This document shows positions 1 to 64,000 of a stretch of 64,000 bases of DNA, piece after piece. Source of the stretch: Desulfofarcimen acetoxidans DSM 771 (lineage in GTDB: Bacteria > Bacillota > Desulfotomaculia > Desulfotomaculales > Desulfofarciminaceae); the NCBI RefSeq assembly GCF_000024205.1, contig NC_013216.1, positions 3,472,001-3,536,000 of the forward strand, written 5' to 3'. The position numbers and the translations under genes were made by a program. Position 1 is the stretch's first letter. The number at the start of each line of letters is the position of its first letter. Under the pieces are notes generated by a model. That model did no database searches, was not told the origin of the DNA, and was given only the letters and a program-made list of their open reading frames with translations.

Positions 1-102
1 AGCGTCTGCATGATTAATACCTAATTTACGCATCATTGCCGCTCCAGTTTCAGGTGAAATCCGTCTGTCATCATAATAGTAAATGCCGCATATAGCGCTC
101 AT
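1..102 (-). CDS. Asparagine synthetase-like lasso peptide cyclase (C protein), 5' end only
   Basis: Only the first 34 codons lie in the window; the gene runs off the left edge. The start MSAICGIYYYDD has the Cys-Gly-Ile of class II glutamine amidotransferase domains, as found at the N-terminus of asparagine synthetase B and of lasso peptide cyclases. In lasso clusters this protein adenylates an Asp or Glu side chain of the core peptide and closes the macrolactam ring. It follows a precursor-like gene and the B1 and B2 genes on the same strand, which supports the cyclase role over primary asparagine synthesis. The ATP-binding synthetase domain is not visible. Confidence 0.75.
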   Translation of the reverse strand, partial: MSAICGIYYYDDRRISPETGAAMMRKLGINHADA

Positions 103-184
103 AGCTTTTTACCGCCATTTTTAATTATAAATAACACAACTAATAATACAAATAATTAGCATTTTAGTTGGTATTTCCCTCAAT

Positions 185-337
185 TTATGAGACATGATCA
201 GTATGTTCGGTGTCATACATACAATCACTACCGCCATTAACTTTATACACTATATGATCTTCCGTGTTTTTAACATTAATCTCGGTAACTTGAGGCTCAG
301 ACCATGGCTGTTTTTTACTTTGTATCAATTTTTCCAT
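185..337 (-). CDS. Candidate lasso peptide precursor (A), 50 aa
   Basis: This short gene was translated by hand. It starts at an ATG at 337 preceded by a strong AAAGGGGG ribosome site and ends at TAA 185-187. The first half (W12, P15, V17, I20, V22, T25) fits the spaced W-x-x-P...V...T pattern of leaders bound by PqqD-like B1 proteins. The second half has Gly35-Gly36, then Asp42 and Glu44, so a ring from Gly35 to Asp42 (8 residues), or from Gly36 to Asp42 or Glu44 (7 or 9 residues), is possible. The peptide ends in Ser50, as in paeninodin-type peptides whose C-terminal serine is phosphorylated by a cluster kinase. The usual Thr two residues before the core is not next to Gly35, so the cleavage site is uncertain. 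Confidence 0.65.
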   Translation of the reverse strand: MEKLIQSKKQPWSEPQVTEINVKNTEDHIVYKVNGGSDCMYDTEHTDHVS

Positions 338-359
338 TATAAAACCCCCTTTGAGTCAT

Positions 360-821
360 CTAAATTTTTATATAATCAGCAAATTTACCTACTACAACAA
401 ACCGTTCCCTACCATATCCACCGGTTACTATCGTCTCACCACATCTTAACCAGGCATGAGCCACTAAACTATTTCCTTCATCCCTACGTACTCCGAGGTA
501 AAGCGTATTAGCTATGCCTTGCTGTCGAAGTATTATTTTACCTACTACCGCCTGAACCAGACACTTGCTTTCCCAAGGAGTAAAGAAACTCACCGTTTCA
601 ACTAACCAACCAACTCTTCTGGCTGCTTCGAGCATAATAACATCTTCCTCAACTGGCGATTCTCCCATATGTTTCCCGAGAACAGGAGAAAACCATCTAA
701 AAGGCAACAGCAAGATAAACAATCGCACAACACCTGTCAGTAAAAAAGCTTCTATAAACAAAAACTGTTCCTTATATGGCAAAGCCAAGAATTTATTTAA
801 CCGTTTGAGCAATATCAACAA
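360..821 (-). CDS. Lasso peptide biosynthesis B2 protein (transglutaminase-like leader peptidase)
   Basis: 153 residues, the usual size for a stand-alone B2 protein. A hydrophobic N-terminal stretch (about residues 20-44) is followed by the transglutaminase-like core: Cys87 in the SKCLVQAV motif, the LYLGVRR strand, and His122 in AHAW. Cys and His are two of the catalytic residues of this family, which cuts the leader from the precursor with help from B1. The start (TTG at 821) overlaps the end of the B1 gene by 29 nt, and the precursor begins 22 nt downstream of the stop. Family assignment is firm; the substrate is inferred from position. Confidence 0.88.
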   Translation of the reverse strand: MLILLKRLNKFLALPYKEQFLFIEAFLLTGVVRLFILLLPFRWFSPVLGKHMGESPVEEDVIMLEAARRVGWLVETVSFFTPWESKCLVQAVVGKIILRQQGIANTLYLGVRRDEGNSLVAHAWLRCGETIVTGGYGRERFVVVGKFADYIKI

Positions 822-1089
822 GTCCTTTATTATAGAGTCTACTTACAAAAGACAATACATCACGCTGACAATTTCCTTCATCCACATCGTATTCTTTTAT
901 CAGCGCTGTCACTAACTCTTGCACTGTATTGGGCTGCTCCAGCAAAAGCCATATACTGCTGCCGATACTATTTAGTCCATATATCTCTCCTTTTTCAATA
1001 TTTAGCATATATTTTTCCCCGTTCATACCTGCGACTACCAATCCTTTAGCCTTAGCTATAGTACTACCCAGTCCGATTTGCAACCCCAT
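793..1089 (-). CDS. PqqD-like RiPP recognition protein (lasso B1)
   Basis: 98 residues with the PqqD/RRE pattern: a YMLN strand, GSSIWLLLEQP, TVQELVTALIKEY, then a C-terminal winged-helix part ending RLYNKGLV. Stand-alone proteins of this kind bind the leader peptide and deliver it to the B2 protease. It starts at ATG 1089 behind an AGAGG ribosome site and overlaps the B2 gene, so the two are probably translated together. The order kinase, B1, B2, precursor, cyclase matches paeninodin-type lasso clusters in content. Confidence 0.88.
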   Translation of the reverse strand: MGLQIGLGSTIAKAKGLVVAGMNGEKYMLNIEKGEIYGLNSIGSSIWLLLEQPNTVQELVTALIKEYDVDEGNCQRDVLSFVSRLYNKGLVDIAQTVK

Positions 1090-1118
1090 ATCTCACAAAC
1101 CTCTTTCTGTTTTTAGTA

Positions 1119-2069
1119 TTATAAATGCGCTGCAAGCGAGCAATCAGCTATGTCCTGATTTATTAAACGTACCTGTTCCTCCAGAGAAAACAGCCCTTCA
1201 GGTCTGGTCAGACGGGAAACACTTACCTGTCTTGCTACAGCTATACATAGTTTAAAATAAACCTCCATTAACCCTAGCCCTTTAATTAGCCAGCAACGGT
1301 AAGTGTGTTTCAATAACACTGCCAGTTTATCCATACCCCAAAGTGGCTTAAGTGTCACATCACGGCAACTTTCCGCTCTAAGTTCGTATACAGCAACCAG
1401 TGAAACAGGCGATTGGATGAAGCCATTATGTACAGGAATACTATATTTTTTCTTCTCAATCCCATTATAAACCGGTGCCAGTTGTGCAGTATCAAGCCCT
1501 ATTTCTTCTGCACTGTCCCGCCACAGTTTCTGCTGTGGGTAGGCGGATTGCACCAATGCAGCACCATCGGATTTTAGTGTCACCGCCGCCACGTCATCTG
1601 TTAAAAAAGAATAACCACGTTGTCTGAAGGCAGCTAATAGTGTAGATTTACCTGCACCTGATGCCCCTGTAAAAATTACACCGCATCCATTGATAACTAC
1701 AGCACTACCATGTATAGGCAAAATTCCTCTCTGCAGAAGCAAAGCTCCAAAAGAAGTGCCTAATAGAAAGAGGCGTACAATATGCTCTTCAGTCCGCTTA
1801 GCAGGATTAACAACGATACGGTTTCCATTTGTAACGTAATAACGGCCTATACCCTGAACTTGAAAAAGAAATTGGTTTTTTGCAACTTGATAGGTGTCAG
1901 TTTTCTCAACAGGGTTTAAAATATTGATAGGAACTTTACCATAACTAATACAAATATCAGGTGTACAAATAGAAGCAGGTAAAAGCTCTGGCAATAAAAA
2001 ATCTGACATTATGTAAAGGCCAAAAGCTGTATAAAAGAATTTATCACTATTGCAGTTATTCAGTAACAT
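1119..2069 (-). CDS. HPr kinase-like P-loop protein of the lasso cluster
   Basis: About 316 residues. The HPr kinase/phosphorylase C-terminal core is recognisable from the Walker A motif GASGAGKS (about 135-142), the preceding LPIHGSAV strand and a downstream LTDDVA segment. HPr-kinase-like proteins in paeninodin-type clusters phosphorylate the C-terminal serine of the lasso precursor, and the candidate precursor here ends in serine. I chose ATG 2069 because AGGAGG lies 9 nt upstream; a longer TTG-started form to 2096 has no good ribosome site. It sits 20 nt upstream of the B1 gene in the same orientation. Function is inferred from family and neighbours; a regulatory kinase is the alternative. 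Confidence 0.8.
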   Translation of the reverse strand: MLLNNCNSDKFFYTAFGLYIMSDFLLPELLPASICTPDICISYGKVPINILNPVEKTDTYQVAKNQFLFQVQGIGRYYVTNGNRIVVNPAKRTEEHIVRLFLLGTSFGALLLQRGILPIHGSAVVINGCGVIFTGASGAGKSTLLAAFRQRGYSFLTDDVAAVTLKSDGAALVQSAYPQQKLWRDSAEEIGLDTAQLAPVYNGIEKKKYSIPVHNGFIQSPVSLVAVYELRAESCRDVTLKPLWGMDKLAVLLKHTYRCWLIKGLGLMEVYFKLCIAVARQVSVSRLTRPEGLFSLEEQVRLINQDIADCSLAAHL

Positions 2070-2114
2070 ACCATATACCCTCCTGATGCGCCACAATAAA
2101 TGGATTCTGCTTAT

Positions 2115-2789
2115 TTAGATGCAGTTAGTTATTAAACCGTTTTTATAAGAGTAAACTATGGCCTGGGATCTATTTTGTTGTCCAAGTTTACGTAAAATAT
2201 TACTAACATGGGTTTTTACTGTTGGTTCACTGATAAATAGCCTTTTGGCAATCTCTCGGTTAGAAAGGCTTATAGCTATTAACTGCAATATTTCCATTTC
2301 CCTGCGAGTTAAGGTATTACCATTGGCAAGATTACCTTTCATAACATAGTTATTTGTTAATTCTTCATCAGTTTCAATAAATGAAATCATTTTTTTTAAG
2401 GAAGCAGGTATGTAAAACAATCCGGCAATACAGGCCAATTCAACAGCTTTTACTAAACAACCCCTTGTAATTCCTTTTTGTATACAACTATCCACGTATT
2501 TAAGCATCTCTTCATATATACTCTCACAATGCTTTTTTTCCAGTAAGGCAAATACTAATGTAAAAGCACAATTATTTTTTAACTGCTTAATCTCTTCGAT
2601 GTATTTTTTTTCATCATCAAATACATCAAATAATATAACATCTGGTTGAAAAAAACTGGCTTTATCATTTATCTCCGCTAATGGAAAACTACCCAGCACG
2701 TTAAAAGCGCTTTCCGAAGAAAAAATAGCTGACAGGCAATTTCTAGAATAAGGATTTTCACTCATTATAGCTATACGAATATTACCCAT
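2115..2789 (-). CDS. NarL/LuxR-type regulator, first gene of the lasso cluster
   Basis: 224 residues: a receiver-like domain (about 1-125) with the candidate acceptor Asp in ILFDVFDD, then a GerE/LuxR helix-turn-helix near 162-220 (LTRREMEIL, SNREIAKRLF, VKTHVSNILRKLG). The usual acidic pocket near residue 10 is replaced by MSEN, so phosphorylation may be altered. No histidine kinase is visible in the window. It is the first gene of the minus-strand lasso run and is closely related to the protein at 4223-4894, sharing the VKTHVSNILRKLGQQNR segment. It is the likely pathway regulator. Confidence 0.88.
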   Translation of the reverse strand: MGNIRIAIMSENPYSRNCLSAIFSSESAFNVLGSFPLAEINDKASFFQPDVILFDVFDDEKKYIEEIKQLKNNCAFTLVFALLEKKHCESIYEEMLKYVDSCIQKGITRGCLVKAVELACIAGLFYIPASLKKMISFIETDEELTNNYVMKGNLANGNTLTRREMEILQLIAISLSNREIAKRLFISEPTVKTHVSNILRKLGQQNRSQAIVYSYKNGLITNCI

Positions 2790-2892
2790 TTATCTATACA
2801 CCTTCCCACACATATAATTCTAATACTAAGTTTAGAAGACAATATAATCTTTTGATATAATACCATAAAGGCCATAAAGCATGTATTATCCA

Positions 2893-2927
2893 CAGGTATG
2901 ATTAATATTAGTGAAAACTCATACCTG
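2893..2927 (-). promoter_or_regulatory. Inverted repeat upstream of the lasso regulator gene
   Basis: Perfect 9-bp arms CAGGTATGA and TCATACCTG are separated by 17 bp, about 105 bp upstream of the regulator's start codon. Size and position suit a dimeric regulator's operator. No function can be read directly. Confidence 0.4.
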
Positions 2928-3023
2928 ATATTAGTTATAAAATAAAATGACTAATCTATATTTAACAATTTTAATCCTCTCGTAATATAAAATACATACT
3001 TAACCAATAGCTTGCATATAATT

Positions 3024-3060
3024 TATAATACCAGGGTATGACTATCTCCCTGGTATTATA
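3024..3060. terminator. 13-bp perfect hairpin between 3077 gene and lasso regulator
   Basis: TATAATACCAGGG pairs perfectly with CCCTGGTATTATA around an 11-nt loop. It lies just downstream of the stop of the hypothetical gene at 3077-3562, where a terminator is expected. The T tract on the minus strand is poor, so termination efficiency is unsure. Confidence 0.55.
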
Positions 3061-3076
3061 AAAAATCTTGTATTCC

Positions 3077-3562
3077 TCAATACAACTCATTTAGTTTTTT
3101 ATTAATATTATGCAAAACTATTTCAAGACTTTTATAAAGAGTATTTGGCAGTTTGCAACCTAAAAAGTTAGTAGCATTAACAAAACTTAATATCACTGCA
3201 ACCCTAAGTTCCTCCATATAACACTTATTTTCTCTTGACAACATATATATGGTCTCTAGTATTTTCAGAGCAGTTTTTTCAGGATCATAAAAATCAAGAT
3301 TATTACCGTTTTCTAATATATCACAAATATACTTTGCTTCTTCTAGCAAAAATGAATTTATAATTATTATGAATGCATTAAATACTTCCGATGAGATTGA
3401 TTTTTGCTCATTATGCGCTAAAAATTCATATGTACTCTTTTTATTAGTATCGTAAATAAATTGTTTTTCAAAATAATTGTTATTATCAAAATTATTAATC
3501 TCCTTTTGATACTTAACGAAAACGTCTCTCATCACTGCATTTTTAATTATTTTATCTTTCAA
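3077..3562 (-). CDS. Hypothetical protein, 161 aa
   Basis: I do not recognise this protein. It is very rich in Asn, Lys, Ile and Glu, has no signal peptide or membrane segment, and looks mainly helical. The body (about 60-160) reads as alternating helices around SSEVFNAF, EEAKYICDILE and ILETIYML. It lies 46 nt downstream of a receiver-only protein on the same strand and ends before a hairpin, so the two may be co-transcribed. AT-rich codon use matches the whole left end of the window. A partner of the neighbouring regulator is possible but unsupported. Confidence 0.55.
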   Translation of the reverse strand: MKDKIIKNAVMRDVFVKYQKEINNFDNNNYFEKQFIYDTNKKSTYEFLAHNEQKSISSEVFNAFIIIINSFLLEEAKYICDILENGNNLDFYDPEKTALKILETIYMLSRENKCYMEELRVAVILSFVNATNFLGCKLPNTLYKSLEIVLHNINKKLNELY

Positions 3563-3608
3563 TATTTAACAGCACCACCAATTTTAATATTTTTCATTTT
3601 GAAACAGT

Positions 3609-4067
3609 TTAGGATTTTAGCAGAAATATATCTTTTTTATCTTCTTGTATTTCCTTCACTATATTCTTTAAAGAACCAAGAAAGAAGAAATGTCCTGAGT
3701 AACAAATTAACTGTAACGCTTTCAATAAAAACCTTGGTAATATCGGATGTTGAAGGTAACCATCACAAATGTATAAAAACTCTTTTTGTATTTCTTGATT
3801 AATTGGTTGTTCTGAAACTATTATTATTTTTGTCCAACTACATAATTTTTTTAGTTTAATTAATATGTCGTATTCAAACTCTTCAATATGATTAATTGAA
3901 AATATTTCATAAATAAGAAAGTCCGGCTGTAATTTGACGGCTTCCTCTAGTACATCGGCACCTTCACATCCCACAATTTCAATATTTTCAATAGAATCTA
4001 AAATTAATGATATTCCTTCACGTGTAACAATATTATTTTTAATAACTATAAGTCTCATTTTTATCAT
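3609..4067 (-). CDS. Receiver-like protein without DNA-binding domain
   Basis: 152 residues matching the N-terminal two thirds of the NarL-type regulators at 2115 and 4223: the start RLIVIKNNIVTREG, the LQPDFLIYEIF strand and the LLKALQLICYSGHFFF segment align with them. The LuxR helix-turn-helix is absent and the ORF stops soon after the receiver. The acceptor Asp appears replaced (LIYEIF). ATG 4067 has AAGGAG 9 nt upstream, so it looks translated. It may be a decoy or dimer partner of its paralogues, or a decayed regulator. Confidence 0.65.
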   Translation of the reverse strand: MIKMRLIVIKNNIVTREGISLILDSIENIEIVGCEGADVLEEAVKLQPDFLIYEIFSINHIEEFEYDILIKLKKLCSWTKIIIVSEQPINQEIQKEFLYICDGYLQHPILPRFLLKALQLICYSGHFFFLGSLKNIVKEIQEDKKDIFLLKS

Positions 4068-4091
4068 AATATTTTCTCCTTATAAATAATT

Positions 4092-4122
4092 AAAAAACAA
4101 AAGCCCCTATAATAGAGGCTTT
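4092..4122 (-). terminator. Intrinsic terminator after the 4223-4894 regulator
   Basis: On the minus strand an AAAGCCTC / GGGGCTTT stem with a 7-nt loop is followed by a T-rich run. It lies between the regulator gene and the receiver-only gene, so these are probably separate transcription units. Confidence 0.7.
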
Positions 4123-4222
4123 ATTTGTTAGAAATATATATTATTTTTTATTTTCCAACAATCAACCAAAAGGATGAATTTGTTATTACAACTTCATAAT
4201 TAAACACTTCACTATGTTATAA

Positions 4223-4894
4223 TTATAAAGAATTATTTATTAGGCCAGTTGCTATAGAATATAATATAGCTTGAGCTCTATTTTGCTGGCCTAACTTACG
4301 CAGTATATTGCTGACGTGAGTCTTCACTGTAGGTAGACTTATGTACAACATACCGGCTATTTCAGTGTTTGAATGATTTTGAGACATCAGTTTCAGTATT
4401 TCCATTTCTCGCTTGGATAGGTTTTCACAACTCTCTACTACACTATTTTTCATTTTATGTATATTATTTTTTTTAGAACTGTTAAATGAAACCATATTTT
4501 TTACAAATCCGGGGAGACAAAAAAGACCCGTATAACAGGAGAGCTCTACTATTTTAACCAAATATCCACTCAAAACTCCCTTAGGTATATAACCATCTAA
4601 ACCTTGATTCAATACTTTTGCGATTTCTTCCGACTTTTTATTATCTATTATTGATAATACCAAACTATATGGACACTCGCTTTTAATCTTTTTTATCAAC
4701 AACATATATATTGATATATCACCTACTATGTTAATTAGTACTACATCAGGTTGTAACAAGACTAATTTATTTATCGCTTCATCAATGGAATAACCACCTA
4801 ACATATCAAACATGCTTTCCAAAGAAAAAATAGATACTAAACCGCGTCTTGACGAAATATCTTCAGCTACTATTAAAATTCTGATTATATCCAA
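4223..4894 (-). CDS. NarL/LuxR-type regulator, paralogue of the lasso regulator
   Basis: 223 residues: a receiver-like domain with candidate acceptor region LLQPDVVLINIVGD (Asn where Asp is usual) and a C-terminal LuxR domain (LSKREMEIL, NTEIAGMLY, VKTHVSNILRKLG). It resembles the regulator at 2115-2789 along its whole length and likely arose by duplication. The start is TTG at 4894 behind an AGGGGG ribosome site. An IS630 element begins about 20 bp upstream, so the original promoter has been displaced and any expression must come from inside the insertion. Confidence 0.85.
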   Translation of the reverse strand: MDIIRILIVAEDISSRRGLVSIFSLESMFDMLGGYSIDEAINKLVLLQPDVVLINIVGDISIYMLLIKKIKSECPYSLVLSIIDNKKSEEIAKVLNQGLDGYIPKGVLSGYLVKIVELSCYTGLFCLPGFVKNMVSFNSSKKNNIHKMKNSVVESCENLSKREMEILKLMSQNHSNTEIAGMLYISLPTVKTHVSNILRKLGQQNRAQAILYSIATGLINNSL

Positions 4895-4947
4895 GGCAAT
4901 ATTCCCCCTGAACTATATAGAACCGAAATAATAAATATCGTTATAAA

Positions 4948-5451
4948 TTAAACGCAAAGTCTCTTTTTCACATCTTCCGAACAGCATTTGATTTCCTCTA
5001 AAAACGAGTCAACAGATTTTTGAATTTCTGAAGCATTTTTATGAAAGCGATTATAAATAGCTGTATTTTTTAACCATTTCCATAACTCTTCTATGCAATT
5101 CAGATTGGGTGAGTAGGGTGGAAGAAATTTCAAAAACAGATGATCCTTATGCTCGTCTAAAAAGTCTTTAAGTAATTTTGCATGATGAACTCTTGCATTA
5201 TCAAGAACAATGTAAATTTTAGAAATGTCATCTTTTAAAAAATGTGATACCAATTTTTTAAGAAAATCTTTGAATTTTTCTGCATTGATTTTGTCATAAT
5301 TTACACAAAAAACTTTACCCGTATAGTAGTTTAAAGCACCGTATAATGTAACTTTTGCATGGTGTCCATAGGTCTTAATCTTTTTTTGCTCACCTTTTGG
5401 GAACCATGCTCGTTGTAAACCTTGATAGTCCCTAATGTGAGATGCATCCAC
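4948..5451 (-). CDS. IS630 transposase, DDE catalytic part (orfB)
   Basis: Second half of the transposase. It has VDASH (first acidic residue), IVLDNARVHHA (second) and PPYSPNLNCIEELWKWLK, the IS630 signature with the last Glu. The natural protein is probably a fusion: the frame is open upstream to the A7 run at 5480-5486, where a -1 slip from orfA would add about ten residues including the ILLYVD strand. As an isolated ORF it starts at the ATG just after that strand's Val and has no clear ribosome site. Confidence 0.85.
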   Translation of the reverse strand: MDASHIRDYQGLQRAWFPKGEQKKIKTYGHHAKVTLYGALNYYTGKVFCVNYDKINAEKFKDFLKKLVSHFLKDDISKIYIVLDNARVHHAKLLKDFLDEHKDHLFLKFLPPYSPNLNCIEELWKWLKNTAIYNRFHKNASEIQKSVDSFLEEIKCCSEDVKKRLCV

Positions 5452-5470
5452 ATATAGGAGTATTTCACAT

Positions 5471-5998
5471 TCAGTGAGATTTTTTTAACTCTTCCAGCTC
5501 ATCTTGAAAAGCTTTTTGCTTTTCCGGATCAGCTTTGGCTAATACATAAGTGGGACGATTATAACGAAAATCCATCTTAAGAAGCATGCGCCAAACACCA
5601 TCTGATGTATATTTAATGCCGTATGTATCATGAATGTAAGCAGCGAGGGTTTTACAATTCCAAGTAGTATGGGTACTAAAACCAACCTCTGATGGTGATT
5701 TTTTCAGTACCTCTTTGACCTCTTCTTTTTGTTCATTGGTTAGCCTTGGCGGTCTTCCCGGTTTTTTTGATACATGAAGCAGTTTTTCAACTCCACCTTC
5801 ATTAAAGTAAGCAACGTATTTTCTTATGGTTTGTTCACTTATATCAAGATATTCGGCAATCTGCTTTGCTTGTCTCCCTTTCATGACAAGAATGACAGCT
5901 TGAACTCTGCATCTTAGTTTATATGGTGTTTCTCTTTTTATCTTATTCAAATCCTCAATGGTTAAATTTTGTGGATTGTTTAAATGCAATTTCCTCAT
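5471..5998 (-). CDS. IS630 transposase, helix-turn-helix part (orfA)
   Basis: About 175 residues with two helix-turn-helix units: QAKQIAEYLDISEQTIRKY (DNA binding), then the GRPPRLT linker and the winged-helix part with the Trp of GVWRMLLKM. This N-terminal half binds the transposon ends. ATG 5998 was chosen because GGGAGGGG stands about 10 nt upstream. It ends at TGA 5471-5473, a few codons after the A7 slip site, and continues functionally into the DDE ORF. Confidence 0.82.
   Translation of the reverse strand: MRKLHLNNPQNLTIEDLNKIKRETPYKLRCRVQAVILVMKGRQAKQIAEYLDISEQTIRKYVAYFNEGGVEKLLHVSKKPGRPPRLTNEQKEEVKEVLKKSPSEVGFSTHTTWNCKTLAAYIHDTYGIKYTSDGVWRMLLKMDFRYNRPTYVLAKADPEKQKAFQDELEELKKSH
5480..5486 (-). 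promoter_or_regulatory. Candidate -1 ribosomal frameshift site in the IS630 transposase
   Basis: Seven consecutive A residues on the coding strand, read TTA-AAA-AAA-TCT in orfA, lie three codons before its stop. A -1 slip puts ribosomes in the orfB frame, which is open and encodes the ILLYVDAS strand carrying the first catalytic Asp. Confidence 0.6.
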
Positions 5999-6083
5999 GG
6001 TAATAATACCCCTCCCCACACTTGATTCTATTTTACAGGATAGGAGTAAAAATTACCATTACTTTATTAATCGTTTCTATATA

Positions 6084-6731
6084 AATACAATCTAAATATA
6101 TTTACTTATACTACAGAACATTTTGCTTGCATATTAAAAAATCTGCTGCCAGTAATAGTATATTATTTGAGTGAAAAACCATCCGCGCTTCACTTTTCTA
6201 TCCATTAGCTATTTTTGAAAAATCTTCTCTTGCTTTTCAGTTAAACTAAATCTTTTGTTCTTCCTTCTCATAAATCAACTTACTCCCAATAGTCAGAAGT
6301 AATGACCTAAAAAATTCTTGCACCACGATAAATGTATTAATATATTCGGGGAATACATTATAATTAAATTAACAATTCATTTGTTGATTACTTGTCTAAT
6401 ATATTTCTTCTATGGTATAATATGTCATAAACTGCTGTGTTTAATGAAACGAAAAATGCAAAAAATTACTTTTTCGGTATTTATAATATTTCTTCCTGTA
6501 GGTATAAAAAATGCGCGATTTTAGGTATTATTATACAATAATAATAAAATTATGTATAGATAAACATTCAGACAATTTCCTTTCATAATTAAATTAATTT
6601 AAATTTTTCTGTTATATTTTCTAATTATTTTTTATATATTGTCGAAATATAATTTCATTTACTAATTATTATGATAAAATAACTCTTGGCTTAAGTAATA
6701 TCATTTTGACTGAAGGAGCTGGTTTTTCCCT
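6084..6731. other. AT-rich gap without a recognised gene
   Basis: About 650 bp. A 68-codon plus-strand ORF at 6318-6524 lacks a ribosome site and looks like chance AT-rich sequence. The right end should hold the promoter of the next gene, but I cannot place the boxes with confidence. Confidence 0.4.
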
Positions 6732-6968
6732 ATGCCGGAACAATACGGCTACATAGTTTTTCCTTCAACCCACGAAGCTATAAGAACCGAGAAGCTGCTG
6801 CAAAAACACGGCGCAGTCTTTACCATAGTACCCACACCGCGCAGCATCACAACCTCCTGCGGTATTTCCGTTCGTTTTAACCCGTCAGAAGAAAAAATCT
6901 TCAAGCAATTGCTTGAAGACTACGAGGTACAGACAGACGGTATCTACCTGCTGCCGAAAAACCGGTAG
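6732..6968 (+). CDS. DUF3343 family protein (putative Se/S carrier-like)
   Basis: 78 residues. The start EQYGYIVFPSTHEAIRTEKLL, the PTPRSITTSCG segment with the single conserved Cys, and the short C-terminal helix are typical of the DUF3343 family. Members are thiol-bearing small proteins often found near selenium, sulfur or redox genes; the biochemical role is unproven. ATG 6732 follows GAAGGAG. It stands apart from the next genes by about 120 bp and shares their orientation. Confidence 0.85.
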   Translation: MPEQYGYIVFPSTHEAIRTEKLLQKHGAVFTIVPTPRSITTSCGISVRFNPSEEKIFKQLLEDYEVQTDGIYLLPKNR

Positions 6969-7085
6969 ACATGTTGTAAAACAATTCATAATATTACAAA
7001 ATAATAGGCACAACTATATTGAAGCAGGAAGTTGCAACTTAACGGCGAAAACTTTAAGTTATTCAAATAAAAGGAGAGAACCAGC

Positions 7086-7385
7086 GTGACAAATCCGGCT
7101 AAAACCGATGAGAACCAGCGTGTCATAGTAACCGTGCTGGGAGCGGATCGTGTAGGAATTATCGCCGGCGTATCCGGCATACTGGCTGAAAACAATATCA
7201 ACATACTTGATATCAGCCAAACAACACTAAGAGAATTCTTCACCATGATCATGGTAGCGGACATGAAGCAGAGCAAAATCAACCTAAACACATTGAAAGC
7301 AAAACTTGCCGCATTGGGTGAAGAACTGGGAATGCGTATTGACGCCATGCACGAAGACGCCTTCCGTTTTATGCATCGCATATAG
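7086..7385 (+). CDS. ACT domain protein (UPF0237 type)
   Basis: 99 residues forming one ACT fold: [34 protein letters not shown], then [12 protein letters not shown] domains bind small ligands, often amino acids. Proteins of this type almost always precede a DUF711 gene, as here with a 10-nt gap, so the two probably act together. Start is GTG 7086 behind AAAAGGAG. Ligand unknown. Confidence 0.9.
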
Positions 7386-7395
7386 GGGGATAATA

Positions 7396-8754
7396 ATGCT
7401 AACAATACAGGAAGTTATGGAAACCATTCTAATGGTGCAGGAAGAACATTTGGACATACGCACCATCACCATGGGCATCAGCCTGAGGGATTGCGCTGAC
7501 CCCAACCCTAAAGCCGCCCAACAAAAAATTTACGATAAAATCACCCGCCTGGCTGCCAACCTGGTCAAAGCAGGCGAAGACATTGAAAACAACTACGGTA
7601 TACCCATCGTAAACAAAAGAATCTCCGTTACCCCCATCTCCATGGTGGCAGAGAGCAGCACAGCGGAAGATTATGTAGGCTTTGCCGAAGTCATGGAAAA
7701 AGCTGCCGGCACAGTAGGAGTTAATTTTATCGGGGGCTTCTCAGCCCTGGTGCACAAAGGATTTACCAAAGGCGATAAAATACTCCTGGAGTCCATACCG
7801 GAAGCTCTGTCCGTAACAGAAAGAGTTTGTTCCTCCGTCAACCTGGCTACTACCAAGTCAGGCATCAACATGGACGCCGTCTGCCAGATGGGCCAGATCA
7901 TCAAACAAACCGCAGAGAAAACCGCCGACAAAGACGGCCTGGGCTGTGCCAAGCTGGTCGTGTTTGCCAACGTACCTGAGGACAACCCCTTCATGGCCGG
8001 TTCCTTCCACGGAGTCGGCGAACCGGAAGCGGTCATCAACGTAGGAGTCAGCGGCCCCGGTGTAGTCAAATACGCCGTGGAAAAAGCCGGCAACGTTAAT
8101 TTTGGCGAGTTGGCCGAAATAATCAAAAAGACCTCTTTTAAAATCACCCGGATGGGTGAACTGGTAGGGCGCAGGGCCGCCAAAATACTAAACGTGCCCT
8201 TTGGCATCGTGGATCTCTCCCTGGCCCCCACCCCGGCAGTAGGAGACAGCGTAGCGGAAATACTGGAAGCAATGGGCCTGGAAAGATGCGGCACTCACGG
8301 CACCACAGCGGCACTGGCCCTGCTCAATGATGCAGTGAAAAAAGGCGGAGCCATGGCGTCCTCCTACGTAGGAGGCATGTCCGGCGCTTTCATCCCGGTC
8401 AGTGAAGATGCAGGCATGATCCGGGCCGTAGAAGACAAAGCACTCAGCCTGGACAAACTGGAAGCCATGACCTGCGTTTGCTCAGTAGGTCTGGATATGA
8501 TAGCCGTACCCGGAGACACCACAGCCGAAACCATCGCCGGCATTATCGCCGATGAAGCAGCCATAGGCATCTCCAACCAGAAAACCACCGCCGTAAGAAT
8601 CATCCCCGCCCCCGGCAAAAAGGTCGGCGACTACGTGGAATTCGGAGGCTTACTGGGCCGGGCCCCGGTCATGCCGGTCAACCCCTTCTCCTCCTCCCTC
8701 TTCGTACGCCGCGGCGGCCGCATACCGGCACCCATACAGAGTCTGAGAAATTAA
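7396..8754 (+). CDS. DUF711 (PFL, UPF0210) family protein
   Basis: 452 residues, full length for the family. Recognisable parts are the N-terminal [27 protein letters not shown], the GVSGPGVVK turn, and the C-terminal [16 protein letters not shown]. The family is distantly related to glycyl-radical-enzyme folds but its reaction is unknown. ATG 7396 follows a GGGGG ribosome site and fits the family's [11 protein letters not shown] start; an upstream in-frame extension to 7306 overlaps the ACT gene and is unlikely. It is the last recognisable core gene before the accessory region. Confidence 0.9.
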
Positions 8755-8850
8755 ACTGATATCTAAAACTAAAAAAAATAAGGTGGGATTAGGCGCATAT
8801 CCATAGGGACATTTTATGAACCGTGGGTATTGGGTGAGGCAGACAGCAGA

Positions 8851-10515
8851 TCAAGCTGTCTGCCTTTGCTGCTGTTCGGCTATTTTCTCGGCTTCTTCTG
8901 CGAAAGCGCCGACGACGCCGATGTCGCGGTAGTGGATAACAATTTCCTGCTCCGCCGTCCTGGAGTATCGTTCTGCTCTCTCACCGACCTCAATCTTCTC
9001 GATGAATACATTAAGCAGTTCACCGCTTAGCTCATTTATCTCGGTGTACCGTTTCACCTTATCGATAAATCGGGTGACGTTGGAGATGGAGGTCTGCAGT
9101 TCTTCAATCCGTTCCGCAGTCTGAGGGATGCTTTCCTTCAGGCTTTTTTGTTCTGCGTTGTAATCTCCGGACAGCATTCTGAACTGCTCGTTGGTCACCT
9201 TACCAAGTACATTGTCCTCATATAACCGTTTGAACAAGGTGCTGAGCTCTGTGTGCCTCCGGCGCATTAATACCAGTTCTCTTTGGAGCCGTTCAATCTC
9301 ACGTCGGGTTTCGGCATTGTTTTTTCTGTTGATGTACTGGATAAATAACGCCTCCTGCTGCCGTGCGAAGTGGGTTACTCTCAGTAAGTCATCCAGCACG
9401 ATTGCTGCCAGATGGATTTCCCGAAGGTAGTGAGAGCTGCATTTTTCCTTACCGCGTTTCCGGTAGGTGGAGCACATGAAATTGTTTTTTACAGCGGCTA
9501 TGGTGTGCGCCCGATGCAGTGTCATGACCTCTCCGCAGTCGATGCACCTTACCAGACCAGAGAACATATCCTGTTCTTCCATGTTTGTCCTGCGCTTCTT
9601 GTGCTCACGGATGTCCTGAACGATATCCCAGATTTCTTTCGTAATCAGCGGCTCATGCGTGTTTTCAAAGCGCAGATGCTCTGACTTGGGGCGCTCAATA
9701 CGCTTCTTATTTTTGTAGGACAGCGTTGTGTACTGCAGATTGATGGTATGTCCGAGATAGACCTCATTTTCCAGAATGTCGGCAATGCATGCGCTGCTCC
9801 ATGCGTATGGTCTGGTTACATCCACATTGGTCAGAATGATGCCGGTCTTGATGTAGTAATAGTAACCGGGCGAGTACACCTGCTCTTTGTTAAGCTGATT
9901 GGCAATCTGTGTAGGACCTTTCCCTTCGACACAGAGGCTGAAAATCCGTTGAACAATGGGTGTAACATCCTCATCGGGAACAATTTTACTTTTGGGATTA
10001 TTTTCGTCTTTCTTGTAGCCGTAAGGCGCTCTGGTTGCCACACGCTCACCTCGTTCTGCTTTCGATTTAACGACCGATCGGATTTTCCGGCTGGTATCTT
10101 TAGCGTAGAAATCGTTAAAAAGGTTCACGAATGGAGTGAAGTCGTTGTCACCGTAAAGGCTGTCCACGTTGTTGCTGACGGCGATGAAGCGGACTCCGCA
10201 GCTTGGAAATATCATCTCGGTGTACTGTCCGACCAGTAAATAATCTCTGCCGAGCCGGGACATGCCCTTGACGATTATCGTCGCCACTTCGTTGTTTTCC
10301 ACCAGATTCATCAGTTCTTTCCATGCAGGCCTGTTAAAGTTTGTGCCACTGTAGCCATCGTCAGAGAGGAAGAGAATATTCTCAAATCCGTTGTCGGTGG
10401 CATACTTCTCCAGCATCAGCCTCTGGTTCTGTATGCTGTTGGACTCGCCGTCACGCTCGTCCTCCTGACTAAGTCTGCCATAGAGTATTGTATATTTTAG
10501 GTTAGCCTGTATCAT
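8851..10515 (-). CDS. Large serine recombinase (resolvase / recombinase / DUF4368)
   Basis: 554 residues. The resolvase domain begins YTILYGRLSQED with nucleophile Ser16 and includes GMSRLGRDYL. A recombinase domain follows, then a zinc ribbon (CIDCGEVMTL ... CSTYRKRG), a long coiled coil (about 400-490) and a DUF4368-like C-terminus (LLNVFIEKIEVGERAERYSR). This layout is typical of integrases of clostridial conjugative and mobilisable transposons. ATG 10515 was chosen over the ORF start at 10587 because AAGGAGG lies 6-8 nt upstream. No attachment sites could be defined. Confidence 0.92.
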   Translation of the reverse strand: MIQANLKYTILYGRLSQEDERDGESNSIQNQRLMLEKYATDNGFENILFLSDDGYSGTNFNRPAWKELMNLVENNEVATIIVKGMSRLGRDYLLVGQYTEMIFPSCGVRFIAVSNNVDSLYGDNDFTPFVNLFNDFYAKDTSRKIRSVVKSKAERGERVATRAPYGYKKDENNPKSKIVPDEDVTPIVQRIFSLCVEGKGPTQIANQLNKEQVYSPGYYYYIKTGIILTNVDVTRPYAWSSACIADILENEVYLGHTINLQYTTLSYKNKKRIERPKSEHLRFENTHEPLITKEIWDIVQDIREHKKRRTNMEEQDMFSGLVRCIDCGEVMTLHRAHTIAAVKNNFMCSTYRKRGKEKCSSHYLREIHLAAIVLDDLLRVTHFARQQEALFIQYINRKNNAETRREIERLQRELVLMRRRHTELSTLFKRLYEDNVLGKVTNEQFRMLSGDYNAEQKSLKESIPQTAERIEELQTSISNVTRFIDKVKRYTEINELSGELLNVFIEKIEVGERAERYSRTAEQEIVIHYRDIGVVGAFAEEAEKIAEQQQRQTA

Positions 10516-10630
10516 AATTACCTCCTTTTCATTTGGCAAACCGATACGGAATGCTGGGGTTGCGGATTGCTCCGCAATTCCAAGCATACCGAAGAGTTTG
10601 CCAGAAGTCTACTGAATTCCAGAAAGAAAT

Positions 10631-11044
10631 TCATCTGTTTTCCTGCTCCTTATCGGTCAAGGTGAGGAGCTTGTCCGTTGGTAATGAGGCGGCGGTTTTG
10701 GGGAAAACTGACTTGATGGCGAACTTCTTTCCGGCTATCTCCATATGCCGTTCAAGGCAGATGCTGTCTGACCACTCGATTAATTCTGTATCCTCAAACA
10801 GCGGAATCAGCTTATCTTCAAGCGCGGTATCGATGATTCCGGCTGTTTCATAGCTGCCGCCAATGCCGGTTTGTAAGTAGTGCTTGTACTCGTCCTCAAC
10901 CTTTCGGCGCCATACCCGCACCTTTTCTCCGCCTAGTTCCTTTGTGACCAAGTCGAATTCCGGCGTATACGGATGCCCCTTGGGAACGAGAATAATCGTC
11001 TCAGAAAACAAATATGCGTAAAAACATTCCTGCTGTGGTTTCAT
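10631..11044 (-). CDS. Hypothetical protein of the recombinase module
   Basis: 137 residues, unrecognised. It starts MKPQQECFYAYLF with AGGAGGTG just upstream and has no membrane segment or catalytic motif I can name. The tail is basic and rich in Lys, Thr and Leu. It lies 115 nt upstream of the recombinase on the same strand and just below the 56-aa small gene, so it belongs to the same accessory operon. Confidence 0.6.
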   Translation of the reverse strand: MKPQQECFYAYLFSETIILVPKGHPYTPEFDLVTKELGGEKVRVWRRKVEDEYKHYLQTGIGGSYETAGIIDTALEDKLIPLFEDTELIEWSDSICLERHMEIAGKKFAIKSVFPKTAASLPTDKLLTLTDKEQENR

Positions 11045-11067
11045 GGTTAACACCTCCTGTAAATTGT

Positions 11068-11238
11068 TTAATCCTCATCATCCCTGTCCCCCATATAACG
11101 AATCTCCGTTCTGTTTTTAATTGCCTCTCTTAGAGGAACATAGCCTCTGCTGTTGTTTACCATGCTTACGGCTTTGCCCCGAAGCTTCTGCGTATTGAGG
11201 TACGGAACCTCCATAATCGACGTCAGAAACAGATTCAT
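11068..11238 (-). CDS. Small protein, 56 aa, in the recombinase accessory operon
   Basis: The ATG at 11238 directly follows the TAG of the ribbon-helix-helix gene, so translation is probably coupled. The protein begins MNLFLTSIMEVPYLN and ends with an acidic DRDDED tail; the middle carries KLRGKAVSMVNNSRGYVP. Its 57 codons fill the gap exactly between two genes of the operon, and its stop lies just before the ribosome site of the next gene. That placement is the main evidence that it is real. No family recognised. Confidence 0.55.
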   Translation of the reverse strand: MNLFLTSIMEVPYLNTQKLRGKAVSMVNNSRGYVPLREAIKNRTEIRYMGDRDDED

Positions 11239-11502
11239 CTACGCCATCTCAACTGCGATTTTATATGACAACTTGGCGAGGTGTTCCTCCAGATTTCGTA
11301 TTTCGCTGTGCTGTATTTTTGAATACACCTCAGCAATCTCGCTGCCGAACTCTCGCAGCATATCGCGGCTGACGTACTCATGGATTGCCGCGTTTATGAA
11401 GTCTGAGCGGTTTTCAAACCCGAATCGCTCATGATTTTCGTCCGCCATTCGGAGCGTTTCGGTCCGCAGCGACACTGTGATTTTTTCAATCTCCCGGCTC
11501 AT
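11239..11502 (-). CDS. Ribbon-helix-helix DNA-binding protein
   Basis: 87 residues. The N-terminus EIEKITVSLRTETL is the DNA-contacting beta strand of a ribbon-helix-helix fold and NRSDFINAAIHEYV is its second helix. The rest is helical and probably mediates dimerisation. The start MSREIEKI lies within the last codons of the upstream gene (17-nt overlap). Proteins of this kind act as autoregulators or relaxosome accessory proteins in mobile elements. Confidence 0.75.
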   Translation of the reverse strand: MSREIEKITVSLRTETLRMADENHERFGFENRSDFINAAIHEYVSRDMLREFGSEIAEVYSKIQHSEIRNLEEHLAKLSYKIAVEMA

Positions 11503-11932
11503 GAAGCGCTTCCTCCCTCCAGAGAATACCTTGATGGAAAGCATATATCCTGTCGTAGCGGATGTTACCGATGGTACTCTTTACGTCAGCAACACATTTT
11601 TTTCTGAGCTTTTCCATCAGCTCATCGGTCATGCCTTTTACCTGACCGGGGGTGACATTTGCCATCAGGGAATACTCCACGCACATCCGGAAAAGCTGAC
11701 GGCAGATGCGGGCTTCGAGCTTACCCATCTGATTCTCAAGGAACGATAGCGTCGTCTTGTTAACGTATTCCTGGCTCGATTCCGACTGCAAAAAGCCAAG
11801 ATAGAACTCCACTGCCTTGCAGACAAACTCGCTCCGGCTTGAGATATCATGCAGCGGATAGGCGGCGTCTGCCCGCTTTACCATGTCGGGATACATCCAG
11901 ATTGGGACTTTTTCTTTCTTGTTCTCTTTCAT
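11486..11932 (-). CDS. Ribbon-helix-helix-like protein of mobile element
   Basis: 148 residues starting MKENKKEKVPIWMYPDM, with CGGAGG 8 nt upstream. The segment VPIWMYPDMVKRAD...SRSEFVCKAVEFYL has the strand-helix-helix form of this DNA-binding family. The C-terminal part is helical with several Cys and Met. It is the first gene of the accessory operon leading to the recombinase, so an autoregulatory or excision-control role is plausible. Confidence 0.6.
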   Translation of the reverse strand: MKENKKEKVPIWMYPDMVKRADAAYPLHDISSRSEFVCKAVEFYLGFLQSESSQEYVNKTTLSFLENQMGKLEARICRQLFRMCVEYSLMANVTPGQVKGMTDELMEKLRKKCVADVKSTIGNIRYDRIYAFHQGILWREEALHEPGD

Positions 11933-12121
11933 GTAATTACCTCCGTTTTCTCTAAAAATTCCATATGGGACTTCCGTCATAGTGGCTGAATATCGGCGGT
12001 TTTTCGGCTGATGGACGTTTTGTACGTCGCCTCAGCCGGTAATATAGGGGGCTCAGGTGCACCTTCTATGAAATCCCGTAACCCCTTGTCGCGACCCGCA
12101 TTGCGGGGCGATGTAAGTGGC

Positions 12122-13750
12122 GCTGGCTTTAAAGGAACTATGAGTGAGGCGGAACTTCATTTTTTACGCGACCGTTTGCTGGGAGGCAAGAAAAATAAAG
12201 CTCATAAAGGAGAATTGCGCTTTCCTCTGCCAGTTGGCTATTGTCACGATAAGAACGGGGATATTGTTATGGATCCGGACGAAGAGGTAAGAACTGCCGT
12301 ACAAACTGTGTTTTCACTCTTTCAATCAACCGGAAGCGCTTACGGAGTGGTTAAGTCTTTTGCTCAAAACGGTCTTCGTTTTCCTAAGAGGGCTTACGGA
12401 GGTGCCTGGGCAGGTAAACTTGTCTGGGGTGAGTTGAATCATGGCAGGGTTTTAGGTATTCTATACAATCCTTCTTATACCGGAACTTATGTATTTGGCC
12501 GTTACAAATATCGTAAAAAGCTGGATGCTGACGGTATGTTGTCTTCCCATGTTGTTCGCTTGCCTCAGGAGCAATGGGAGGTAAAAATTTTTGATCACCA
12601 CCCGGGATATATCACTTGGGCACAGTATGAGGAGAATTTAGACAGGTTGGCAAAAAACCGAACCAATGCTGAAGTAAGTGGCCCGGCACGTGAAGGATTG
12701 GCTTTATTGCAAGGTCTGGTTTTTTGTGGCACATGTGGCAGGCGCATGACGGTACGGTATACCGGCAACGGCGGTATTGAACCCAAATATGAATGCCGTC
12801 GTCATTGGGAAAACGGTCGTGCGGTAACTTGTTCTATTATCCGTTCTGAGTTATTGGATCAAGCTGTTGAGGCTAAAATTATGGAGGCTTTGCAACCGGC
12901 TCGGTTGGAACTTGCTCTTTTTGCCTTGGATGAGGCTTTACTGGAGGAAGATGATGTTGAAAAGAGTTGGCATTTGTCTCTGGAGCGGGCTCAGTATGAG
13001 GTTGATCGTGCTGAGCGACAGTATAATCTTGCTGAACCGGAGAACCGCCTGGTGGTACGAAGTTTAGAATCTAAATGGAATGAAAAGTTAGCTGATTTTA
13101 AAAGCCTTCAAGAGGATTATGATCGTCATCGTTCTAATCGAATTTGGCGTCCGACTGCTAATGATAGGGAAGAAATACTTGCTTTGGCTCAAAATCTGCC
13201 CTCTTTATGGATGTCTCAGACAACCCATATTAAAGAGAAAAAAAGAATTGTCCGTATTTTAATCGAAGACATTACTGTGATAAGTCAACCACGTGAAAGT
13301 AATATAACTGTAGGGATTCGCTGGCGCAGTAATTATTGTGAGTCCATCAATATTACCAAACCTTTGCCGATAACCATCCGGCGTAAACATAAAGAGGCTA
13401 CGGTTGAATTAATCAATGGTTTGGCACAAAAACTCACTGATGCGCAGATTGCCCAATATCTTAATAATAATGGTTATCGTACACCTGAAAATAGATTATT
13501 CACTACTCCATCAATTAAATGGCTTCGTTATCGTTATCAAATTCCGGGACCTGGTAAAGGTGATGGCTTTACTGTAAAGGAAGTTGCTGAACGTTTCGGC
13601 GTCAGTAAGCACGTGCTATATTATCTGTTAGACAAAGGCCTGCTTAGAGGTACAAAATTTGCACCTGGCTGGCCATGGAATATTTTAGTTGACGAGGATA
13701 CCGAAAAGTTGTTGTCTGAGTGGGTATTCAAATCCAAACGAATTCTTTAA
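12122..13750 (+). pseudogene. Serine recombinase lacking its catalytic domain
   Basis: Homology to large serine recombinases begins abruptly at GFKGTMSEAELHFLRDRLL, the end of the resolvase domain. The recombinase domain (LPVGYCHD, FSLFQSTGSAYGVV), zinc ribbon (CGTCGRRMTV) and a C-terminal helix-turn-helix (VKEVAERFGVSKHVLYYLL) remain. The catalytic N-terminal 130-150 residues are missing and the ORF instead opens at 12011 in unrelated sequence. The breakpoint lies next to the other recombinase module, so an insertion or deletion removed the 5' end. The protein cannot recombine DNA alone. Confidence 0.82.
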
Positions 13751-13787
13751 TTCCAAAACGTGTTTGAGGAGGAGTGCAGTATGAATA

Positions 13788-14144
13788 AACCATGGGTATC
13801 CCTAGAGGCCTCAGATCCTTTGTTCCAGTTTTAGGTATATAGACTCGCTTTACTGGCTGTGGATGATACGAATGTTGCTTCATTTGTACTACCAAGTCTT
13901 GAAGTTTATTTGATAAACTCTCTCCATATTTCTCCTTCATAACTCGGTCAATACCAGATGCCTTGTTTGGATCCATCTCATGATGGCAAATCTCCAGCAA
14001 TTCCTCATTAATAAGATGCGCCAAAGACGTGAATTGTTCTTTTGGCTTAGCTTTAGCAACGTCAGCTATCTTTGCCAATTTTGTTATCACCTTTTTTTTC
14101 ACCTCTGTGTGTGACAAGTGTGTCCTTGTCAAAGCCAATATCAT
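13788..14144 (-). pseudogene. Group II intron reverse transcriptase/maturase, N-terminal remnant
   Basis: About 117 residues of an LtrA-type protein are present: the N-terminal helices, DPNKASGIDRVMKEKYGE, and the first RT blocks VKRVYIPKTGTKDLRPLGIP. The palm, YADD active site, maturase X and endonuclease domains are gone; the ORF then reads into recombinase sequence to a stop at 13728. Confidence 0.85.
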
Positions 14145-14575
14145 GTCACTGCCTTCCCTCGATAGGCATTACCCTGTGTCATCGGTACAATATGCAGTGA
14201 TCCGACTCCCTACGCGCCATTTGACTTCCTCACTTTATATCGCTTGTAGGTCATACTCCTAAGCAGAAGAACACATAGGGTCTCCCGGGTTTCCGTGTTA
14301 TCATTGTATAGCATGCCTGGCTCTTAGACCCCGAGGAAGTCTCAATACACTCGCCATATCGCGTACCAAGATATAGTTTTCCGGAGTTTCGAAACCGTCA
14401 ACCTTCCCGTTTGCCCATTACGGGGCTCAATCACATTCAGGCCTACTACCTACCTGTCTACGCTTAACTCTATGAATTACTCCATCGAGTCCAAGACTCG
14501 CTACTGGTGACTTGGCTAGAGTCTTACCAGACGGGATTTCCACCCGTTAAAATACACGACCTTGCCCGGCCGCAC
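13788..14575 (-). mobile_element. Group II intron, 5' fragment
   Basis: On the minus strand the intron starts GTGCGGCCGGGCAAGG at 14575, followed by a TAACGGGTGGAAATCCCGTC hairpin and a structured 430-nt leader, all typical of bacterial group II introns (consensus 5' end GTGYG). The reverse-transcriptase ORF starts at 14144 and breaks off after the RPLGIP motif near 13788, directly against the end of the truncated recombinase locus. Most of the ORF and domains V-VI are absent, so the intron cannot splice or move by itself. Confidence 0.82.
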
Positions 14576-14832
14576 CGAATCTATGGTTTGCTCCTGAAGC
14601 GCTTATTAAAACCATGTCCGTTGCCGTCATTCTTTATACCTGCGGCCTTAAAATCGTCCACAGGGGCGTACAGCCATAGAGGTTTTTTCGGCTTTGAAGC
14701 ATGATTCCGATTTTCCCCGATTCATGGATGAGGGATGCTTTGACATGTGACGTTAGATAGTGAAATTTATGAAAGAGGCAGCACTTTCTCAGCAAAAACA
14801 CGGACTCTTTTAAAATCTGTGTTATCACACAC

Positions 14833-15579
14833 TCATTCTTCAATCAGTACAATTTGCTCATACAGCAAAACGAATTTTTTCTCTATGACCCTGTTTTCAT
14901 GATAGTGCCCGAAAATCCAGTAGCCATAATCACAGCGGTTTTTAATGGTTTCAAAGAAGTCGGTCAGGCGATCCGGCTGGTATTCTCCATTACCAAGGAT
15001 ATTGGCAATACTGGTCGGGCAGCAGTGTGTAATGATGTAATCTGTCTTCCAGTGGCAGCGCTCCAAGTTGTTGACTGCTGTCTCATATTCCGCGTCGCAG
15101 GGGAGTTCTTCTTTCCACCATGAAACATGATTGACACGGTATATGGCGCCCTGTGCATTCAACTTTTTTCTCTGCTTTATAAAGTCCGGTGCATCCGGCT
15201 CCAGTATTCCGTCCTTTATGTCATGGGAGGATGCTCCGCCCATGGTAAAAAAGTGTTTACCGCAAATCTCATAGGCCTGTCCCCGTATCAGATGAATGAC
15301 AGAATCTCCGATACGCTGTACTTTTCCTCCGTGCCAGTCGGAAACCGGGTAGCTTGCAAGCAGATCATAGTTTTCATGATTGCCGTCCACAAACAGCGTG
15401 GTGAACTGTTTTTCATCCAGCCACTTCAGCCAGTAGCGCTCGCGTTTGGAATTGTCCCAGATGCCGAAGTCTCCGCAGACAATGACAAAATCATCTTTTG
15501 TCATTTCCTTCTGCTCCGGGAAAATATCCATACTGAAGCGTGTGAAATCACCATGTGTATCTCCGGTTGCAAAGATCAT
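14833..15579 (-). CDS. Metallophosphoesterase
   Basis: 248 residues. The dinuclear metal-binding motifs of calcineurin-like phosphoesterases are all present: GDTHGD near the start, CGDFG, GNHE, THCCP and GHYH. Substrate unknown; relatives occur often in mobile elements and prophages. ATG 15579 was chosen because GAGGTG lies 5 nt upstream and the protein then begins directly with the first metal motif. No signal peptide is seen, so it is cytoplasmic. Its neighbours are recombinase debris and a small repressor. Confidence 0.88.
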   Translation of the reverse strand: MIFATGDTHGDFTRFSMDIFPEQKEMTKDDFVIVCGDFGIWDNSKRERYWLKWLDEKQFTTLFVDGNHENYDLLASYPVSDWHGGKVQRIGDSVIHLIRGQAYEICGKHFFTMGGASSHDIKDGILEPDAPDFIKQRKKLNAQGAIYRVNHVSWWKEELPCDAEYETAVNNLERCHWKTDYIITHCCPTSIANILGNGEYQPDRLTDFFETIKNRCDYGYWIFGHYHENRVIEKKFVLLYEQIVLIEE

Positions 15580-15963
15580 CCTGTCACCTCGCTTTGACTT
15601 CAAAGGATTGTTTTCCATTTTTGATTATACCATAAATCAATATGAACCCTTATAGTGAAAACGGTGGTTTTTTCTGTGTGACGGGTATTACCTCATCCTC
15701 GGAATTTCGAGTCCACACGGCGGCATACATTCGCGACATAGGCGATAATGCCTATTCCGATAGCAATTTGCTTTTTCATTTGACCATCTCCTTTCAGCAA
15801 AGACATTACCACAGCCTTTCAGAGATCCTTTCAGAGATAGCTATCAGAAATACCACAAAAAAGTGATATTTCATTTATTTATGTGGTTAGAGATGTTTTT
15901 AAAGCGTCATTTGTGATACAATTATAAAAAGTGTGTCATGAATATAGTGATGAGGTGAATGGC
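15580..15963. other. Intergenic stretch with a frameshifted small ORF
   Basis: About 380 bp between the phosphoesterase and the XRE gene. On the minus strand an ATG at 15779 behind AAAGGAGATGG opens a 28-codon peptide (MKKQIAIGIGIIAYVAN..., one hydrophobic segment) to a TGA at 15693. A one-base shift after AYVA would continue it to TAA 15650 with a charged tail. It may be a small membrane peptide damaged by a frameshift. Nothing else is recognised. Confidence 0.4.
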
Positions 15964-16182
15964 GTGGCTGTAAGTTATAACAAGCTCTGGAAGCTGCTTA
16001 TCGACAAAAAAATGAAAAAGAAAGAGTTACAGGCTGCCGCAGGTATCAGTTCCAGCCTTATTACAAAGCTTGGGCATGATGAGCCTGTAACAACGACCGT
16101 ACTTATGAAAATATGCGCAGCTCTGCAGTGCGATATTGGCGATATCATGGAAATCATTCCTGACGGACAGAAAAAATCATGA
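15964..16182 (+). CDS. XRE-family HTH transcriptional regulator
   Basis: 72 residues, almost entirely one Cro/CI-type helix-turn-helix: LWKLLIDKKMKKKELQAAAGIS, then SLITKLGHDEPVTTTVLMKIC and ALQCDIGDIMEI. Such short proteins are common repressors in mobile elements. GTG 15964 is preferred because GAGGTGAATGG precedes it; the longer ORF start has no ribosome site. It is followed by a decayed excisionase gene, suggesting an old repressor-excisionase pair. Confidence 0.8.
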   Translation: MAVSYNKLWKLLIDKKMKKKELQAAAGISSSLITKLGHDEPVTTTVLMKICAALQCDIGDIMEIIPDGQKKS

Positions 16183-16200
16183 GCACTGTAAGGATAATAA

Positions 16201-16362
16201 CTCAGGCTTGAGAAATATCTCAACGTCAGTCGTGAACCATCCTGCAGTATATCAAAGCGCCCAAAAAAAGGTATACCTGCACACAAACTCGGACGGCAGT
16301 GGCGATTCAAGATTCCCGAGGTTGATGAGTGGTTGCGATCCGGGACGGCGGCTGATGCGTAA
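16201..16362 (+). pseudogene. Decayed excisionase-type helix-turn-helix gene
   Basis: The read-through sequence ends with GIPAHKLGRQWRFKIPEVDEWLRS, the C-terminal half of an excisionase-family domain. Just upstream the normal recognition helix (VSRETILQYIKAPKK) is recovered only by adding one base after the GAA codon near 16234 and dropping one A from the A7 run at 16263-16269. Two stop codons precede the remnant. The two indels restore the frame but leave a scrambled helix, so the gene is dead. Confidence 0.7.
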
Positions 16363-16433
16363 GACGAAAAGAGCGAATCTACCTAAGCGATATTGACATA
16401 GAAACATCATTCTACTGAAAGGAGCGTTGTGAA

Positions 16434-17876
16434 ATGCGAAAAGCATACGATACATTTCTGTTATCAGAAGTGTCTGCAGGCTTAGCTGCCAAAGCTGGTA
16501 GCTTTGAACCGTATCGTTATGAGTGCGCACATTGCGGAGAAGAAGTTCGCCTGTCCGCAGTGGATAGCACCAGTATGGTTCCACATTTCCGGCATCGGAG
16601 TGGAAATAGTGATGTTGAGTGCGAATATTATCTTGGTCAATACGGGGCATTTAGCACGGACGCCCGTTCGAGGAAGAGCAAAAATGAAAGAGCTGAATTT
16701 TACTTCGACAGTAATACAAAGATGTTTTATCTTGGCTTGAGGTTTAGCGAAGATGAGATATCTGCCTATGAACAGCTTTCTACCATTTTCGAGTTGAGAG
16801 TTGCATCTCAAGCGCAGCCGTTCTACATATTGCGAATAAATGGGAGAAACTTTTCCATTGATACTCAGAGACTGATTCCTCTCGATAAATTCTCTTGCAA
16901 CTATTTTTTGTCAAACACGCTAAATGGCATCAAGAGAAAATATGAGGTGTTCAACAACGTCGCAAACAACGCAGCGACTTTCTTTAAAATGCAAGTGGGT
17001 GATGGTGGCTATCGAGCCAAATTAGTTCGCAGTTCCGTTCTTTATACGAATATCCCTTACTTCATAGTTTTTCAAAGTCAGAGCCCGCATTGGTCGCCAG
17101 TAGATGTTTGTTTGCCAAGCGAAATAAAGGTCGAAAACACTTTCGAATTTGAGACGATGGGGAGAAAATTTATAGGAAAGGTTCTGACCATAACTGCAAA
17201 AACAGCACAAATTGACTCATTATTATCCTCTTGGGGTTATCAGTTGGAAGCCGCTGAAACGCTGACATTGCTTTGGCCGCCAGCAATCCTTTCAGAGGAT
17301 ATATCACTAATTAATGCAGATGCGGCGTATCTTTATTCAACATTCGAGCTGCAGGCACATGGCAATATCAATGTCCATTCAGAGGACATTACGAGGATTA
17401 CTGATGGGGTTTCAAAGGTTGCCGTTAATCCCAGAATCAAAGTTTATAAGAAGAACGCAGAACTGATGCTTGAAACATGTGAGCAAGAAACAGATGCATA
17501 CATCAACTTACCTGTGGCTCGAAGGGCTGAAAAGAACTACCGTGTTACTGACGATGCGTCCTTTATGTTCAATCGTTCTGGAGTTTTGCCGTTGAACAAG
17601 GGTGTAACTGTCCAGATGACTCCTGATAGCGAAGTTAGACATTATACGAATGGGTATTTGGATGGGATAGTTGCTCCGTTAGAACAAATTACGATGTCTG
17701 GAGAATCATTGCTCCGAGATGCTCTTATACATTATAAAAGGACCGAAACGCTCAACTGGGATGATTTCAAGTCGCTTTACCTTAGCCAGACCGCTTTTCA
17801 TTACATCGAAACCTGCGAGAAGACAGGACTAATTAACTCTGCGGCAAAATACTTCATTGAGGAGGGGCGGATATGA
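16434..17876 (+). CDS. CoiA-like zinc-finger protein, first gene of defence-like operon
   Basis: 480 residues. The N-terminus has C31-x2-C34, H51-F-R-H54 and C63, the arrangement found in the CoiA-like zinc-binding domain of competence and nuclease proteins. The remaining 400 residues are mixed alpha/beta and match nothing I recognise; no CoiA nuclease motif is evident. The ORF starts at ATG 16434 behind AAAGGAG. Its end overlaps the next start (ATGA), the first of a series of overlaps down to the helicase, which marks a single translation-coupled operon. A role in binding DNA ends or foreign DNA is inference only. Confidence 0.75.
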   Translation: MRKAYDTFLLSEVSAGLAAKAGSFEPYRYECAHCGEEVRLSAVDSTSMVPHFRHRSGNSDVECEYYLGQYGAFSTDARSRKSKNERAEFYFDSNTKMFYLGLRFSEDEISAYEQLSTIFELRVASQAQPFYILRINGRNFSIDTQRLIPLDKFSCNYFLSNTLNGIKRKYEVFNNVANNAATFFKMQVGDGGYRAKLVRSSVLYTNIPYFIVFQSQSPHWSPVDVCLPSEIKVENTFEFETMGRKFIGKVLTITAKTAQIDSLLSSWGYQLEAAETLTLLWPPAILSEDISLINADAAYLYSTFELQAHGNINVHSEDITRITDGVSKVAVNPRIKVYKKNAELMLETCEQETDAYINLPVARRAEKNYRVTDDASFMFNRSGVLPLNKGVTVQMTPDSEVRHYTNGYLDGIVAPLEQITMSGESLLRDALIHYKRTETLNWDDFKSLYLSQTAFHYIETCEKTGLINSAAKYFIEEGRI

Positions 17877-19459
17877 ACTACCTTCCCACGATGACCGAGG
17901 ACGAAATCCGCTATATTTGTTCAGTTATCCCTCTCCAAGACTCTGTGGGATATTTCAAGTATTATCCAAAAGATTTTGCGAAAGTTATGCCGGGATTTCG
18001 AGCTACAAGCCTAAAAAGTCAAGAGCAGGTTAGCGGTATTTTGTTCCGAAACCGCAACCAGCACTTTATCTCATCATTTATTGAGAAGCACATCAGCCGG
18101 TGGCTTGATGAGATTGGCGCGGCTATTAATGAAAAGACCGAAGAAGGCGAAAGTAAGGAATCTGCATTACTTCAAACTTTGCCTCATTGTTTCTTTGTGG
18201 ACAATATTGGGTTATACTTCAAGTTGACGGGTGAGGAGTATACGGGGGAATTTCTTTCTATGCTCAGCGCAAGCATCAGGTTTATTAAAGATGCCAACAC
18301 AGAATGCGAACGCACTAAATCCAAACTAGACACAAAAACAACCGAAGTCAGTCGTTTGGAAGCGGAACTTGAGCGTGTTCAGACCGAACAAAGCAAAATG
18401 AGCCAAAAGCTGAGTGAGCGCTTAGACGAAATTAAGACACTTAAACGCACTAATGCAGACCTTGAAAAAAGCAAAGGAGTTATCGCCTCGCACGAACAAA
18501 CAATTGGAAGTCTGAAGCAAAAAGCGCAAGAACGGGAGGATTACATACAACAACTGAAGGCTGCATTGTCTGTTGCAAGAAAGGAACAACAGCAGCTTGA
18601 GAAAAAAATCAGAGTAGAAATCGCCAAGCAACAGGAAACGGAGAAATATCGGCAAGATACCGCTCAAAAACCTAAATGTCCTAAAGACCTCGATGAGTTT
18701 AGGGATTATTTGGGATACAATTTTGAAAACATCGGTGTGCCAGCAAATTCGGACTATTATCCGTTGCTCAAAGACTACCTGAGCGAGATATTGTTTCAAG
18801 GAAAACCGATTATTATCAGCAGAAGCACCGGATTGTCCTTAATGAAATGCGTTTCAAACACGCTTGTAAAGACTTCTGTAGTTACAACTTTAGCATTCGA
18901 CGATGATGTCACAGAAAAATTAATAGACGGTTTTTTGTCGCAGGACAAGCGTATAGTCTGCTTAGACAACTTCATTGGGAACTACAATGAAACTACGCTC
19001 ATAACCATTTGTGATAGGCACAGAGATAAGATAATTTTCTTGACTATTGCTTATGATCACACACTCTGCTTCGTTCCAGACGAGTTAATGCGGTATTGCC
19101 ACTATCTAAACCTAAATCGCGTTGAGGCTTTTACAGGCGACACAGAACTGACAGAAGACCCATCTGTTGTGGATGAAGTAGAAAAAGTAGTTACTTCAAT
19201 TGTACCAGATGTTCGTTGGACTGTCGCCTTAAAAGAAATGCTTGAGGAATTTGGGGTGCAGGGTGCTTTGTCCGCATATAAGAGTTCCCTCGTTGCTGAC
19301 GAGTTAAGCTTTTGCCGTCTGTTGGCGTTTGATGTCTTGCCATACTGTACGGATGTTCTTAAAATTGCTCCCTTTAATGTCTCCGAGCGATTGGTTAAAT
19401 ATGCGGGTGATAGCGGCAGATGTCTTTATAAGAATTTGTTCAGGAGGTGGTTCGCGTGA
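17873..19459 (+). CDS. Coiled-coil protein with possible degenerate NTPase domain
   Basis: 528 residues. An N-terminal globular part (1-135) is followed by a long coiled coil (about 140-262; heptads such as VSRLEAELERVQTEQ). The C-terminal part (265-528) has an AAA-like feel: GKPIIISRSTGLSLM where a P-loop would be, and a Walker B-like RIVCLDNF strand. No GxxxxGK[ST] is present, so ATP binding is doubtful. ATG 17873 overlaps the previous stop by 4 nt and TGATG joins it to the next gene. It may scaffold or load the helicase encoded downstream; that is inference. Confidence 0.7.
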   Translation: MNYLPTMTEDEIRYICSVIPLQDSVGYFKYYPKDFAKVMPGFRATSLKSQEQVSGILFRNRNQHFISSFIEKHISRWLDEIGAAINEKTEEGESKESALLQTLPHCFFVDNIGLYFKLTGEEYTGEFLSMLSASIRFIKDANTECERTKSKLDTKTTEVSRLEAELERVQTEQSKMSQKLSERLDEIKTLKRTNADLEKSKGVIASHEQTIGSLKQKAQEREDYIQQLKAALSVARKEQQQLEKKIRVEIAKQQETEKYRQDTAQKPKCPKDLDEFRDYLGYNFENIGVPANSDYYPLLKDYLSEILFQGKPIIISRSTGLSLMKCVSNTLVKTSVVTTLAFDDDVTEKLIDGFLSQDKRIVCLDNFIGNYNETTLITICDRHRDKIIFLTIAYDHTLCFVPDELMRYCHYLNLNRVEAFTGDTELTEDPSVVDEVEKVVTSIVPDVRWTVALKEMLEEFGVQGALSAYKSSLVADELSFCRLLAFDVLPYCTDVLKIAPFNVSERLVKYAGDSGRCLYKNLFRRWFA

Positions 19460-20475
19460 TGAATGATCTGCTGAAAACGATGGCAAACGATATGAATATT
19501 CCCCGTTATCACAATGAGTCAGATGAATCTTTCGTTTATCGCCTCTGCTATTCAGCGTTGGGGCAATGGTGTCTAAGCACGGCGATGAATACGACAGGAG
19601 GAGCCGTTGGTACTACGAAGCACAACCAAACCATTGTGCTTAATAACCTTTTATCACGGTTCACCGAACTGTTTCCGTACATAACCGATAGATTCATTGA
19701 CTCCAGTAATCAGCAGATATCTTTTTTGGTCAGCGTCCGAAGGGCTTATGAGGAAACAGGATACTTATTGACCAATAGTGACAACCACAACCGAATCGCA
19801 AACTATGGCAGAACTATTCGGGTAGGCGATAAGTTTTTATTCTTTGGGCTACCCTGTGAACATTGCGAAGTTAACGGACTTGGGGTGTTTACGAACCCTA
19901 CAGACTACTTGGTTGTTTTGAAGGATTTTCTCGTAAGAGATTCTCTGCCGGGCGAGGCGTACTTCAACTCGCGGTTTGACCCAATTGATTTTTACCAAAG
20001 GGACATTGATTTATCCGAGTTGGAATTTTTCAATCCCAAGTCGAATAATGTACCGTCTATGTCATGGGGTAAAAAACCTGAAACAGATTGTACTGTGGCG
20101 AGGAAAACCGAAACAGGTCCGTTCTATCGGATAATGAAAGTAAATGACGATATACAGTTCGCCGATGAACCGGTTGAACAGCAAAGCGATGTTTTTACAT
20201 CGTATGAATACAGGAGACTGTACTTTGCTCTTAAATTCCATTACGACAATCCTCTGAAGGCAACCATCACGAAACTTGATGAGTTGTATTCTAAAATTCA
20301 CATAGCAGGGCACTTGCCGAATCGCGAATACTACCTGCTGTTACTTTTGTCGTGGCCGGAACGCAATGCATTTGACAAAGTGAACTTTATTATAAGAAAC
20401 GACTTGCTTGCAAGCGTAACTGATGCGCTTGCAGACATTGGGATAGAAATTAAGGGAGGGCAACCAAATGCATAA
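19459..20475 (+). CDS. Unknown protein of defence-like operon
   Basis: 338 residues, unrecognised. The start [37 protein letters not shown] resembles phage and defence proteins that open with a small helical DNA- or partner-binding unit, but I cannot name a family. A central region has a CEHC pair and an LGVFTNP turn. ATG 19459 overlaps the preceding TGA (TGATG) with AGGAGG 9 nt upstream. It overlaps the helicase start by 8 nt, so stoichiometric production with the helicase is likely. Confidence 0.7.
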
Positions 20476-23400
20476 TCCTAACGGGGTACAGGAGTATTAT
20501 CAGGCTATTCGGGATAGGCTGAAGAACTACATCAAGTCCGACTACTTGGCAAACAGCGAAACTCTATTGCTTTATGTCGACGATCTTCTCGGCGAGTTGT
20601 GTTCTGAGTACACGAACATCGCCCGCGAGCCGTATATTGAAACCGCTGCTTCTTACAAGAAAATACAGGACGGAATTCAAAACTCTTCCCGAATCAAGCA
20701 AGGAGTAAAAGAGTCGTTGTTCAAATTGGTAGCCAAAGGCCTCGGCATTTTCTCCGACCCGTTTGAGCATCAGGTAAAGGCACTGGAATATTTCCTTGCT
20801 GGACGAGACCTGTTTGTTTCGACCGGTACTGGCTCTGGTAAGACTGAGTGCTTCCTTTGGCCGATTATTGCAAAGTGTTTCGATGAAGCAAAGAATCATC
20901 CTGCGATCTTTAAGAACGAAGCGGTTCGCACACTTATCATTTACCCAATGAATTCACTGGTTTCAGACCAACTGGCTCGTTTCAGAAAAATTATCGGTAG
21001 CCCGGACTTCAAATATATATTTACGCGCGATACCCACGCATCACGGATACCTCATTTCGGTATGTACACAGGCAGAACTCCGTACTCTGGTGATGCAAAA
21101 AAAGCAAGTAGCCAAGAACTGGCGATAACTTTCCGAGAGAACTACCTAATTGACGAAACTGCCGATGCCTACACTCAAAGAAGGCAAACGAATAATATCA
21201 AAGGACTTAAAAGCATCAGCAAATATCCTGCGCGGTTTGGGGAAGACGGACTTCGTGTCTTTATTGAGAATCTTGAAAAGAACATCCACAGACCGTCACC
21301 ATATGATGCCGAGTTCATTACGCGCTTTGAGATGCAGAATTGTCCGCCTGACATTCTTATTACCAACTACTCAATGTTAGAGTATATGCTTATGCGTCAG
21401 CGTGAAGCTAACATTTGGGATAAAACAAAGGAGTGGCTTGAGACCTCGGATGAGAACAAACTGCTTATTGTTCTTGATGAGGCGCATATGTACCGTGGCT
21501 CTGCCGGAGGGGAAATTGCGCTCCTGCTAGAAAGGCTGTTCTACCGTCTAGGAATTTCCTCAGAAAAGGTTCAGTTCATCCTGACAACTGCGAGTATGCC
21601 CCAGAACGAGCAGACTGCAATTAACGGTTTTTATACCGGACTAACTGGAAAAGTTGCTTCTTCTTGTGAGTTCCTCTTTGGCTCAAAAGAGGAGATTCCT
21701 GACGAACAGGAAATAAGAACGGATATAGAAGCATTAGCCTCGATAGATTCCGACCAAGTCCAAGGAGAAGCAATCACTAAGCGGATTGCCGCTTTTGCAT
21801 CTTCCGTATTTAAGACGACCTTGCCGTCTGACATTAGCCAGGATAGCGCACAAGAGTGGCTATACGACAATCTTCCGAAGTATGAGGCTTTCGTAAAGCT
21901 GAATAGACTCTGCCGTGATGGTGCGAAATCATATAGCGAAATAAAAGAAGTTATCTTTGGGAATGTAGCTACTTCCGAAAAGGCGCTTGATGCCTTGTTA
22001 GTATTGGTTTCACTGGCCGCGAAAGGCGGTAATATTCTGTTCCCTGTCAGGCTTCATATGTTTCTTCGTGGCTTGCAGGGGCTTTATACCTGCTCGAACC
22101 CTAAATGCACCCGTGCGAAACAATCAGAAAGTGAAAAATTGCCGCTTGGGAAAATCATCTCTATTCCGAAGGATAAGTGCGAGTGCGGAGGCAAGATATA
22201 CGAACTCTTCAATCACATAAAATGTGGAGCGTTATATATTCGAGCATTTGTTCAAAAAAACGAGGGTCAGCCATACTGGTACGTCTTCCCGAAAAAGGGT
22301 TTGGATGGGGATGTTAATTCTTTGCAAGAAACATTGCTTTACGTCGTCCCAAAACAATATCAGTGCGGGAAGAATGATAAGATTGGCTCCCTTGACCCAT
22401 TCACAGGTAAACTGTATCTGACCCTGCAGGATGAGGAAACTTTGCTTGATGTTGTCTACTACAATAAAAGTGAAAAAGGTAAAAAGACAGATGCGAAAGG
22501 AATGCCTTTTAACTTTGGTGTATGCCCAAAATGTAAAAAGCCGATGCCGTTAAAAAAACCCGTCGACTTGTCAACCAAAGGGAATATACCGTTTTACAAC
22601 CTGACTAAGTCTCAATTCGAGCTTCAACCACCAAAGTCAGGCCTTATTAACCAAGGTAAAAAGGTATTACTGTTCTCCGATTCGCGCCAAAATGCGGCAA
22701 AACTCGCATTAGACCTTTCAAAATCTTCTGACGCAGATGCGTTTCGGCAGGCTGTAATGCTCGCTTCACTATTGTTAGAGGTGGATGGTAAAGAACACTC
22801 CTTGGCTGATTTGTACCCTGCGTTTCTGGATGCGTGCAATCAGAATAACCTTACTTTCTTTAGCGGAACAAGCAAAGACAAATTCGATGGTGATAAGCGA
22901 AAATTTGCCAAATCTAAAGCAAACGCAGAAAAACGTGGACGAACAATTAACTATTCCTCCTTGCTTGGTGATTACGGTGCATTACCAGACAATTACTATG
23001 AACAACTTTTAACTTTCTTTACTGAAAGTCCTCGTTCATTCAAGGATATTGGAATAGGTTTTTTAGCACCATTATCTACAGTTCTGGATCTTTGTATGGA
23101 ATACTTAGAAGACGATGATATCAGTATCGATAAAGCTAAGCTTTACCAATTGCTGGTTCTGATGTTCTGGGAAGTGATGGATGACAGCGCAGCCTTGGGA
23201 GAAACCATTCAAGACGATGTGCGAAAAGGGCTACCCGGGCGGAGCAAGAGCTCTAATTTTGGACTGAGCTTCGACTTTTTAACAGCATTGGATAAAGGAC
23301 TGCTTCAGCGAATTCAGGAAGTATTGTGCCACGATGCCATAACAACCAGGAAAATATTAGACAAAGTGCGCGACCTATTCTTTGCCTCTTCATCTGCCAA

Positions 23401-25693
23401 TCGCTACTATATTAAATTGAGTGCGGTTAAAATCGAGCTGGCAAGCGAGGATTTTGTATGGTATCGGTGCGTGAAATGCGGAAAGTTGTCTCCGTTTAAA
23501 ATTGGTGACTATTGTGGCGCTTGCTTTGATTCGTCCGATTTAGTTTCCATTGGCGAGGAGGAATTGTCACGCTTTGACTTCTGGCGCATACCTGTTCTAA
23601 ATGCACTTAAAAAGATAGAAAGCATTCACACGATTGATACCGAAGAGCATACGGCACAGCTTTCACACAAAGAGATTCGTAGCGACACATGGAGTCGCAC
23701 GGAAAAATATGAAATGCGCTTCCAAGACATAAACGCTGGAGAACACGGCGAAGATGCGATTGATGTTCTCAGTTGCACAACAACGATGGAAGTTGGTATT
23801 GATATCGGCTCTTTGACTGCGATCGGGCTTCGTAATATCCCGCCCATGAGGGAGAACTATCAGCAACGAGCAGGACGTGCTGGACGTAAGAATGCAGGGA
23901 TATCAACTATCGTGACTTACGCCTCTGGAGGTACGCACGACAGCCACTACTTCCAGCACCCTGATGAAATGATTTCCGGAGCACCGCGTAAGCCGTGGAT
24001 AGACCGCAGCAATCCAAAAATTAAACAACGCCATGTAAATATGCTGACACTAAACGGGTTTATGTCCACGGAAGCTATGAGAACCCAATTTGATGGGATT
24101 GTTGATACAGGGATTATTAAATTCTGCGAATTATATGGTGAAAACTTTATTGAGTTTGCAGAGCAATTTTCTAAAAACTCAGGGCTGTCAACGGCTAAAA
24201 CAATAGAGCATTTCCAAGAAATATGCGGGCTTGTTTTAGCAGAGGGCAAGCGTGACGAGTATATAAATAATGATAAAGAAACGCCTGCGTTTGATATTTT
24301 TTACCGCGAAGGCTTTATTCCGTCTTACTCGTTCCCAAAGAATGTTGTAAGGTTCTTCGTTGAAAAGGAATCCGAGCGCGGCAAAAATTCGCCAAGGGAT
24401 ATTCAGTATGCACCCGAACGTGACATAGCCGTGGCTCTTAGCGAATATGCCCCCGGCCGCTTCGTGACCATCGATAAGAAAATATTTAAGAGCGGTGGGA
24501 TTTACGCAAACCCTCGTCCCCGTGGGTTTGAAACCAATCATGCAGAGTTTTACTTCAAGAACACTGACTACTACAAAGACATCTTTATCTGCTCCGAGTG
24601 TAATTGGTTTGGGCTTCAGGAAGATGCAAGCCTATCTCAATGCCCGTACTGTGGCTCGGAGATTGTGAAAAACAAAATGCTGCGTCCTTGGGGGTTCTCC
24701 CCTGTAAAGGGCGATGAAGTAAAGTTCGAGGATGAGGACGAGCAATACACCTATGCCGAAGCCCCGTACTATTCTTATGTCCCTGAGGATACGAGGATGG
24801 ACAGCTTTGGGCAGAGTAAAATCCGTTTCGCCAATTTGCCCGACCGCAAAGTGCTGACCGTTAATATGGGGAAGAGTAAAAACGGATTCAATATTTGCAA
24901 AAAATGCGGAGGAGCGGAGGTAACTGACGCAAAGGAAGGCGCGACGTATTCGTTTTCTCAGCCTTATCACGATAACCACCCACTCTGCCGACATGAAGGA
25001 ACCGTTGCCCACGGCATTTATCTCGGATATGAGTTTCTTACGGATATGTTTATGCTCGATATATCTTACGATTCAACAAAGTTGGTGGGAAACCGCAGTG
25101 CTGAAGAGAAAAGCATCCTTCGTGCGGCTGTAACTACTTTGCACGAGGCAGTTAAAAAGGCCGTCTCACTCGTTTTGGATATTGACTATAACGAAATCAG
25201 CGGGGGGTGGCGTCCGAGAATCAAGGGAGACGGTAACTCGCACATGGAAATGTTTTTCTATGATAATCTGACAAGTGGTGCTGGGTATTCATCGCTTATT
25301 GGCTCGATTTTGGACGAGGTACTTGAACGGGCGCGCATTATACTGACTGGGTGCGAATGTTCACGTTCCTGTAAGAACTGCTTGGATAATTATTGGAATC
25401 AGCGAAATCATCAATTGTTCGACCGACATCTTGGCTTGCAATTACTTGATTACGCACAATTTGGACAGTTGCCCGATGACTACGAAGTTAGCGAACAAAA
25501 TGAATATTTTCAACCATTGCTGAAACTGATAACCGAGGACGGCGGAGTACCGCCACTCGCATTTGAAGTTATCCCTGCTATGCGGAAGAAACCCGACAGT
25601 ACACGAAGCAAAATGTACCTCAATCCATACGATCTAACGGATTGGCTACCTAATGCATTTATGACATATAGAAATCTGGTGAGTGAGGGATAA
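20468..25693 (+). CDS. Giant DEAH-box helicase with DUF1998-like C-terminus (DruE-like)
   Basis: 1741 residues. Motifs in order: FEHQVKAL (Q-like), GTGSGKTE (Walker A, about 119-126), [27 protein letters not shown] 337-340, TTASMP (motif III), [22 protein letters not shown] and QQRAGRAGR (about 1132-1140). Zinc ribbons interrupt it near 540-590, 685, 1000 and 1375. The C-terminus carries the DUF1998/MZB-like cluster C-E-C-x3-C-x2-C near 1630. Size and domains match the large helicases of Druantia (DruE) more than the split DrmA/DrmB pair of DISARM. It presumably translocates on DNA. The frame is intact, and it overlaps its upstream neighbour. Confidence 0.88.
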
Positions 25694-25694
25694 T

Positions 25695-26537
25695 ATGGCT
25701 AAATCGCTTTCACCGCTTCGTTATCCGGGCGGTAAATCAAAAATTTATGAAAAAGTTAGAAACCTAATCGTTGCCAACGGCTATGAGGGCAGAACATATG
25801 TCGAGCCTTTTGCCGGAGGTTTTGGTATAGGCATTAGTTTGCTATGTGAAGGCGTAGTGAAAGCGGCTATCCTTAATGATTATGATTCTCATATCTATCA
25901 CTTTTGGTACTCCGTGCTTAATGACACAGACAACTTGCTTAGGTTGATTTCGGACACACCAATAACGATTGAAGAGCGCGAGAGACAAAAGCTAAACTAC
26001 CGAGACACAGATGCGGATACGTTGAGCGATGGTTTTGCAACACTGTTTCTGAATCGTGTCAACTTCTCAGGGGTCATAAAGGGCGGACCCATTGGAGGGT
26101 TAGCACAAACAGGGACGTATAAAGTTGATTGCCGTTTCAACAAGGCGGATATCAGTAGCAAAATAGAAACTATCGCCAAACTTAAGAGTAAAATTAAGTT
26201 GTACAACAAGGACGCCGGATATTTAATCAAAATGAACCTGATGAAAATGAAAGCCCGGATGTTTCTGAATATCGACCCTCCCTATGTGATAAAGGGTAGC
26301 CAACTTTACACGAATTTCTTTACCGAAGGAGACCATCTTAATCTTCAACGAGTGATTGTTAAGCACTTGGATGCAGAGTTCCCGTGGATAATCACCTATG
26401 ACGACTGTCTTTTAGTGAGGGATTTGTACCGCCGTTTCCATATGGAGGAATACGGGATTACTCACAACGTCGGCGGTAGTCTACAAGGCAAAGAGATAGT
26501 GATAACGAATCTACCGATTGATAGATTCAAGTGGTAG
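25695..26537 (+). CDS. D12-class (Dam-like) adenine-N6 DNA methyltransferase
   Basis: 280 residues. Motif X-like LRYPGGKSKI at the start, AdoMet-binding YVEPFAGGFGIG (about 35-46) and catalytic DPPY (194-197) identify a class D12 m6A methyltransferase. Recognition sequence cannot be read. ATG 25695 stands one base after the helicase stop. In an operon with a helicase it could mark self DNA, as methylases do in DISARM and restriction systems. No restriction endonuclease domain is recognised in its neighbours. Confidence 0.9.
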   Translation: MAKSLSPLRYPGGKSKIYEKVRNLIVANGYEGRTYVEPFAGGFGIGISLLCEGVVKAAILNDYDSHIYHFWYSVLNDTDNLLRLISDTPITIEERERQKLNYRDTDADTLSDGFATLFLNRVNFSGVIKGGPIGGLAQTGTYKVDCRFNKADISSKIETIAKLKSKIKLYNKDAGYLIKMNLMKMKARMFLNIDPPYVIKGSQLYTNFFTEGDHLNLQRVIVKHLDAEFPWIITYDDCLLVRDLYRRFHMEEYGITHNVGGSLQGKEIVITNLPIDRFKW

Positions 26538-26550
26538 GAGGATATCAATT

Positions 26551-26838
26551 ATGACAACACTAAATAAGCTTCTCATTGCAGAAGCAACCGAATATGAATT
26601 CAAGTCTGCTGTTGAGGCTAATAAGCCACGCGGATGGCTGAAGACCGTAAGCGCATTCGCCAATGGCGTGGGAGGTAGTATATACTTCGGTGTGTCCGAC
26701 AACGGTGTTGCAATCGGATTGGATAACGCCCAGAAAGCCGCAGAACAAGTCAGCGAACTTATAAACCGGACTTTGGCGCAAATATTTTCCAACCCCAGCT
26801 ATATCAAGGCTTACACGGCACTAATAATAAAAATGTAG
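26551..26838 (+). pseudogene. Schlafen/AlbA-type ATP-binding regulator, 5' part cut by IS
   Basis: The start ATEYEFKSAVEANKPRGWLKTVSAFANGVGGSIYFGVSDNG is the AlbA_2 (Schlafen-like) domain of large ATP-binding transcriptional regulators. The frame is interrupted near 26800-26838 by a transposon and ends at a chance stop. The remaining domains resume at about 28779. The start follows the methyltransferase stop by 13 nt behind AGGAGG, so it was the sixth gene of the operon. Confidence 0.85.
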
Positions 26839-28775
26839 TAGCGAATATTTTTATGAATACACCAATAAAACCTTGATATATACTGGATTTCTGATAGAAT
26901 TATAGTAGTCGCGAACAAATTGGAGGCTACGATGTTTCTCAAGAAATCCGTTAAGACAGTCAAAGGGAAAAAATACTCCCATTATAGTATAGTCGAATCA
27001 TTTAGAGACAACGGTAAAGTTAAACACCGCTTAATTTTTGCAATTGGCCCTCTTGATGATGAAGCAGCCGATCGGTTACGCTTAACGCTTAATGCCCACT
27101 CTAACCAAGATCTTGTTGTGGCCAAATCTGATGATATTGTTGTCACAAAGCATGGAGCATATTTAGATGTAGCTGTTCTGGTTCATATCTGGCAACAATG
27201 GCAGTTTCACGAGTTCTTTCAGGATGACCGCTGGGTTACAGGTATGGTAATTAACCGTTGTATTGACCCGGTTGCGAAATGCAATGTGCAGGAGTGGATG
27301 ACCAAAACAGTACTGCCTGCCTATATAGATACAGATCCATTGTCAATGAATGCATTTGATATCTTTCGAGAACTAGACCGACTATGCCAGCGAGAAACCG
27401 AGCTACAGTCATATATGTTTCGTAAAATTCAAGAAAAGCGACCAAATAGCCTGGATGTGTTTTTTTATGATATTACCTCTACATATGTAACAGGAAGTCG
27501 CTGCGTACTTACTAAGTTTGGCTACTCGCGGGATCACCGTCCCGATTGCGAACAAATTGTTATTGCTTTGATGATTACCCCGGATGGTTACCCTTTTTAT
27601 TGGAAGTTGCTGGAGGGTAATACTCAGGATGTTTCCACAGTTTGCGACTTAATCCAAAACGTCAAGACTTGTTTTCCCATACAACACTGCACCATGGTTT
27701 TTGACCGAGGTATGGTATCTGCTGATAACCTTAAAACATTAGAGAAAACAAATTGGGATTATGTTTCGGCAATGGACAGGGACGAGATTAACGTATTATC
27801 ATTTTTCGAAACAGCATTGCCAACCCCTCCTATGCCGGAGGACTGGGAACAAGTCTTGGCGATGCAGGAATTTCAACCAATAGATGATGACATATTGTAT
27901 TACCGAGAATTTGAAGATGATAATCGGCGATACATTATAACTTTTGACGTGGCACGTTTTCTTGATGAGCACCAAATACAAAGAAATAAGGTAGAACAAA
28001 TTAATAGGTGGCTAATCAAAAAAAATGGGGATTTGAAACAAGCCAAAAAATCAAGAAATCGTGACACTCTTGAGCGAGAAATCAGCAAAATCTCGAAACG
28101 GTTTCATGTTCATAAATATTTGTCCGTTCAGATTACGCCCTGTTCTCGTACCGTTACAACTAAAACTGGTAAATCTCGTACTGTTGAATCATTTCAGCTT
28201 TCAGATACTATTGACAACACTGCTTTGCAGAAAGAACAACGTTTGTATGGAATCACATGTTTTATCTCCAATATTACCCAAGAGCGTATATCTGCTCAGG
28301 AAATAGTACAGTGGTATCGACGGAAAAATAAAATTGAAGAAGCCTTTAGGGAGATAAAATCACATCTTGAATTACGTCCAATTTATTTAACCAGGGAGAA
28401 AAGAGTAAGGGCCCATGTTGCTGTTTGCATGCTAGCCTATTTTCTGAGAAATGATATTGAGCTCCAACTTAAGGAGCACGGAATTTCCAATTCAACTGAG
28501 ACGGTTTTAGCCTTATTAGCTGAGTGCAAGGCTAATCGCTGGGTCTTTGATAAATCGGAGGCAAAGACACACTTAAATATCACAAAGGTCTCCGAAAAGC
28601 AACAACAAATATTAAAAGCGCTTGGATGTGAATCAATTGTGGACGTAAAGCATGTTAAAAACATTTTACAAAAGGCCGAAAATTGGCTGTAGTAGCGAAC
28701 GCATTTTTTTAAGAGTACCTTAGCCCTTGCTACGACTGCATTTGGAAAAATCTTACGCCAAACTAAGGTATAAAG
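26815..28775 (+). mobile_element. IS1634-type insertion sequence
   Basis: Roughly 1.9-2.0 kb of sequence carrying one transposase separates two halves of a single gene. The ends could not be fixed: the flanks share only a weak inverted similarity (ATGTAGTAGCGAA on the left, ATGCAGTCGTAGCAA reversed on the right), and no target duplication was found with confidence. Boundaries given are approximate. Confidence 0.75.
26932..28692 (+). CDS. IS1634-family transposase (DDE)
   Basis: 586 residues. Typical IS1634 features are the KYSHYSIVESFRDNGKVKHR start, FFYDITSTYVTGS with the first Asp, MVFDRGMVSADNL with the second, and the Y-R-x-KNKIEEAFREIKSHL block with the catalytic Glu. ATG 26932 follows GGAGG by 5 nt. 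The frame is intact, so the element may be active and recent. It separates the AlbA_2 domain from the ATP-binding part of the interrupted gene. Confidence 0.9.
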   Translation: MFLKKSVKTVKGKKYSHYSIVESFRDNGKVKHRLIFAIGPLDDEAADRLRLTLNAHSNQDLVVAKSDDIVVTKHGAYLDVAVLVHIWQQWQFHEFFQDDRWVTGMVINRCIDPVAKCNVQEWMTKTVLPAYIDTDPLSMNAFDIFRELDRLCQRETELQSYMFRKIQEKRPNSLDVFFYDITSTYVTGSRCVLTKFGYSRDHRPDCEQIVIALMITPDGYPFYWKLLEGNTQDVSTVCDLIQNVKTCFPIQHCTMVFDRGMVSADNLKTLEKTNWDYVSAMDRDEINVLSFFETALPTPPMPEDWEQVLAMQEFQPIDDDILYYREFEDDNRRYIITFDVARFLDEHQIQRNKVEQINRWLIKKNGDLKQAKKSRNRDTLEREISKISKRFHVHKYLSVQITPCSRTVTTKTGKSRTVESFQLSDTIDNTALQKEQRLYGITCFISNITQERISAQEIVQWYRRKNKIEEAFREIKSHLELRPIYLTREKRVRAHVAVCMLAYFLRNDIELQLKEHGISNSTETVLALLAECKANRWVFDKSEAKTHLNITKVSEKQQQILKALGCESIVDVKHVKNILQKAENWL

Positions 28776-28778
28776 GTA

Positions 28779-29942
28779 AGAATCGAGCCTGCCATCAAAA
28801 ATATAGTGCTTGAACCGCTTTGTTTCGACGGCAAGCAAATTCTCCGTGTACAGATTTCTGGCGGGGCAAACACGCCATATTACTACACTGGTGATGGCAC
28901 AAAGATTGCCTATTATCGCATCGGAAACGAATCCGCACAAGCGCCTGCCGCTGTTCTTAATGAATTGCTCCTGAAAGGCCTTCACCAGACCTTTGACGCC
29001 GTTGAAACGAAGTATCAGTTTTCAGATTACAGTTATACGTTGTTTGAGGCTACGTACAAGCAAAAGACGGGATTTGCCATTGATAAGCCGAGGGACTACC
29101 TCTCTTTCGGAATGTTGATGGGCGACGATACGCTGACTTATGTCGGTGCGCTTTTTGCCGACCAATGTCCGATTTACCAGTCGAGGGTATTCTGCACCCG
29201 TTGGAACGGACTGAAAAAGGGCGGGCTTTATGTTGATGCTCTCGACAATGATGAATTTCAGAGTAATGTTATTTCCCTGCTTTCGGACGCTCTGAAATTC
29301 GTACGTCACAACTCGTCCGTCAAATGGAAAAAGACCGGCACCGGCAGAATTGAAATGCCCGACTATCCGTCTGAGGCTGTTCACGAGGCTCTGGTTAACG
29401 CACTTGTCCACCGTAACTATATGATTCAGGGTAGCGAAATCCACGTCGATATGTACGACGACCGCCTTGAGATAGTTTCGCCCGGCGGGATGCCTGACGG
29501 CAAACGAATTCAAGACTTGAACATTGACGATATTCCGTCAATCCGCAGAAACCCTATCATCTGCGACCTTTTCAGCCGTCTAAAACTAATGGAGCGTCGC
29601 GGAAGCGGTTTGCGTAAAATAATTGATCAGTACCCTGAAGATGTCGTGCCTTTGTTCCGTTCCACGGAACAGTCGTTTGTCGTAACTTTAAAAAATTTGA
29701 ATTTCGGCAAAGTATCTATGCCAACTGGCACTGATAGTGGCATAGAAAATGGCGTAGAAAAAAATACCGAGAAAATCTTAAACACCATTCTCGCCAACCC
29801 GAAAATCACACAGAAGCGGTTGGCTGACGAGACAAGCTTGTCAGTACGTACAGTTGCCCGTGAATTAAAACGGCTTCGTGATACAGATGTCATTCGGCGC
29901 GTCGGGTCTGACAGATCTGGCTATTGGGAGATTGTAAAATAG
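28779..29942 (+). pseudogene. Schlafen/AlbA-type ATP-binding regulator, 3' part
   Basis: Continues the gene cut at 26838. It contains the end of the AlbA_2 domain (TPYYYTGDGTKIAYYRIGNES), the GHKL-like ATPase part (HEALVNALVHRNY, DRLEIVSPGGMPDG, RRGSGLRKI) and a C-terminal winged helix (ITQKRLADETSLSVRTVAREL). Without the insertion the protein would be about 480 residues. A GTG at 28806 could restart translation, but no ribosome site is seen. Confidence 0.82.
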
Positions 29943-30127
29943 AAAATCGGAAATGCCCCTGTCTGAAAGTGAACTCTGTATTCATTTCGCAGAATTAGCG
30001 TTCTCTTTTATCGGTGTTGACAAGGTGAGGTATCTATTATAATAGCATATTTTCCGATATGGAGCTTTTGCCATGTAGTGTATCTGCACATATAGCATAC
30101 CTTTGAAAGTGATTTATAGCTAATAAG

Positions 30128-30179
30128 AATGAAAGAGATAGGCATTATCCCTTGCGGGACAACGCCTATCTCTTTCATT
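30128..30179. repeat. 16-bp perfect inverted repeat with nested hairpin
   Basis: AATGAAAGAGATAGGC (30128-30143) pairs perfectly with GCCTATCTCTTTCATT (30164-30179). The 20-nt loop holds a second stem, TCCC-TTGC-GGGA. No T tract follows, so it is a poor intrinsic terminator; it could be a structured RNA or a mobile-element end. Confidence 0.6.
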
Positions 30180-30325
30180 TCCGTATCGGTTTGGGGTATG
30201 GTTCAACAAGTTTCCCTATTAAACCGTGCCTTTACCCGCCTTATTTTTTTAAGTCTACCAAGATATAGCTTAATCATAACAGGCCAGCCAAAACACAAGC
30301 CCCCTCCTGACAACCGACCAGAGTA

Positions 30326-30586
30326 GGGTGTGCTATGATTATCCCAGCGTAGTGCATGGCGGAGCGCAGGCTAACGGCTCTTAGACCTGCTTTGGGTAAC
30401 CGGACTTAGAGCCCCGGCAGTGCACACTAACAGACGCTAAAAGCTACCAACAACCCGCGAACAAACCATCCGCAAAACAGAGAAACCAAACGCGCACATC
30501 GAGGGGCTCTTAGTCCGGTCCAAAGCAGGTCTTAGAGCCGTCCTGCGCGCAGCCCTAAACGAAGAGGGGATAATCATAGCGCACCC
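30326..30586. repeat. Large imperfect fold-back repeat (261 bp)
   Basis: Outer arms GGGTGTGCTATGATTATCCC (30326-30345) and its near-complement (30567-30586) match at 19 of 20 positions. Inner arms 30376-30415 and 30503-30539 are also complementary apart from a small asymmetry. Each inner arm is itself nearly palindromic, so the unit GGCTCTTAG[AT]CC occurs four times in alternating orientation. An A-rich loop of about 87 nt lies in the centre. It encodes no protein and looks like a MITE-like element or a long structured RNA. Confidence 0.7.
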
Positions 30587-30624
30587 GTCTTATTTGCAAC
30601 GACGCAATTAAACCTGTTAACACA

Positions 30625-30660
30625 GAGCTTAAGGAGCTTAAGGAACTTAAGAAGCTTAAC
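30625..30660. repeat. Four tandem 9-bp repeats
   Basis: GAGCTTAAG, GAGCTTAAG, GAACTTAAG and AAGCTTAAC follow head to tail, 40 bp past the fold-back repeat. On the plus strand one frame reads (E-L-K)n, perhaps a relic of coding sequence. Confidence 0.5.
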
Positions 30661-30715
30661 CACCCGGTTGCTGTACAGTAAGTTGCCAACATGAATAAGC
30701 ACGGCTTAATACAGG

Positions 30716-33664
30716 CTAAGAGTTATCCGCCATATGCAGCACCCGGTAAAGATTCCTCTCCACCACCTGGTAAACCTCCGGAAAGGCCTCCTTAGTAAAA
30801 ACCGTCATCGCATTCCGGTAGGAAACAGCAGCATTATTGTAGTTCGCAGCACTGTTCTCCAGCCGTCCCAGCACAGTATAAGCATTGCCCAGCTTATTAC
30901 AGGTAGAAGCATACTGCACCGGATAAATGTCACGCTTATACACCCTGAGCGCCTCCCTAAAAGCTTTGACAGCGTTTCTGCTGTTCTGCTCCCGGTCAGC
31001 CAATTCAGCCAACAAATTATAATTATGCCCGAGCTTAATCTGTATAGCCGCAAACTGCCCGGCGGAACTTTCAATAGGGAAATACTTCAAAGCCTCCTCA
31101 TAAACCTGGCAAGTTTTCTTTAAATTATCCTCTTTATTTGCCAACTCGGCCAGCTTGCTGAAGGTGTCAGCCAGCTTGTGCAGAGCATCCCCGTAATCCA
31201 GAGGCAAATCCAGGCGCTTGCTTTTTTTGAAAGCCTGCTCATATGCCTGAACGGCTCTCTTTAAATTTTCTTCTTCGTCTTCCGCCTCAGATAACAATAG
31301 ATAAGCATCCCCCATACTAAAGCAGGTTAAAGCATGTTCAACGGAATACATCTGCCGGTCATAATAATCCAGCGCCTCCCGGCAATAATTTATGGCCCGC
31401 GTGCAATGCCTGGCCTTATCCGCCTCCACAGCCAGAGAGACATGGGCTTTTCCCAGCTTTACCAGCGTACCTGCATATTGTATGGGCAGGTTGCCCGGAG
31501 AAAAAACTTTCAGGGCTTCTTCATGTGCGGCAATTGCCAGCAGGGAGTTCTCTTTTCTTTGTTCCAGGGCGGCCAACAGCCTGTAAGCACTGCCGGTATT
31601 ATTCTGCGTAACAGCGTACTCCACCGGATAGTTCCTGAAAGTACGGTAATTTAATGAATCGCAATAAACACCGATGGCTTTTTTCAAGTACTTTATCTGT
31701 TTTTCCCCATTTTCCTCTGCTTCGGCCAATGCACAGTGGGCCTTTCCGATATTGTTCAAAATAGAGGCATATTGCACCGGAAAAAGGGCGGCCGTTCTGT
31801 ATTCAATAGCTTCTTCATAGGCCTTGACAGCCTTTAAGCAATTCTCCGTTTTATTCTCCGCCCAGGACAGCGTGTAATATGCTCTTCCTATTGCGGCCAG
31901 TGTGCAGGCATACTCCATTGGGTACTCGTCTTTTACGAAAACCTTAAAAGCCTGCTCGTGCGCCTGAATAGCCCGCAAGCAGTTGTCCCGCCTGTCTCTG
32001 GACTCAGCCAGCATAGTATAAGCGGCACCGAGATTATTCTGTGCGGAAGCCCGCTCTGTCTCAGGTTGAGCAGCTTGCATCTCCAGTGCTTTTTTAAAGG
32101 ATTCTATGGCCCTATCACAATTTCCGGCTTTATCCTCCACCTCAGCCCAAAGACTGAAAGCCAAACCCAGTTTGTTTTGCGTGCGGGCAAATTCCTCAGG
32201 AAAACGCTTTGCGGTATAGACCTTCAAGGCAGCCCGGTAAGCCTGTACAGCCTTTTTAGAGTTATGGGATTTATTGTCCCTGACCGCCAGAATGCTGTAG
32301 CAGTTGCCCAGTTCGTAATTGATCCGGGCAAAATCAAAAAGGCAAAGGCAGTTTATTTTGACACTCAAGGCTTCCTCATAAGCTTTGACAGCCTGCCGGC
32401 AGGCCTCGGCTTTCTCCTCTTCATCTTCATCTTTCCCGGCTATAGAACTGTAAGCGGAGGCCAGATTGAACTGCAGAGCGGCATAATCTTCTGCGCCGGC
32501 CGCCTCCAGCCGGAGAGCCTGCTCAAAAGCAGCCACCGCAATCATCATATATTGGACTTCGCGCTGGCTGGACATGCCTCTGTAATAAGCCTGCTTGCCC
32601 AGACTGAACAAGGCAATAAAATCCTCGTTAAAAATATCCATGAGATCATAAAAATTATCAATTAAAAACTGGTCACGGGCCACCGGGCCGTCAAGATTTG
32701 CCGCGGCATCCCCCACTGAATGCTCTAAATAAGTTTTGACAGCCCAAAGCTGCCGGTTTTTTAAAACTCTCAGAAAACCTTTCTTTTGCAGGCTGCTCAA
32801 ATATTTATCCCAATCATAAGCAGTGCAGTCAACCTCATATTTCTTGCAGCAGACCTGCTTAACCCTGTCCGTCGAAAATATTTCCCGCTTTTTATAAACA
32901 CCGGCAAGATAAAGACAGCGCAGGGACGCCATGATATTCTTCTCCTGTTCGCCGCAGCTTTTACAGAGCGCGCCTGTTTCATGAACGCGCAGAAAGATGG
33001 CCCCGGCGCTCCCGTCAAAACCATGCGGGACTTCCCTGCGAGTCATGGCGGCAAGTCTTTCCGCGGCTTCCCAGGATATATCGGCTATATGCACATGCCC
33101 GGCAAAAACAGCCAACTCTCTGTTAATTTTCTCATAGAACCCATCATAATCTGTACCGGAGCGGCAGGAGGCCAGAATAATGGCCTTCCTCTTCAACAGT
33201 TCGCGAAAAAGACAGATAAAATTCTGTTTTTTCAAAAATTCATTTATATCATCAAATACAACAATCTTTTTTCTCCAGAAACAAAAATGCCAGGGTACTC
33301 TGACACCGGGCCAATCCACCAGGCGGGGGATAAGAACATCATAGCCTCTCCCCAGTGCAGCCAGTGCCTGATATATAGACCTGGATTTGCCCGAGAGGGT
33401 TATGCCGGTAATTAAAACATGCTCCCCGGTTGCCAGCATTTCTTTAATTTTTTCATCAGACTCTCTTTCCTGATAGTATTCGTTGTAACCGTACTCAGGC
33501 AAGGCATAGCAGCACATTACCTTTTCCGGCGCCACCGCCCCCGGTTTTTTCCAAATTACTGTATAGCATTTTTTCTGCCTCATCCTGCCGCAGTAAATGA
33601 TTGCAGCTAATACAGCAATTACAACTATAACTGCAACTGCTGCCTCCCGAACGATTCCTGCCAT
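30716..33664 (-). CDS. Membrane-anchored P-loop NTPase with TPR repeat array
   Basis: 982 residues. One transmembrane helix (about 7-25) is followed by an NTPase-like domain with Walker A GITLSGKS and Walker B-like KIVVFDDINEF, then a winged-helix-like linker (KKGFLRVLKNRQLWAVKTYLE). From about residue 380 to the end run some ten TPR-type repeats of about 53 residues, each with the pattern A-x2-x-N-L-G-x-A-Y/H...A-x2-A-Y/H-E-x-A-L. The layout recalls STAND-type signalling ATPases with a TPR sensor. ATG 33664 was chosen because a GGGGCGGGG tract lies upstream. Ligand and partner unknown. Confidence 0.75.
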   Translation of the reverse strand: MAGIVREAAVAVIVVIAVLAAIIYCGRMRQKKCYTVIWKKPGAVAPEKVMCCYALPEYGYNEYYQERESDEKIKEMLATGEHVLITGITLSGKSRSIYQALAALGRGYDVLIPRLVDWPGVRVPWHFCFWRKKIVVFDDINEFLKKQNFICLFRELLKRKAIILASCRSGTDYDGFYEKINRELAVFAGHVHIADISWEAAERLAAMTRREVPHGFDGSAGAIFLRVHETGALCKSCGEQEKNIMASLRCLYLAGVYKKREIFSTDRVKQVCCKKYEVDCTAYDWDKYLSSLQKKGFLRVLKNRQLWAVKTYLEHSVGDAAANLDGPVARDQFLIDNFYDLMDIFNEDFIALFSLGKQAYYRGMSSQREVQYMMIAVAAFEQALRLEAAGAEDYAALQFNLASAYSSIAGKDEDEEEKAEACRQAVKAYEEALSVKINCLCLFDFARINYELGNCYSILAVRDNKSHNSKKAVQAYRAALKVYTAKRFPEEFARTQNKLGLAFSLWAEVEDKAGNCDRAIESFKKALEMQAAQPETERASAQNNLGAAYTMLAESRDRRDNCLRAIQAHEQAFKVFVKDEYPMEYACTLAAIGRAYYTLSWAENKTENCLKAVKAYEEAIEYRTAALFPVQYASILNNIGKAHCALAEAEENGEKQIKYLKKAIGVYCDSLNYRTFRNYPVEYAVTQNNTGSAYRLLAALEQRKENSLLAIAAHEEALKVFSPGNLPIQYAGTLVKLGKAHVSLAVEADKARHCTRAINYCREALDYYDRQMYSVEHALTCFSMGDAYLLLSEAEDEEENLKRAVQAYEQAFKKSKRLDLPLDYGDALHKLADTFSKLAELANKEDNLKKTCQVYEEALKYFPIESSAGQFAAIQIKLGHNYNLLAELADREQNSRNAVKAFREALRVYKRDIYPVQYASTCNKLGNAYTVLGRLENSAANYNNAAVSYRNAMTVFTKEAFPEVYQVVERNLYRVLHMADNS

Positions 33665-33919
33665 TTGCCCCGCCCCTATAAAATAAAGTCTAACCGGCAC
33701 TTTTTTTAATAAGAAAATATGTTTTGCTTATCAACCGTCTATCTTTATCTATTGGTTAAGATTTGCTGTATTTAATACTTTCCGGCCCGGCAAAACATTG
33801 ATTTACTTCTCCCCGAGCGGCATTTTTCCCTGCTAAAAAAGCTGAAATTTTATAATCCCGGACTTTGGTATAAAAAAATGATATGATGCTTGATATTCAA
33901 TTAATATGATTACTTTGGC

Positions 33920-36289
33920 TCACTTCCTGCCTGTCTCAACTCTTATACTGTTTCCATCAGTCCTGAAAATTACCGCGCCGTCTCTATCCGTGCGATAAAC
34001 AGCCGCTCCCACCTCCTGTAAAAGTTTCAGGGTTTCCAAGGACGGGTGACCGAAATTATTCTTTCCCACGGTAATAACTGCAGCCAAAGGTTTCACCTTC
34101 TCCAGAAACTCCGGCAAAAAGTACTTGCTGCCGTGATGCGGCACCTTTAATACTTCGCAGGCCAGATTATATCTTTGCTGCAGCAGGAAGTCCTGGGCTT
34201 CCTTTTCAATATCCCCGGTCAGTAAAAAATCCTCCCGGCCAAAAGAAACACGCAGCACCAGGGAATCATTGTTCTCGCCGTTCATATCACGGGGAGGGCT
34301 CAAAACATCAATCTCCAGCCCTGGGTCTAAATTCAGACAGTCACCGGCAACAGCCGTTCTCATGTCGATCCCGGCCCCCTTAATCTGTTCTGTCAGCCCG
34401 CTGAACTCCGCACCCGGTGGCTTGTCCTGCGGGGGGACCAGCAGCAAAGCCACCGGCAGGTTCCTGATCACGGCTGCCGCTCCTCCCATATGATCTTCGT
34501 GATAGTGGGTTAATACAAGCAAATCCAGTTTCTGCACCCCCAGGCGGCGCAGGTAGGGCAGCACTACTTTATCACCCACACCTGTGCCGCTTGCCAGTTC
34601 TCCTTTATGCCCACCGCAGTCCACCAGAATATTTTTTCCGGCCGGCGTCTGCAGCAATATGCTGTCTCCCTGTCCCACATCAATAAAATGCACTGCCAAC
34701 CGGCCGTCAAGATTTGCGGGATGAAGGCCGGAAGAAAAACTAAGCATGGTGGCAACAAAGAGAAGTACACCGGCCGGCCTTAGCATACGATCAGGCAATC
34801 TACGGCCCAACCAGCCCCGCCATTCTTTATTAACTGACAATATAACCAGCAGGTACCAGAGAATAATTGCCCAAACCGGCGGGGCGGCTGTATGTACAAA
34901 GGCACCGGGAAGGTGCTGAAAAAGTTTCACCAGCCAGAGAAAGATATCCAGGAGACAAGCTGTAGTAATATTGATAAATTGAGTCAGGCTTAGAGACAGC
35001 AACCCGGCTGTTGTACCCAGGGCTGAAAACAAAGTGATTGCACCCACAAGAGGAACACAAACAACATTAGCCAGGGGTGCAACCAGTGCTATAAGGTTAA
35101 AATGCAATGCCACCGGCGGCAGGGTAACCGCTTCAGCGGCCAGAGGAACAGCCAGCACCGCTGCCATCCTTTTACTTATTCCCAATTTTTGCTGCAAAAA
35201 GGCAACTATGGCCGGAACCAGATAGAAGATACCCCAGGTAGCCAAAAAAGAAAGCTGAAATCCGGGATTGAAAAGATTTAACGGCTTATAGAGCAGATTA
35301 AGCAGTGCCGCCAGGCAAAGGGCAACCGCCCAGTCTCTCTGCCGCCCCAGGTAACGGGCAGAAAGGAGAAGCAAAGCCATAACCACAGCTCTTATAACCG
35401 GGGGACTCATACCGGTCAGTACGGCATAAAAGATGAGAATAAAAGAAGCGACGGGCAGGTTGTACCGTAAAGGCAGCTTAAAGGCCGAGGCCAGGGCCAA
35501 CACCGCCAGCAATACAAAACCCACATGCAGGCCGGAAACACTTAAAATATGAATTAACCCTGTCTGTTGAAAGGCTTCCGTAACTTCCGCGTTGATCTGC
35601 CCGCAGCTGCCAAACAAGATGCCTTTCACCAGTGCGGCCTGTTCGGCTGAAAAGGTCTTGTCCACAACCAAAAGCAGCTTTTTCTTGACAGACAGGGCAA
35701 AAGCCACTAAACGGCTGCTCTCCCCTGTGCCCGAGTAAGCCACGTTTTGCTCGCCATTGACTGTCATCACCAGGCCAATCCCCTGCCTGGCCAGATATTC
35801 TCTGTAATTAAAGGCACCCGGATTGCCCGGCTGCTCCGGCAAGCCGAGCTTTCCTTTGACTGTTAAAACATCACCGTAGCCGTAAAGGTATCCGGGCTGC
35901 CAGACAGTTACCAGGACCAGCGCGGCTGAATGATTTTCCCGGCTGCCCAGCCTGGCACTATGCGACTTGAGGACATAGTTTACCCTGTCCTCACGCCGGT
36001 CGGCTTCCTGCACGACTGTTCCTGTCAGCACAACATAGTGCCCGGCAAAATTATTCAAGGGAGTATCTATACTCTCTACGGAAAGACGGCAAAAATAAAA
36101 GCCCAGGCAGAAGAAGACCAGTAAAATTAGCTTGCCGTTATGCCGCCAGTTCATTAAATAGCCGGCCAGGCCAAGTATAAATAAGAGGGAGGCTGCTCCT
36201 AACAGCAAATAAGCAGGCGCCTGTATCATAACGCCTGCTAAGATGCCTGTTATATAGATTAATGTGATTAAAACCAACGGCTTGTCCAT
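33920..36289 (-). CDS. comEC: ComEC/Rec2 DNA internalisation protein
   Basis: 789 residues, full length. The N-terminal region has several membrane helices and a DUF4131-like soluble part, followed by the competence domain (FQQTGLIHILSVSGLHVGF, AVLTGMSPPVIRAVVMA). The C-terminus is a metallo-beta-lactamase-like domain with FIDVGQGDSILLQTP, HYHEDHMGG and PHHGSKYFLPEF. It forms the membrane channel for single-stranded DNA uptake in natural transformation. It follows comEA on the same strand; comEB is not between them. All motifs look intact. Confidence 0.95.
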   Translation of the reverse strand: MDKPLVLITLIYITGILAGVMIQAPAYLLLGAASLLFILGLAGYLMNWRHNGKLILLVFFCLGFYFCRLSVESIDTPLNNFAGHYVVLTGTVVQEADRREDRVNYVLKSHSARLGSRENHSAALVLVTVWQPGYLYGYGDVLTVKGKLGLPEQPGNPGAFNYREYLARQGIGLVMTVNGEQNVAYSGTGESSRLVAFALSVKKKLLLVVDKTFSAEQAALVKGILFGSCGQINAEVTEAFQQTGLIHILSVSGLHVGFVLLAVLALASAFKLPLRYNLPVASFILIFYAVLTGMSPPVIRAVVMALLLLSARYLGRQRDWAVALCLAALLNLLYKPLNLFNPGFQLSFLATWGIFYLVPAIVAFLQQKLGISKRMAAVLAVPLAAEAVTLPPVALHFNLIALVAPLANVVCVPLVGAITLFSALGTTAGLLSLSLTQFINITTACLLDIFLWLVKLFQHLPGAFVHTAAPPVWAIILWYLLVILSVNKEWRGWLGRRLPDRMLRPAGVLLFVATMLSFSSGLHPANLDGRLAVHFIDVGQGDSILLQTPAGKNILVDCGGHKGELASGTGVGDKVVLPYLRRLGVQKLDLLVLTHYHEDHMGGAAAVIRNLPVALLLVPPQDKPPGAEFSGLTEQIKGAGIDMRTAVAGDCLNLDPGLEIDVLSPPRDMNGENNDSLVLRVSFGREDFLLTGDIEKEAQDFLLQQRYNLACEVLKVPHHGSKYFLPEFLEKVKPLAAVITVGKNNFGHPSLETLKLLQEVGAAVYRTDRDGAVIFRTDGNSIRVETGRK

Positions 36290-36336
36290 CGTTTCGTACC
36301 TGCAGTTAAAATAAGTTCATAATATCTATTTTCTCA

Positions 36337-36981
36337 TTAATTAACGGTAATCAGATCTTTTAAGGCCGCGAATTTCTTTTCTCCTATGCCTGACACATTT
36401 TTCAAGTCCTCAACTGTTTGAAAGGAGCCACTGGCCTGACGATACTCTATAATTCTCCCGGCCATGGTTGGCCCGATACCGGGAAGGCTGTCAAGCTCGG
36501 CCTCTCCGGCTGTATTAATATTGACCCTGGCTGACTGAGCAGACCCAACGGACTGAACCGTTCCGGAAGTTTCTTTTACCCCGGCAGCTGAGCGGTCAGC
36601 CTGGGCCGCACCTGTCTCATTGCCTGCTGCTTGGCCCGGAACCGCCTGGAAAGGAACTTTAACCGGTTTGCTGTCTACCAGCAACTCGGCCAGGTTGATG
36701 GCATTTAAATCTGCTTCGGCCAGTGGTTTTGCTCGCTGAACCGCGTCATTCACCCTGGCTCCGGCGGAAAAATGATAGAGGCCGGGATTGGTTACGGCAC
36801 CTGTGACATGAACTACAACTTCTTGATTTTTAGCTGCCTGGTCTCCGGATTGCTTTTGCAGAACTTCTCCGGCTGCCGGGCTGCTGTTTTTCAACTGGGC
36901 ATATTTGTAGCCGCCCCCAAAGAGAAGGATGCTGATAACAACCAGCAGGGCCAACTGGTGCTTCTTCTCAAACTGCTTCAC
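36337..36981 (-). CDS. comEA: ComEA DNA receptor for competence
   Basis: 214 residues: an N-terminal membrane anchor (LALLVVISILLFGGGYKY), an SLBB-like domain (VVVHVTGAVTNPGLYHF), a linker, and a C-terminal double helix-hairpin-helix (VNINTAGEAELDSLPGIGPTMAGRI ... VEDLKNVSGIGEKKF) that binds double-stranded DNA at the cell surface. It works with ComEC, encoded 48 nt downstream. Both genes are intact, so natural competence machinery may function if the pilus genes exist elsewhere. Confidence 0.93.
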   Translation of the reverse strand: MKQFEKKHQLALLVVISILLFGGGYKYAQLKNSSPAAGEVLQKQSGDQAAKNQEVVVHVTGAVTNPGLYHFSAGARVNDAVQRAKPLAEADLNAINLAELLVDSKPVKVPFQAVPGQAAGNETGAAQADRSAAGVKETSGTVQSVGSAQSARVNINTAGEAELDSLPGIGPTMAGRIIEYRQASGSFQTVEDLKNVSGIGEKKFAALKDLITVN

Positions 36982-37123
36982 TTGTCTCTACCCCTTGCCA
37001 AACCATGATAGAAAAATCAAGTTGCTCCGTTTGTCAAAATTATTCTATAAATAGAGACAAATATCCTGCTTTTTTCTGCTATTTTTTATATATTTTACAC
37101 TTATTTTTTCACTGCCTGTTTGT

Positions 37124-37870
37124 TTAATTTCCGGTATGTGTGCTTACCGTTTGTACTTCGCTATCATTCTTTTCAGTGACATTATTGCCAATGTCATCCT
37201 CATCTTTGACAATATTTAACCGGCCGTCTGTGCCCAGTGTGGCAAAAAAAACTTTGCTGGGATTAATGCCCGCTTCTTGCAGCCTTTCCGCCGCCCACTC
37301 TTCATCCAGACTGATGCGCTTTAAGTTCCGTCTTTGAATGGCCCCGTCCATAACTATCACGGTAGGAAGTCCCTCGTAATCCGTAGGTATTTGCAGATCC
37401 CCCGGTGTAACCGGCCTCTTCTGTGATTTGGGAATGACACTTAACTTGCCGCAGGTTTCCAGCATGGCAAACTCTACGTCACTGATATTGGCAATCCCCT
37501 TATCCCTCAACTGGGAGAGAAGGTCGTCCAGGCTGTACCTGGCTTTTCTCATTTCATCCTTGCACAGTTTACCGTTTTCGATAATTATCTGAGGCTCGCC
37601 GTTTAAAATTTTTCTCAAAACCGGGCTGTTGAAGGTGACCAGGGAAATCAAGACCTCCAAAAGGCCCAGGGTTACCAGCGGCACTATACCGTGCCATAAA
37701 GGGACGCCGGTAGATTGCATAGGTATAGCCGCCAGCTCGGCTATGATGATGGCTACAACAAAATCAAAGGGACTTAGCTGACCTACTTCCCGCTTACCCA
37801 TCAGGCGAATGACAATAAGCACTATGAAGTAGATCAGCACCGTGCGATAAACATGATGTAATATTTCCAT
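37124..37870 (-). CDS. DUF421 (YetF-like) membrane protein
   Basis: About 248 residues. Three N-terminal membrane helices (RTVLIYFIVLIVIRLMG, PFDFVVAIIIAELAA, WHGIVPLVTLGLLEV) precede the cytoplasmic YetF/DUF421 domain with KREVGQLSPFDFVVA, GEPQIIIENGKL and LRDKGI. Function unknown; relatives appear in stress and sporulation settings. ATG 37870 has GGTGAT upstream; a longer start at 37900 is possible. It lies just downstream of leuS on the same strand, 46 nt away, and may be co-transcribed. Confidence 0.82.
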   Translation of the reverse strand: MEILHHVYRTVLIYFIVLIVIRLMGKREVGQLSPFDFVVAIIIAELAAIPMQSTGVPLWHGIVPLVTLGLLEVLISLVTFNSPVLRKILNGEPQIIIENGKLCKDEMRKARYSLDDLLSQLRDKGIANISDVEFAMLETCGKLSVIPKSQKRPVTPGDLQIPTDYEGLPTVIVMDGAIQRRNLKRISLDEEWAAERLQEAGINPSKVFFATLGTDGRLNIVKDEDDIGNNVTEKNDSEVQTVSTHTGN

Positions 37871-37916
37871 AAGTATCACCGGTTTTATCATGCACGGCAT
37901 CAGGTTGTTTTATGAT

Positions 37917-40403
37917 TTACTTCACCACTATATTCACCAATTTGCCCGGTACAGGAATGATTTTTTTAACCTCTTTGCCGGCTGTTAAGGAGATAATTTT
38001 GGGCTGCTGCAGGACATATTCCTGCATTGACGCGGCACTCAGGTTGGCCGGCACGGAGAGGCGGTCTCTTACCTTGCCGTTTATTTGCACCACTATCTCA
38101 ATTTCATCTTCCACCAGTGCTTCCGGTTCGTAAACCGGCCAGGGCTGTGCGTGTACGCTGTCTTTGTGGCCGATGCCTGACCATAGTTCCTCGGCCAAAT
38201 GTGGTGCAAAAGGAGACAGCAGCACCAGCAGGGCCTCTATGGCTTCTCTCATCACGGCCGGATCGCGGTCCGGTTCCGCCAGCTTGTCGCGGTAATGATA
38301 GAGACCGTTAACCAGTTCCATAATGGCGCTGACAGCGGTGTTGAAGTTGAAGCGCTCTTCTATGTCCTCTGTCACCTTTTTTATGGTGTAGTGGCTCAAC
38401 CGGCGCATTTCTTTATGCACGCCGCTTACCTCACCTTCCGGCTTGACCGGGGCCTTGAGCAAATCCGCGGCCAGCGGCGTGACCAGACGCCAGACACGGT
38501 TTAAGAAACGGTAGCTGCCTTCCACGCCCTGGTCGCTCCACTCCAGGTCTCTTTCCGGCGGGGCGGCAAACAGAATAAACAGCCTGGCTGTGTCCGCACC
38601 GTAGCGCTTAATAATTTCCTCGGGACTGACTACATTGCCCTTGGATTTGGACATTTTTGCGCCTTCCTTTAAGACCATGCCCTGAGTGAGCAGGTTTTCA
38701 AAAGGCTCCTCCGCACTGATCAGCTTTAAGTCATAAAAAACCTTGGCAAAGAACCTGGCATAGAGCAAATGAAGTATGGCGTGCTCCACACCTCCGATAT
38801 ACTGATCCACCGGCATCCAGCGATCTGCTTTGGCCTTATCCCAGGCCCGCGCTTCGTCCCGGGGGCTGGTATAACGGTAAAAATACCAGGAAGAGCAGAC
38901 AAAGGTATCCATAGTGTCGGTTTCCCGCCGGGCCGGACCGCCGCAGGACGGGCAAACTGTGTGGACAAATTCCTCGCGGTCTGCCAGGGGAGAACGCCCG
39001 GCCGGCTTAAACTGCACGTCATAAGGCAGCATTACCGGTAAATCCTTTTCCGGTACCGGTACATTGCCGCACTGCTCACAATAGATAATGGGGATAGGCA
39101 CTCCCCAGTAGCGCTGGCGGGAAATCAGCCAGTCACGCAATCGGAAATTGACCTTGCCGCTGCCTATGCCCTTTTCTTCAGCAAAAGCAGTGATGGCCCG
39201 GATAGCGTCGGAGCTGCCCATTCCGTCAAACTGCCCGGAATTCACCAGAAAGCCTTCATCTACATAGGCCCGCTGCATTTTGGCAGGATCCAGGCTCTCA
39301 CCCGCCGGCTGAATAACTACTTTTACCGGCAGCTTGTACTTGGCGGCAAACTCAAAGTCTCTCTGGTCGTGTGCCGGTACGCCCATAACGCAGCCGGTGC
39401 CGTATTCCAGCAAAACATAGTTGGCTACCATAATGGGCACTTGATCACCGTTAAAGGGGTTAATGCAGCAGGCCCCGGTCAAGACACCGATTTTTTCCGC
39501 CTCGTCGGAAGTGCGGTCCGCATCGCTCAAAGCGCGCATCTTTGCCACAAAGTCTTTGACTTGCCGCTCCTGCTCTGTCCCCGCGATGAGCTTTTCCACC
39601 AGCGGGTGTTCAGGCGCCAGCACCATGCAGCTGACCCCGAAAACCGTATCGGGCCTGGTGGTATAGACGGTGATGCTTTCCTGGCTGTCTTTCACCTGAA
39701 AGGTAAGCTCCGCCCCTTCGCTGCGGCCGATCCAGTTTCTTTGCATGATTTTAACTTTTTCCGGCCAGCCCGGCAGCTTGTCCAGATCTGCCAGCAGCCG
39801 CTCGGCATAGTCGGTAATTTTGAAAAACCACTGGTCCAGGTTTTTCTTTTCTACCGTTGTGCCGCACCTCTCACAGCCGTCTTCTTTTACCTGTTCGTTA
39901 GCCAGCACGGTAGCACAGGAAGGACACCAGTTAACGGCGGCATATTTTTTATATGCCAGATTATGATGGTATAATTGCAGGAAAAGCCACTGTGTCCACT
40001 TGTAATAGCCGGGATGACAGGTAGCCACCTCACGGTTCCAGTCATAGCTGAGGCCCAGCTGCTTTAACTGCGTCCGCATGTTGTCAATATTGGCAAAGGT
40101 CCAATCAGCCGGGTGCATGTTGCCGTGCTTGATGGCCGCGTTCTCCGCCGGCAGCCCGAAAGCATCCCAGCCCATAGGGTGCAGGACATCAAAGCCGCGC
40201 ATGGACTTAAAACGGGCCACCACATCACCAATGGAGTAGTTGCGCACATGGCCCATATGCAAGTTGCCCGATGGATAGGGGAACATTTCCAGACAATAAT
40301 ATTCGGGACGTTCCGAAAAGTCAGCCGTGGCATACTGGTCGTTCCCGGCCCATATTTTCTGCCACTTGGACTCAATTTCCTCAAAGTTGTATCGCTCGTT
40401 CAT
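37917..40403 (-). CDS. leuS: Leucyl-tRNA synthetase
   Basis: 828 residues, bacterial length. HIGH-type motif HMGHVRNY near the start, zinc-type cysteines CPSC...CERC, the editing domain with the conserved [14 protein letters not shown] in [11 protein letters not shown], and a C-terminal leucine-specific tail are all present. It charges tRNA-Leu. A T-box leader with a consensus promoter lies directly upstream, so expression should rise when tRNA-Leu is uncharged. ATG 40403 has a GGAGG ribosome site. Confidence 0.98.
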
Positions 40404-40507
40404 TAACGATCCTCCTTAAAATCAAGCATTGTTAAAGTAATTTGTGAAGGTTAAAGCATCAGCTCATGATTCTTTGAAGCAAAACATTATCATACACAAA
40501 GCTATTT

Positions 40508-40776
40508 AGGCATATAAAAACCTCTCATCCCGAAAAGGGACGAGAGGCATCTCCCGCGGTACCACCCTAATTGGTAAAATATACCCACTTAATTCTGATA
40601 ACGGTCGAAAACCGGCCCGATTTTTTATGCCGGGCAACTCGAAGGTGAGTTGGGCAGTTGTGCTGACCGCCTTGCACCTACCGGCGGCTCTCTGAACAGT
40701 TTACCTGCTTAATTTTCCTTGTCCTGGTTATTATATATGGTTAGTTTTATACTTCAAGAATTATACAGCTTAACTC
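40508..40776 (-). ncRNA. T-box leader of leuS
   Basis: The minus strand holds the T-box core AGGGTGGTACCGCG (complement of 40551-40565) followed by a terminator hairpin (40521-40547) and a T run. Upstream is a stem I-like region (AGAGAGCCGCCGGTAGGTGCAAGG). A CTC triplet at 40647-40649, in a CAA-CTC-ACC context, is the likely specifier and fits leucine. The leader senses uncharged tRNA-Leu by antitermination. Confidence 0.93.
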
Positions 40777-40783
40777 AAAGTAC

Positions 40784-40812
40784 ATTATAGGCAAAGGTTA
40801 TTTATTTGTCAA
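40784..40812 (-). promoter_or_regulatory. Sigma-A promoter of the leuS T-box transcript
   Basis: Consensus TTGACA (complement of 40807-40812) and TATAAT (complement of 40784-40789) with an ideal 17-bp spacer. Transcription should begin near 40776, at the start of the T-box RNA. Confidence 0.9.
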
Positions 40813-40824
40813 CACCTGTCTAAT

Positions 40825-41172
40825 TTAAGGAAGTCCTACTACCCTGGCATCACCCCACAGGCGTTCCAAATTATAAAATTGACGCTCAGTCTCTTGAAAG
40901 ACATGCACCACTACATCACCGCAATCTATCAATACCCAGGTGGCTTCTTTAAAACCTTCCACTCGCTTTATTTCTGCTTGCCGCTCCCCCAGCTTTTCCT
41001 GGATATTTTCCACAATAGCCTGAACATGAGGTTTAGAACGGCCGCTGCAGATGACAAAATAGTCTGCGATTGTTGATATTTCACTAATGTCCAGCACAGT
41101 AACACCATAGGCTTTCTTATCTTCACAAGCGTCGATGATCAGATCTGTTAATTCCTGTGGATTCAGTACCAA
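40825..41172 (-). CDS. rsfS: Ribosome silencing factor RsfS (Iojap family)
   Basis: 115 residues with the family signature: KKAYGVTVLDISEISTIADYFVICSGRS, VQAIVENIQEKL, WVLIDCGDVVVHVFQ and YNLERLW. RsfS binds L14 and blocks subunit joining when nutrients are short. Start taken at TTG 41172, 7 nt after AAGGAGG. It follows yqeK on the same strand, the usual order. Confidence 0.95.
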   Translation of the reverse strand: MVLNPQELTDLIIDACEDKKAYGVTVLDISEISTIADYFVICSGRSKPHVQAIVENIQEKLGERQAEIKRVEGFKEATWVLIDCGDVVVHVFQETERQFYNLERLWGDARVVGLP

Positions 41173-41233
41173 AATCAAGCCTCCTTTTTATTACAATTCT
41201 TTCCTTATAATATTGTTTATATTCTGCAAAAGT

Positions 41234-41815
41234 TCAAAATTTCCTCTTCAAAAAAGGTGTTTTTTGTCTTAAAACTTCGTTTCTTGCCTGAACAGTCCGG
41301 CAGTCAATTACTGAACCGGTTTTAATAATAAATTGCAGGGTAAAATCAAAAGCGGCCAGCAAAGCTTCCTCCAGATCGGTATAGGCCAGTTGCCTGACTT
41401 TATCTAAGTCGCCTTTCCTGCTGGGTTCAATCAAGTCTGCTATAAAAATAATTTTATCCAAAACAGTCATTTTAACCGCACCTACAGTATGGCAGCTGAC
41501 TGCCTGAATTATTTCAGGGTCAGTTATGCCAAATTCCTCTTGAACCAACAGCGCGCCTACCGGGGCATGCAGCAATTCCGGCAGCATTTCATCCACTTCA
41601 GTAACATTTATGCCGGCTGCCCTGGCTTTTGAAAGCAGCCGGGCAGGGCTGAAATCCCTGGCACAATCATGCAGCAGGGCAGCCAGATTAGCTTTTTGCC
41701 CGTCTGCCCCAAAGCAGCGCGCCATTTCCACGGCAATGTCTCTTACCGCCAGGCTGTGCTGCAGCCGGAACCCGTTGACCATGCCGGATAACTTTTTAAT
41801 GATTGTCTTTTCCAT
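41234..41815 (-). CDS. yqeK: YqeK-type HD-domain hydrolase
   Basis: 193 residues. HSLAVRDIAVEMAR, LLHDCARD and AVSCHTVGAVKM supply the metal-binding His and Asp residues of the HD superfamily. YqeK proteins cleave diadenosine tetraphosphate. Neighbours nadD and rsfS are as in other Firmicutes, but an RRM protein lies between it and nadD. The ribosome site is weak. Confidence 0.92.
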   Translation of the reverse strand: MEKTIIKKLSGMVNGFRLQHSLAVRDIAVEMARCFGADGQKANLAALLHDCARDFSPARLLSKARAAGINVTEVDEMLPELLHAPVGALLVQEEFGITDPEIIQAVSCHTVGAVKMTVLDKIIFIADLIEPSRKGDLDKVRQLAYTDLEEALLAAFDFTLQFIIKTGSVIDCRTVQARNEVLRQKTPFLKRKF

Positions 41816-41965
41816 ATGAAATAAGCCGGTAGATGCACCATTAACTAAACAAGCATTGTCTTAATATATTGCTGACTCAAACCAAGTATGCCATCTGCTT
41901 AGCGCATCACAACGACTATTTATACCCCCCGCCCATATCCATTATATTCCACAAGAGCGCTGCAA

Positions 41966-41999
41966 GAAAAAACCTCCTGGTCCCGAAGGATACGGAGGC
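41966..41999 (-). terminator. Intrinsic terminator after the RRM gene
   Basis: On the minus strand CCTCCGTATCC and GGGACCAGGAGG form a stem closed by a short TTC loop, followed by TTTTTT. It lies 15 nt past the stop of the RRM gene. Confidence 0.85.
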
Positions 42000-42014
42000 T
42001 CTTTAATTGCGTGC

Positions 42015-42263
42015 TTATTCCCTCGCCTTGGCTTCATTGACAGATATAACTCTACCGCCTAGATCTGTTCCATTCATAGCCGCTATAAACTTTTCCACAT
42101 CCTCATCATTGACCTCTACGAAGCCAAAACCACGGGAACGCCCGGTTTCCCGGTCGCTTATTACGCGAGCGTTTATTACGTCACCATATTTTGAAAAAGC
42201 TTCTTCTAAATCCTCTGCTTTTGTAGACCAGGGCAGATTGCCTATATACAGTGTACGGGCCAA
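42015..42263 (-). CDS. RRM-type RNA-binding protein
   Basis: 82 residues, a single RNA recognition motif: RNP2 TLYIGNLPW and RNP1 RSRGFGFVEV. Such small glycine-poor RRM proteins occur in many Firmicutes and cyanobacteria; cold-shock or RNA-chaperone roles are proposed. The start is TTG 42263 (MARTLYIG), placed 6 nt after GAGGTG; an upstream ORF extension lacks a ribosome site. It is its own unit, closed by a terminator. Confidence 0.92.
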   Translation of the reverse strand: MARTLYIGNLPWSTKAEDLEEAFSKYGDVINARVISDRETGRSRGFGFVEVNDEDVEKFIAAMNGTDLGGRVISVNEAKARE

Positions 42264-42451
42264 ATATATCACCTCTTTTCCAGTAAAACTTGTGCTTATT
42301 ATTTGCAATTGGTTGTGGTCAAATTCAAATAGAAAAGTACAATATTTGGCAACTTATTTGCAAAAGCAATTTACCGGCAGAGGCCATTTATATAAAAAGC
42401 AGTTTGAAACAAAAAAACATGCCGCCAAACCGGCTTGCAAAACAGAAGAGC

Positions 42452-43054
42452 TTATCTGTATAAACGGCAGCTGCTGATGTAATGCTCCACTGTTTCCGGC
42501 AAAAGATACTTGATGGGGCGCCCGCTCCTGATCCGCCCGCGTATATCGGTAGAAGATATGGCCAGGGCCGGAACCTCCATAATATGAATTTTGTTTATGT
42601 AGTCTGCCGAAAGGCCCGGTATTTTTTCACCTAAATTATCAAAACTATAACCGGGACGTGTAACTCCGATAAATTTGCACAGGGAAAAAAGCATGTCCAC
42701 ATCTTTCCAGGTTAATATTTCCAGCAAAGCATCGCCGCCGGTTATGAAATATAGCTCTGACGGTTCGTACATGGAACGGAAGTCTAAAACCGTATCGATA
42801 GTGTAAGAAAGACCGGGTCTGTTTACCTCCAGCGAGGATACTTCAAAATAAGGGTTTGAAGCGGTAGCCAGTTCGGTCATGGCCAGGCGATGAGTAGGAC
42901 CGGTTATTCTGTTGTCAGCTTTGTGCGGCGGCCTGCCGGAAGGGACAAATATGACCTTGTCCAGTTTGAACTCGTGTCGCACTCCTTCGGCTGCGACCAG
43001 GTGTCCGTAGTGAATAGGGTCAAAGGTGCCACCCATAATACCCAGTGCTTTCAA
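42452..43054 (-). CDS. nadD: Nicotinate-nucleotide adenylyltransferase
   Basis: 200 residues. GGTFDPIHYGHL is the nucleotidyltransferase GxFDPxHxGH motif; VPSGRPPHK and ISSTDIRGRIRSGR near the C-terminus are typical of NadD. It makes deamido-NAD from nicotinate mononucleotide and ATP. The start is TTG with AAAGGAACGG upstream. Confidence 0.95.
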   Translation of the reverse strand: MKALGIMGGTFDPIHYGHLVAAEGVRHEFKLDKVIFVPSGRPPHKADNRITGPTHRLAMTELATASNPYFEVSSLEVNRPGLSYTIDTVLDFRSMYEPSELYFITGGDALLEILTWKDVDMLFSLCKFIGVTRPGYSFDNLGEKIPGLSADYINKIHIMEVPALAISSTDIRGRIRSGRPIKYLLPETVEHYISSCRLYR

Positions 43055-43194
43055 TTTGTTTCAACCGTTCCTTTCAGTATAAAAAATGTCTCTGACTTGC
43101 AATTCCCGCATCATCGCCCTGCACATACTTATAATTCAATACAGGTTTTCCATATGCTGCACCAAAACCGGACTCCGCATATAATAACAGCTCT

Positions 43195-44322
43195 CTAACA
43201 ATCCAGCACCAGGTTATTCCTATGTATTACCTCATCATAGTCCTTACTGCCAAGCACAACGGCGATTTCTGAGGTTTTTTTGCCCATTATTTTTTTTAAT
43301 TCTTCAGCCGCATAATTGGTAATGCCACGGGCAATCTGCCTGCCGTCAGGCCCGCTGATGCATACCGTATTGCCCATCTCGAAAACACCTTCCACTTTGA
43401 CCACACCGGAAGGCAAAAGGCTTTTACCGTTTTTTACCAGAGCGCGGGACGCTCCCTCGTCAATTGATATTTTACCCTGCACGGCTGAACTGTACATAAT
43501 CCAATGTTTCTTATTGTCCAGCTTGTTGCCCGGACAGAATACGGTACCCAGAGGTTCGCCGGTCACGACGCGCCGAATTATATTCTTTTCGGCCGCCCTG
43601 GCTATGACCATGGCCGCGCCGGAGCGCATAGCGATTTTGGCTGCCTGCAGCTTGGTAGTCATGCCTCCGGTACCCAAACCCGAACCGGCCCCGCCGGCCA
43701 GGCTCTCCACCTGCTCATTGATTTCGTCGATTTCACTGATAATAACGGCGGCAGGGTCTTTTCTGGGATCCGCTGTATAAACACCGTCAATATCGGAAAG
43801 CAGCACCAACAGCTCCGCATCCACCAGACCGGTAACCAGAGCCGACAGGGTGTCATTGTCACCCAGCCTTATTTCCTCTATGGAAACGGTATCATTTTCA
43901 TTAATAATCGGGATAACTCCCATACCGAGCAAAGCATACATGGTATTACGCGCATTGAGAAATCTACGGCGATCAGAAAAATCTTCACGGCTTAACAAAA
44001 CCTGACCTACCGTAACCCCGTATTCGGCAAAAAATTTCTCATACATCTGCATCAGCACGCCCTGGCCAACCGCCGCAGCAGCTTGCTTCTCCGGCATGGT
44101 CTTGGGTCTCCGGCGCAAGCCCAGCTTGCCCAGGCCGGCCCCCACTGCCCCGGAGGTCACCAGCAGAATTTCCTTGCCTTGATTATGTAAATCAGCCAAC
44201 TGGACAGCCAATTGCTCAAATTGATATAAATTTAATTTCCCGGTAGCATGGGCCAGTGAACTGGAACCAACCTTGACCACTAACCGCTTAACACGGGAAA
44301 AATCCCTGTTCTTCAATTTCAT
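43195..44322 (-). CDS. proB: Glutamate 5-kinase
   Basis: 375 residues. The amino acid kinase domain (LVVKVGSSSL, LLVTSGAVGAG, INENDTVS, LSDIDGVYTADPR) is followed by a C-terminal PUA domain (SLLPSGVVKVEGVFEMGN). It phosphorylates glutamate, the first step of proline synthesis. proA, which usually follows, is absent; a 140-bp gap leads to nadD instead. Start ATG 44322 behind GGGTGAG. Confidence 0.95.
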   Translation of the reverse strand: MKLKNRDFSRVKRLVVKVGSSSLAHATGKLNLYQFEQLAVQLADLHNQGKEILLVTSGAVGAGLGKLGLRRRPKTMPEKQAAAAVGQGVLMQMYEKFFAEYGVTVGQVLLSREDFSDRRRFLNARNTMYALLGMGVIPIINENDTVSIEEIRLGDNDTLSALVTGLVDAELLVLLSDIDGVYTADPRKDPAAVIISEIDEINEQVESLAGGAGSGLGTGGMTTKLQAAKIAMRSGAAMVIARAAEKNIIRRVVTGEPLGTVFCPGNKLDNKKHWIMYSSAVQGKISIDEGASRALVKNGKSLLPSGVVKVEGVFEMGNTVCISGPDGRQIARGITNYAAEELKKIMGKKTSEIAVVLGSKDYDEVIHRNNLVLDC

Positions 44323-44401
44323 TGTCTCACCCGCATTTTTAGCCTGCTGAAAAACAGTATAGCATATTTCACAGCTAATTTGTACTCAGCATTTATAATG
44401 C

Positions 44402-45670
44402 TTAATCTGAAAAATCGAAGACTAGATTTCCGATTTTAACTTCATCTCCCTCTTTAGCCCCTGCCTGCCGCAGAGCCTTATCCAATCCCATCAGGCTCAT
44501 AATCTGCTGCAGCCTGGTCACTGCGTCTTCATTTTCCATGTCAGTCATAGCCACATGCCGCTCAATTTCCTGGCCTGTCACCACAAACATGCCGTCTTCC
44601 CGGATGATTTCAAAACGGTCCCTGTTTTCAAAACGGAAGGTTTTTTCCTCTTCCGCTTGGTGCAGCACTTCTCTGGGAATGGCCGGGAGCATTTCCGCCA
44701 CCCGATAAACTAATCGATCCAGGCCCTCTCCGGTTACTGCGGAAATAGGAAATATTTCATAACTACCGCTGAAGGCGTCTTTAAAGGCATCGAGGTTTTT
44801 TGCAGCATCAGGCAGATCCATTTTATTGGCTGCCACCAGCTGGGGACGACGGGCAAGCTTTTCATTATACAATCTCAATTCTCTGTTAATAATCCTAAAG
44901 TCCTCCAAGGGATCTCTGCCCTCGGAGCCCGACATATCCAGAACATGGATAATCAGTCTAGTGCGCTCAAGATGTCGCAGAAATTCATGTCCCAGTCCTA
45001 AACCTGTATGGGCTCCCTCAATTAGTCCGGGAATATCGGCCATGACAAAACTTTCTCCCTCTCTAACCCGTACGACCCCTAAATTGGGCACCAGGGTGGT
45101 GAAAGGGTAATCGGCAATTTTAGGCTTGGCTGCGGAAACTCTCGATATGACAGTAGATTTTCCGGCATTGGGAAAACCCGCCAGGCCGACATCGGCCAGC
45201 AATTTCAATTCCAGCCTGAGCCAACGCTCCTGGCCCGGCTCACCCTTTTCATAAGCAGTGGGGACCTTGTTATTGGGCGTAGCAAAACGGGCGTTGCCTC
45301 GTCCGCCACGACCGCCTCTGGCCACCACAACTTTCTGGCCATGTTCCACAACATCAGCCACAAGCTCCATAGTGTCGGCGTTATATATTACCGTACCGAC
45401 AGGCACACGTAGAGTGCGATCCTCGCCGGATCGACCGGTCATGTCTTTACCCTGGCCGTGTTCACCCCTGTTGCCTTTATAGTGGCTATGGTAGCGAAAA
45501 TCCACCAGAGTATTGAGGCCGCTGTCCCCCACAAAAATGATACTGCCGCCACGCCCGCCGTCCCCGCCGGAGGGACCGCCTTCCGGCACATACTTCTCAC
45601 GGCGGAAAGCCACACAACCGCTGCCGCCGTCCCCGCCCTTTACATAAATCTTAGCCCGATCATAAAACAT
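44402..45670 (-). CDS. obgE: GTPase ObgE/CgtA
   Basis: 422 residues: the glycine-rich Obg fold (FYDRAKIYVKGGDGGSG), the G domain (G1 GFPNAGKST, G3 DIPGLIEGAH, G4 NKMD) and a C-terminal OCT domain. It is an essential ribosome-assembly GTPase. ATG 45670 gives the family's normal start and has GGGTGA upstream; the ORF extends to GTG 45679. It overlaps or abuts the Spo0B-like gene as in Bacillus. Confidence 0.97.
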   Translation of the reverse strand: MFYDRAKIYVKGGDGGSGCVAFRREKYVPEGGPSGGDGGRGGSIIFVGDSGLNTLVDFRYHSHYKGNRGEHGQGKDMTGRSGEDRTLRVPVGTVIYNADTMELVADVVEHGQKVVVARGGRGGRGNARFATPNNKVPTAYEKGEPGQERWLRLELKLLADVGLAGFPNAGKSTVISRVSAAKPKIADYPFTTLVPNLGVVRVREGESFVMADIPGLIEGAHTGLGLGHEFLRHLERTRLIIHVLDMSGSEGRDPLEDFRIINRELRLYNEKLARRPQLVAANKMDLPDAAKNLDAFKDAFSGSYEIFPISAVTGEGLDRLVYRVAEMLPAIPREVLHQAEEEKTFRFENRDRFEIIREDGMFVVTGQEIERHVAMTDMENEDAVTRLQQIMSLMGLDKALRQAGAKEGDEVKIGNLVFDFSD

Positions 45671-45675
45671 CAGCT

Positions 45676-46263
45676 TCACCCATTCATTTTATTTATATCA
45701 ACTTTTCTAAAAATTAAAGCCAGCTCCAATGTATCATTAAGATTAGTTATTTCCAGTCTGCCGTTATCTAAACCCATGTTAACTTTTGCAATTTGCTGCA
45801 ATTCCTCAAATATTTGTTCAGTGGCCGCCGGGATTTCGTCCGGAATTTTAAGCTGAAGGCGGCAGATATAATTGTTTTTGAGCCTCTCCATAATCAAAGT
45901 GACAGTAGACACTTCAGCAGCGGCAGCTGCCAGGTCAAAAATTATTTTTTGCATATGTATCAGCATATCGGCCAACATTTCGGCCGGCAAAACTGTATCG
46001 CCAAGCTCGTCCTCCAATCTGTATTCAACCTGAACCTGCTGCTCAAAAGCCAGATTATGCCCGATCATTAACGCCGCGGAAATTTCCGGAATCTTAATCC
46101 GGTTAACTAAACTCATTAACCCCATATTCATGCATACTTCACCTATATACTCGTTTACACGGTCGATTTTGCCCAGCTGCACCAATCCTGAAATAACTTG
46201 CAGGTGATTAAGAAAATCATGCCGCTGAGCCTGGATTACTTTAAGCAAATCTTTTATCTGCAC
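45676..46263 (-). CDS. Spo0B-like phosphotransferase / sensor kinase fragment
   Basis: About 195 residues. The sequence QAQRHDFLNHLQVISGLVQLGK contains the His of the Spo0B-type dimerisation helix, followed by a degenerate GHKL-like half lacking ATP-binding boxes. In Bacillus, Spo0B relays phosphate from Spo0F to Spo0A and lies beside obg, as here. GTG 46263 was chosen after GAAAGGCGG; the longer ORF start lacks a site. A function in the phosphorelay is inferred. Confidence 0.78.
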   Translation of the reverse strand: MQIKDLLKVIQAQRHDFLNHLQVISGLVQLGKIDRVNEYIGEVCMNMGLMSLVNRIKIPEISAALMIGHNLAFEQQVQVEYRLEDELGDTVLPAEMLADMLIHMQKIIFDLAAAAAEVSTVTLIMERLKNNYICRLQLKIPDEIPAATEQIFEELQQIAKVNMGLDNGRLEITNLNDTLELALIFRKVDINKMNG

Positions 46264-46303
46264 AAAAAATAACCGCCTTTCAAAGTTGGAATAGGTCTGT
46301 AGT

Positions 46304-46334
46304 AAAAAAACCAACCTCTCTTAAGGAGGTTGGC
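46304..46334 (-). terminator. Intrinsic terminator after rpmA
   Basis: On the minus strand CCAACCTC pairs with GAGGTTGG (46311-46318 with 46326-46333), followed by TTTTTTT. It separates the rplU-rpmA unit from the Spo0B-like gene. Confidence 0.88.
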
Positions 46335-46341
46335 TAAGAAT

Positions 46342-46608
46342 TTAAACAGCGGCTTCCGGTATAATAATAGAAACCTGCTTTTTGTCGCGACCTTTACGCT
46401 CAAAGGCTACAAAACCGTCAGCAGTGGCAAACAGAGTGTCATCGCCACCTCTGCCGACATTGCGCCCAGGATGAATCTTAGTTCCTCTTTGACGAACAAT
46501 AATACTTCCGGCAGTCACTAATTGACCGTCACCACACTTTACGCCCAGCATTTTAGGCTTGGAATCCCGGCCGTTACGTGAACTGCCTACACCTTTCTTA
46601 TGAGCCAA
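46342..46608 (-). CDS. rpmA: Ribosomal protein L27
   Basis: 88 residues beginning [16 protein letters not shown] at TTG 46608, 6 nt after GGGGAGGTG. This form has no N-terminal extension of the MLxLxLQFFA type that many Firmicutes cleave with the Prp protease. No prp (ysxB) gene lies between rplU and rpmA, only 68 bp, which agrees with the absence of the extension. Confidence 0.95.
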
Positions 46609-46676
46609 AAGACTCACCTCCCCATCGAAATTAAACTATAAGGAAAATCAGTTATATTTACGAACCTATGAACTTG

Positions 46677-46988
46677 CTAGGCCAGTATTTTCTCTACTGT
46701 AACCTGGGTAAAGGGCTGACGGTGACCTTTCTTACGGCGGTAATTTTTCTTGGACTTATACTTAAAAACTATGATTTTTTTGCCTTTGCCCTGGCGAACT
46801 ACGTTGAGAACTACCTTTGCACCGGCTACAAAAGGGGAACCAACGGTAAGCTGCCCGTCCTTCTCCACAGCCAGTACTTTTTCAATTTCCACTTTCTCGC
46901 CGTCTTCAGCAGTAAGTTTTTCAATGTACAGGGTATCGCCTTCCTGCACCTTAAACTGTTTGCCGCCTGTTTCAATAATAGCGTACAA
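46677..46988 (-). CDS. rplU: Ribosomal protein L21
   Basis: 103 residues, starting [18 protein letters not shown] and ending [14 protein letters not shown], the normal length. The start is TTG 46988 with GGGGGT 8 nt upstream; the alternative ATG 47003 has no ribosome site. It heads the rplU-rpmA unit and has a 5' leader of about 100 nt that may contain an L21 leader element. Confidence 0.95.
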
Positions 46989-47093
46989 ATTTTCTACCCC
47001 CATTTTTTAGGACTCGCCGGCAATAAGGTAGGGATATCCCTTTTAAAACCCGATCCGAGCGGTAGCTAGGTTACTGCTAACCTACATCTCATT

Positions 47094-47122
47094 ATTTTAT
47101 ACATATATTAAATTATTGTCAA
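47094..47122 (-). promoter_or_regulatory. Sigma-A promoter of rplU-rpmA
   Basis: TTGACA (complement of 47117-47122) and TAAAAT (complement of 47094-47099) with 17 bp between. Transcription would start near 47087. Confidence 0.8.
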
Positions 47123-47209
47123 GTTAAGTTTGATGAATAAAGTTCCCTCTTTAACGGGAATTCTAACTATGAAACAGATTCCAGCAAATTTAATGAAGGA
47201 GGATTGATT

Positions 47210-47644
47210 ATGGCACAATCACTTCAGGAAATTATGAGCAAAAATGTTGCAACCATTACGCCTCAGCAGACCGTTGCGGAAGCGGCGCAGCTTATGAGCC
47301 AGCACAACATCGGTTCTTTACCCGTGGTAGAAAACGGCCAGTGTGTGGGAATGTTAACTGACAGAGATATTACTCTCAGAGCAGCCGCCAAAGGTGCCAA
47401 TGCCGCAACTACCAAGGTAGGAGCAGTCATGACCAAGGAAGTTATAACGGCTGCACCGCAAATGGACGTGAATGAAGCTTCCAAGTTAATGGCAGATAAA
47501 CAAATTCGCCGTTTGCCTGTTGTAGAGAATAACCAGGTGACCGGTATAGTGGCCATTGGAGACATAGCCGCACAGAGTATTTATCAGGATGAAGCGGGCG
47601 AAGCGCTTTCTGATATTTCGAAATCTCCCGCAACCTTGTCTTAA
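47210..47644 (+). CDS. Tandem CBS-domain protein
   Basis: 144 residues with two CBS domains: IMSKNVATITPQQTVAEAAQLM...DRDITLRAAA and VMTKEVITAAPQMDVNEASKLM...AIGDIAAQ. Such stand-alone pairs bind adenine nucleotides as energy sensors and resemble the Bacillus YhcV/YkuL type. ATG 47210 follows GAAGGAGG. It is divergent from rplU and closed by a bidirectional terminator. Confidence 0.9.
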   Translation: MAQSLQEIMSKNVATITPQQTVAEAAQLMSQHNIGSLPVVENGQCVGMLTDRDITLRAAAKGANAATTKVGAVMTKEVITAAPQMDVNEASKLMADKQIRRLPVVENNQVTGIVAIGDIAAQSIYQDEAGEALSDISKSPATLS

Positions 47645-47714
47645 GCTTAAAACAAGAAATAATGAGGCATATCTTATGGCAGTATAATTATAAAACTCCC
47701 ATAAAAAGTAAAAT

Positions 47715-47755
47715 AACCCTGTCTTTGAGAAAAATCAAGGACAGGGTTTTATTTC
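47715..47755. terminator. Bidirectional terminator between CBS gene and 47792 gene
   Basis: AACCCTGTCTTTGA and TCAAGGACAGGGTT (13 of 14 pairs) with a 6-nt loop and T runs on both sides; it serves the converging genes. Confidence 0.85.
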
Positions 47756-47791
47756 TCAATATAGGAAATTATCCTTAAGGAATTTATTTCA

Positions 47792-48394
47792 TTAGCTTTT
47801 CATATCTTTTTTCAACTGTGCTAAATCATTTTTGTATTTGGTTTCCATTAAATTGGCATACCGGTCTTTAATTTTTTCATCAGAAGATCTGAACGCATAT
47901 TCCAAAAAGTCATTGACGTCTTTACTGGCATGAGCATAACCCTTAATAACCGCGGTATAATTAACACTCTGCTGGTCTGCCCGGTTTAAATTATATTCTG
48001 TATACAGGTCAGTCTCCTTATTCAAGATCTTAATTTCCTGGCGCAAAGTCCCACAGGTATTCAGGAATTCATCAGTTTTTATTTTACCGCTGCTCCAGCC
48101 GCCATAGGCAACATTCACTTTTTGAGCGATTTCATCCAACCGGTTAATCCAGTTCTCATGCTTGCTGATAAATTCCTGTTTTGAGGTAACGGTTGTAATA
48201 CCGGGGTATTTGCTATCCGCAGCCTGATTGGCGCCGGGAACGGAATCGGCTGCGTTTGTACCGGTACCGCCGGAATTTGGAGCAATACCCGATTCACCCG
48301 TCTTATGCATAACTTTATAGCCACCTGCAGCAAGCAAGATAACCAGTATTGCTGCCGCAATCCACATTTGCGCTTTTGATAACTGCAATTTCAT
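47792..48394 (-). CDS. Hypothetical anchored protein, 200 aa
   Basis: One N-terminal membrane helix (MWIAAAILVILLAAGGYKVM) with short cytoplasmic start, then a Gly/Asn/Ala linker and a helical extracytoplasmic domain rich in Lys, Asn and Gln. No lipobox. ATG 48394 is preceded by AAGGAGG. I do not recognise a family; a small helical sensor- or sporulation-related protein is possible. Confidence 0.6.
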   Translation of the reverse strand: MKLQLSKAQMWIAAAILVILLAAGGYKVMHKTGESGIAPNSGGTGTNAADSVPGANQAADSKYPGITTVTSKQEFISKHENWINRLDEIAQKVNVAYGGWSSGKIKTDEFLNTCGTLRQEIKILNKETDLYTEYNLNRADQQSVNYTAVIKGYAHASKDVNDFLEYAFRSSDEKIKDRYANLMETKYKNDLAQLKKDMKS

Positions 48395-48699
48395 TGGGAA
48401 GCCTCCTTATTAGATAATAATGACTGCAAACTGAAAATGCTCTACCAACTAATTTTCTAATTTCACGGCTAGTACCCATGCATTTGATATCATAGCACAG
48501 CGGCCTGATTATGGCAACTGTAAAGCATTACTAAACAACTTACCCTGAGAGAACAACAGTGTGCAGCTGAAGATTATTTTAAAATATCAGTGTATTCTAA
48601 AACATTGTTTTAATTCTTGCAGGTACTATTTTACGTTTTTCGTGGTACAATTGACTTATTATTTACTTCTCATTATAAGTATAAACAGAGGTTGGTTGA
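48395..48699. other. Intergenic stretch, divergent promoters expected
   Basis: About 305 bp between two divergent genes. No ORF or hairpin stands out; a TACAAT box near 48642 may belong to the PAP2 gene, but no good -35 box is in register. Confidence 0.35.
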
Positions 48700-49326
48700 A
48701 TGATTTCTTCCTTAAATAAACTGCTGGAATTGGACAGCCTGCTTTTGGAGCATGTTGTTTATTTTGAAAGAATAAGCATACTGGATCACCTGCTGCCATG
48801 GATCAACTGCCTGGCTCAGGGCGGGTTAATCTGGCTGCTATTAATGCTGTACTTGGCGGCTTTTCACAGCTTAAAAGGACGCAAAATTTTTTTTCTGGGC
48901 AGTATATCCATGCTTCTGGCCTTTGCTTTCTCCCAGGGGTTAAATTATCTTGTCCACAGACCCAGGCCATTTAATGCCATCAGCGATGTTTTACCCCTGG
49001 CAAACCTGCTGGCAGACAAACCTGCAGGATATTCCTTCCCTTCCCAGCAAACAGCCTTGGCCTTTGCTGCCGTAACTGTTTTGCTGTCTAACTGTGAAAA
49101 AAAAATTTATAAAATCTTTGTTTTTCTGCTGGCTGCTCTGATTGGCTATTCAAGGGTTTATGCCGGCTTATGTTACCCCCTGGATGTTTTGGGAAGCGCC
49201 GTGCTGGGAAGCTTATGTGCCAGGTATGTAATGGCGAAGATGAGTAGAATCAGAAGAAGAACACGTAAAAAACGCACTTATATTGTTAGAAAAAGCAACC
49301 GGCAAAAACTGACCGAATACAATTAA
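48700..49326 (+). CDS. PAP2-like membrane protein lacking catalytic histidines
   Basis: 208 residues with five to six membrane helices and the PAP2 layout: VHRPRPF (motif 1), SFPSQQTALAF (motif 2, normally PSGH) and SRVYAGLCYPLDVLG (motif 3, normally SRxYxGxHxxxDVLxG). The His of motif 2 is Gln and the nucleophilic His of motif 3 is Cys; the Lys of motif 1 is also absent. It ends in a very basic tail (RRRTRKKRTYIVRK). Fold assignment is firm, but phosphatase activity is doubtful. Confidence 0.85.
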   Translation: MISSLNKLLELDSLLLEHVVYFERISILDHLLPWINCLAQGGLIWLLLMLYLAAFHSLKGRKIFFLGSISMLLAFAFSQGLNYLVHRPRPFNAISDVLPLANLLADKPAGYSFPSQQTALAFAAVTVLLSNCEKKIYKIFVFLLAALIGYSRVYAGLCYPLDVLGSAVLGSLCARYVMAKMSRIRRRTRKKRTYIVRKSNRQKLTEYN

Positions 49327-49452
49327 CCGGATAAGAAAGTTGACTTAAGCGGCTTTCTTACAGCCAAAGATCCATTATAAGCCTAATTTCCCGGAGTAAA
49401 ATAAAGGACCGGCCATCTTTCCACCGGTCAAAAAATATTTATCCGCTTTCTG

Positions 49453-50634
49453 TTAAAGCCTTTCAATGACAGCGGCCATAGCCGGACCGCCACCCACGCA
49501 CAGGGATGCACAACCGTACCTGGCCTGTCTCCTGCTCATCTCATATATCAATGCCACTAAAATCCTGCTGCCGGTACAGCCTACAGGGTGCCCGATAGCA
49601 ATACCCGAACCGTTAGCATTGACTTTATCCATAGGCAGTTGCAGTTCGCGGTTTACCCCCAGAAACTGCGCGGCAAAAGCCTCATTAATTTCAAAATAAT
49701 CTATTTGATCCAATGTCAAACCGGCATATTTCAATACCTTAGGTATGGCATGGGCAGGTCCCATGCCCATTATTTCCGGAAGCACGCCTACATTTGCAGT
49801 AGCCAGGAGCCTGGCCAACGGTTTTATTCCCAACTCCCGGGCTCTCTCCGCCGACATCAGCACCATAGCGGAAGCACCGTCATTTATGCCGGAAGCATTG
49901 CCGGCTGTGACAGTACCGTCCTTTGTGAACACAGGCTTTAATTTAGCCAGATTTTCCATGTTCAGGCCCTGCCGGGGATGTTCATCATGCTCAACCACTG
50001 TAACAGCCTTTTTACCCTTAACCTCTACAGGCACTATTTCTTCCTTGAATTTACCTGCGGCAATGGCCTGACAGGCCCGTTCATGACTGGTTACAGCCAG
50101 TTGATCCTGCTCTTCACGTGAAATAGAGTATTTTTCAGCTATATTTTCAGCGGTAACCCCCATATGGTAATTATGAAAAGCATCAAACAATGCATCATGG
50201 GTCAGCGCATCATAGATTTTGGAATCTCCCATACGCATGCCTTCACGGGCACTCAACATTAAATAGGGAACCCTGCTCATGCTTTCCAGGCCAACCGTTA
50301 AACTTATCTCAGATTTGCCCAGCATTATTTGTTGAGCAGCAATTTCAAAAGCTCTCATGCCGGACGCGCAAAGCTGTTCCACTGTACAGGCACAAGTCTC
50401 AACAGGAATCTGCAAGCCAAGTTGGATTTGCCGGGCCGGGTTGCCCTTAACCCCCTGCTTGTAAACCATGCCGGCTGTCACATCCTCTACCAGCTCCGGC
50501 AAAACTCCTGCTTGCTCCAGGGCAGCCTTAGCGGCTGTCATACCTAAATCAACAGCGGGCACGTCTTTTAAAGATCCCAAAAAATCACCGATTGGAGTTC
50601 TTTTAGCTGCGACAATAACAACTTCTCTGGCCAT
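49453..50634 (-). CDS. Acetyl-CoA acetyltransferase (thiolase)
   Basis: 393 residues. Catalytic Cys89 lies in QLCASGMRAFE; the His of NEAFAAQ...GHPVGCTGSR and the second Cys of CVGGGPAMA near the C-terminus complete the set. It condenses or splits acetoacetyl-CoA. It sits downstream of an AcoR-like regulator, with palindromic operator-like sites in the gap, so the regulator probably controls it. Its substrate chain length cannot be told. Confidence 0.93.
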   Translation of the reverse strand: MAREVVIVAAKRTPIGDFLGSLKDVPAVDLGMTAAKAALEQAGVLPELVEDVTAGMVYKQGVKGNPARQIQLGLQIPVETCACTVEQLCASGMRAFEIAAQQIMLGKSEISLTVGLESMSRVPYLMLSAREGMRMGDSKIYDALTHDALFDAFHNYHMGVTAENIAEKYSISREEQDQLAVTSHERACQAIAAGKFKEEIVPVEVKGKKAVTVVEHDEHPRQGLNMENLAKLKPVFTKDGTVTAGNASGINDGASAMVLMSAERARELGIKPLARLLATANVGVLPEIMGMGPAHAIPKVLKYAGLTLDQIDYFEINEAFAAQFLGVNRELQLPMDKVNANGSGIAIGHPVGCTGSRILVALIYEMSRRQARYGCASLCVGGGPAMAAVIERL

Positions 50635-50686
50635 ATTTATACCTCCGATAACTATAATGTGAGACAGGCAAGCATTACTCTTTTTT

Positions 50687-50704
50687 ACAAACCATGTAGT
50701 TTGT
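50687..50704. promoter_or_regulatory. Palindromic operator-like site, copy 1
   Basis: The 18-bp sequence ACAAACCATGTAGTTTGT has arms ACAAAC and GTTTGT. It lies about 53 bp upstream of the thiolase start. The same sequence recurs in inverted form at 50865. Confidence 0.6.
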
Positions 50705-50809
50705 CATTAAGTTAAGTAATTGCTGCTCATCCTGCCATTTATCAACGATAAATAATTAATTTCCACAAATTTTACTGATTTCCTGCCTGGAAATTAAAAA
50801 TAAACAAAA

Positions 50810-50835
50810 AAAGTACAGTAATACTACTGTACTTT
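50810..50835 (-). terminator. Intrinsic terminator after the AcoR-like regulator
   Basis: AAAGTACAGTA pairs perfectly with TACTGTACTTT over a 4-nt loop; the minus strand continues in a T run. Confidence 0.8.
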
Positions 50836-50864
50836 TATCCATGAGTCGAATTATATTAGCGATT

Positions 50865-50882
50865 ACAAACTACATGATTTGT
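50865..50882. promoter_or_regulatory. Palindromic operator-like site, copy 2
   Basis: ACAAACTACATGATTTGT equals the reverse complement of copy 1 except for one base. It lies just past the stop codon of the regulator gene, 161 bp from copy 1. Confidence 0.55.
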
Positions 50883-50889
50883 TTCATAC

Positions 50890-52197
50890 TCACAAGAGGC
50901 TGTAAATATCCTCCACACTCTTTTGCGTCAGACCGGCCAGCTTCAGAATGTTTGGCAATGTTGGGATTTTTGAACCGTTTTCATAGGCATAATACTGGTT
51001 AGGATGTATTTGCAGAACTTCTCTGGCAAAGACTTTTTTCTCCATTTTCAATTCATGACGAAGATTATTCCATTTAACCAAAAGCTTTAGTCCCTCTTTG
51101 GTTTCCACTTCCAAGCCTTTAACTTTATCCGAGTCATCATTAATCCGCCCCGCCTTCAAATCAGTCAATGAATCAAAAATGGCCACAACTCCGATTATAT
51201 TTTTTTCGTCATCGAAAACCAGATCCGTATCTATAACAATTTCTATATCATTACCCAGGCATCCCGTAGTAACACGGTAATTTTTTACTCCCGTACCTTT
51301 AAGCAAAGTATTGCTGATCACCCGGTTGTGTTCCGGCAGCTGAAATATTTCTTTTAAATGCTTGCCCACTACGTTCTCCGGTTTAGTACGCATAATTTCG
51401 GCGGCGGAATTGTTGCAGTAGTTGACTATGGAATCAATATTGGCTACCAATGCTCCGCGCCTCAGTGAGTTGAGAACAAATTTATATTTTTGTTCCAATA
51501 TAGAAAGGGCGTTATTTTTCTCCCTAATTTTTTCCCGGTATGCTCTACCCACAAGCTCGGCTTCAATGGCCTTGGCAGTCGCCACCGCCATGCTCAGAGT
51601 GTACGGACTGGCATATTCATTTATAACGGCTATACTCAGAACTCCGGTAAGCTGCTGACAGGGATCGCTTATAGGCGCTCCCACATCAGTCCATATATGA
51701 TACTGCCTGTTATAGTGCTCCCTGCCTTCCACCACCACAGGTCTCCTGGTGCGCAACGCCGTGCCTATCCCGCTGTTGCCGACATCGCTCTCCGTACAGC
51801 GGGCACCCAATCTGGTATACATTTCCTCACCGCTGCCCGCACACCTGTTTTCACAGCGCAAATCAATACAGTAACCGTCTTCATCCGCCAGTACGATAGC
51901 ATAGGTTGATGTCTGAGTTCTCAGCGTTTGCTCTATAATATCCAGATGCGGACGGCTGACTTCTATAAATTCCGCCCTGCGTATAATTCTGTCATCCAGC
52001 TCCTGTTTGGAAAGTATGTGTTTATAATCAAATTCCAAAGGATTAGCCTTGAGTTTTCTGCATTCTTCCCAGTCTGCCAACACCGGTATATCATGCATGC
52101 CTTTACTCTTATTATTCAGTACAAAGTTCTCCCAGGCTTTCAACAGCTTTTTTTGACCTGATTTAATCTTTTGTGTTTTTATTCTTCTTTCAAGCAC
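50890..52197 (-). CDS. AcoR-like GAF/PAS sensor fused to XRE DNA-binding domain
   Basis: 435 residues. The first 210 match the sensory part of AcoR-type activators (helical start, then a GAF domain with GTALRTRRPVVVEGREHY and HIWTDVGAPI). A PAS domain follows (about 235-345; VNYCNNSAAEIM, GKHLKEIF). The AAA+ sigma-54 domain and Fis helix of AcoR are absent; instead the C-terminus is an XRE helix-turn-helix (LRHELKMEKKVFAREVLQIHPNQYYAYENGSK). It precedes the thiolase gene and is a likely regulator of it. Confidence 0.82.
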   Translation of the reverse strand: MLERRIKTQKIKSGQKKLLKAWENFVLNNKSKGMHDIPVLADWEECRKLKANPLEFDYKHILSKQELDDRIIRRAEFIEVSRPHLDIIEQTLRTQTSTYAIVLADEDGYCIDLRCENRCAGSGEEMYTRLGARCTESDVGNSGIGTALRTRRPVVVEGREHYNRQYHIWTDVGAPISDPCQQLTGVLSIAVINEYASPYTLSMAVATAKAIEAELVGRAYREKIREKNNALSILEQKYKFVLNSLRRGALVANIDSIVNYCNNSAAEIMRTKPENVVGKHLKEIFQLPEHNRVISNTLLKGTGVKNYRVTTGCLGNDIEIVIDTDLVFDDEKNIIGVVAIFDSLTDLKAGRINDDSDKVKGLEVETKEGLKLLVKWNNLRHELKMEKKVFAREVLQIHPNQYYAYENGSKIPTLPNILKLAGLTQKSVEDIYSLL

Positions 52198-52314
52198 CAG
52201 AAATCCTCCCTAATCTCAACACAAACCGGCCGACTCGTGAAACCATATCCATGCTTTGTTAATTATATCACAAAAGCAGTTTGGAATGTCGAAATACGCA
52301 ATTTTCGTAAAATA

Positions 52315-52347
52315 CAAAAACCACCTAAACTTGCATTCGGGTGGTTT
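52315..52347 (-). terminator. Intrinsic terminator after the DVU0298-like gene
   Basis: The minus strand reads AAACCACC, a 17-nt loop region, then GGTGGTTT and T residues. Confidence 0.7.
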
Positions 52348-52436
52348 CAGCATGAAAAATTCAAAGTGATCCGGCAGAGAAGCAACATCCCCGCGCATAA
52401 TCTCTTCATTTAAACTAACTGATATAGTGAAAACCA

Positions 52437-53072
52437 TTATTGAAGCATTTTCATTGCTCCAGCCAAACTGCCCACAGTCGTCTCAGTTAAAACACCGTTT
52501 TCATAAACATGCAGCACGCCTTCATCTGCCGCCAGCATTTGCAGCTTTACCGGGTCTATTTGCTCTCCCATGATTGAGAGAAAGCGAACTGTATAGCCCC
52601 GAATTACCGGATCAGGGTCCTCCAAAAGAGAAGACAATTCGGGTACTGCTTCCTTCACCAGCTCCGGCAGAGCCTGGGCCATTCTTCCCGCAGCCCAGAC
52701 CACTCCCCGGCGCAGCATGGTCTCATCCAGAAAGGAAATCACTATGGAAGCAAATTCTTGAAACATCTGCGGCCGGTGGTAGATTATTTCTCCCATTACT
52801 TCGGGAGCACTCCAGCCTATGCCGCCCGACTCATCATTAGCCGACCACATCTGGCGGCGCAGCATATCCCGGACAAATTCGGGATCTTCCCCGGCTAATC
52901 TGTCCGCTACCCACCCGATTCCTTCAATAGCCCGCCAGCAGATCAATTCTCCCCGGTTATATAAAAGCCTTTGCAAATACTGCAGAAGACCTCTTTTTTG
53001 GGAAACCAGATTAGCCAGTTGCTCATAGTTTTGTGCCAGCAAGAGAGCAATTATTTCATTCTTTGAAGCCAT
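52437..53072 (-). CDS. DVU0298-like HEAT-repeat protein
   Basis: 211 residues of paired helices (LICWRAIEGIGWVADRLA, VVWAAGRMAQALPELV, VRFLSIMGEQIDPVKL) with HEAT-like conserved Arg and Asp residues, as in the DVU0298 family of anaerobes. Function unknown, probably a protein-interaction scaffold. ATG 53072 follows AAAGGAGGGG. The short SWIM protein lies 45 nt upstream on the same strand. Confidence 0.75.
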   Translation of the reverse strand: MASKNEIIALLLAQNYEQLANLVSQKRGLLQYLQRLLYNRGELICWRAIEGIGWVADRLAGEDPEFVRDMLRRQMWSANDESGGIGWSAPEVMGEIIYHRPQMFQEFASIVISFLDETMLRRGVVWAAGRMAQALPELVKEAVPELSSLLEDPDPVIRGYTVRFLSIMGEQIDPVKLQMLAADEGVLHVYENGVLTETTVGSLAGAMKMLQ

Positions 53073-53116
53073 AACAGCCCCTCCTTTGCCCGCTTTAAAA
53101 CGCAAAGGTAGAATTC

Positions 53117-53329
53117 TTAACCCAATAACTTCCTGATAGCTTTAATATGCCTGCATTGGAAACCAGGGTTGCGGTAAGCATTAAACCTGTAGGTACAGCA
53201 CTCACAGCGATTTATGCTGGCTTTTAATTCAAAGCGGCAATCATAGTCAGTTACCACAGCTTCACTGTCAGAAGTAAAATATACAACTAAGTCATCAACC
53301 ATATAAGGTTCTTTAATTTTTATGCTCAC
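53117..53329 (-). CDS. Small SWIM-type zinc-finger protein, 70 aa
   Basis: The C-terminal half reads CECCTYRFNAYRNPGFQCRH, the C-x-C-xn-C-x-H pattern of SWIM zinc fingers; a short beta strand part precedes it. SWIM domains bind DNA, RNA or proteins and normally form part of larger proteins. Start GTG 53329 behind GGGGGATG. It is probably co-transcribed with the DVU0298-like gene. Confidence 0.72.
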   Translation of the reverse strand: MSIKIKEPYMVDDLVVYFTSDSEAVVTDYDCRFELKASINRCECCTYRFNAYRNPGFQCRHIKAIRKLLG

Positions 53330-53489
53330 GGTACATCCCCCCTGCGTCTATGCTTATATTATCTTAGCAACAATCGCCGACTTTTTCAATCAATAAATAT
53401 ATAAGCATTTCAAAAATGAATGCACTATTAATTATTTGCACAAACTGGTATAATAGGAGTTTATAATGATAAAAAAGAGGTGTCTTAAT

Positions 53490-54806
53490 GTGTCCAAGGA
53501 TTTTTTACTGCTGGGCATTCGGCGTAAAATAAATGACTTTTTAAGAGAAAACGGGATTACAGAGCCAACTCCCATACAAGTTCAGGCCATACCTGTTTTA
53601 ATGACGGGAAAGGATTTATTGGCTCAGTCTCAGACCGGCACCGGCAAGACTCTGGCTTTTTTGCTGCCGGTTTTAGAAAAAATTGAAGTAAATAAACCAC
53701 AGGTACAGTCCTTGATTATTACTCCCACCAGAGAGCTGGCTCTGCAAATTACCGGTGAAGCCAAAAATCTTGGTGACAAGCTGGGTATAAATATTCTGTC
53801 TGTCTACGGAGGCCAGGATGTAGAACGGCAAATTAAAAAATTAAAGGGCCACATACATATGGTTATCGGGACACCGGGCCGGCTGCTGGATCATATCCGT
53901 CGCAAGACCATCTCCTTGTCCGGAGTTTCCAAACTTGTACTGGATGAAGCCGATCAGATGCTGCACATGGGCTTTCTGGAAGATGTGGAGGAAATCATCC
54001 GCAAATCACCGGTCAAAAAACAGACCATGCTCTTTTCGGCCACCCTGCCGCCCAGGATTCGCGCTCTGGCCGCACGTTATATGCGTAAACCGGCAGATAT
54101 TCGCATACAGAGCCGGCAGGTTATATTAGACAAAATCAAACAGATTGTCATTGAACTGGAAGAGAAAGAAAAGCTGACTCAACTCTGCCGCCTGATCGAT
54201 GAAAACCAGCCTTACCTGGCTATTATATTCTGTCATACCCGGCAGCGTGCCAGCGAACTGGCCGCTGCACTGATTCAGCGAGGCTATGCGGCGGATGAAC
54301 TGCACGGAGATTTATCTCAGGCCAAGCGGCAGCAGGTTATGAAGCGTTTCAGCTCGGCCCGGCTGCAGCTGTTGGTTGCCACTGACATTGCCGCGCGGGG
54401 ACTGGATATTGAGGGTGTCACACATGTTTACAGCTACGATATTTCACATTATTTAGAAAGCTATATCCATCGTATCGGGCGAACCGGGCGGGCAGGAGAA
54501 TCAGGAACAGCAGTTACCTTTGTCCTGCCCGGAGAGCACAGGTACCTGCGCATAATTGAGCAGGGTACCGGCGCAGCCATAGAAAAATACACTGCCGACG
54601 GTCAAAAACTTATAAAAACCAGTAAGAGAAGCCCGGCCAGAGCGGGTTCCGGAGCGGGCAAATTAAAACCGGCTGCGGGTGAAAAGAAATCTCCTCAGAC
54701 TGGAGCAGCGGCGGTAAAAACAAAGAACCGGCGCCAACCGGGAGTAGCCGGAAAAGCTGCCTTTAAAAAGAAAGCCGCCGATAAACGCCGTAAAAAAGTA
54801 TTATAA
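53490..54806 (+). CDS. DEAD-box ATP-dependent RNA helicase
   Basis: 438 residues. Q motif, AQSQTGTGKT, PTRELA, GTPGR, DEAD, SAT, and HRIGRTGRAG are all intact. The C-terminus is a basic, low-complexity tail of about 70 residues rich in Lys, Ala and Arg, typical of CshA/DeaD-like helicases that unwind ribosomal RNA or assist mRNA decay. GTG 53490 was chosen because GAGGTG lies 7 nt upstream; a TATAAT box stands near 53450. Confidence 0.95.
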   Translation: MSKDFLLLGIRRKINDFLRENGITEPTPIQVQAIPVLMTGKDLLAQSQTGTGKTLAFLLPVLEKIEVNKPQVQSLIITPTRELALQITGEAKNLGDKLGINILSVYGGQDVERQIKKLKGHIHMVIGTPGRLLDHIRRKTISLSGVSKLVLDEADQMLHMGFLEDVEEIIRKSPVKKQTMLFSATLPPRIRALAARYMRKPADIRIQSRQVILDKIKQIVIELEEKEKLTQLCRLIDENQPYLAIIFCHTRQRASELAAALIQRGYAADELHGDLSQAKRQQVMKRFSSARLQLLVATDIAARGLDIEGVTHVYSYDISHYLESYIHRIGRTGRAGESGTAVTFVLPGEHRYLRIIEQGTGAAIEKYTADGQKLIKTSKRSPARAGSGAGKLKPAAGEKKSPQTGAAAVKTKNRRQPGVAGKAAFKKKAADKRRKKVL

Positions 54807-54940
54807 AGCAAGTTTGATTAAAATATCAAATAAATTTTTGGAATATTGTCTTGTAATATCAGATGAAGTAAATTATAATTAATAAAATTTATACATTTTA
54901 CCGGTCATCAATGAGGATGTCAAAGGAAATGCGACAACGA

Positions 54941-54976
54941 AGTCCTAACTATAATAGTTAGGGCTTAATTTTTTTT
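54941..54976 (+). terminator. Terminator hairpin in the leader of the chemoreceptor gene
   Basis: AGTCCTAACTA pairs with TAGTTAGGGCTT over a short loop, then eight T residues. It may end the helicase transcript or, as part of a structured leader beginning near 54900, attenuate the chemoreceptor gene that starts 12 nt downstream. Confidence 0.8.
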
Positions 54977-54988
54977 AAAAGGAGTTGA

Positions 54989-56470
54989 TTGAAATTGTTT
55001 AGTCAACGTTTATTCTGGCTGAATATTCTGTTACCTGTCTGCCTCTCTGCATTAATTTTTGCAGCTTTTTGCCACTGGGACACCTGGGCCGCAGTTGCGC
55101 TGCTGATTAACTCTTTATGGTTTTTAATCCTTTTTACCGTCTGGCATAGAAGAAGCAGCTTGCCGCTTGCTTCATTAAGCAAAGAGGTTGAACAGCTTGT
55201 CGCCGGGAAGACTTTTAATTCCGGGGATAAGAATTACCCCCGGGAATATGAGAAAATCCTCAAATCTATAGTTACCCCGGTTGAAATGCTGCACAGCATG
55301 ACCGGGAATACACAACTGGCGGCTCAGCAAGTAGCTGCTGCGGTTGAACAGATTAATCTGACTATTGACGATTCACAGAGAGTATCCAGGGACTTTTCCA
55401 CTATAGAAGTAGTAGCCGGCTCACTGGCAAAAATGTCGGCAGGCATGCGGCAGCAAATACAGGAAGACCTTCAGGCAGTGGCCGCTTGCAGAGAAGAAAT
55501 GCTCTATGCTCGTCATGCTATAGAGAATGTTCGTCAGGAGTCTCTTCAAGTAACCAGCTTGATTTCTTCTCTATTAACGGCGGTGGGCAATGTGGACAGC
55601 ATTATGATGACTATTGCCGAAATTTCCAGCGAAACCAGGTTATTGGCCCTTAACGCTTCGATAGAGGCTGCCCGCGCAGGTGAATACGGCCGGGGTTTTG
55701 CTGTTGTGGCGGAGGAAGTAAAAAAGCTGTCGGAAAATACCTTTACCGCTGTTAGAGAAACTGAGTCCATACTCAAATTGATTCAGGAGCATGTGAGCAA
55801 TGTAAACAGTCAATTGGAAAGCAATAAAAAGAGTATTGAGGAGGGTGTTAGGAGTACCCTTCAGGCAGAAGATATGTTGAACATTATTTCAGGCAAGATG
55901 GAGAATATATCTTCTGTCACCAATAGAAATAACGAGGAGGTAAATAATTACCTGCAGCAAGTCAGCGCAGCAGCTGATGAGCAAAAATGCAACCTGGGGG
56001 AAATAACCAAGGTTGGCGACCTGCTCAAGGAAGCGGCCAACATGCTGCATGAAATCAGCAGCAAAGTTAAAATAAAAAAAGATGCCGCTTTACTGGAGAA
56101 GCAAAAATTAAAGGCTGAACAGTTGATAAAAATACTGCGGGATGTTTCAACCGGCACTTCTATTCAGGAAATGAATCCGGACAGTCATCAAACAACCTTA
56201 ATGAGTTTATTGCGCAAGAACCCTGTTTTTGAGGCAGTCTGGTCAAATCGCCCGGATGGTTCCTTTGTCTTTTCCGAACCGGCTGCGGGCCTGGCCAATG
56301 CCAGGGTGAGGGATTGGTGGCAGCAAGCGGCAACAGGCAACAACTACATGTCAGAGGAATATATTTCAGCTATAACTAAAAAGTCCTGCATAACCATATC
56401 TGTACCTATACGAGATCGTACAGGCACTGTTGTGGGTGTACTGGGGGCTGATGTTAAGTTAGAGGATTAG
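54989..56470 (+). CDS. Methyl-accepting chemotaxis protein with C-terminal Cache-like domain
   Basis: 493 residues. Two membrane helices at the N-terminus (about 9-52) with almost no extracellular loop lead into a signalling coiled coil whose hairpin tip is [30 protein letters not shown]. No HAMP domain is clear. The last 90 residues ([18 protein letters not shown] ... [19 protein letters not shown]) resemble the ligand-binding half of a Cache/PDC domain, placed in the cytoplasm. Start TTG 54989 with AAAGGAG. Confidence 0.85.
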
Positions 56471-56866
56471 AATCCACGAAGTTCCTTGCTTTAAAATGAT
56501 CAAAGCAAACCTCCTCCGGGACAAACATTGTTTGTTCAATAAATTTGTACTTCATTATACTCATGTTCAACCTTGAATAGCCTTCAAAGTCTTGATTTTA
56601 TTGAATCCGTACTATAAAAATACCGTTTGTAGTGTAGACTTTCAGATATCTCTTAAGCCTTTATTTTCAAGACTTTGAGGGCTGGAAAAAATGCCGGTTG
56701 AAAGTTGGATTATACAATGACTTATCCACAGATCCATCATAAGTACAATTCCTCAGAATATAAAAAGGCCCCTTTAACAGGAACCTTCTAATTCTTTATT
56801 TTCCCTAAATTTTTGTGACCAAAGCTATTTAACTGCTAAACTAAACAAATTGTCATTCCGGTCAAG
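56471..56866. other. Intergenic region with fold-back and terminator
   Basis: No gene. A 17-bp inverted repeat (56579-56595 with 56667-56683, one mismatch) spans a 71-nt loop, with shorter complementary stretches outside it. At 56762-56787 AAGGTTCC and GGGGCCTT with a T run (minus strand) form the terminator of rng. Confidence 0.6.
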
Positions 56867-58561
56867 CTAATTAAAAGTACGGGCCACCTTAGCCTTGGCA
56901 TAAGTACGGTGCACCCTAATAATTTCCACCGGGATTGTTTCTCCTACCAGAGAACCGGCCCCCTCTATGTCCAGGATAAAGCCGTTTAGCCTGGATATGC
57001 CGTCATTAATATTGGAGGCATGAGGCTCTTCCACACAGACTTCCAACACTTCTCCTGTTTTAACAGGTACTATATTAGCTTCTATATCATCTTTGTTGTA
57101 AAGCGGCCTGATTTTTACCGATTCAATGTGATAGTTGGCCGATCCTCTGATGTAGAGGTTTTTCCCCGTCTTATTTTCCAAATCCCGCAGGTTGGAACCG
57201 CCGCTGCCAATCAGCCGCGCGGCTACCAGAGGATTTGCCTCTACCAGTATAGTGTCGGCTGGTGTCTGGCGAGAAAGCTGGTAGATTTCATTTTTAAAAT
57301 AAATGCCTACGGTTTCCTCGGACAGTACTTTTCCTCTCCCTTCACAGTAAGGGCAGGGTTTCTGCAGCATTTCGGAGAGACTGGGGCGCACTTTTTTCCT
57401 GGTCATTTCTACCAAACCCAACTGGGTAATGCCGAGCAGATTGGTCTTAGTTTTATCTTTTTTAATTTCTTTCTCCAGTACTTCCAGCACCTTTTGCCTG
57501 TGCTCATCCTCCAGCATATCGATAAAATCAACAATGATAATACCGCCGATATTGCGCAGGCGAAGCTGGCGGGCAATTTCCAGAGCGGCATCCAGGTTAG
57601 TTCTGAGCACGGTATCCTCCAGGTTGGTGCTGCCGACGAATTTGCCCGTGTTGACATCTATAGCCGTCAGAGCTTCGGCCTGGTCTATGACCAGGTATCC
57701 CCCGCATTTCAACCAGACTTTCCGTTTGACCGCCTTTTCTAATTCCATCTCAATGCCATACTCTTCAAAGAGGTTTTCTCTCTCATCCACACTGACTTTT
57801 ATTTTTAACTGGGGGTCGATTATATCGAGCAGTTCCAATACTCTTTCATATTCATAGCGGGAGTCTATAATCAGCCGGTCTACGTCTTCCGTAAATATGT
57901 CTCTTAGTATACGGTGAACCAGTTCCAGATCCCTGTGCAGCAAATTGGGCACCGGGCCGTGATTGGAACGGTTAATAATTTTGCGCCATAGTTTAGCCAA
58001 CACATTCACATCCTGGGCCAATTCCTCTTCGCTGACACCTTCAGCTACTGTGCGCACGATCAGGCCCATATCCCTGGGCTTTACCCGCGCAGCCAGCTCT
58101 TTGAGCCTCTCCCTCTCCTGCTCATCGGCGATACGCCGGGAAATACCGATATAATCAACTGTCGGCATCAAAACCAAATAGCGGCCCGGCAAGGTTATAT
58201 GCGTTGTAATCCTGGGTCCCTTAGTGCCGATAGGTTCTTTTACAATCTGCACAACTAAGTCCTGGCCTTGTTTTAGCACATCACCTATATTGGCACAAAG
58301 ATCCAGGCTGTTTCTGTTTTCTTCGGGATTACGGGATGGAAGCGCATCCTCCACGTAAAGGAAGGCATTTTTATCCAGACCGATATCTACAAAAGCGGCC
58401 TGCATACCCGGCAGAACATTTTCCACTTTACCTTTAAAAATATTACCTTCCAAACGTTGGTTAATTGCTCTCTCTATATAAATTTCGACTGTTACCTTGT
58501 CTTCCAGCACGGCCACCCGGGTTTCCTCTTCACCCACATTGACTACTATTTCTTTTAACAC
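56867..58561 (-). CDS. rng: Ribonuclease E/G family protein
   Basis: 564 residues: N-terminal S1 domain (GNIFKGKVENVLPGMQAAFVDIG), RNase H-like and DNase I-like parts with catalytic-site motif TAIDVNTGKFVG, and the zinc link CPYCEGRG. It has no long C-terminal scaffold, so it is RNase G-like. It processes 16S rRNA and degrades mRNA. Its place between the radical SAM pair and rplU-rpmA is a usual clostridial arrangement, here opened by about 10 kb. Confidence 0.93.
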   Translation of the reverse strand: MLKEIVVNVGEEETRVAVLEDKVTVEIYIERAINQRLEGNIFKGKVENVLPGMQAAFVDIGLDKNAFLYVEDALPSRNPEENRNSLDLCANIGDVLKQGQDLVVQIVKEPIGTKGPRITTHITLPGRYLVLMPTVDYIGISRRIADEQERERLKELAARVKPRDMGLIVRTVAEGVSEEELAQDVNVLAKLWRKIINRSNHGPVPNLLHRDLELVHRILRDIFTEDVDRLIIDSRYEYERVLELLDIIDPQLKIKVSVDERENLFEEYGIEMELEKAVKRKVWLKCGGYLVIDQAEALTAIDVNTGKFVGSTNLEDTVLRTNLDAALEIARQLRLRNIGGIIIVDFIDMLEDEHRQKVLEVLEKEIKKDKTKTNLLGITQLGLVEMTRKKVRPSLSEMLQKPCPYCEGRGKVLSEETVGIYFKNEIYQLSRQTPADTILVEANPLVAARLIGSGGSNLRDLENKTGKNLYIRGSANYHIESVKIRPLYNKDDIEANIVPVKTGEVLEVCVEEPHASNINDGISRLNGFILDIEGAGSLVGETIPVEIIRVHRTYAKAKVARTFN

Positions 58562-58606
58562 TTTTTCTTTCAGCTCCTCTTAGCAATACCGGACACCTAA
58601 ACAAGC

Positions 58607-59305
58607 TTAAACTTCCCAAAGCGATTTAATGCCGTCATTATTTTTGACATATAAACCTGTCCGGCGTATTAACGCATCTGTTAAATCCGTTTGCGGATTG
58701 AAGCGCGATAAAGCAGAAATGACATCCTCGGGTCTGACATTGGCTGCACTGCCGATGGCAAGTTCCAGCTTCAGCTGCGGCACACCTTGTTCGGAAACAG
58801 AGGTTTTCATACTATAGATACCCGGTCGTATATCAACTGCCTTAATAGTATTTGTTTTCTTGTTTTTTCTCTCTATGATTATCTGCTGGCTGTTTAGAAA
58901 CTCATTAATAGCTGAATTCAATTCATCTATAGATAAATCCGTCTCCCAGCCGACCGCTTCATAGGAAGCCCTGTTTACCACTGCCATGGGAGAAGGCGCG
59001 GCCTGATCAACCTGCCGCACATTTTTCACGCCGAGGCCCTCCGGCAACATATCCCTTAACGCTGCTTTTACCTGCTCCGAATTTATAGCCTCTGTCAGTT
59101 CCATATCCAGGTATTCCTTTTCCCCGTCCATGCCTACAGGCACAGGAGCGGCAAAACTCATCACCGGGTGAGGATTAAATCCCTGGGTCAGGGCTACCGG
59201 CAGAGCGGCGCGCTTGAGCGATCTCTCAAAAGCCTTCATTAAATCCAAATGTGAAATATACCTGGCCGGGCCCAATTTACTGAACATTATTCTATAACGA
59301 GCCAT
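58607..59305 (-). CDS. TIGR03936 family radical SAM-associated protein (DUF2344)
   Basis: 232 residues starting ARYRIMFSKLGPARYISHLDLMKAFERSLKRA, the family signature, with PHPVMSFAAPVPVGMDGEKEYLDMEL following. It has no Cys cluster and always follows the partner radical SAM gene (overlap of one base here). Function unknown; tRNA modification has been proposed from context. Confidence 0.93.
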   Translation of the reverse strand: MARYRIMFSKLGPARYISHLDLMKAFERSLKRAALPVALTQGFNPHPVMSFAAPVPVGMDGEKEYLDMELTEAINSEQVKAALRDMLPEGLGVKNVRQVDQAAPSPMAVVNRASYEAVGWETDLSIDELNSAINEFLNSQQIIIERKNKKTNTIKAVDIRPGIYSMKTSVSEQGVPQLKLELAIGSAANVRPEDVISALSRFNPQTDLTDALIRRTGLYVKNNDGIKSLWEV

Positions 59306-61206
59306 TAATTTGCACCCCCGTTATAGCCGGCCCGGACTGATTTTCCCCCGGCTATTTCCAAATCTACCTCCAGCGACGGGCAAAGCCCGCAACCGGAGCA
59401 TTTCTCATGGCGGCAGTCGCCGGTCAGGCTCTGTTCCAGTGCCTGACGGTGCTCCCGGGCTAAATATTTTTTACTTACCCCTGAGTCTATATGATCCCAG
59501 GGCAATATATCCTCGTAGGCAAAACGCCGGTAAGCATAATGCTCCGGGTCCAAGCCGGCTAACCGAAAAGCTTCCAGCCACTTTTCATATTTAAAGCACT
59601 CTGTCCAGCCGTCAAAGCGGCAACCCAGCTCCCAGGCCTTCTCCAGGGCCGCGCCCAGGCGACGATCACCTCTGGCAAATACAGCTTCCAAAAAGCTGAC
59701 CTCCGGCTCGTGCCAGTTAAATACTACACCGCGCATCCTCAGTTTTTCTTTTAAATAGCGCTGCTTTCTTTTTATTTCAGCCAGCCTGTCCTGGGGTTCC
59801 CATTGAAAAGCACTGTGCGCTTTAGGTACAAAAGAAGCGGCGCTGACAGTAACCTTTAGGCGCCCCCTGGGAACTCGCTGGGCCAAACCAGTCTCTACAA
59901 CCCGGCGGGCCATTGAAACAATACCGTCTAAATCCTCATCTGTTTCTGTCAGCAGTCCAATCATAAAATACAATTTAACTGATGACCATCCGGCACCAAA
60001 AGCACCTGTAACGGCATCGATCAGGTTTTCCTCGGTAACACCTTTGTTAATCACATCACGCAGCCGCTGGGTGCCTGCCTCAGGGGCGAAGGTGAGACCC
60101 GACTTGCGCACTTTCTGTACTTGGCGGGCCATTTCCAGGGAAAAGGCATCTACCCGGAGTGAGGGCAGAGAAATATTAATACCTTTACCGGCATGCCTGT
60201 TCAGCAGATCCGTAATAACCTCTTTAACCTGCGAGTAGTCGGCTGTACTGAGAGAAGTCAGTGAAATCTCGTCATAACCGGTGTTCCTGGCCAGCTGCTC
60301 CGCCTGCCGCAGCAGTGTATCAGGTTTTTTCTCCCGCACCGGCCGGTAAATAACCCCGGCCTGACAAAAGCGGCAGCCCCTGGTGCAGCCGCGAAAAACC
60401 TCCAGCATCATCCTGTCATGCACCGCACCCAGATTGGGCACAACAGGTTTGACCGGAAAAGGCGCCTGATCAAAGTTCTTCAATAATCTTTTAGTAACCC
60501 TGGCAGGAACAGGCGGCCCGGGGATTTCCATCTTCGCTTCAACTGAAGCCAGAAAACCGTCTTCGTTATATTTAACCTGATAAAGAGAGGGCACATAAAT
60601 ACCCCGAATGCCGGCAGCCAGCCTGAGAAAATCGGCTCGCCCGGCCCTGTCAGCACCTGCTTTCCATTCTTTATACAAATCCAGCAGTTCCCCTATTACC
60701 TCTTCTCCTTCACCTATGACAAACAAATCGATAAAGTCGGATAAAGGCTCAGGGTTATAGGCACAGGGACCGCCGGCAATAATAAACGGATCGGCGTCTC
60801 CTCTTTGAGAGGAGCGAAGCGGTACCTGCGACAAGTCAATCATATTCAGGATATTGGTAAATGACATCTCATATTGTAAAGTAAAGCCTATAATATCGAA
60901 CTCCCGCAGGGGATGCCGCGATTCCAGGCTGAATAAGGGCAGACTGTTTTGCCTCAACTGCTCCTCCATATCCAGCCACGGAGCAAATACTCTCTCCATC
61001 AAAACATCCTGGCGGCTGTTCACCACATGATAGATGATCTGCATACCCAGGTGGGACATGCCCACTTCATAAACATCGGGGAAGGCAAAGACTGTTTTGA
61101 CAGCAACGCTGTCCCAATCCTTTCTTATACTGTTCCACTCGCCGCCAACATAGCGGGCCGGTTTTTGGACTTTTAACAATATTTTATCCAGTGAAGTAAT
61201 ACCCAC
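59305..61206 (-). CDS. TIGR03960 family B12-binding-type radical SAM protein
   Basis: 633 residues. A B12-binding-like N-terminal domain (FAFPDVYEVGMSHLGMQI) precedes the radical SAM core with CTRGCRFCQAG and the APEAGTQRLRD segment; a C-terminal CGLCPSLEVD cysteine tail may hold a second cluster. GTG 61206 fits GGAGGA upstream. Works with the DUF2344 protein. Confidence 0.93.
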   Translation of the reverse strand: MGITSLDKILLKVQKPARYVGGEWNSIRKDWDSVAVKTVFAFPDVYEVGMSHLGMQIIYHVVNSRQDVLMERVFAPWLDMEEQLRQNSLPLFSLESRHPLREFDIIGFTLQYEMSFTNILNMIDLSQVPLRSSQRGDADPFIIAGGPCAYNPEPLSDFIDLFVIGEGEEVIGELLDLYKEWKAGADRAGRADFLRLAAGIRGIYVPSLYQVKYNEDGFLASVEAKMEIPGPPVPARVTKRLLKNFDQAPFPVKPVVPNLGAVHDRMMLEVFRGCTRGCRFCQAGVIYRPVREKKPDTLLRQAEQLARNTGYDEISLTSLSTADYSQVKEVITDLLNRHAGKGINISLPSLRVDAFSLEMARQVQKVRKSGLTFAPEAGTQRLRDVINKGVTEENLIDAVTGAFGAGWSSVKLYFMIGLLTETDEDLDGIVSMARRVVETGLAQRVPRGRLKVTVSAASFVPKAHSAFQWEPQDRLAEIKRKQRYLKEKLRMRGVVFNWHEPEVSFLEAVFARGDRRLGAALEKAWELGCRFDGWTECFKYEKWLEAFRLAGLDPEHYAYRRFAYEDILPWDHIDSGVSKKYLAREHRQALEQSLTGDCRHEKCSGCGLCPSLEVDLEIAGGKSVRAGYNGGAN

Positions 61207-61341
61207 TTTTGCTATTCCTCCTGCAACATACAAGCCAGAACCTGTATTCCTATTATTGCCCTATTCGGGCGGGAATATATTCCTAGTATAAAACTGTATT
61301 TATTCTACATCAATAGTTAAATACCCTTTCTAATTAAAAAA

Positions 61342-62214
61342 TTACCTTTTAATTTTTCCAACGGGAAAGTCCAGGCCGTGCAGCAGCAGGGCATCAACTA
61401 TCTCCGCTTCGGTTAAAGTCCCTTTATACTGCCAGTTTCTGTCCAGCATCATGACTAAATAAAACTTTTGCGGCACTATGAAGCGTGCAATATCCCCCAA
61501 TGGAGCATGCTCAAAAGTCACTAACTGTTCAGCCTGCAAAACACCGGATCTGATCAGCTCATTTTTTTTATGGGACAAGTGACGAATAAACAAATAAGGA
61601 GCCATTCGTTTTTCTTTTGCCGCAGCATAAAAGAGAAACAGGCCAACTACCGGCACATCCAGACCGCAGTACCTGTAAGCCAGGCCCAATCCTCCCAGCA
61701 ATACTATCCCTACAGCCCAAGCCTGGGCCCATGTAGCCGCCCTATAAGTTGCCTTCTTATAACCGATACTGCCGGCCAACACGGCCCGGTAAACTCGTCC
61801 ACCGTCAAGCGGCAAAACAGGCAGCAGATTAAAAAGAGCTATGGTCAGATTAGTCTGCAAAAAATAAGGCCCCAACTGCTCCTCCCAGATCCCGTAGTTC
61901 TTTAATGCCAAGCCAAGGGCAAAGAGTACGAAGTTACTGAGAGGACCGGCCAGCGCCACTAATATTTCTTTTTCCGGCTCCAGAACCAAATCATAGCCCA
62001 TCCTGGCAACCCCGCCAAAAGGAAGCAATTCCACCTCAGAAACCGATATACCCATACGCCTGGCAGCTATAACATGAGCCAGCTCATGGCAGAGCACTGC
62101 CGCAAAGGAAACCAGCCCGTGTCCTAAAACCCCGGCTGCAAAAAACAGCACCAGCATGGCCAAAAAAAAGGGGTTGACATATATAGCTACGCCATAAAAT
62201 TTACCCAGTTTCAT
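61342..62214 (-). CDS. spoIVFB: SpoIVFB-type intramembrane metalloprotease (M50)
   Basis: 290 residues with five to six membrane helices, the zinc motif HELAH in the first part and LPLDGGR (second metal-binding Asp) in the middle; the tail has a CBS-like part (FIVPQKFYLVMMLDRN). In spore formers this site-2 protease cleaves pro-sigma-K in the mother cell. It lies 12 nt downstream of spoIVFA. Confidence 0.92.
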   Translation of the reverse strand: MKLGKFYGVAIYVNPFFLAMLVLFFAAGVLGHGLVSFAAVLCHELAHVIAARRMGISVSEVELLPFGGVARMGYDLVLEPEKEILVALAGPLSNFVLFALGLALKNYGIWEEQLGPYFLQTNLTIALFNLLPVLPLDGGRVYRAVLAGSIGYKKATYRAATWAQAWAVGIVLLGGLGLAYRYCGLDVPVVGLFLFYAAAKEKRMAPYLFIRHLSHKKNELIRSGVLQAEQLVTFEHAPLGDIARFIVPQKFYLVMMLDRNWQYKGTLTEAEIVDALLLHGLDFPVGKIKR

Positions 62215-62226
62215 GTCTGCGTCCCC

Positions 62227-62997
62227 CTACCAGGCCTGCCCGGAAAACTGCAGTTTTTTTAGGGGATCAACCAGTTTTTTGTCTTCCCGCATCTCAAAGT
62301 GCAGACCGAAACCTTTTATATCTCCCACAGTACCGGCTTCACCAATAACCTGCCCGCTTTTAACCTGATCGCCTTCTTTGACGGAAATATTCTGGAGCTG
62401 GGCGTATAAGGTGGTAATCCCGTTGTTGTGCTCCAAAAGCAGGTATTCCCCCAAACAAGCGTCTTTGCCGCTTTTCTTCACGGCACCATCCATTACCGCC
62501 TGTACCAGGGCCTTCTCGCCTGTGGCAATATCAATTCCGGCATGATAACGTTCCATACCGTCCAGATCATCTTTTACCCAGCCAAAATTCTTTACCAGAC
62601 GGCCTGAAACCGGCAGGGGCAAACCATGGCTGTTTTTTTGCGGAACAAATACGGGTACCGTTATTTCATTGCTGTCCACATTGGCCAATCTGAGTCCCAA
62701 CTGCACAACTTTTTGCACTACAGGCTGATAATCCCACTCAGTGGTCAGTAAATAGCGCAGATCGGTTTTTATCTTTTGTCCCAGCGGGTCAGGCAGCTCC
62801 CGCAAAGCCAATATAGATAAGAGGATTACCGCAGCCCAAACAGTTCTCGAAAACAATCGCCTGCCGAAAGTCTTTTTCTTAGCACAACTCTTCCCGGGTT
62901 GGGGCAGATTAGCATAAGCTCCCCAATCATCACTGCTGTATAACGGCTTCCTTCTTCTGCGCAGCCAGTTTCTAAACCCATATATTATTTTTTTCAC
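62227..62997 (-). CDS. spoIVFA: SpoIVFA-like M23-domain membrane protein
   Basis: 256 residues: a cytoplasmic basic start, one membrane helix (TVWAAVILLSILAL), and a C-terminal LytM/M23 fold (RYHAGIDIATGEKALVQAVMDG ... GLHFEMREDKKLVDP). SpoIVFA tethers and inhibits SpoIVFB. The M23 active-site histidines are partly kept (H in RYHAGID, HFEM), so an enzymatic role cannot be excluded. Pairs with spoIVFB. Confidence 0.88.
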   Translation of the reverse strand: MKKIIYGFRNWLRRRRKPLYSSDDWGAYANLPQPGKSCAKKKTFGRRLFSRTVWAAVILLSILALRELPDPLGQKIKTDLRYLLTTEWDYQPVVQKVVQLGLRLANVDSNEITVPVFVPQKNSHGLPLPVSGRLVKNFGWVKDDLDGMERYHAGIDIATGEKALVQAVMDGAVKKSGKDACLGEYLLLEHNNGITTLYAQLQNISVKEGDQVKSGQVIGEAGTVGDIKGFGLHFEMREDKKLVDPLKKLQFSGQAW

Positions 62998-63064
62998 TGC
63001 CTGTCCCCCCTAACTTTTCATAGCCGGACAATAAAGTATATTGTCCGGAGGGGGGAAATATGCC

Positions 63065-63727
63065 TTACACTTCTCTGTGCAGTACAAAATCAACTTTGTC
63101 GTGCAGCATAACCACGGCTATACTGTCCTTGGGCTCATATCCCTCGGCTGAAGCCACTACCCGAAAGGTACCGGCTTTTATATCACTGAAATTATATTTG
63201 CCTTCACTGCCTGTTGTGGCAGTGAACATGGTTTCTCCATGTTCCAATTCCTGAACGCTAATCAAAGCATCGCGAATAGGTGAATTGGTTAAAAATTCCT
63301 TAACCGCGCCCATCAGGGTTGCTCTGGCTATATAGCCTATCTCCAGTTCAACGACCCCTTTGACATAAACCTGTCCGGGACGGTTTGCTGCTTTCTCTAC
63401 TATCAGTTTATGATTTACATACTGAATATCCTTTGTTGTCATATTGTGATGCATATTCACATAACCGGATACTTGAATAATGTTGGTATAAATTTTTTTT
63501 TCGTCGGAGTGTTCATTCAGCTCCTGCTCATTTTCCTCATCATGGACAACAAACAACTTTATATCGACATTTAATTGCAAAACATTTTTCTGCCAGGCTA
63601 TTGTTGGTTCCAGTTTTTCAACCCTGGCATATATGTTGGGTTTCCAGCCAAGTACCGGTACTGTAACTACACCTGACCAGTTAATATTCTTGTTAATAAT
63701 TTTTCTTACCGCATTATCCTCGGTCAT
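63065..63727 (-). CDS. SPOCS-domain protein with carboxypeptidase-regulatory-like domain
   Basis: 220 residues. The N-terminal 130 have a SPOCS/DUF3794 look (IIQVSGYVNMHHNMTTKDIQYVNHKLIVE), a domain found in spore coat and SipL-type proteins. The C-terminal 80 form a carboxypeptidase-regulatory beta domain (GSEGKYNFSDIKAGTFRVVASAEGYEP). Probably a spore morphogenesis or coat protein in the mother cell. Confidence 0.75.
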   Translation of the reverse strand: MTEDNAVRKIINKNINWSGVVTVPVLGWKPNIYARVEKLEPTIAWQKNVLQLNVDIKLFVVHDEENEQELNEHSDEKKIYTNIIQVSGYVNMHHNMTTKDIQYVNHKLIVEKAANRPGQVYVKGVVELEIGYIARATLMGAVKEFLTNSPIRDALISVQELEHGETMFTATTGSEGKYNFSDIKAGTFRVVASAEGYEPKDSIAVVMLHDKVDFVLHREV

Positions 63728-63812
63728 ATAGCTCTCACCCGCATCTTATATATTTGAACAACTATACTTATATTGCCTAAAACTGCCGCCAAGGATACAT
63801 TCGCAGGTAAGT

Positions 63813-64000
63813 TTAAAACATCAGTTTCTGCCTTCTCATGTATATATTCAACAATATGCCTAAGGAACACATATTAGTCAGCATCGAACTGCCCCCGTAG
63901 CTGAAAAGCGGCAGCGGGACTCCGGTTACCGGCATGATCCCGGCTGTCATACCGACATTAACCATAATATGAAAGGCTAATTTGGATACCACACCTATTG
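63813..64000 (-). CDS. rodA: RodA/FtsW-family cell-shape protein, 3' end
   Basis: The last 62 codons lie in the window; the gene continues past the right edge. The sequence HIMVNVGMTAGIMPVTGVPLPLFSYGGSSML is the highly conserved end of SEDS peptidoglycan polymerases. Its place next to the spoIVFA-FB region suits RodA rather than FtsW. It partners with class B penicillin-binding proteins for elongation. Confidence 0.92.
   Translation of the reverse strand, partial: IGVVSKLAFHIMVNVGMTAGIMPVTGVPLPLFSYGGSSMLTNMCSLGILLNIYMRRQKLMF

Follow-up and report, generated by a model that had tools for sequence, protein, structure and literature searches.

Members of the PAP2 family share the published motif KX6RP---PSGH---SRX5HX3D (PMC6581854), and the effect of losing parts of it has been reported for bacterial enzymes. 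In Escherichia coli PgpB, replacement of the nucleophilic histidine (H207A) left no detectable activity, yet the Tm in phosphate rose by 17.1 °C, a gain attributed to phosphate lodging between R104, S161 and R201; H163A, in turn, kept 27% of the C55-PP activity, and G162A and G162D had activity cut or abolished, a side chain at that position being proposed to block the pocket (PMC7413402). In LpxE from Aquifex aeolicus, K73, R80 and R137 hold a sulfate, and a natural Asp takes the place of His at motif 2 (PMC6581854). Catalytically inactive six-helix PAP2 relatives are described in vertebrates, namely PLPPR/PRG, which are regulators (PMC9520309), and PLPP7/NET39 (PMC7564803). Moreover, fusions of DedA and PAP2 domains are already in print, where they are read as a phosphatase plus a flippase (PMC9876793, PMC10127716). 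In the titles and abstracts retrieved by a literature search that included few subscription papers, no bacterial PAP2 pseudophosphatase was described, dead DedA-PAP2 fusions included.

The window analyzed here is a stretch of 64,000 nucleotides from the genome of Desulfofarcimen acetoxidans DSM 771 (G000), and the features relevant to its PAP2 gene are collected in Table 1. The encoded protein belongs to Pfam PAP2 (PF01569; 66.6 bits vs. a cut-off of 27.2, residues 69-183); its Pfam matches were to PAP2 only, and it has no fused DedA (VTT) domain. Its scores were far below the cut-offs of the NCBIfam equivalogs for BcrC-like/SepP-type undecaprenyl diphosphatases (58.5 vs. 250 for NF047884 and 40.9 vs. 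229 for NF008813), while the closest solved structure by sequence was that of LpxE (6ebu, E 4e-14). AlphaFold run on the single sequence gave a poor model (mean pLDDT 56), and the fold and membrane topology were inferred. The replaced sites are encoded by AAT (N82), CAG-CAA (Q116-Q117) and TGT (C158). The putative promoter hexamers were not listed by the promoter scan, the rule of which requires T as the last base of the second hexamer. Elsewhere in the window, positions 16434-26537 contain a series of long ORFs that could be a defence island; by eye, they include a 1741-aa helicase-like protein and a DNA adenine methylase-like protein.

Table 1. Position of the PAP2 gene, its motifs and neighboring synteny markers in the window.
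Feature	Position	Strand	Evidence and remarks
PAP2-family membrane protein, both catalytic histidines replaced	48700..49326	+	ORF, ATG start, 208 aa
Motif 1, residues 82-90, N-YLVHRP-RP	48943..48969	+	Asn82 for Lys; Arg87, Arg89, Pro90 kept
Motif 2, residues 114-117, PSQQ for PSGH	49039..49050	+	Ser115 kept; Gln116 for Gly, Gln117 for His
Motif 3, residues 151-162, SR-VYAGL-C-YPL-D	49150..49185	+	Arg152, Asp162 kept; Cys158 for nucleophilic His
Basic C-terminal tail, approximately residues 176-208	49225..49323	+	Sequence; cytoplasmic side predicted by analogy with family topology
Possible promoter TTGACT-17-TATAAG and AGAGG ribosome site	48651..48691	+	By eye; weak
Two-CBS-domain protein upstream of PAP2 gene	47204..47644	+	Pfam CBS; synteny marker
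Block of rplU (L21), rpmA (L27, by eye), spo0B-like and obg	44402..47003	-	Pfam L21, SPOB_a, GTP1_OBG; synteny marker

The family was sampled with two genomes, that of the window and one from a second genus (G001). The orthologue in the latter (L004; 194 aa, 51% identical over 193 aligned residues) reads IKILVDRPRP at motif 1, PSVQ at motif 2 and SRIYAGISYPLD at motif 3, and its C-terminal tail is also basic, although shorter than that of the window protein. Both histidines are absent at these syntenic loci in both family genomes (2/2), with Gln/Gln at motif 2 and Cys/Ser at the nucleophile. Motif 1 of the enzymes (KX6RP) is thus intact in the orthologue and departed from in the window protein (Asn82), motif 2 (PSGH) is found in neither (PSQQ and PSVQ), and motif 3 (SRX5HX3D) becomes SRX5CX3D in the window protein and SRX5SX3D in the orthologue. 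Comparison with the published motif bore out the first-pass annotation as to PSQQ, C158, the lost Lys and the retained arginines and Asp (R89, R152, D162), to which S115 can be added; the loss of Lys, however, is private to the window protein, the orthologue retaining it. As for the conservation of the replacing Gln and Cys, Q117 is kept in the orthologue but C158 is Ser there. A CBS-domain gene shares the strand of the PAP2 gene in both genomes, with one opposite-strand gene in between, and the L21-L27-spo0B-obg block is found near the orthologue also. The PAP2 gene itself is solitary: in neither genome is it joined in an operon to undecaprenyl genes, and no operon partner hints at the ligand. 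In G001, two closely similar hybrid-cluster-like genes (Hcp, by eye) flank the orthologue region (L132:1173-2531 and 6274-7566).

The residues kept and lost were compared with those of canonical relatives. Twelve columns were conserved in at least 95% of 41 canonical rows (R87, R89, P90, S112, F113, P114, S115, H117, R152, G156, H158 and D162), and the window protein and the orthologue each retain 10 of them, H117 and H158 being the only losses. Within a closer set of 27 canonical rows, 29 columns reached the same level, with 21 kept in the window protein and 23 in the orthologue; G166, which is Gly in all 27 rows, is Ser in the window protein. The motif-2 Gly is Gln in the window protein and Val in the orthologue, and canonical relatives with both histidines carry A, D, E, N or S at that position. 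Differences between the two genes at the three codon positions were 0.39/0.23/0.66, and the dN of the pair was 0.40, compared with 0.46 for the Spo0B neighbour and 0.18 for the CBS neighbour; dS was saturated, hence dN/dS is not given. Judging from the codon-position bias and from a dN below that of Spo0B, the gene is under constraint, and the pattern of kept and lost columns looks like a targeted loss of the histidines rather than general decay.

The double loss is rare, since both histidines are kept in 89 of the 91 distinct PAP2 frames that cover both sites, in a count limited to rows found with the window protein or with profile A1 and leaving out more divergent PAP2s, such as a 523-aa protein of the window genome (L002). 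The only exceptions were the window protein and its orthologue. These frames come from 93 distinct aligned rows, obtained from searches of 113 genomes (the same for the order and class searches), from the other searches and from follow-up fetches; one of the rows (L065) belongs to a genome that is not of the class. Of 90 loci sampled across the phylum (30 given by the search and 60 picked from its list with emphasis on low scores), 88 had both histidines, L190 was interrupted by stops, and L204 had neither. The sole further match below 1e-30 of a two-sequence profile against 398 genomes of the phylum was L065, which keeps both histidines. In addition, tblastn found no relatives in genome contigs (two scans) or viral contigs, and a plasmid collection yielded four distant matches, annotated as PAP2 phosphatases.

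In a 43-row tree and again in a 60-row tree, the window protein and its orthologue formed one clade (100/100), which in the former was nested within canonical bacterial PAP2s. Nearest to the pair were L014, L017 and L022, all canonical rows (support of 89/81 in the 43-row tree and 98/87 in the 60-row tree) with no DedA gene in the stretch fetched; most other close canonical relatives adjoin one. In two of these nearest relatives, a small Cys-rich membrane protein of approximately 90-100 aa precedes the PAP2 (L014:368-670, L017:1128-1403). Given these nearest rows, there was no support for an origin from L033, the DedA-linked canonical PAP2 of the family itself and the second PAP2 of G001. L033 has all three motifs intact and adjoins a DedA gene. 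A DedA locus of the window genome (L135/L142) has flanks that look as in G001, but the canonical PAP2 is missing and a universal-stress-protein-like gene (by eye) stands in its place. The only other PAP2 match of the window genome is the 523-aa protein (L002:1420-2991, minus strand), which contains PSGH as well as a motif-3 His and is, we assume, reminiscent of vanadium haloperoxidase-type PAP2s. In the same genome there are two genes for BacA/UppP and four of the DedA type; with two BacA/UppP genes, carrier-lipid dephosphorylation has other providers, so that the window protein need not be an enzyme.

The phylum-sample locus without both histidines (L204/L233, genome G190, from another family of the phylum) led to a second dead lineage. 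It encodes a protein of 424 aa (L233:1170-2441, minus strand) with DedA (VTT) and PAP2 domains, whose PAP2 motifs read PSGS and CRVYNMLNYPSD. Among relatives of this genome, 20 of 61 genomes matched, and a PAP2 row was obtained from 12 of the 20 matched loci; of the others, seven match the DedA part only and one (L251) is a full-length match with no PAP2 row. Both histidines are absent in nine of the 12 fusions with a recognisable PAP2 half (L234-L242, from other families of the phylum) and kept in L243, L244 and L247. In the nine dead fusions the nucleophile site holds Ser in eight cases and Asn in one, and motif 2 has T, F or S. VTT and PAP2 were both found by Pfam in the two further members scanned (L236 and L239), and L239 reads SRIYAGISYP, like the orthologue. 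Like the window protein, the dead fusions have lost both histidines and kept the binding residues, their nucleophile being mostly Ser; unlike it, they have a covalently joined DedA domain and a separate origin. They were placed apart from the window pair in the 60-row tree, and shared ancestry was ruled out by the AU test, a single clade of 11 being rejected (p-AU 5.17e-5). Across the 11 aligned dead PAP2s, the invariant columns were D12, R87, R89, F113, P114, S115, R152, Y159, P160, D162 and G170, and the nucleophile was substituted by Ser in nine, Cys in one and Asn in one. Read from this alignment, the predicted phosphate-binding set survives and the catalytic set is lost. The DedA protein at L251 (L251:1471-2736, minus strand) has a C-terminal half that by eye resembles a far more eroded PAP2 (SRVSAGFRPSE), which suggests a gradient of decay among the fusions.

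By motif position, R104, S161 and R201 of PgpB correspond to R89, S115 and R152 of the window protein. The nucleophile would be the decisive loss, and one whose removal leaves the phosphate clamp in place, because in the data reported for PgpB H207A is dead yet stabilised by phosphate and H163A is partly active, and because LpxE has Asp at motif 2 (PMC7413402, PMC6581854). With Cys (in the orthologue, Ser) in place of the nucleophilic His, and Gln in place of the other catalytic one, no phospho-histidine intermediate would form, and the residues present make it very probable that the window protein has lost its activity. The phosphate group could still be held by R89, R152, the helix cap at Ser115 and D162. 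The protein would then capture a lipid (pyro)phosphate and not turn it over, the most plausible ligand being undecaprenyl phosphate or pyrophosphate, and may take part in the recycling of carrier lipids as a binding partner or a regulator. The preference for the undecaprenyl carrier as ligand comes from close relatives that adjoin DedA genes and from an independent dead lineage fused to DedA. Taken together, we lean towards a conserved non-catalytic PAP2 whose ligand is a lipid (pyro)phosphate, probably one belonging to the undecaprenyl carrier cycle; this ligand and a regulatory role are proposed with less assurance than the loss of activity. The first-pass annotation had likewise suggested a binder of lipid pyrophosphate that does not hydrolyse it; the loss of catalysis with the phosphate-binding residues retained, in the orthologue as well, agrees with that suggestion, while binding of lipid pyrophosphate, and the role as sensor, transporter or regulator offered with it, stay at the level of a proposal. 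Against binding, Lys82 and the motif-2 Gly are gone from the window protein, and by analogy with the impaired PgpB Gly mutants its phosphate binding could be impaired, although canonical relatives with both histidines also have other residues at the Gly position.

The same losses, together with that of G166 (Ser), would fit a structural or protein-binding remnant without ligand, or a gene in slow decay, a reading that we regard as unlikely. Conservation of the stand-alone form rests on two genomes, the only ones to carry it, and the far more eroded fusion L251 shows that erosion happens. A remnant would nevertheless sit poorly with an intact frame, with a codon-position bias typical of constraint, and with 10 of 12 near-invariant columns kept in both genera, including R89, S115, R152 and D162.

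It is rather improbable that the window protein is still an enzyme, in which Cys158 (Ser in the orthologue) would serve as nucleophile through a phospho-Cys or phospho-Ser intermediate, assisted by D162 or another residue. Loss of the motif-2 His alone can be tolerated, as reported for PgpB H163A (PMC7413402) and for the active Aquifex LpxE with its Asp (PMC6581854), but loss of the nucleophile abolishes the activity of PgpB (H207A; PMC7413402). Cys or Ser does occupy the nucleophile site in 10 of the 11 aligned dead PAP2s; however, the orthologues differ there, one fusion has Asn, and motif 2 varies freely among the fusions (T, F, S), unlike a working active site. The window protein also lacks CX5R, the signature motif of Cys phosphatases. 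The proposal of Cys158 as a nucleophile, made in the first reading of the sequence, was therefore weakened by the Ser of the orthologue, by the motif-2 acid/base gone in both proteins and by the missing CX5R, and gained slightly from Ser being commonest in the fusions (8/9).

Still another reading is that of a transporter or scramblase, in which the PAP2 fold would carry a lipid phosphate, that of undecaprenol or a different one, from one side of the membrane to the other, hydrolysis having been lost. The independent dead clade fused to DedA flippase domains is in line with it, as is the survival in the window genome of a DedA gene whose adjacent canonical PAP2 is gone. To our knowledge, no PAP2 protein is known to transport, and four DedA-type genes remain in the window genome. 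The known flippases, as given in the literature consulted, are DedA and DUF368 (PMC12826051), and the chance that the window protein is a transporter is judged slim. Finally, a sequencing error or a recent point mutation in one strain, which orthologues keeping both histidines would have indicated, can be discarded, since TGT differs from the His codons (CAT/CAC) at two positions at least, several codon changes are needed, and the orthologue has neither histidine.

Beyond the favoured reading of the window protein as a non-catalytic binder, a more general and tentative proposal is that the PAP2 fold may have been turned at least twice into a bacterial carrier-lipid receptor, by a change of the nucleophilic His to a small Ser or Cys with the clamp kept. 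Undecaprenyl (pyro)phosphate in the outer leaflet might be the ligand of such a receptor, which could signal how much of it is present or else pass it on to a flippase. The stand-alone form would be represented by the window protein and the joined form by the DedA fusions. Phosphatase is the routine annotation of PAP2 proteins, and dead sites with the clamp kept in two independent lineages imply that some of these annotations are probably wrong. The dead PAP2s further hint that the recycling of the cell-wall carrier involves a module for binding lipid phosphates.

With respect to known systems, the window protein resembles the BcrC/PgpB/LpxE-type bacterial PAP2 phosphatases (PF01569) in its fold family, as judged by sequence, in its length and in the Arg, Ser and Asp residues it has retained, but differs from them in lacking both catalytic histidines and the Lys. 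Aquifex LpxE (6ebu) resembles it in the absence of the motif-2 His (Asp), yet retains the nucleophilic H143 and is active. The loss of catalytic residues that characterizes the PLPPR-type pseudophosphatases is seen in the window protein also; according to the descriptions of PLPPRs, however, their phosphate-binding residues are severely disturbed, whereas the window protein keeps them.
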